NCBI GenBank assembly: GCA_913020095.1
Contig: CAJWAH010000015.1
Location: 1 to 15,305 of the forward strand
Direction of reading: 5' to 3'
Length of the DNA stretch: 15,305 bases
Origin: an uncultured Synechococcus sp.
Lineage (GTDB): Bacteria; Cyanobacteriota; Cyanobacteriia; PCC-6307; Cyanobiaceae
Of the stretch, positions 1-15,305 are shown piece by piece. Made by a program: the position numbers and the translations under genes. The notes beneath the pieces are model-generated. The model worked only from the letters and a program-made list of their open reading frames with translations, was not told the DNA's origin and ran no database searches. Positions within the stretch are counted from its first letter, which is position 1, and each line of letters opens with the position of its first letter.

Positions 1-426
1 CGTTGCCGCATCGACACCGAAACGGCGACAGCTCAGCGGGAGCGGCTTAGCGAGCGCTGCTGCGAATTTGCGATGGTCAATCCCAACCGGGTGGGGCTCA
101 AGGCCCGCTACAGCTGGATGGCCGTGGCCGAGCGCGAGCAGGGCAATGATCCACTCCAAGCCATTCGCAAGCTGGATTTGAGCAGCGGCGAGAGCCGGGT
201 GTGGAGCGCCGCTCCGCGGGGCTTTGTCAGTGAGCCGGTGATGGTGGCGAACCCTGGCGCGACAGCCGAAGACGATGGCTGGGTGCTGTGCCTGGTCTGG
301 AACGGGGCACGCTGCGCCAGCGATCTGGTGATCCTTGATGCCAGCACACTCAACGAGCAGGCCGTCTTCGAGCTGCCCTTAGCGATTCCCCACGGCCTGC
401 ACGGCAGCTGGGTGCAGGCCAGCTGA
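1..426 (+). CDS. Carotenoid cleavage oxygenase (RPE65/CCD family), C-terminal part, 5' end outside window
   Basis: The frame is open from the first base and encodes the last 141 residues of a carotenoid oxygenase. These non-haem iron enzymes split conjugated double bases of carotenoids or apocarotenoids into aldehydes or ketones. What is seen: the late-domain pattern FVSEPVMV followed by a GATAEDDGW block, then SDLVILDA, and the terminal HGLHGSW, whose second His matches the fourth iron-binding histidine of the family. The protein ends five residues after that motif, as family members usually do. The ATG at 73 is an internal methionine, not the start. The gene converges on the BCCT transporter gene with zero gap: the two stop codons lie side by side in TGATCA at 424-429. 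Substrate and cleavage position cannot be read from this fragment. Family assignment is firm. Confidence 0.93.
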   Translation, partial: RCRIDTETATAQRERLSERCCEFAMVNPNRVGLKARYSWMAVAEREQGNDPLQAIRKLDLSSGESRVWSAAPRGFVSEPVMVANPGATAEDDGWVLCLVWNGARCASDLVILDASTLNEQAVFELPLAIPHGLHGSWVQAS

Positions 427-1968
427 TCAGCCCTGCTGCCGCTGCCATTCGCGCCAAGCCAAGCGCGGGGCTGTCCACAGTGTGGTGAGCACGAGCGGGG
501 TGACAGGAACCGCCGCAATCACGATGAAGGCCTGCAGCGCATTGATGCTGGTGCTGTCGCCCAGGCTGGTGCCAATGCGCAGCAACACCAAGGTGAGGCT
601 GCCGATCATCAGCGCCCAGAACAAGCGCAACACAGCAGGCGGCTGGCTCTGGCCGCTCACCACCATCGCGGCGGCATAGCTCATCGAATCGGCGCTGGTG
701 GCCATGAACAGCACCACCAGCAGCAACCCGGCTGGAATCAGCAACCAGGCCAAGGGCAACTGGGTGAGGATCGCCAGCAGCGCTGCAGCAGCGCCGCTCT
801 CCGCCAAGGGCCCCGTGACCGAACCTTGATTGGCCAGCTCCAGATAGAGGCCGCTCCCCCCCAGCAAGGTGAACCAGATGTTGGTGACCAGCGGGCACAA
901 AATCGCCACCGCCAGCACCAGCTCGCGCACGCTGCGCCCGCGGCTTACCCCAGCGGTGAACAGGCCCATCAGCGGGGCGTAGCCCAAAAACCAGCCCCAG
1001 TAGAAGACCGTCCAACCATTGACCCAATTGCCGCTGGCGTCATTGGAGGCCAGGGCCATCTGGGGCAAACGGCTGAGGTACAGCCCAAACGAACTGAAGA
1101 AGTGCTGAGCCAGCCACAACCCAGGACCAAGCACCAACAACGCCGCACCCAAACCGAGGGTGAGCCAAACGTTGAGCTCCGAAAGCCATTTGATGCCCTT
1201 TTGGATGCCGCTCACCGTTGAGGTGGCAAACACTGCCGTCAGCAGCACCACCACCAGCGACTGCAAACCAGCGCTATCGGCCAAGCCCGGCAACTGCCCC
1301 GCAGCATTGCTGAGCTGCAGGGAGAGGAAACCAAGGGGGCCGACGGTGCCGGCGATGGCTGCCACCACCGAGAGACCATCGCAGAGATGGCCGAGGGTCC
1401 CATCCACCCAACCGCGAGGCACCAGGGGGACCAGCAAACTGCGGGGCCGCAGGGGTTCACCGCGGCGCTCCAGCACCGAAAACGTGATGGTGACCGTGGT
1501 GGCCACCAGCGCCCAGGCCAAAAAGCCCCAGTGCAAAAAGCTGACCGCCAAAGCTGGATCAACGGCGGCTTCAGTGCTGCCGCTCACGCCTTCGAAATAG
1601 GGGGCCGGGGATTGGAAATGGAACAGCGGTTCAGCGGCCGACCAAAACACCCCGCCACCGGCCAGCAGCGTGCAGATCAGCACGGCGCACCAATCAAACA
1701 ACTTGAGGCTTGGCTTGGCCTCAGCTCCGCCGAGCTTGAGCCGGCCGACTGGGCTAATGGCCAGAGCCGCTGCAATCAGGAACAGCAGCGCCACCATCCA
1801 TTGCCAGGTGCTGCCCAGCCAATTGCTGATGATGGCCTTACCGCCTTCGGTGAAGGCGGTGGCCAGCTTGAGATCCACCGCGGCCATCACCAGAAACACC
1901 AGCAGGGGGCCAGCGCCCACCCACAGCGGCGGCTGCTTCAGCCAGTGACGATCAGATTCGGACGGCAT
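427..1968 (-). CDS. BCCT-family transporter (betaine/carnitine/choline type)
   Basis: Inner-membrane symporter of about 513 residues with 12 hydrophobic segments, the LeuT-type fold of the BCCT family. Visible family marks are AEPLFHF (112-118), the TM8 box WTVFYWGWFLGYAP (319-332), SRGRSVREL (342-350) and TSADS (424-428). The Phe-x-x-Thr-Ser at 421-425 matches the second sodium site of BetP, which suggests Na+ coupling. Of the four BetP aromatic-box residues, two Trp are kept (147, 152) while Tyr197 is Val155 and Trp374 is Phe327, so the substrate may not be glycine betaine. The N-terminal tail is short and there is no long charged C-terminal tail, which argues against a BetP-like osmosensor. 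The start at 1968 is chosen because a longer reading to 2043 adds 25 residues deep inside the oxidase gene. From 1968 the overlap is 17 bases, with a GGAG 12 bases upstream. It is the last gene of the four-gene set. Confidence 0.92.
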   Translation of the reverse strand: MPSESDRHWLKQPPLWVGAGPLLVFLVMAAVDLKLATAFTEGGKAIISNWLGSTWQWMVALLFLIAAALAISPVGRLKLGGAEAKPSLKLFDWCAVLICTLLAGGGVFWSAAEPLFHFQSPAPYFEGVSGSTEAAVDPALAVSFLHWGFLAWALVATTVTITFSVLERRGEPLRPRSLLVPLVPRGWVDGTLGHLCDGLSVVAAIAGTVGPLGFLSLQLSNAAGQLPGLADSAGLQSLVVVLLTAVFATSTVSGIQKGIKWLSELNVWLTLGLGAALLVLGPGLWLAQHFFSSFGLYLSRLPQMALASNDASGNWVNGWTVFYWGWFLGYAPLMGLFTAGVSRGRSVRELVLAVAILCPLVTNIWFTLLGGSGLYLELANQGSVTGPLAESGAAAALLAILTQLPLAWLLIPAGLLLVVLFMATSADSMSYAAAMVVSGQSQPPAVLRLFWALMIGSLTLVLLRIGTSLGDSTSINALQAFIVIAAVPVTPLVLTTLWTAPRLAWREWQRQQG

Positions 1969-3139
1969 CACGCTCTCGGCTCCAGCAGGACAGATCAACG
2001 GTGGGGGCCAAGCCCATGGCCAGGCGGGCGAGGGAGGTGCCAATCAGGGGCGCAAACTTGAACGCCTGACCGGATCCGCCACTGAACAAACTCAGCCGCG
2101 GCGCCAGACGATCAAGGACGAAATTCACATCGGAAGCCATCGAATAGGGGCTGATCACCGTTTCAACGCGCTCCTGCACACCGCTGAGGTTGTTGAACAG
2201 GAAGTCATCGAGCAGCTGCACCAACCGCGGCGGCGGATCCTTGCGCATGGCATTGGGTTCGGCCACCCGCAGCTCTTCGGGAGCCCAATCGATGCCGGCC
2301 TTGATCTTGGGGCGGCCGTCCTCGGTGCGGCTCAATGCTGGGAAGCCGTAATACAAGCCTCCGTCGTCGCCTTGGGCCTGCTGGAAGCAGAACCACTGGG
2401 GATAGCGATCGGCCTGAGCAGGATCCACGGTGTAGTGAGCCCACAACATGGGCCACACCTCCAGCTTGGGGGCCAAGCCATGGGGAGCAAGCAGCAGCTG
2501 GCTCCAAATGCCGCAGGCCACCACCACCTGGTCAGCCTCGATCTGTTCACCGCTCTGCAGGCTGACGCGCCCTGAGCTGGGATCGACAGCCTGAACAGGG
2601 CAATGCTCGATCAGCTGATGACCTGCGGCGCGCGCTGTCCGCGTCCAGTGGGCAATCACCCGGTCACTGCGAACAGCTCCGGCTGTGGGTTCAAACAAAC
2701 CACTGAAATCAGCCCGGGGCTTGAGCGGGAAGCGATCAGCAATCTGCTCAGACGTGAGGGCTTCGTAGGGAATGCCCTGGTCATCCATCACCCGGCGTGC
2801 CCCCGGGATTGAACCTTCGATCGTCTCCTCATCCCAGCTTTCGCCGTAGAAGAGCAGGCCATGGGTCTGGCGCAGGATTTCGCCTGAACGCTGTTCCTCT
2901 TCGCGCCAAAGGCGATTGGCCTCTTGGGCCAGCCGGCAAAGCACCGGATCGGAATACATCTCCCGGAACATGCGGGATTCGCCGAAACTGCTAGCTCCGG
3001 CGTGGGCCAGGGTTTTGGCCTCCAGCAACACCACATCGCTGACCCCCTGCTGGGCCAAGGACGAGGCGCAGCTGAGACCTGCCATGCCGCCACCAACGAT
3101 GACGACCGCAGCGCGGCTGGGAATGGAGACGTTGCTCAT
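1952..3139 (-). CDS. FAD-dependent amine oxidase, monomeric sarcosine oxidase / N-methyltryptophan oxidase-like
   Basis: Flavoprotein of 395 residues in the DAO superfamily. Monomeric sarcosine oxidase relatives oxidise N-methyl or cyclic secondary amino acids with O2, giving an aldehyde or imine and H2O2. Visible are the dinucleotide motif GGGMAG (16-21) with Glu40 ending the second strand, the SFGESRMFR block (51-59), Lys280 where MSOX has its oxygen-activating Lys265, and SGGSGQAFKF (353-362). Arg59 and Lys361 align with MSOX Arg52 and Lys348, which hold the substrate carboxylate, so an amino acid substrate is likely. The covalent-FAD Cys315 of MSOX aligns with Ser330 (ISPYSM), and His45 with Phe52, so FAD is probably bound non-covalently. 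Its ATG overlaps the stop of the dehydrogenase gene as ATGA (3136-3139), and its own 3' end overlaps the transporter start. The exact substrate is not determinable; alignments were made by eye. Confidence 0.88.
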   Translation of the reverse strand: MSNVSIPSRAAVVIVGGGMAGLSCASSLAQQGVSDVVLLEAKTLAHAGASSFGESRMFREMYSDPVLCRLAQEANRLWREEEQRSGEILRQTHGLLFYGESWDEETIEGSIPGARRVMDDQGIPYEALTSEQIADRFPLKPRADFSGLFEPTAGAVRSDRVIAHWTRTARAAGHQLIEHCPVQAVDPSSGRVSLQSGEQIEADQVVVACGIWSQLLLAPHGLAPKLEVWPMLWAHYTVDPAQADRYPQWFCFQQAQGDDGGLYYGFPALSRTEDGRPKIKAGIDWAPEELRVAEPNAMRKDPPPRLVQLLDDFLFNNLSGVQERVETVISPYSMASDVNFVLDRLAPRLSLFSGGSGQAFKFAPLIGTSLARLAMGLAPTVDLSCWSRERDAVRI

Positions 3140-4191
3140 GCCGAAAGAACAAAACTCAGGCCAATGGGGTCCTGGCTACTGCCGGCAGCCACATGCATCA
3201 ACGCTTCACCAACGCTGAGGCCCCGATCCCGCTGGGCCAGGAAATCGCCGGCGCGATCGCGAACAGCCTGGCGCACAAAGGCGTACACCTGCTCTGGGCT
3301 GGCCTGTTTCCAAGCCTCCGGGGCAAAGCGCTCAATGGAGTCAGCGATCACCGCTCCGGCATTGACCAAGGGATCGGGCAGCACCCGAACCCCGCGCTGC
3401 CGCATCTGCTCAGCCAAGACCGGGTCAGCGAAGGGGGCATTGGCGGCCGGGACCACCGACTTGACCTGAAGTGCTGCGGTGATCTCCTCTGTCAGCAGAC
3501 CGGAGATCGAGCACGGCAACAGCAAGTCGAGCTCCTGGGTCCACCACGGCGAGCCTGGATCCAAGGGGGTCGCCCCACTGATCTGGGCCCGAGCCGAGTC
3601 CATATCCACCGTGAAGACCTGCCAACCGCTGGCGATAAGGGCCTTCGCCACCGGTCCGCCAACGGCGCCACAGCCATGCACCAACGCCCGACCAGCAGGT
3701 GCCTGATCCAGGCTGTCCTGCAACACCGCTTCCACGGCACCAATCGTGCCGAATGCGGTGGCACTGCTGGCATCCACCGGGCTGCCAACCGCGGCCAACA
3801 CATGGGGCGTTAGAGCGGTGAGCCGCTCCATGTCCTCAAGGCTGGTGTTGAGATCGCAGCCAGTGATCATGGCGCCGCCAAGCGACTCCAGCAGCTCCGC
3901 GGTGACATTGATCAGCTCGTCTTTCACCGCCGCCGGATTGGCAGCGCGAGCCACCACTTTGCCGCCGGCAAAGCCTGTGCCATACAAGGAATGCTTGTTG
4001 GTCATCAAGCTGGCCAAGCGATGGCCATCGGCTTTGCAGGTGGCGTCGCTGTCGTAGGAGAGCAGCCTCAGGCCGCCATTGGCCGGCCGCTCAGCATCGG
4101 TGTTCTCGGCCACCACAAAAACCGAGAGGTGATCCGAGATGTGCTCCGCCAGCACGCGCACCTGTGGACTGCTGGAATCGGCACTCCTCAT
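3136..4191 (-). CDS. Glu/Leu/Phe/Val dehydrogenase family amino acid dehydrogenase
   Basis: NAD(P)-dependent enzyme of 351 residues, close in length to leucine dehydrogenase (about 365). The family interconverts an L-amino acid with its 2-oxo acid and ammonia. Seen in order: GGLRLLSYDS (39-48); Lys66 in MTNK and Lys78 in GGK, matching the substrate and catalytic lysines; Asp113 in GCDLNTSLEDM, matching the catalytic Asp; a Rossmann turn GCGAVG (173-178); acidic residues 196 and 198 ending the next strand, favouring NAD+; and NAG (277-279). Active-site residues are intact, so it should be a working enzyme. An upstream in-frame ATG at 4242 lies inside the methyltransferase gene. The start at 4191 makes an ATGA overlap (4188-4191) with that gene's stop and has AAGG seven bases upstream. 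Cyanobacterial ScyB, a tryptophan dehydrogenase of scytonemin synthesis, is in this family, so aromatic substrates are possible. Specificity is unknown. Confidence 0.88.
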   Translation of the reverse strand: MRSADSSSPQVRVLAEHISDHLSVFVVAENTDAERPANGGLRLLSYDSDATCKADGHRLASLMTNKHSLYGTGFAGGKVVARAANPAAVKDELINVTAELLESLGGAMITGCDLNTSLEDMERLTALTPHVLAAVGSPVDASSATAFGTIGAVEAVLQDSLDQAPAGRALVHGCGAVGGPVAKALIASGWQVFTVDMDSARAQISGATPLDPGSPWWTQELDLLLPCSISGLLTEEITAALQVKSVVPAANAPFADPVLAEQMRQRGVRVLPDPLVNAGAVIADSIERFAPEAWKQASPEQVYAFVRQAVRDRAGDFLAQRDRGLSVGEALMHVAAGSSQDPIGLSFVLSA

Positions 4192-5228
4192 GCGGCCACC
4201 TTTTCCATCATTTGATGGTGCTCGACGTAATCGAGGCTCCATTCATCAGGAGCCGCAGCAATGCGTTTCTCCAGGCGCCCGTAAAGCTCATCAGCGGCGG
4301 CATCGCCAGCGGTTGACGCAAAGCTGTGACGACTCCAGCTGCGGATGGTGGCCATTAAGCCAGAGGCGAAGGAGGCCGTATCGCCGTTCTCCTTCCAGCG
4401 GCGGCGGTAGGGGCACTCCACATAAACCGTGCGCTGATCAATCAAACGCAGGCCGTTGCGGTAGGCCGCTGACGTGGAGTCCTTCAGCGGAGCCATGAAC
4501 TCATCGGGTGACTTGTAGAAGTTCATCACCGTGGCAGCGCGGTAATGATCAGCGCTAATGCGCCCTTCATCGGCCATCTCTCGCCAGATCTGGTGCAACT
4601 GGTCGTGCACATTGCGGGTGCGGCCGCCGTTGTGGCCCAAGTAGAGGCCGGCCTCGTCGCGGGAGAGGTTCACCGTCAACAAACGGCCACCAACCTGCAG
4701 TTCCTTGGAGCGCAACTCCAACAGGGCATTCCAGTCGCGCATGGCCTGCGCCGTGAAGCGACTCAAGGCCTCAGCATCGCCAGAGGCCTGAACATGGGTG
4801 TGGGTATCGAGAGCGCCTGCCGACTGACTCAACCAGTGCATGGCGGTGGCGGTAAAGCCAAAGCTGACCGAACCCGGGGCCATCAGCGGCTCGTAAAAGC
4901 TGCGGCAACTCACCAGCACCGTTGGGCTGGGAGGACGCGACAACTGCAGCGCCACATTGGCGGCCAGAGCGAGGTTGTCGTTGCTGGGCAGGTCATTGCC
5001 CACCAAGGTGTAGTGGGCCTGGGGTTGGCGCTCGTGGAGGCGGTCCAACACGGAGTTCCACAACCCAACAGCCGTACCGCCGTCGGCAGCGCCGTAATCA
5101 ATCAAGGTGTAAGCGCTCTGCTGCGGCAGAGCGTCAACACAAGCGATGGCCCAGTCCGAAGCAGCTTCGATACAGCGCAAGGCGCCTTCGGTCTGCGCGC
5201 TGTAACCAGTCGTCATGGCGATGGCCAT
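4188..5228 (-). CDS. SAM-dependent methyltransferase of the SABATH (Methyltransf_7) family
   Basis: Protein of about 346 residues resembling the SABATH methyltransferases, which in plants methylate the carboxyl of small acids (salicylate, jasmonate, indole-acetate) or the nitrogens of xanthines. Seen in order: GYSAQT near the N-terminus (plant SYA-x-NS), the SAM loop DYGAADGG (44-51), NDLPSND (78-84, plant NDLPxND), SFYEPL (110-115), MHWLSQ (130-135, plant HWLSQ) and GGRLL (180-184). The salicylate-binding Trp151 of Clarkia SAMT is kept as Trp132, while Gln25 becomes Ala16. First gene of the four-gene set. The start is uncertain: the ATG at 5228 has GAGG five bases upstream. The ATG at 5216 and a TTG at 5252 are alternatives, the latter lying in an inverted repeat. 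It lies 77 bases after rdgB, so it may have its own promoter or be read from the upstream genes. Substrate unknown. Confidence 0.85.
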   Translation of the reverse strand: MAIAMTTGYSAQTEGALRCIEAASDWAIACVDALPQQSAYTLIDYGAADGGTAVGLWNSVLDRLHERQPQAHYTLVGNDLPSNDNLALAANVALQLSRPPSPTVLVSCRSFYEPLMAPGSVSFGFTATAMHWLSQSAGALDTHTHVQASGDAEALSRFTAQAMRDWNALLELRSKELQVGGRLLTVNLSRDEAGLYLGHNGGRTRNVHDQLHQIWREMADEGRISADHYRAATVMNFYKSPDEFMAPLKDSTSAAYRNGLRLIDQRTVYVECPYRRRWKENGDTASFASGLMATIRSWSRHSFASTAGDAAADELYGRLEKRIAAAPDEWSLDYVEHHQMMEKVAA

Positions 5229-5246
5229 GATCTCCTCGGCGTCAGC

Positions 5247-5266
5247 GGCCAACCTAAAGATTGGCC
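5247..5266. repeat. Inverted repeat GGCCAA-N8-TTGGCC upstream of the methyltransferase operon
   Basis: A perfect 6-base inverted repeat (5247-5252 and 5261-5266) with an 8-base A/T-rich spacer lies 19-38 bases upstream of the chosen ATG at 5228, just before its GAGGAG ribosome-binding region. It could be an operator half-site pair or an RNA hairpin near the ribosome-binding site. Nothing in the sequence distinguishes these, and chance is possible. Confidence 0.4.
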
Positions 5267-5296
5267 CTCAATCCCGCCGCCGACTGTCTTGTTTTG

Positions 5297-5315
5297 TGAT
5301 CAGCGCTACTGATCA
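5297..5315 (-). repeat. Inverted repeat TGATCAG-N5-CTGATCA over the rdgB stop codon
   Basis: A perfect 7-base inverted repeat (5297-5303 and 5309-5315) with a 5-base loop that contains the rdgB stop codon (5306-5308). In the transcript it would form a compact hairpin at the end of rdgB. It is not followed by a U-run (the next bases read CAAAACAAG), so it is not a standard intrinsic terminator. It could slow transcription or protect a 3' end between rdgB and the methyltransferase set. Confidence 0.4.
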
Positions 5316-5908
5316 TTTAGAAGTTTGTGCAGCTCGGGCTGGAGCAGCGCAAAGGCGCGGCCGCGGTGACCAACGGCTTGCTTTTGCTCAGGCGCCATTT
5401 CGGCAAAGGTCAACGCGGTGCCCTCAACTTCAAAAATCGGGTCGTAGCCAAAGCCTGAATCACCCCGAGGGGCCGTGGTGATCACACCCGCGCAGCAACC
5501 CTCTACTTCAAGCAGCACCTGCCCCGATGGATCAGCGAGGCAGAGCGCAGCGCGAAATTCGGCGCGGCGATCGTCCCGGCCGCCCAGCTCGCCCAACAGC
5601 CGCGCAATCCGTTCTGGATCACTGGCGGCGTAGCGGGCGGAATGCACACCTGGGGCGCCCCCCAGAGCCATCACGCACAGACCGGAATCATCGGCCAAAG
5701 CCCATGCTCCGCTTGCCGCGGCAACAGCCACGGCTTTGAGCCGCGCATTCTCAGCAAAGGTGAGACCTGTTTCCTCAACCTCCATGCCATCGGGTTGGGG
5801 CTGCAGCTCCAATGGCAGCTGCTGCAGGAGCTCCCGAAATTCGCGCACCTTGCCGGCATTACCGCTGGCAATCACCAGCGTTCGGCTGCGGCCATGAGGA
5901 ATGCTCAT
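5306..5908 (-). CDS. rdgB: XTP/dITP diphosphatase (RdgB/HAM1 family)
   Basis: House-cleaning pyrophosphatase of 200 residues that hydrolyses dITP, ITP and XTP to the monophosphates, keeping deaminated purines out of DNA and RNA. The family pattern is complete: SGNAGK (15-20), ETGLTFAENARLKA (46-59), ADDSGL (72-77) with the metal-binding aspartates, GAPGVHSARYA (84-94), GDSGFGYDPIF (149-159), and HRGRA (181-185). The serine usual before that last motif is Gly180, a mild change. Its ATG overlaps the stop of the phosphohexose mutase gene as ATGA (5905-5908), implying translational coupling. A GGA lies upstream within GCGGAAGC. The product is cytosolic and probably a homodimer, as is known for the family. 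Confidence 0.95.
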   Translation of the reverse strand: MSIPHGRSRTLVIASGNAGKVREFRELLQQLPLELQPQPDGMEVEETGLTFAENARLKAVAVAAASGAWALADDSGLCVMALGGAPGVHSARYAASDPERIARLLGELGGRDDRRAEFRAALCLADPSGQVLLEVEGCCAGVITTAPRGDSGFGYDPIFEVEGTALTFAEMAPEQKQAVGHRGRAFALLQPELHKLLNDQ

Positions 5909-7356
5909 GCTGCTTCCGCTAACTCTCTGGCCCAGGCCAAGACTTCGGCCACACGCTCAGCATTGGGGGCTTCGCAGTAGAGGCGCAGCAGTGGCTCGGT
6001 GCCGGAAAACCGCAGCATCAGCCAGTGGCTGGGTCCCAACCGCAGCTTGACGCCATCGGTGCGAATCACCTCCTGCACCGCCATGCCAGCAACGCTGCTG
6101 GGCGGCGCGTCAGCCAACTGCTGCTCGAGGCGCTGGCGGCTGTCCATGCCTGACAAGCGCAAATCCAAGCGGTCGTAATGGCTGCCGCCGCCGCAACGCT
6201 GCTGCAATGCCTCGAGGCGCGCACCCAAGGGCTGGCCGCCCTCCACCAAGGCCTCCAGCAGCAGCAGCGCTGCAAAAGCAGCATCACGCTCGGGCAAGTG
6301 CATGCCAAAGCCCACACCCCCTGATTCCTCACCACCCACCAGCACCTGGCCGCTGAGCATTTCGCTGGCGATGTATTTGAAACCAACCGGCTTTTCAACC
6401 ACCTCACGGCCAAGGTCTTCGGCGACGCGCCGCATCAAATCCGACCCGCTCACGGTCTTGATCACCTTGCCGGGCAGATTCCTGGCCCGGGCCAAATGAT
6501 CAATGAGCAGCGGCATCAGCAATTGAGTACTGCAGTAACGCCCTTGCTCGTCGATGGCGGCAATGCGATCGCCATCGCCATCAAAAACAATGCCCACTGC
6601 AGGCTGACCAGCGGCTGTGCTGGCTTTCACCTGGGCAATCAACTCGCTGAGGTAAGGAGCAAGCGGCTCCGGTGGATGGCCGCCAAAGAGGGGGTCCCGC
6701 TGGGAGCGAATTTCGCTCACCGCCTCCCCGAGCAGCGCCGGCAGGCCGCCAGCGGCCGAGCCATGCATTGGATCCACGATCACCTTGAGCCCCAAGCTCT
6801 GCAGCCCATGGCGCAGCGCATTGGTGTCCATCGCACCGCGCAGGCCTTGGAGGTACTCAGCCCAGCCGTCAAAGCATTCGGTTTCCCCGGGTTCGGGCAC
6901 GGTGATGCCGCCGGCCTGTAGGCGCCGCTCAACGCGCTTGGTGAAATCGCCTTCCACCGAGCCGCCGAAGTGGCCCTTGATCTTGAGGCCAAGCCACTCG
7001 GGAGGGTTATGGCTGGCAGTGATCACCAGAGCGCCGAGGGCACGCCGCTCCACCACCACCCAGCTGCAGGCAGGGGTGGGCAATGGCTCTTGCGCCAACA
7101 GTGGTTCCAAGCCAACTCCGCGCACCGCTGCAGCAATGGCGGCTGCCAATTCCGGCGCCAAAAAGCGGCGGTCGTAGCCGATCACCACGGTGCGGCTCTC
7201 CAGCTCCGGCGGGGCGGAATGGGCTAGCTCCGCGGCGGCAGCAGCGGCCACCGGCAACAGGCGCTCGATGGTGATGTCGACCCCGAGCACACCACGCCAA
7301 CCATCGGTGCCAAAGGCGATGGCTGCAGGCTCCAGGTGCAGGGGTGAGGACGACAT
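5905..7356 (-). CDS. Phosphoglucomutase/phosphomannomutase family protein (alpha-D-phosphohexomutase)
   Basis: Cytosolic phosphohexose mutase of 483 residues that moves phosphate between C1 and C6 of a hexose through a phosphoserine and a bisphosphate intermediate. All four domain signatures are present: FGTDGWRG (15-22), the catalytic-serine loop TASHNP (113-118, Ser115), the metal-binding DGDGDR (259-264), the sugar-binding GGEESGG (341-347) and the phosphate-binding RFSGTEP (449-455). The GGEESGG loop and overall length fit the phosphoglucomutase/phosphomannomutase group better than GlmM, but the preferred sugar cannot be fixed by eye. In cyanobacteria such enzymes feed glycogen and cell-envelope sugars. 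Its ATG overlaps the stop of the upstream metallo-hydrolase-like gene by one base (TGATG), and rdgB follows with an ATGA overlap. Confidence 0.93.
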   Translation of the reverse strand: MSSSPLHLEPAAIAFGTDGWRGVLGVDITIERLLPVAAAAAAELAHSAPPELESRTVVIGYDRRFLAPELAAAIAAAVRGVGLEPLLAQEPLPTPACSWVVVERRALGALVITASHNPPEWLGLKIKGHFGGSVEGDFTKRVERRLQAGGITVPEPGETECFDGWAEYLQGLRGAMDTNALRHGLQSLGLKVIVDPMHGSAAGGLPALLGEAVSEIRSQRDPLFGGHPPEPLAPYLSELIAQVKASTAAGQPAVGIVFDGDGDRIAAIDEQGRYCSTQLLMPLLIDHLARARNLPGKVIKTVSGSDLMRRVAEDLGREVVEKPVGFKYIASEMLSGQVLVGGEESGGVGFGMHLPERDAAFAALLLLEALVEGGQPLGARLEALQQRCGGGSHYDRLDLRLSGMDSRQRLEQQLADAPPSSVAGMAVQEVIRTDGVKLRLGPSHWLMLRFSGTEPLLRLYCEAPNAERVAEVLAWARELAEAA

Positions 7357-8099
7357 CAGTCAGCGCTGAGCTGATAGCAGTGTCCTGGATCGGGATCAAT
7401 GAAGCGGGTGTGCGGGTGCCGGCCAGCCAGCTGCGCTTGCTCCTCATCACTGTTGGCTTTGGCCTGCAGCACCTGCTGCAACAGTCCGCTGTAGGCCACA
7501 TCGCCTCCGGCCGTGCTGGCCAGCAGGTGGGCCGGTGTAAACCGCTCCAGCAGCTGCGGCACCACCGCACGACCCTTCACAAAAGCCCCTGCCACAGGCA
7601 GGCCTAAATCCATCACCGGTGTGATCACCGCCGTGAGGGGCTCGGCCGGCAAGGCCGGATCCAAGAAGCCATGGGGCTCGACATAGAGGCTTTCCCCGGA
7701 GCCGCGCAGCAGATAGCCATTTTCCACCTGGGGCACTGGTGCACCAGCGGTGGCCTGAATCTCGAGCGAACCGCGCTGCAGGCGTTCGCCAGGGCGCAGG
7801 GTGTCGGTCTGAGTGAAACCAAAGCGGCGGGCTTGCTGCACCGCTGCCGCAGAACCCACCACCGGCAGCGCCTTGGGCAAGCGCTCCAAGGTGGCGGGAT
7901 GGGCATGGTCTGGCAGGCCCTGGGTCAGCAGCAAACCATCGAGATCGCCTGGAATCGGCCACTCCCGGGGCAGCGTGCCTTCAAACAACCAACTCGCCCC
8001 ACCAAAACGCAGCGGACCCACCAACCAGGGATCCAGCAACAAGCGCTGGCCAGCGAGCTCAAGCAACCAGCCATTGGCGCCGAAATAGGTGAGCTGCAT
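7356..8099 (-). CDS. Metallo-beta-lactamase-fold protein with a degenerate metal motif
   Basis: Protein of 247 residues with the outline of the UlaG-like metallo-beta-lactamase fold: an N-terminal strand pattern LTYFGANGWLLEL (3-15), LLLDPWL (20-26), and LLLTQGLPDHAHPATL (56-71), where active enzymes read THxHxDH. Here the first two histidines are replaced (Gln60, Leu62) while Asp64-His65 remain and a further His is at 67. Later parts such as YVEPHG and AVITPV also fit the fold. Either metal binding uses a different set of residues or hydrolytic activity is lost. No function is assigned. It is first in the block leading into the phosphohexose mutase gene. It starts 41 bases from the divergent TM0106-type gene, so their promoters must share or overlap this short gap. 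Confidence 0.75.
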   Translation of the reverse strand: MQLTYFGANGWLLELAGQRLLLDPWLVGPLRFGGASWLFEGTLPREWPIPGDLDGLLLTQGLPDHAHPATLERLPKALPVVGSAAAVQQARRFGFTQTDTLRPGERLQRGSLEIQATAGAPVPQVENGYLLRGSGESLYVEPHGFLDPALPAEPLTAVITPVMDLGLPVAGAFVKGRAVVPQLLERFTPAHLLASTAGGDVAYSGLLQQVLQAKANSDEEQAQLAGRHPHTRFIDPDPGHCYQLSAD

Positions 8100-8139
8100 G
8101 GCAAGTGGCCCAGGCGGAGCACCCTTCTAGCTTGAATCG

Positions 8140-9579
8140 ATGGTGCATCCGCTCAGTGACCGCTTGCTGCGCAGCTGGCTGCGTTGCCGGCGCAAAGCCT
8201 GGCTGGATCGCCATGGGGATCCAGCCGAGCGGCTCTGGAACCCGCACCGCGCCCTGCAGCTGGCCGATCGCGAAAAGCGTTTGCAGCAATGCATTGATCA
8301 GCCACTCGAGCGCTGCACTGGCTTGGGGGCTCTGCAACGGGGCGAACCAGCGGTGCGTTTGTTGCTGCTGCGGCGCGACGGCATCTGCGGCCGGCCCACC
8401 TTGCTTCTGCGCAAACCGCAGCCCAGCCAGCTGGGCAGCTTCAGCTACCAGCCCGCACTGCTGCAACCGGGTCGCCACGGCACCCGGGAGCACCGCCTCA
8501 CCCTGGCGCTCTGGGGCTGGCTGCTGGAGCCGGTGCAAGGCACTGCGGCCAGCCAGGGCTGGCTGATCAATCCCCGCGGACAACGCCAACGGCTCAATCT
8601 CCACAGCGGCCTCAACCACCAAATGCAAACCGCCTTGACGCGGCTGCAGCAGGACCTCAAACGCCGCAACCCGCCGCCACTGACCCACGACCGGCGCAAA
8701 TGCACGCTCTGCAGCTGGCGCCGCAGCTGTGATGCGGTGGCCGAAGCACAAGGCGAACTGAGCACCGTGAGCGGCATTGGCGGCAAACGCCAGGAACTGC
8801 TGCAGGAGCTGGGAATCGCGAACCGCCAAGCCCTCGCCGATGCCCCAGGCGACTGGTTGCTGCAACAGCTGGAGGAGCGCGGCATCCAACAACCGGAGCT
8901 GGCCACCGAACTGATCGCCCAAGCGACTGTTCAGCAGCGCGGCATCGCCGAGCCGCTGCAGGCTGGCAACCCCGACCCCTTACCCGAGCTCCATGGGGCA
9001 CCCGGGGTGCTGCTCTACGACATCGAATCGGACCCTGATGCTCGAGACGATTTCCTGCATGGCTTTCTGCCCTTGAGCCGCGGGGCCGATGGCCGCTTTG
9101 AAGATGCTGACAGCGCTCCTTACCGGCCGATCCTGGCCTTGCGGGAGCACGGCGAAGATCGCCTCTGGCAGCGGCTGCAACGCCTGCTTGCAGCACACCC
9201 GGGCTGGCCGGTGCTGCACTACGGCGAAACCGAAGCGATCGCCTTAAAGCGGATGGCCGAGCGCCAAAACAGCGAACCGCCTCAAGGCTTGGTGGATTTG
9301 CACCAGCGCGTTCGGCAGCACTGGCGGCTGCCCGTCGACAGCTACGGCCTCAAAGCCGTGGCCAGCTGGCGGGGCTTTCGCTGGAGCCAACCCACCGCAG
9401 AAGGGGCCCGCTGCGTGTTGTGGTGGCGCCAATGGCGTGAACGCCACCAGCGACACCAACTCGATCAAATCCTTCGCTACAACCGCGACGACTGCCTGGC
9501 CACCTGGGCGGTGGCTCAGTGGCTATCGAACGCTGCCGCCTCCGGCAACGACAACTCCAGCCCAGCAAGCTCCGATTGA
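8140..9579 (+). CDS. TM0106-type RecB-like putative nuclease with RNase H-like domain
   Basis: Protein of 479 residues. The N-terminal part opens with SDRLLRSWLRCRRKAWLDRH (6-25), typical of the TM0106 RecB-like family. Cys16 with Cys188, Cys191 and Cys197 (C-x2-C-x5-C) matches the Cas4/AddB-style four-cysteine Fe-S site. A helix-hairpin-helix-like stretch VSGIGGKRQELL (210-221) follows. The C-terminal part looks like a DEDD exonuclease domain: DIE (294-296), HYGETEA (360-366), DLHQRV (386-391) and YNRDDC (447-452). In the RecB-like domain, the place where I expect GRPD has GRPT (84-87), and the following strand (FSYQPALLQ) lacks the D-x-K pattern, so that nuclease site looks lost. The 3' end overlaps the convergent ygfZ gene by 64 bases. 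The cellular role of this family is not established. Confidence 0.85.
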   Translation: MVHPLSDRLLRSWLRCRRKAWLDRHGDPAERLWNPHRALQLADREKRLQQCIDQPLERCTGLGALQRGEPAVRLLLLRRDGICGRPTLLLRKPQPSQLGSFSYQPALLQPGRHGTREHRLTLALWGWLLEPVQGTAASQGWLINPRGQRQRLNLHSGLNHQMQTALTRLQQDLKRRNPPPLTHDRRKCTLCSWRRSCDAVAEAQGELSTVSGIGGKRQELLQELGIANRQALADAPGDWLLQQLEERGIQQPELATELIAQATVQQRGIAEPLQAGNPDPLPELHGAPGVLLYDIESDPDARDDFLHGFLPLSRGADGRFEDADSAPYRPILALREHGEDRLWQRLQRLLAAHPGWPVLHYGETEAIALKRMAERQNSEPPQGLVDLHQRVRQHWRLPVDSYGLKAVASWRGFRWSQPTAEGARCVLWWRQWRERHQRHQLDQILRYNRDDCLATWAVAQWLSNAAASGNDNSSPASSD

Positions 9580-10355
9580 TCCCAGCAGCGGCGATGCAGC
9601 AGCAGCAGCCCGCGGTCCCCTTGGACTGAGGTCACCAGGGCGCCGCGCTCCCCGCTGGTGGTGCGCAGCTGCTGACCGGGCTCCGGTGCATCCGCTCCAG
9701 GCGCCACCACAAAACGCCGCAGTTGCTGCTTGAGGCCATCGCGTGAGTGCAGCTTGGCCAGGGTTTCCTGGCCCAGGTAGCAGCCCTTCTCAAGGCTCAC
9801 CCACCGGCGCAACCCCAGCTCAAAGGGGTTGAACTCTTCGCTGAGCTCCGCACCTGGAGCGGGGATGCCCTGATGGATCCGCAGCTGCTCCTGCTGCTCG
9901 GAGCTCAAGGCCGCCGAGGCCGCGAGCGGTTCGGGCAACGCCTCCCCTTCAGCCAGCAGCCAGTGCTGCCCCGGCAGCGACCAACCAGCACCGCCAGGCT
10001 CCCCGCCGGGCTGCACCAGCCCATGCCAAAGCAGCGCTTGCGGCTCACCCAGGGCCACACGATCAGCGGGGAACAAGACCCGATCGAGGGATTGGTGCAC
10101 CTGAGCCGCTGAGCCAGCGGTGACGAGCAAGTCGGCGCCATCACTCAGCACTGCAACGGCCGCCAGGGCCACCAATCGGGCCGTGGGGGTAACGCAGCAG
10201 GTTTCGATCAGGCTGCCGGGGGCAGCCCCTTCGATGGCCTGGGTGGTTTGGCCGTGCAGCACCCGCAAACTGCCCTCGCCGCGCAGGGGAATCCGGGCAA
10301 CCGGAAGCGTGAAACGGAAGGGGGACGCCGGCAGCGCCCAAACGCTCGCACTCAT
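9516..10355 (-). CDS. ygfZ: YgfZ/GcvT-domain folate-binding protein (Fe-S cluster maintenance)
   Basis: Protein of 279 residues with the YgfZ signature KGCYLGQE (190-197), including its conserved cysteine. The GcvT-like N-terminal layout is also seen: [12 protein letters not shown] (30-41), then [11 protein letters not shown] (53-63), where glycine-cleavage T-proteins and YgfZ bind folate. In E. coli YgfZ uses tetrahydrofolate to support assembly or repair of certain Fe-S enzymes, MiaB among them. It starts in an ATGA overlap (10352-10355) with the pyrE stop, so the two are made together. Its last 21 codons are antisense to the end of the TM0106-type gene. That protein itself has a likely Fe-S site, but convergent neighbours need not be related in function. 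Confidence 0.92.
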
Positions 10356-10921
10356 GACTGAGCCGCCTGGCTGCGCTGATGCTCAGCCGCCACAGCACTG
10401 AGCTGGTAGAGGGCTTTGAGCTCCAGCCCTTCAGCAGCTAAAGCCGCCGCACCTCCTTCCTCGCGATCAACAATCGCCACCACCCGCTCCAGTTCGTAGC
10501 CAGCAGCGCGCAGTTGCTTGACGGCCTTCAGCGCCGAGCCACCGCTGGTGACCACGTCTTCCAACAGCGTGATCCGCGCACCAGGCTCGGGCAGCGGACC
10601 CTCCAGCCAAGCGCCGGTGCCATGGCCTTTGGCTTCCTTGCGCACGATCAAGGCATCCAACTCGCGGCCACTGAGGGCGGCGGCATGGGCCACCCAGCTG
10701 ACCATCGGATCGGCGCCGAGGGTGAGCCCCGCCACGGCGACCGCATTGGGCTCCACCAAGGCCAACAACTTGGGTGCCAGCAGCTGGGCGCCGCGGCCAC
10801 TGAGGGTGACTGGCTTGCAGTTGACGTAGTGCTCGCTGCTGCGGCCTGAGGCCAGGGTGAATTGACCGCGCCGGTAAGCCCGCGAGGCCAGCAGCTCAAG
10901 AAGGGGATCGGCAGCGGTCAT
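10352..10921 (-). CDS. pyrE: Orotate phosphoribosyltransferase
   Basis: Enzyme of 189 residues that joins orotate and PRPP to form orotidine 5'-phosphate, the fifth step of de novo pyrimidine synthesis. Seen: [16 protein letters not shown] (21-36), typical of OPRTs; the flexible-loop segment [10 protein letters not shown] (94-103); and the PRPP-binding loop [18 protein letters not shown] (117-134). The length is normal for the bacterial enzyme. It is first of the pyrE-ygfZ pair and divergent from the secreted hypothetical gene across 59 bases. The start ATG at 10921 is used because it gives the family's usual N-terminus. No pyrimidine-responsive attenuator is visible upstream in so short a gap. 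Confidence 0.96.
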
Positions 10922-10980
10922 GAACTCTGGCGCGGAGGCTTCATCGTTTTTACCTTGAGCCCGGACTCCGTTACGCCTCC
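10922..10980. promoter_or_regulatory. Divergent promoter region between pyrE and the secreted hypothetical gene
   Basis: These 59 bases must hold the start signals for both directions. On the minus strand GGTAAAAACG offers a weak -10-like TAAAAA about 28 bases from the pyrE ATG. A convincing -35 is not seen for either side. A spaced inverted repeat (GGAGGC at 10934-10939, GCCTCC at 10975-10980) spans most of the gap, the right arm abutting the plus-strand ATG. The assignment rests on gene orientation rather than on clear motifs. Confidence 0.35.
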
Positions 10981-11463
10981 ATGGTCCGCCAAGCCCTCCT
11001 CAGCGCCTGCGTTGCCTTGCTGGCCGCGCCGGCTGCCGCTGGCCCCATGGTCTGCACCACCACCTTCGAAGCCCCGCTCGGCAGCGACCCCAATGAGCAG
11101 CCTGGTCAACCCGTGGAGGTGACCCGCTGCGGCGCCATCGAAACCACATCCGAGCTGATCGATCGACGGGCCTTCTCCTACACAGCGCCCTTCGCCCGCG
11201 GCATCGACATCACCCACCAGATCACCGACCTGCTGGGGATTTCGATGGGTGGCGGCGATGGCACCAAGGTGATGGGCTTTGGCTTCCCCGACCAAACCAT
11301 CGTTTGGGATGGCTCAGCGATCGAGAACACCTATCGCTCGCTGCTCGATGAGCAGAGCGGACCGCTGCCGAGCCGGGTGGCGGACCTGGAAACGCCTTAC
11401 ACCGGCAGCATGCGCAAGATTGAACCGCTGATCGAAATTGAGCCCGTTCGCGGCCTCTGGTGA
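10981..11463 (+). CDS. Secreted hypothetical protein, 160 residues
   Basis: Not assigned to a named family. The first 20 residues form a clear Sec signal peptide: Arg at position 3, a hydrophobic core [16 protein letters not shown], and an Ala-x-Ala-type cleavage site before Gly21. The mature part has two cysteines, Cys25 and Cys50, which could form a disulfide in the periplasm. It also has a Gly-rich turn GISMGGGDG (86-94) and ends in a Trp directly before the stop. No membrane segment follows the signal, no lipobox is seen and no catalytic motif is recognisable. Codon use resembles the neighbours, so it is a genuine gene. It precedes the tRNA gene by 28 bases on the same strand. Location outside the cytoplasm is the only property I can infer. 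Confidence 0.82.
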
Positions 11464-11472
11464 CAGCTGGTT

Positions 11473-11478
11473 CACAAT
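11473..11478 (+). promoter_or_regulatory. Possible -10 element (CACAAT) upstream of the tRNA gene
   Basis: CACAAT lies 14-19 bases before the tRNA 5' end, a plausible place for a -10 box in a gap of only 28 bases. No good -35 is found at the right spacing (a TTGAGC at 11438-11443 is too far away). The tRNA could instead be co-transcribed with the upstream gene. Confidence 0.2.
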
Positions 11479-11491
11479 GGCTGTGCTGGCC

Positions 11492-11564
11492 GGGGGTCTA
11501 GCAATCTGGTGAATGCAGCGAACTCATAATTCGCCTTAGGCGAGTTCGATCCTCGCGACCCCCA
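11492..11564 (+). tRNA. tRNA with anticodon CAU (elongator Met, or Ile2 if lysidine-modified)
   Basis: A full cloverleaf can be folded by hand over 73 bases. The acceptor stem is GGGGGTC / GACCCCC (11492-11498, 11557-11563) with discriminator A at 11564. The D arm is 11501-11516, with only three Watson-Crick pairs (GCA/TGC) and a GG in the loop. The anticodon stem is GCGAA/TTCGC with loop CTCATAA (anticodon CAT, 11525-11527), followed by a 5-base variable loop. The T stem is GCGAG/CTCGC with loop TTCGATC. CCA is not encoded. It is not the initiator: the 1-72 pair is G-C and the three G-C pairs of the initiator anticodon stem are absent. Elongator Met and Ile2 share this anticodon, and I cannot separate them by eye. 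Four bases separate it from the next start codon. Confidence 0.93.
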
Positions 11565-11568
11565 TCCC

Positions 11569-12147
11569 ATGGCTCTCACCCTTTACGGCGGTGCCCGCAC
11601 CCGCGCCTCCATGCCCCGCTGGTACATGGAGGAAAAGGGCATCGCTTACGACTGGCGCATGCTCGACATGCGCGCCGGCGAGCACAGCCGCGAGCCGTTT
11701 TTAAGCATCAACCCCTTCGGCAAGTTGCCGGCCCTGGTGCACGAAGACCCAGCGCTGCCAAGCGGCCGCCTGCAACTGTTCGAAAGCGGCGCAATCTTGC
11801 TCTATCTGGCGGAGCTCAGCGGTGAATGCGGCAGCAGCGCCGAGCGCAGCCTGGCGGCCCAATGGGTGCTGTTTGCCAACGCAACCCTGGCGACGGCGTT
11901 GTTTGTTCCCAGCAATCGCGAGAAGGAGTTTCCGCGGCTGATGGGCGTGCTCAACAGGCTCCTCGATGGCGGCAAGCCGCTGATGGGCGGCAGCTGGGGG
12001 GTGGCTGACTGCGCCGTGAACGCGTATTTGGCTTATCTACCGATGTTTTTCCCCGATCTAGACCTGAGCCCCTATCCAGCCGTTCAGGCCACCATCGCCG
12101 CGACCCAGGCGCGGCCGGCCTACCGCAAGGTGATGGGACTGGCCTAA
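11569..12147 (+). CDS. Glutathione S-transferase family protein
   Basis: Cytosolic protein of 192 residues with a thioredoxin-like N-terminal domain: LTLYGGARTRAS (3-14), NPFGKLPALVHED with the cis-proline (48-60), and FESGAILLYLAE (70-81), the Glu-Ser glutathione-binding pair. A helical C-terminal domain follows and includes GGSWGVADCAVNAYLAYL, the usual GST C-domain signature region. Such enzymes conjugate or reduce electrophiles with glutathione; the class and substrate are unknown. The start is fixed by the fold, which begins at residue 3, and by a stop codon upstream (11527-11529, inside the tRNA) with no alternative start between. The ATG therefore sits only four bases after the tRNA 3' end, and any ribosome-binding site would lie inside the tRNA. 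Confidence 0.9.
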   Translation: MALTLYGGARTRASMPRWYMEEKGIAYDWRMLDMRAGEHSREPFLSINPFGKLPALVHEDPALPSGRLQLFESGAILLYLAELSGECGSSAERSLAAQWVLFANATLATALFVPSNREKEFPRLMGVLNRLLDGGKPLMGGSWGVADCAVNAYLAYLPMFFPDLDLSPYPAVQATIAATQARPAYRKVMGLA

Positions 12148-12157
12148 CTCGGGCCCT

Positions 12158-12406
12158 GTGAATTGTTCAGTGAGGGATGGAAAACAAGTCGTTGCAGAAT
12201 GGCGGCCCAAGCCCGCATGGATGCCCTCCCCGTCTGCCGATCGACGCCTTCAGCAGCTTTGGCGCCGCATGAAAGCAGGGGAACGCATTCGCCGGCGCTG
12301 GCCTGATCCTGCGGCGGCTGCGCCCGATTCGATGACGGCCGACCCGTTAGCGCCCCTGCTGCAGCATCTGCACCGCAGCTGGCACAGCGCCACCGGCGAC
12401 TCATAA
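12158..12406 (+). CDS. Small basic hypothetical protein, 82 residues
   Basis: Not recognised. The reading uses a GTG start 11 bases after the GST stop; an internal ATG at 12221 would give 61 residues. The C-terminal two thirds show typical coding base use for this genome, with mostly G or C at third positions. That part reads as an Arg/Trp-rich helix (DRRLQQLWRRMKAGERIRRR), a proline-alanine linker, and a second helix ending in LLQHLHRSWHSA. The basic helix could bind nucleic acid or membrane, but no fold is assigned. The opposite-strand reading over the same bases looks like a shadow. Gap to the next gene is 34 bases, so it may be co-transcribed with the GST and CorC-type genes. Existence of the gene is likely; its start is uncertain. 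Confidence 0.55.
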   Translation: MNCSVRDGKQVVAEWRPKPAWMPSPSADRRLQQLWRRMKAGERIRRRWPDPAAAAPDSMTADPLAPLLQHLHRSWHSATGDS

Positions 12407-12440
12407 TTCAGCCATTCGCCAGCTGGCATCCACAGAGTTC

Positions 12441-13742
12441 ATGGGGCTTTCCCTGCGGTTGCTGACTCTGGTGTTGCTGTTGGCCTTGGTGGCCTTCTTT
12501 GCCGCCAGTGAATTTGCCTTGATGCGGCTGCGGCCCACCCGGGTGCAGGAACTGGCCGAGCGCGGCAATGCGGCGGCATTAGCGATTGCACGCCTGCAGC
12601 GGCACCTGCGCCGGGCCTTGCTGGCCACTCAACTGGGCTTGAGCCTGGCCCTATTGGCCCTCGGCTGGGGCAGCCACAGCCTGCTCACCCTGCTGCATGG
12701 GCCCACACCTCCGGCCTGGCTGCAGCTGGTGGTGTTTGCGCTGCTCGCCCTGCTGGCCACCCTGCTGGGCGGATTGCTGCCCAAAGCCTGGGTGCTCGAT
12801 GACCCGGAGAACGCAGCGCTGCGGCTTGGCCCGCTGCTGGAATCGGTCAACCAAGCCCTGGCCCCGCTGCTGAGCGCCATTGAGGCCGTCGCCAATGTGC
12901 TGCTGCGCGCCTCAGGGCTGCCGCTGCAATGGGACCGGCTGGTGCCATCGCTCTCAGCCAGTGAGCTCGAGAGCTTGATTGAGAACGACGCCGTCATTGG
13001 CCTGGAGCCGGATGAGCGCAACATCCTTGAGGGGGTGTTCTCCCTGCGCGACACCCAGGTGCGCGAAGTGATGGTGCCCCGCTCCGGGATGGTGACCTTG
13101 CCGCTGGAGGCCTGCCTTAGCGACCTGATGGAGGCGGTGGTCTCCACCCGCCATGCCCGCTTCCCGGTGATTGGCGAATCACTCGATGATGTGCGCGGCC
13201 TGCTGGATCTCCGCCTGCTGGCCGCACCGCTGGCCCGTGGTGAGCTGACCCTCGACTCCCCCTTGAGCCCGTACATCTCTGCGGTGGCACGGATTCAAGA
13301 GAGTGCCTCCCTGGCCGATCTGCTGCCCCAAATCCGCAGCGGCGAGCCGGTGCTGGTGGTGGTGGATGAACACGGCGGCACCGAAGGGCTGGTGACCATC
13401 GCTGATCTCACCAGCGAAATCGTGGGCGAAGAACTCGAAGACGACGGCGACGAAGCCGATTTGATTCCGCTGGGCGGCAACTGCTGGCGCGTGGCCGGTG
13501 ATCTGGAGATTTTTGAGCTCAATCGCCAACTCGGGCTCAAGCTGCCGGAATCCGATGAACACCACACCCTGGCTGGCTTTCTGCTCGAGCGGCTGCAGCA
13601 CATCCCCGCCGCTGGCGAGGCCCTCAACTGGGACGGTGACCAATTCACGGTGCTGACGATGGACGGGCCCCGCATCGAGGACGTGAAGATCTGCCTCGGA
13701 GAACGCAGCAATGCGTTGATAATGAGCCCCCAGCAGGACTAG
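12441..13742 (+). CDS. CNNM/CorC (HlyC)-family membrane protein: DUF21, CBS pair, CorC domain
   Basis: Protein of 433 residues. The N-terminal DUF21 membrane domain has hydrophobic stretches near 5-25, 60-78 and 93-115, and the AASEFALMRLRP motif (21-32). Next come a pair of CBS domains, with REVMVPRSGMVTL (208-220) and GGTEGLVTIADLTSEIVGEE (312-331), the linker typical of the family. Last is a CorC/HlyC domain (about 343-420), including WRVAGDLEIFELN. Relatives export or transport Mg2+; older annotations call them hemolysins. The GE-x-x-PK motif of DUF21 reads GGLLPK (110-115), so the acidic residue near the cation site is missing. The ribosome-binding site is weak (CACAGAG). It lies 34 bases after the small hypothetical gene and 33 before the dehydrogenase gene. 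Confidence 0.9.
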   Translation: MGLSLRLLTLVLLLALVAFFAASEFALMRLRPTRVQELAERGNAAALAIARLQRHLRRALLATQLGLSLALLALGWGSHSLLTLLHGPTPPAWLQLVVFALLALLATLLGGLLPKAWVLDDPENAALRLGPLLESVNQALAPLLSAIEAVANVLLRASGLPLQWDRLVPSLSASELESLIENDAVIGLEPDERNILEGVFSLRDTQVREVMVPRSGMVTLPLEACLSDLMEAVVSTRHARFPVIGESLDDVRGLLDLRLLAAPLARGELTLDSPLSPYISAVARIQESASLADLLPQIRSGEPVLVVVDEHGGTEGLVTIADLTSEIVGEELEDDGDEADLIPLGGNCWRVAGDLEIFELNRQLGLKLPESDEHHTLAGFLLERLQHIPAAGEALNWDGDQFTVLTMDGPRIEDVKICLGERSNALIMSPQQD

Positions 13743-13775
13743 TCCCCTGCCTGCAACACCGCCCAGCTCACCAGG

Positions 13776-14771
13776 ATGAAACCAGTCAAGGTGGGCGTGA
13801 TCGGCATCGGCAACATGGGCTGGAATCACGCCCGTGTGCTGAGCCTGTTGCGTGATGCCGAGCTGGTGGGCGTTGCTGACCCCGATGCCGCCCGCGGCGC
13901 CTTAGCCACCGAACAGTTCGGTTGCCGCTGGTTTGCTGACTACAACGACCTCATCGAGGAAGTGGAAGCGGTTTGCATTGCTGTGCCGACCCTGCTGCAC
14001 CACCCCGTGGGCATGGCCTGCCTCAAGGCCGGCGTGCATGTGCTGATCGAAAAGCCGATCGCGGCCAATGAGCAGGAAGCCGGTGAACTGATCGCTGCGG
14101 CTGAACAAGCAGGCCGCCTACTGCAAGTGGGCCACATTGAGCGCTTCAACCCGGCCTTCCGGGAGCTGCTCAACGTGGTGGCCAATGAGGAAGTGGTGGT
14201 GCTGGAAGGCCGGCGCCACAGCCCTCACGCCGATCGCGCCAACGATGTGTCGGTGGTGCTGGATCTGATGATCCACGACATCGACTTGGCGTTGGAACTC
14301 GCTGGAGCTCCGGTGGTGGGATTCGCCGCAGCGGGTGGCCGCAGCAGCGACGGCCCCATCGACTACGTCACCGCCACCTTGAATTTCGCCAATGGCGTTG
14401 CCGCCAGCCTCACCGCCAGCAAGATGAGCCACCGCAAGGAGCGCTGCCTCACGGCCCACTGCCGCGACAGCCTGGTGGAGGCGGACTTCCTCAACCGCAA
14501 CCTGCGCATCCACCGGCGTGCCCATGAGTCCTATTCCGCCACCCGGGGGGAACTGCTCTACCGCCACGACGGCTTCATTGAAGAGGTGAGCATCTCCCCC
14601 ACCGAACCGCTCTATGCCGAGCTCGAGCATTTCCTGCAGTGCGTTCGTGGTGCGGCCAAACCAGCCGTCGATGGTCTGCAAGCATCCCGGGCTCTACGGC
14701 TCGCTGACCTGATTGAGCAGGCGGTTGAGCAGCCGCAGCAGAGCTTGCTGCAGCTCGATACACCGCTCTAG
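13776..14771 (+). CDS. Gfo/Idh/MocA-family NAD(P)-dependent oxidoreductase
   Basis: Cytosolic dehydrogenase of 331 residues acting on a sugar or sugar nucleotide. Seen: a Rossmann motif GVIGIGNMGWNHARVL (7-22), VADPD ending the second strand (33-37), the family hallmark LIEKPIA (90-96) with catalytic Lys93, GHIERFNPAF (119-128), and DLMIHDIDLAL (163-173) with the second catalytic His-Asp pair. The HIERFNPAF motif is common in members that oxidise the 3-OH of UDP-N-acetyl sugars (WlbA/WbpB-like), which would link it to envelope polysaccharide, but specificity is inferred only. An AGG abuts the ATG. It ends in a four-base stop overlap (CTAG, 14768-14771) with the convergent GH15-like gene. Confidence 0.9.
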   Translation: MKPVKVGVIGIGNMGWNHARVLSLLRDAELVGVADPDAARGALATEQFGCRWFADYNDLIEEVEAVCIAVPTLLHHPVGMACLKAGVHVLIEKPIAANEQEAGELIAAAEQAGRLLQVGHIERFNPAFRELLNVVANEEVVVLEGRRHSPHADRANDVSVVLDLMIHDIDLALELAGAPVVGFAAAGGRSSDGPIDYVTATLNFANGVAASLTASKMSHRKERCLTAHCRDSLVEADFLNRNLRIHRRAHESYSATRGELLYRHDGFIEEVSISPTEPLYAELEHFLQCVRGAAKPAVDGLQASRALRLADLIEQAVEQPQQSLLQLDTPL

Positions 14772-15305
14772 GCCGCAATCGCGCTGTCGACCAATTGGTG
14801 CAAGGCCCCAACGCAAAGCTCACGGCAGCGGGTTGGTGAGGCCCGGTAGAAGCCGTCCCAAGCAGCGGCCTTGTGGGAGCCGTAGTCACTGAGCCGGTGG
14901 CTGGGGTCCTGCTCCAACCAACCCAGCCGCACGGCATGGCCAATCACCACATCCAAAGCGATGTGGTCGTCAAAGCAAACATCGGGGTTGGCCTCAAAAA
15001 AGGCCATCAACGACAACAGCGCTTCGATCGAGAGTTGGCGGTATTCCGGCGCCTCGATCTTGCTGAGCAGGTGCTCCACCAACACCGCAAAGTTCTGCTC
15101 ATCCGGCGTTTTCTCAGCCAACAGAGCGCTATCCAAGCGATTGCGGCGCTCCAACTTGTCGCCAATCAACAGCCCGCGGCAGTGCTGCAGCAGCCCCCAC
15201 ACACCGGGATAAAAATTGCGCGGCACCCACTGCAAGGCCCCGCGGCGCACCCGGTGCTGCAGCCAGCACCCCCCGGTGGGTTTCTCCGCCACCGGCGCAG
15301 GGGCT
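14768..15305 (-). CDS. Glycoside hydrolase family 15 / phosphorylase-kinase-alpha-like protein, C-terminal part, 5' end outside window
   Basis: The frame is open to the right edge, so the apparent GTG start at 15292 is internal and the gene is cut by the window. The 178 residues visible resemble the C-terminus of the long GH15/PHK-alpha-like proteins of cyanobacteria: LAEKTPDEQNFAVLVEHLL, KIEAPEYRQLSIEALL, FDDHIALDVVIGHAVRLGWL and KAAAWDGFY. The helical pattern fits the (alpha/alpha)6 barrel end and following region. The catalytic glutamates, if present, would lie outside the window, so activity cannot be judged. Family members are annotated as glucoamylase-like or as regulators of glycogen breakdown; the role in cyanobacteria is not settled. 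Stop codon overlaps that of the Gfo/Idh/MocA gene. Confidence 0.85.
   Translation of the reverse strand, partial: APAPVAEKPTGGCWLQHRVRRGALQWVPRNFYPGVWGLLQHCRGLLIGDKLERRNRLDSALLAEKTPDEQNFAVLVEHLLSKIEAPEYRQLSIEALLSLMAFFEANPDVCFDDHIALDVVIGHAVRLGWLEQDPSHRLSDYGSHKAAAWDGFYRASPTRCRELCVGALHQLVDSAIAA

What the first reader, a model, noticed from the sequence alone, without database searches (positions are those of the whole stretch)
427..5228. Four-gene coupled set: SABATH methyltransferase, amino acid dehydrogenase, sarcosine-oxidase-like enzyme, BCCT transporter
The stop/start junctions are ATGA at 4188-4191, ATGA at 3136-3139 and a 17-base overlap at 1952-1968, so the four proteins are probably made in fixed proportion. 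Together they suggest a compact pathway for an amino acid or N-methyl amino acid: uptake, oxidation of a secondary amine, interconversion with a 2-oxo acid, and methylation. I know of no named pathway with this gene set. It is distinct from the glycine/sarcosine N-methyltransferase route to glycine betaine. It could be catabolic (nitrogen from methylated amines) or make a methylated signal or solute. The family assignments are firm; the pathway is inference.
Basis: partly seen in the sequence, partly recalled or inferred. Interest (0 to 1): 0.8.

Follow-up and report, generated by a model that had tools for sequence, protein, structure and literature searches.

The report
Likely homarine-making genes in marine cyanobacteria
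Four linked genes in a marine Synechococcus look like a recipe for homarine, a widespread ocean metabolite whose making is poorly understood: three enzymes that would turn lysine into it and a transporter that would take it back up.

Summary
The four genes and their overlaps are real. I read them not as a catabolic N-methyl-amino-acid set but as a pathway for homarine (N-methylpicolinate): a lysine 2-dehydrogenase gives piperideine-2-carboxylate, a NikD-like oxidase aromatizes it to picolinate, a SABATH enzyme N-methylates it, and a BCCT carrier takes the betaine up. Evidence: the oxidase groups with NikD (97/93), closed NikD is its best fold match, and it shares with NikD an insertion after E101 plus D276, unlike the 19 other family members compared. 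Methyltransferase and oxidase occur in the same 52 of 300 Cyanobiaceae genomes, beside the dehydrogenase in each. The trio is also linked in a myxobacterial MAG, Okeania and Microbulbifer; Okeania has a glycine-betaine-type binding protein beside it instead of BCCT. WH7803, reported with homarine, carries all four genes; WH8102, the larger producer, could not be examined. A 2021 paper calls homarine biosynthesis uncharacterized; my open-access searches found no later report, but a 2026 paper on homarine catabolism could not be read. No substrate or product is shown. The lysine step is weakest: one pocket residue supports a polar side chain, another depends on the alignment.

The parts
4188..5228 (-). 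SABATH-family methyltransferase; proposed picolinate N-methyltransferase (homarine synthase). Invariant W132 of the family motif MHWLS at 4833-4835.
   Evidence: Pfam PF03492, 72 bits; profile of 16 relatives hits SABATH enzymes of known structure, including the plant N-methyltransferases 6lyh, 6lyi, 2efj and 2eg5; family alignment. N-methylation of picolinate is inferred.
3136..4191 (-). ELFV amino acid dehydrogenase; proposed L-lysine 2-dehydrogenase (product cyclizes to piperideine-2-carboxylate). Catalytic K66, K78, D113 (roles recalled); N38 (4078-4080) stands where leucine dehydrogenases have Leu.
1952..3139 (-). NikD-like FAD oxidase; proposed piperideine-2-carboxylate oxidase giving picolinate. 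E108 (2816-2818) and D284 (2288-2290) align with NikD E101 and D276.
427..1968 (-). BCCT (betaine/carnitine/choline) transporter; proposed homarine uptake or retention carrier.
   Evidence: Pfam PF02028, 430 bits; best PDB hits: trimethylamine transporter, DddT, choline transporter, BetP; co-inherited in one genus. Substrate is inferred.
4188..4191 (-). ATGA overlap, methyltransferase stop / dehydrogenase start.
3136..3139 (-). ATGA overlap, dehydrogenase stop / oxidase start.
1952..1968 (-). 17-base overlap oxidase / BCCT; seen in 5 of 30 loci, those closest to the window.

Best explanation
The four genes make and retain homarine (N-methylpicolinate), a betaine-type compatible solute. (1) The ELFV dehydrogenase oxidizes L-lysine at C2; 6-amino-2-oxohexanoate closes spontaneously to piperideine-2-carboxylate. 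(2) The NikD-like oxidase removes four electrons and aromatizes it to picolinate. (3) The SABATH enzyme moves a methyl group from SAM to the ring nitrogen, giving homarine. (4) The BCCT carrier takes homarine up from seawater or recovers leaked homarine. Shown: families, linkage, co-inheritance, NikD-type residues and placement, and that one carrier strain (WH7803) has been reported with homarine. Inferred: all substrates, the order of the steps, N- rather than O-methylation, and what BCCT carries.
Against: No enzyme has been assayed. The oxidase lacks NikD's FAD-linking Cys in most rows (Ser 50, Asn 1, Cys 2, cut 2 of 55) and has Gln for NikD Trp355. NikD is a long branch (2.35), so its placement could be an artefact. 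The lead of NikD over sarcosine oxidase is 4 bits by sequence; by fold it holds for the closed form (2 Z), while the open forms (45.4-45.5) tie with sarcosine oxidase. Which residue of a paralogue falls in the E101 column depends on the gap: in the family-only alignment L009 has Glu there, though not the insertion. The second dehydrogenase pocket position (D284 against LeuDH V294) holds only in an ungapped reading; MAFFT and hhalign put a 2-residue gap there. The nearest methyltransferases of known structure are carboxyl O-methyltransferases. WH7803, the only measured strain I could examine, makes about 100 times less homarine than WH8102. One genome has the dehydrogenase alone (G034). Prochlorococcus carriers have no BCCT in the fetched loci. 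Diatoms and a haptophyte also hold homarine and are not explained by this cluster.
Confidence: 0.74

Rival explanations
1. Same first two steps, but the SABATH enzyme esterifies the carboxylate (methyl picolinate), or the end product is picolinate or a further derivative; the transporter imports another betaine and is linked for another reason.
For: Closest SABATH structures are carboxyl O-methyltransferases (fatty acid O-methyltransferase, 112 bits with the profile); the Trp of the motif MHWLS is kept (its carboxylate-binding role is recalled).
Against: A betaine-type transport protein is linked in two unrelated forms (BCCT in Synechococcus and a myxobacterial MAG, OpuAC protein in Okeania). 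Homarine itself is the reported Synechococcus metabolite. SABATH enzymes that N-methylate a pyridine carboxylate exist.
Confidence: 0.09
2. The dehydrogenase acts on another amino acid (ornithine, tryptophan, leucine); the oxidase aromatizes or oxidizes another cyclic imine (ornithine would give pyrroline- then pyrrole-2-carboxylate); the product is another N-methylated solute.
For: Best sequence hits of the dehydrogenase are leucine dehydrogenases, a Glu/Leu/Phe/Val dehydrogenase and a tryptophan dehydrogenase; lysine specificity rests on one clear pocket residue.
Against: Leu/Met at position 40 of the five LeuDH/TrpDH compared is Asn in this family, unlike a hydrophobic pocket. NikD-type residues point to a six-membered imino acid. 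No such alternative metabolite is known to me in Synechococcus (recall, not searched).
Confidence: 0.1
3. One reading: uptake of a methylated amine by BCCT, oxidation of an N-methyl amino acid by the oxidase, deamination by the dehydrogenase, with an unexplained methylation.
For: Family-level resemblance to MTOX and sarcosine oxidase (NCBIfam N-methyl-L-tryptophan oxidase 180 bits, below its cut-off of 257).
Against: The His at the sarcosine-oxidase H269 position (catalytic role recalled), present in both sarcosine oxidases compared, is Asp here as in NikD. A methyltransferase in the same operon would undo the oxidation. Carriers without an adjacent BCCT exist (Prochlorococcus).
Confidence: 0.05

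Closest known systems
NikC/NikD route to picolinate in nikkomycin biosynthesis (Streptomyces)
   Same: Lysine to piperideine-2-carboxylate to picolinate; the second enzyme is a sarcosine-oxidase-family flavoprotein with the same E101/D276 residues.
   Different: The first enzyme there is an aminotransferase; here an ELFV dehydrogenase stands in that place. Picolinate goes to a CoA ligase there, to a methyltransferase here. The FAD-linking Cys and W355 are not kept in the cyanobacterial oxidase.
Coffee trigonelline synthases (CTgS1/2), SABATH nicotinate N-methyltransferases
   Same: SABATH family; N-methylation of a pyridine carboxylic acid to a betaine.
   Different: Plant enzymes acting on nicotinate; their sequences were not aligned here, so the relationship is known only at family level.
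ScyB tryptophan dehydrogenase and leucine dehydrogenases
   Same: ELFV fold, catalytic Lys/Lys/Asp kept.
   Different: ScyB model score 87 against a cut-off of 600; Asn at the Leu/Met-40 pocket position.
BetP / DddT / TMA-type BCCT transporters
   Same: BCCT family.
   Different: Below the cut-off of each of the five NCBIfam BCCT models it hits (e.g. glycine betaine 297 of 650 bits).

Membership tests
NikD (piperideine-2-carboxylate oxidase) | Residues R53, E101, Y258, D276 and K358 (roles in NikD recalled; letters compared here) | tested here: met
   All five in 16 of 16 cluster rows chosen; in the family alignment R 55/55, E 55/55, Y 54/55, D 54/55, K 53/55, the rest gaps of cut fragments. 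E101 plus insertion and D276 in 0 of 19 other family members
NikD (piperideine-2-carboxylate oxidase) | Covalent FAD through Cys321 (role recalled) | tested here: not met
   Ser in the window; over 55 rows Ser 50, Asn 1, Cys 2 (both Microbulbifer), gap 2. The claim made is a NikD-like reaction, not that it is NikD
NikD (piperideine-2-carboxylate oxidase) | Trp355 at the ring (role recalled) | tested here: not met
   Gln in 16 of 16 and in 53 of 55, gap in 2
NikD (piperideine-2-carboxylate oxidase) | Conversion of piperideine-2-carboxylate to picolinate | not testable with these tools
   needs purified enzyme
Monomeric sarcosine oxidase / N-methyltryptophan oxidase | His269 of MSOX (catalytic role recalled) | tested here: not met
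   Asp in 16 of 16; His in both sarcosine oxidases compared. MTOX itself was not in that alignment
Monomeric sarcosine oxidase / N-methyltryptophan oxidase | NCBIfam score over curated cut-off (NF008425, TIGR01377) | tested here: not met
   180 of 257 and 141 of 480 bits
SABATH methyltransferases | Pfam PF03492 over gathering score | tested here: met
   72 bits against 29.8
SABATH methyltransferases | N- rather than O-methylation of picolinate | not testable with these tools
   both kinds are hit by the profile
ELFV amino acid dehydrogenases | Catalytic Lys, Lys, Asp (roles recalled) and both Pfam domains | tested here: met
   Pfam 53 and 31 bits; residues invariant in 22 rows, aligned with LeuDH
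Lysine 2-dehydrogenase | Polar/acidic side-chain pocket (LeuDH L40 and V294 positions, recalled specificity determinants) | tested here: inconclusive
   L40 position is Asn in 49 of 50 rows, the other an undetermined letter. D284 at V294 needs an ungapped reading; MAFFT and hhalign place a 2-residue gap
BCCT transporters | Pfam PF02028 over gathering score | tested here: met
   430 bits against 27

The most novel reading that the evidence does not exclude
This is a bacterial homarine biosynthesis operon: lysine, via a nicotinamide-dependent lysine 2-dehydrogenase and a NikD-type aromatizing oxidase, to picolinate, then SABATH N-methylation. For these organisms it would replace the quinolinate route assumed so far, with spread among distant marine bacteria and repeated pairing with betaine-type transporters.
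Probability: 0.7. Interest if true: 0.9.

Novelty: new variant of a known kind. Interest (0 to 1): 0.82.

Why it matters
Homarine is a widespread osmolyte in marine particles and a labile carbon and nitrogen source for other microbes; published concentrations were later corrected about 25-fold downwards. Heal et al. 2021 state that its biosynthetic and degradation pathways were uncharacterized and take it to come from quinolinate by decarboxylation (section 8). Boysen et al. 2021 state that lack of genetic information on its synthesis and degradation limits inference of its sources and sinks (passages). A named gene set would let homarine production be read from marine genomes and transcriptomes, and gives three enzymes that can be tested directly.

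Tried and rejected
Catabolism of N-methyl amino acids: rejected on the oxidase residues and on co-inheritance with a methyltransferase.

Fixed-proportion translation of all four: the 17-base overlap with BCCT is confined to 5 of 30 loci, so kept only for the three enzymes.

Asp284 of the dehydrogenase as a lysine-amino-group ligand: attractive, and the Asp is invariant in the 22 rows of A3, but two aligners put it elsewhere; kept as inconclusive. A3 counts from the second codon, so the single-residue counts labelled 37, 65, 77, 112, 283 and 286 are one place off; the Asn count is the line labelled G38, and the rest was read from the printed alignment.

Viral carriage: 20 candidate stretches in IMG/VR, none a relative. 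Promoter scan of 1-6000: no sigma-70-like site; 8 terminator-like matches (4.6 expected, sd 2.0), all inside the four genes.

Choice of rows: for the 36-row oxidase alignment I took 16 of 55 cluster rows, 15 of 30 loci (two are the cluster's own oxidase, 13 match mainly part of the profile), 2 paralogues and 3 PDB chains as printed; MTOX was not included. All 55 cluster rows were then counted.

Cyanobacteria beyond the family: 23 of 388 class genomes match, all in four Cyanobiaceae genera. Okeania and Hydrocoleum were found only by the named-genome scan, which sees only proteins with one of two exact heptapeptides, so absence there says little. Of its 46 loci, L037, L052 and L053 lack one or two trio genes and L049, L055 and L056 hold one in part; each gap lies at a contig end.

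WH8102 could not be examined: it is not among the 46 named loci, and none of the 34 genomes of genus g5 is a single contig of its size (2.4 Mb, recalled).

Papers: 0 papers with homarine plus biosynthesis, picolin and methyltransferase, 0 with homarine and NikD; homarine with Synechococcus 6 papers; with picolin and lysine 4 papers, seen as listings only; homarine since 2019, 40 of 70 listed; N-methylpicolin with cyanobacteri 2 papers; homarine with transporter and gene terms, 15 of 330 listed. The library is open-access only. Ferrer-Gonzalez et al. 2026 (Nat Microbiol, homarine catabolism) was seen only as a citation in PMC13390433 (passages) and is not held; it may discuss biosynthesis.

Full report
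What is there. The window is contig C15 of a 74%-complete genome (G000), closest to Synechococcus RCC307 among the named loci (methyltransferase 99%, oxidase 97% identical). On the minus strand, after a phosphomannomutase and a Ham1/RdgB gene, lie a SABATH methyltransferase (MT, 4188-5228), an ELFV dehydrogenase (DH, 3136-4191), a DAO-family oxidase (OX, 1952-3139) and a BCCT transporter (427-1968).

Is it one unit? Yes. At strict thresholds (E 1e-60 for OX, 1e-50 for MT and DH), OX is found in 52 of 300 Cyanobiaceae genomes, MT in 52 of 300 and DH in 53 of 300. The OX and MT sets are the same genomes; DH adds one (G034). In all 52 the three lie side by side (coordinates read from the three tables). 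Within genera the trio comes and goes together: in g18, G251 and G292 have all three and G022 none; in g10, G118 has all three and G014 none. In genus g5, BCCT is in 19 of 19 OX carriers and in 0 of 4 OX non-carriers that both searches covered (two of the four are only 77-79% complete). These genomes are related, so the counts are not independent events.

Across bacteria. A scan of named genomes found 46 loci. Of 30 Synechococcus-type loci, including RCC307 and WH7803, 29 hold MT, DH and OX (one with OX cut) and 29 hold BCCT; the two exceptions, L037 and L055, end there. Ten Prochlorococcus loci, including strains MIT9201 and MIT9401, have OX, 10 DH and 9 MT, and none has BCCT in the stretch fetched. 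A Myxococcales MAG has all four (46-57% identity), two Microbulbifer have MT-DH-OX, and Okeania L050 and Hydrocoleum L049 have MT and DH on the strand opposite to OX (one Microbulbifer MT and the Hydrocoleum DH are cut by a contig end; Okeania L052 ends within OX). In Okeania L050 the gene beyond DH is an OpuAC-type glycine-betaine-binding protein (147 bits); in Microbulbifer L051 an MFS carrier precedes MT. So two unrelated betaine-type transport proteins are linked to the same three enzymes.

What the methyltransferase is. SABATH, by Pfam and by profile search; its nearest solved relatives are carboxyl methyltransferases, but plant N-methyltransferases of the family are also hit. Coffee trigonelline synthases, which N-methylate nicotinate, belong to this family (PMC8877179, passages). 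Picolinate N-methylation would be a small step from that; it is inferred.

Fit to known chemistry and metabolites. Nikkomycin biosynthesis runs lysine, piperideine-2-carboxylate, picolinate with an aminotransferase and a monomeric-sarcosine-oxidase-type enzyme (PMC4021061, passages). N-methylpicolinate is homarine. Heal et al. found homarine in both Synechococcus strains tested, WH8102 and WH7803 (section 8); the published correction (whole text) lowers the values 25-fold, to at most 18 mM and about 0.2 mM, because the standard was contaminated with picolinic acid. They state that homarine has no characterized biosynthetic or degradation pathway. WH7803 has the complete cluster (L029). WH8102 could not be checked here. 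Homarine in diatoms and a haptophyte is left unexplained.

Conclusion. The best single explanation is a homarine biosynthesis and retention operon. Confidence 0.74 overall: highest for 'one pathway unit' and 'NikD-like oxidase', lower for lysine as the start and for N-methylation, lowest for the transporter's substrate. Literature novelty is limited by an open-access library and by a 2026 catabolism paper that is not held.

Noticed in passing
L057 (G034) 7549-8673, minus strand: A 58%-identical copy of the dehydrogenase stands alone, overlapping the start of a helicase-like ORF on the other strand, in a genome without the methyltransferase or oxidase at the thresholds used; two similar database proteins are labelled Cyanobium. 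It may use its product for something else.
   Followed up: partly
G264 and G261 (methyltransferase), G295 (BCCT): Single genes of the cluster appear broken in these relatives (two frames, or one in-frame stop), either pseudogenes or sequencing errors. Described only.
   Followed up: no
L038-L046, L053 (Prochlorococcus): Three-gene version at about 48-55% identity without BCCT, patchy among genomes of genus g18, with no rdgB match in the fetched stretch; separate acquisition or long divergence.
   Followed up: partly
L051, L056 (Microbulbifer): Three-gene version in a gammaproteobacterium with a Cys at the FAD-linking position of the oxidase; in L051 it is preceded by an MFS carrier and a LacI-type regulator.
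   Followed up: partly
window 14768-15292, minus strand: ORF matching the C-terminal domain of phosphorylase b kinase (PF19292, 245 bits), otherwise known to me mainly from eukaryotes (recall).
   Followed up: no
window 73-426: C-terminal part of an RPE65-type carotenoid cleavage dioxygenase, convergent with the BCCT gene; the rest appears to lie off the contig.
   Followed up: no
window 11492-11564: tRNA-Met (CAT) between an ORF without a Pfam match and a glutathione S-transferase-like gene.
   Followed up: no
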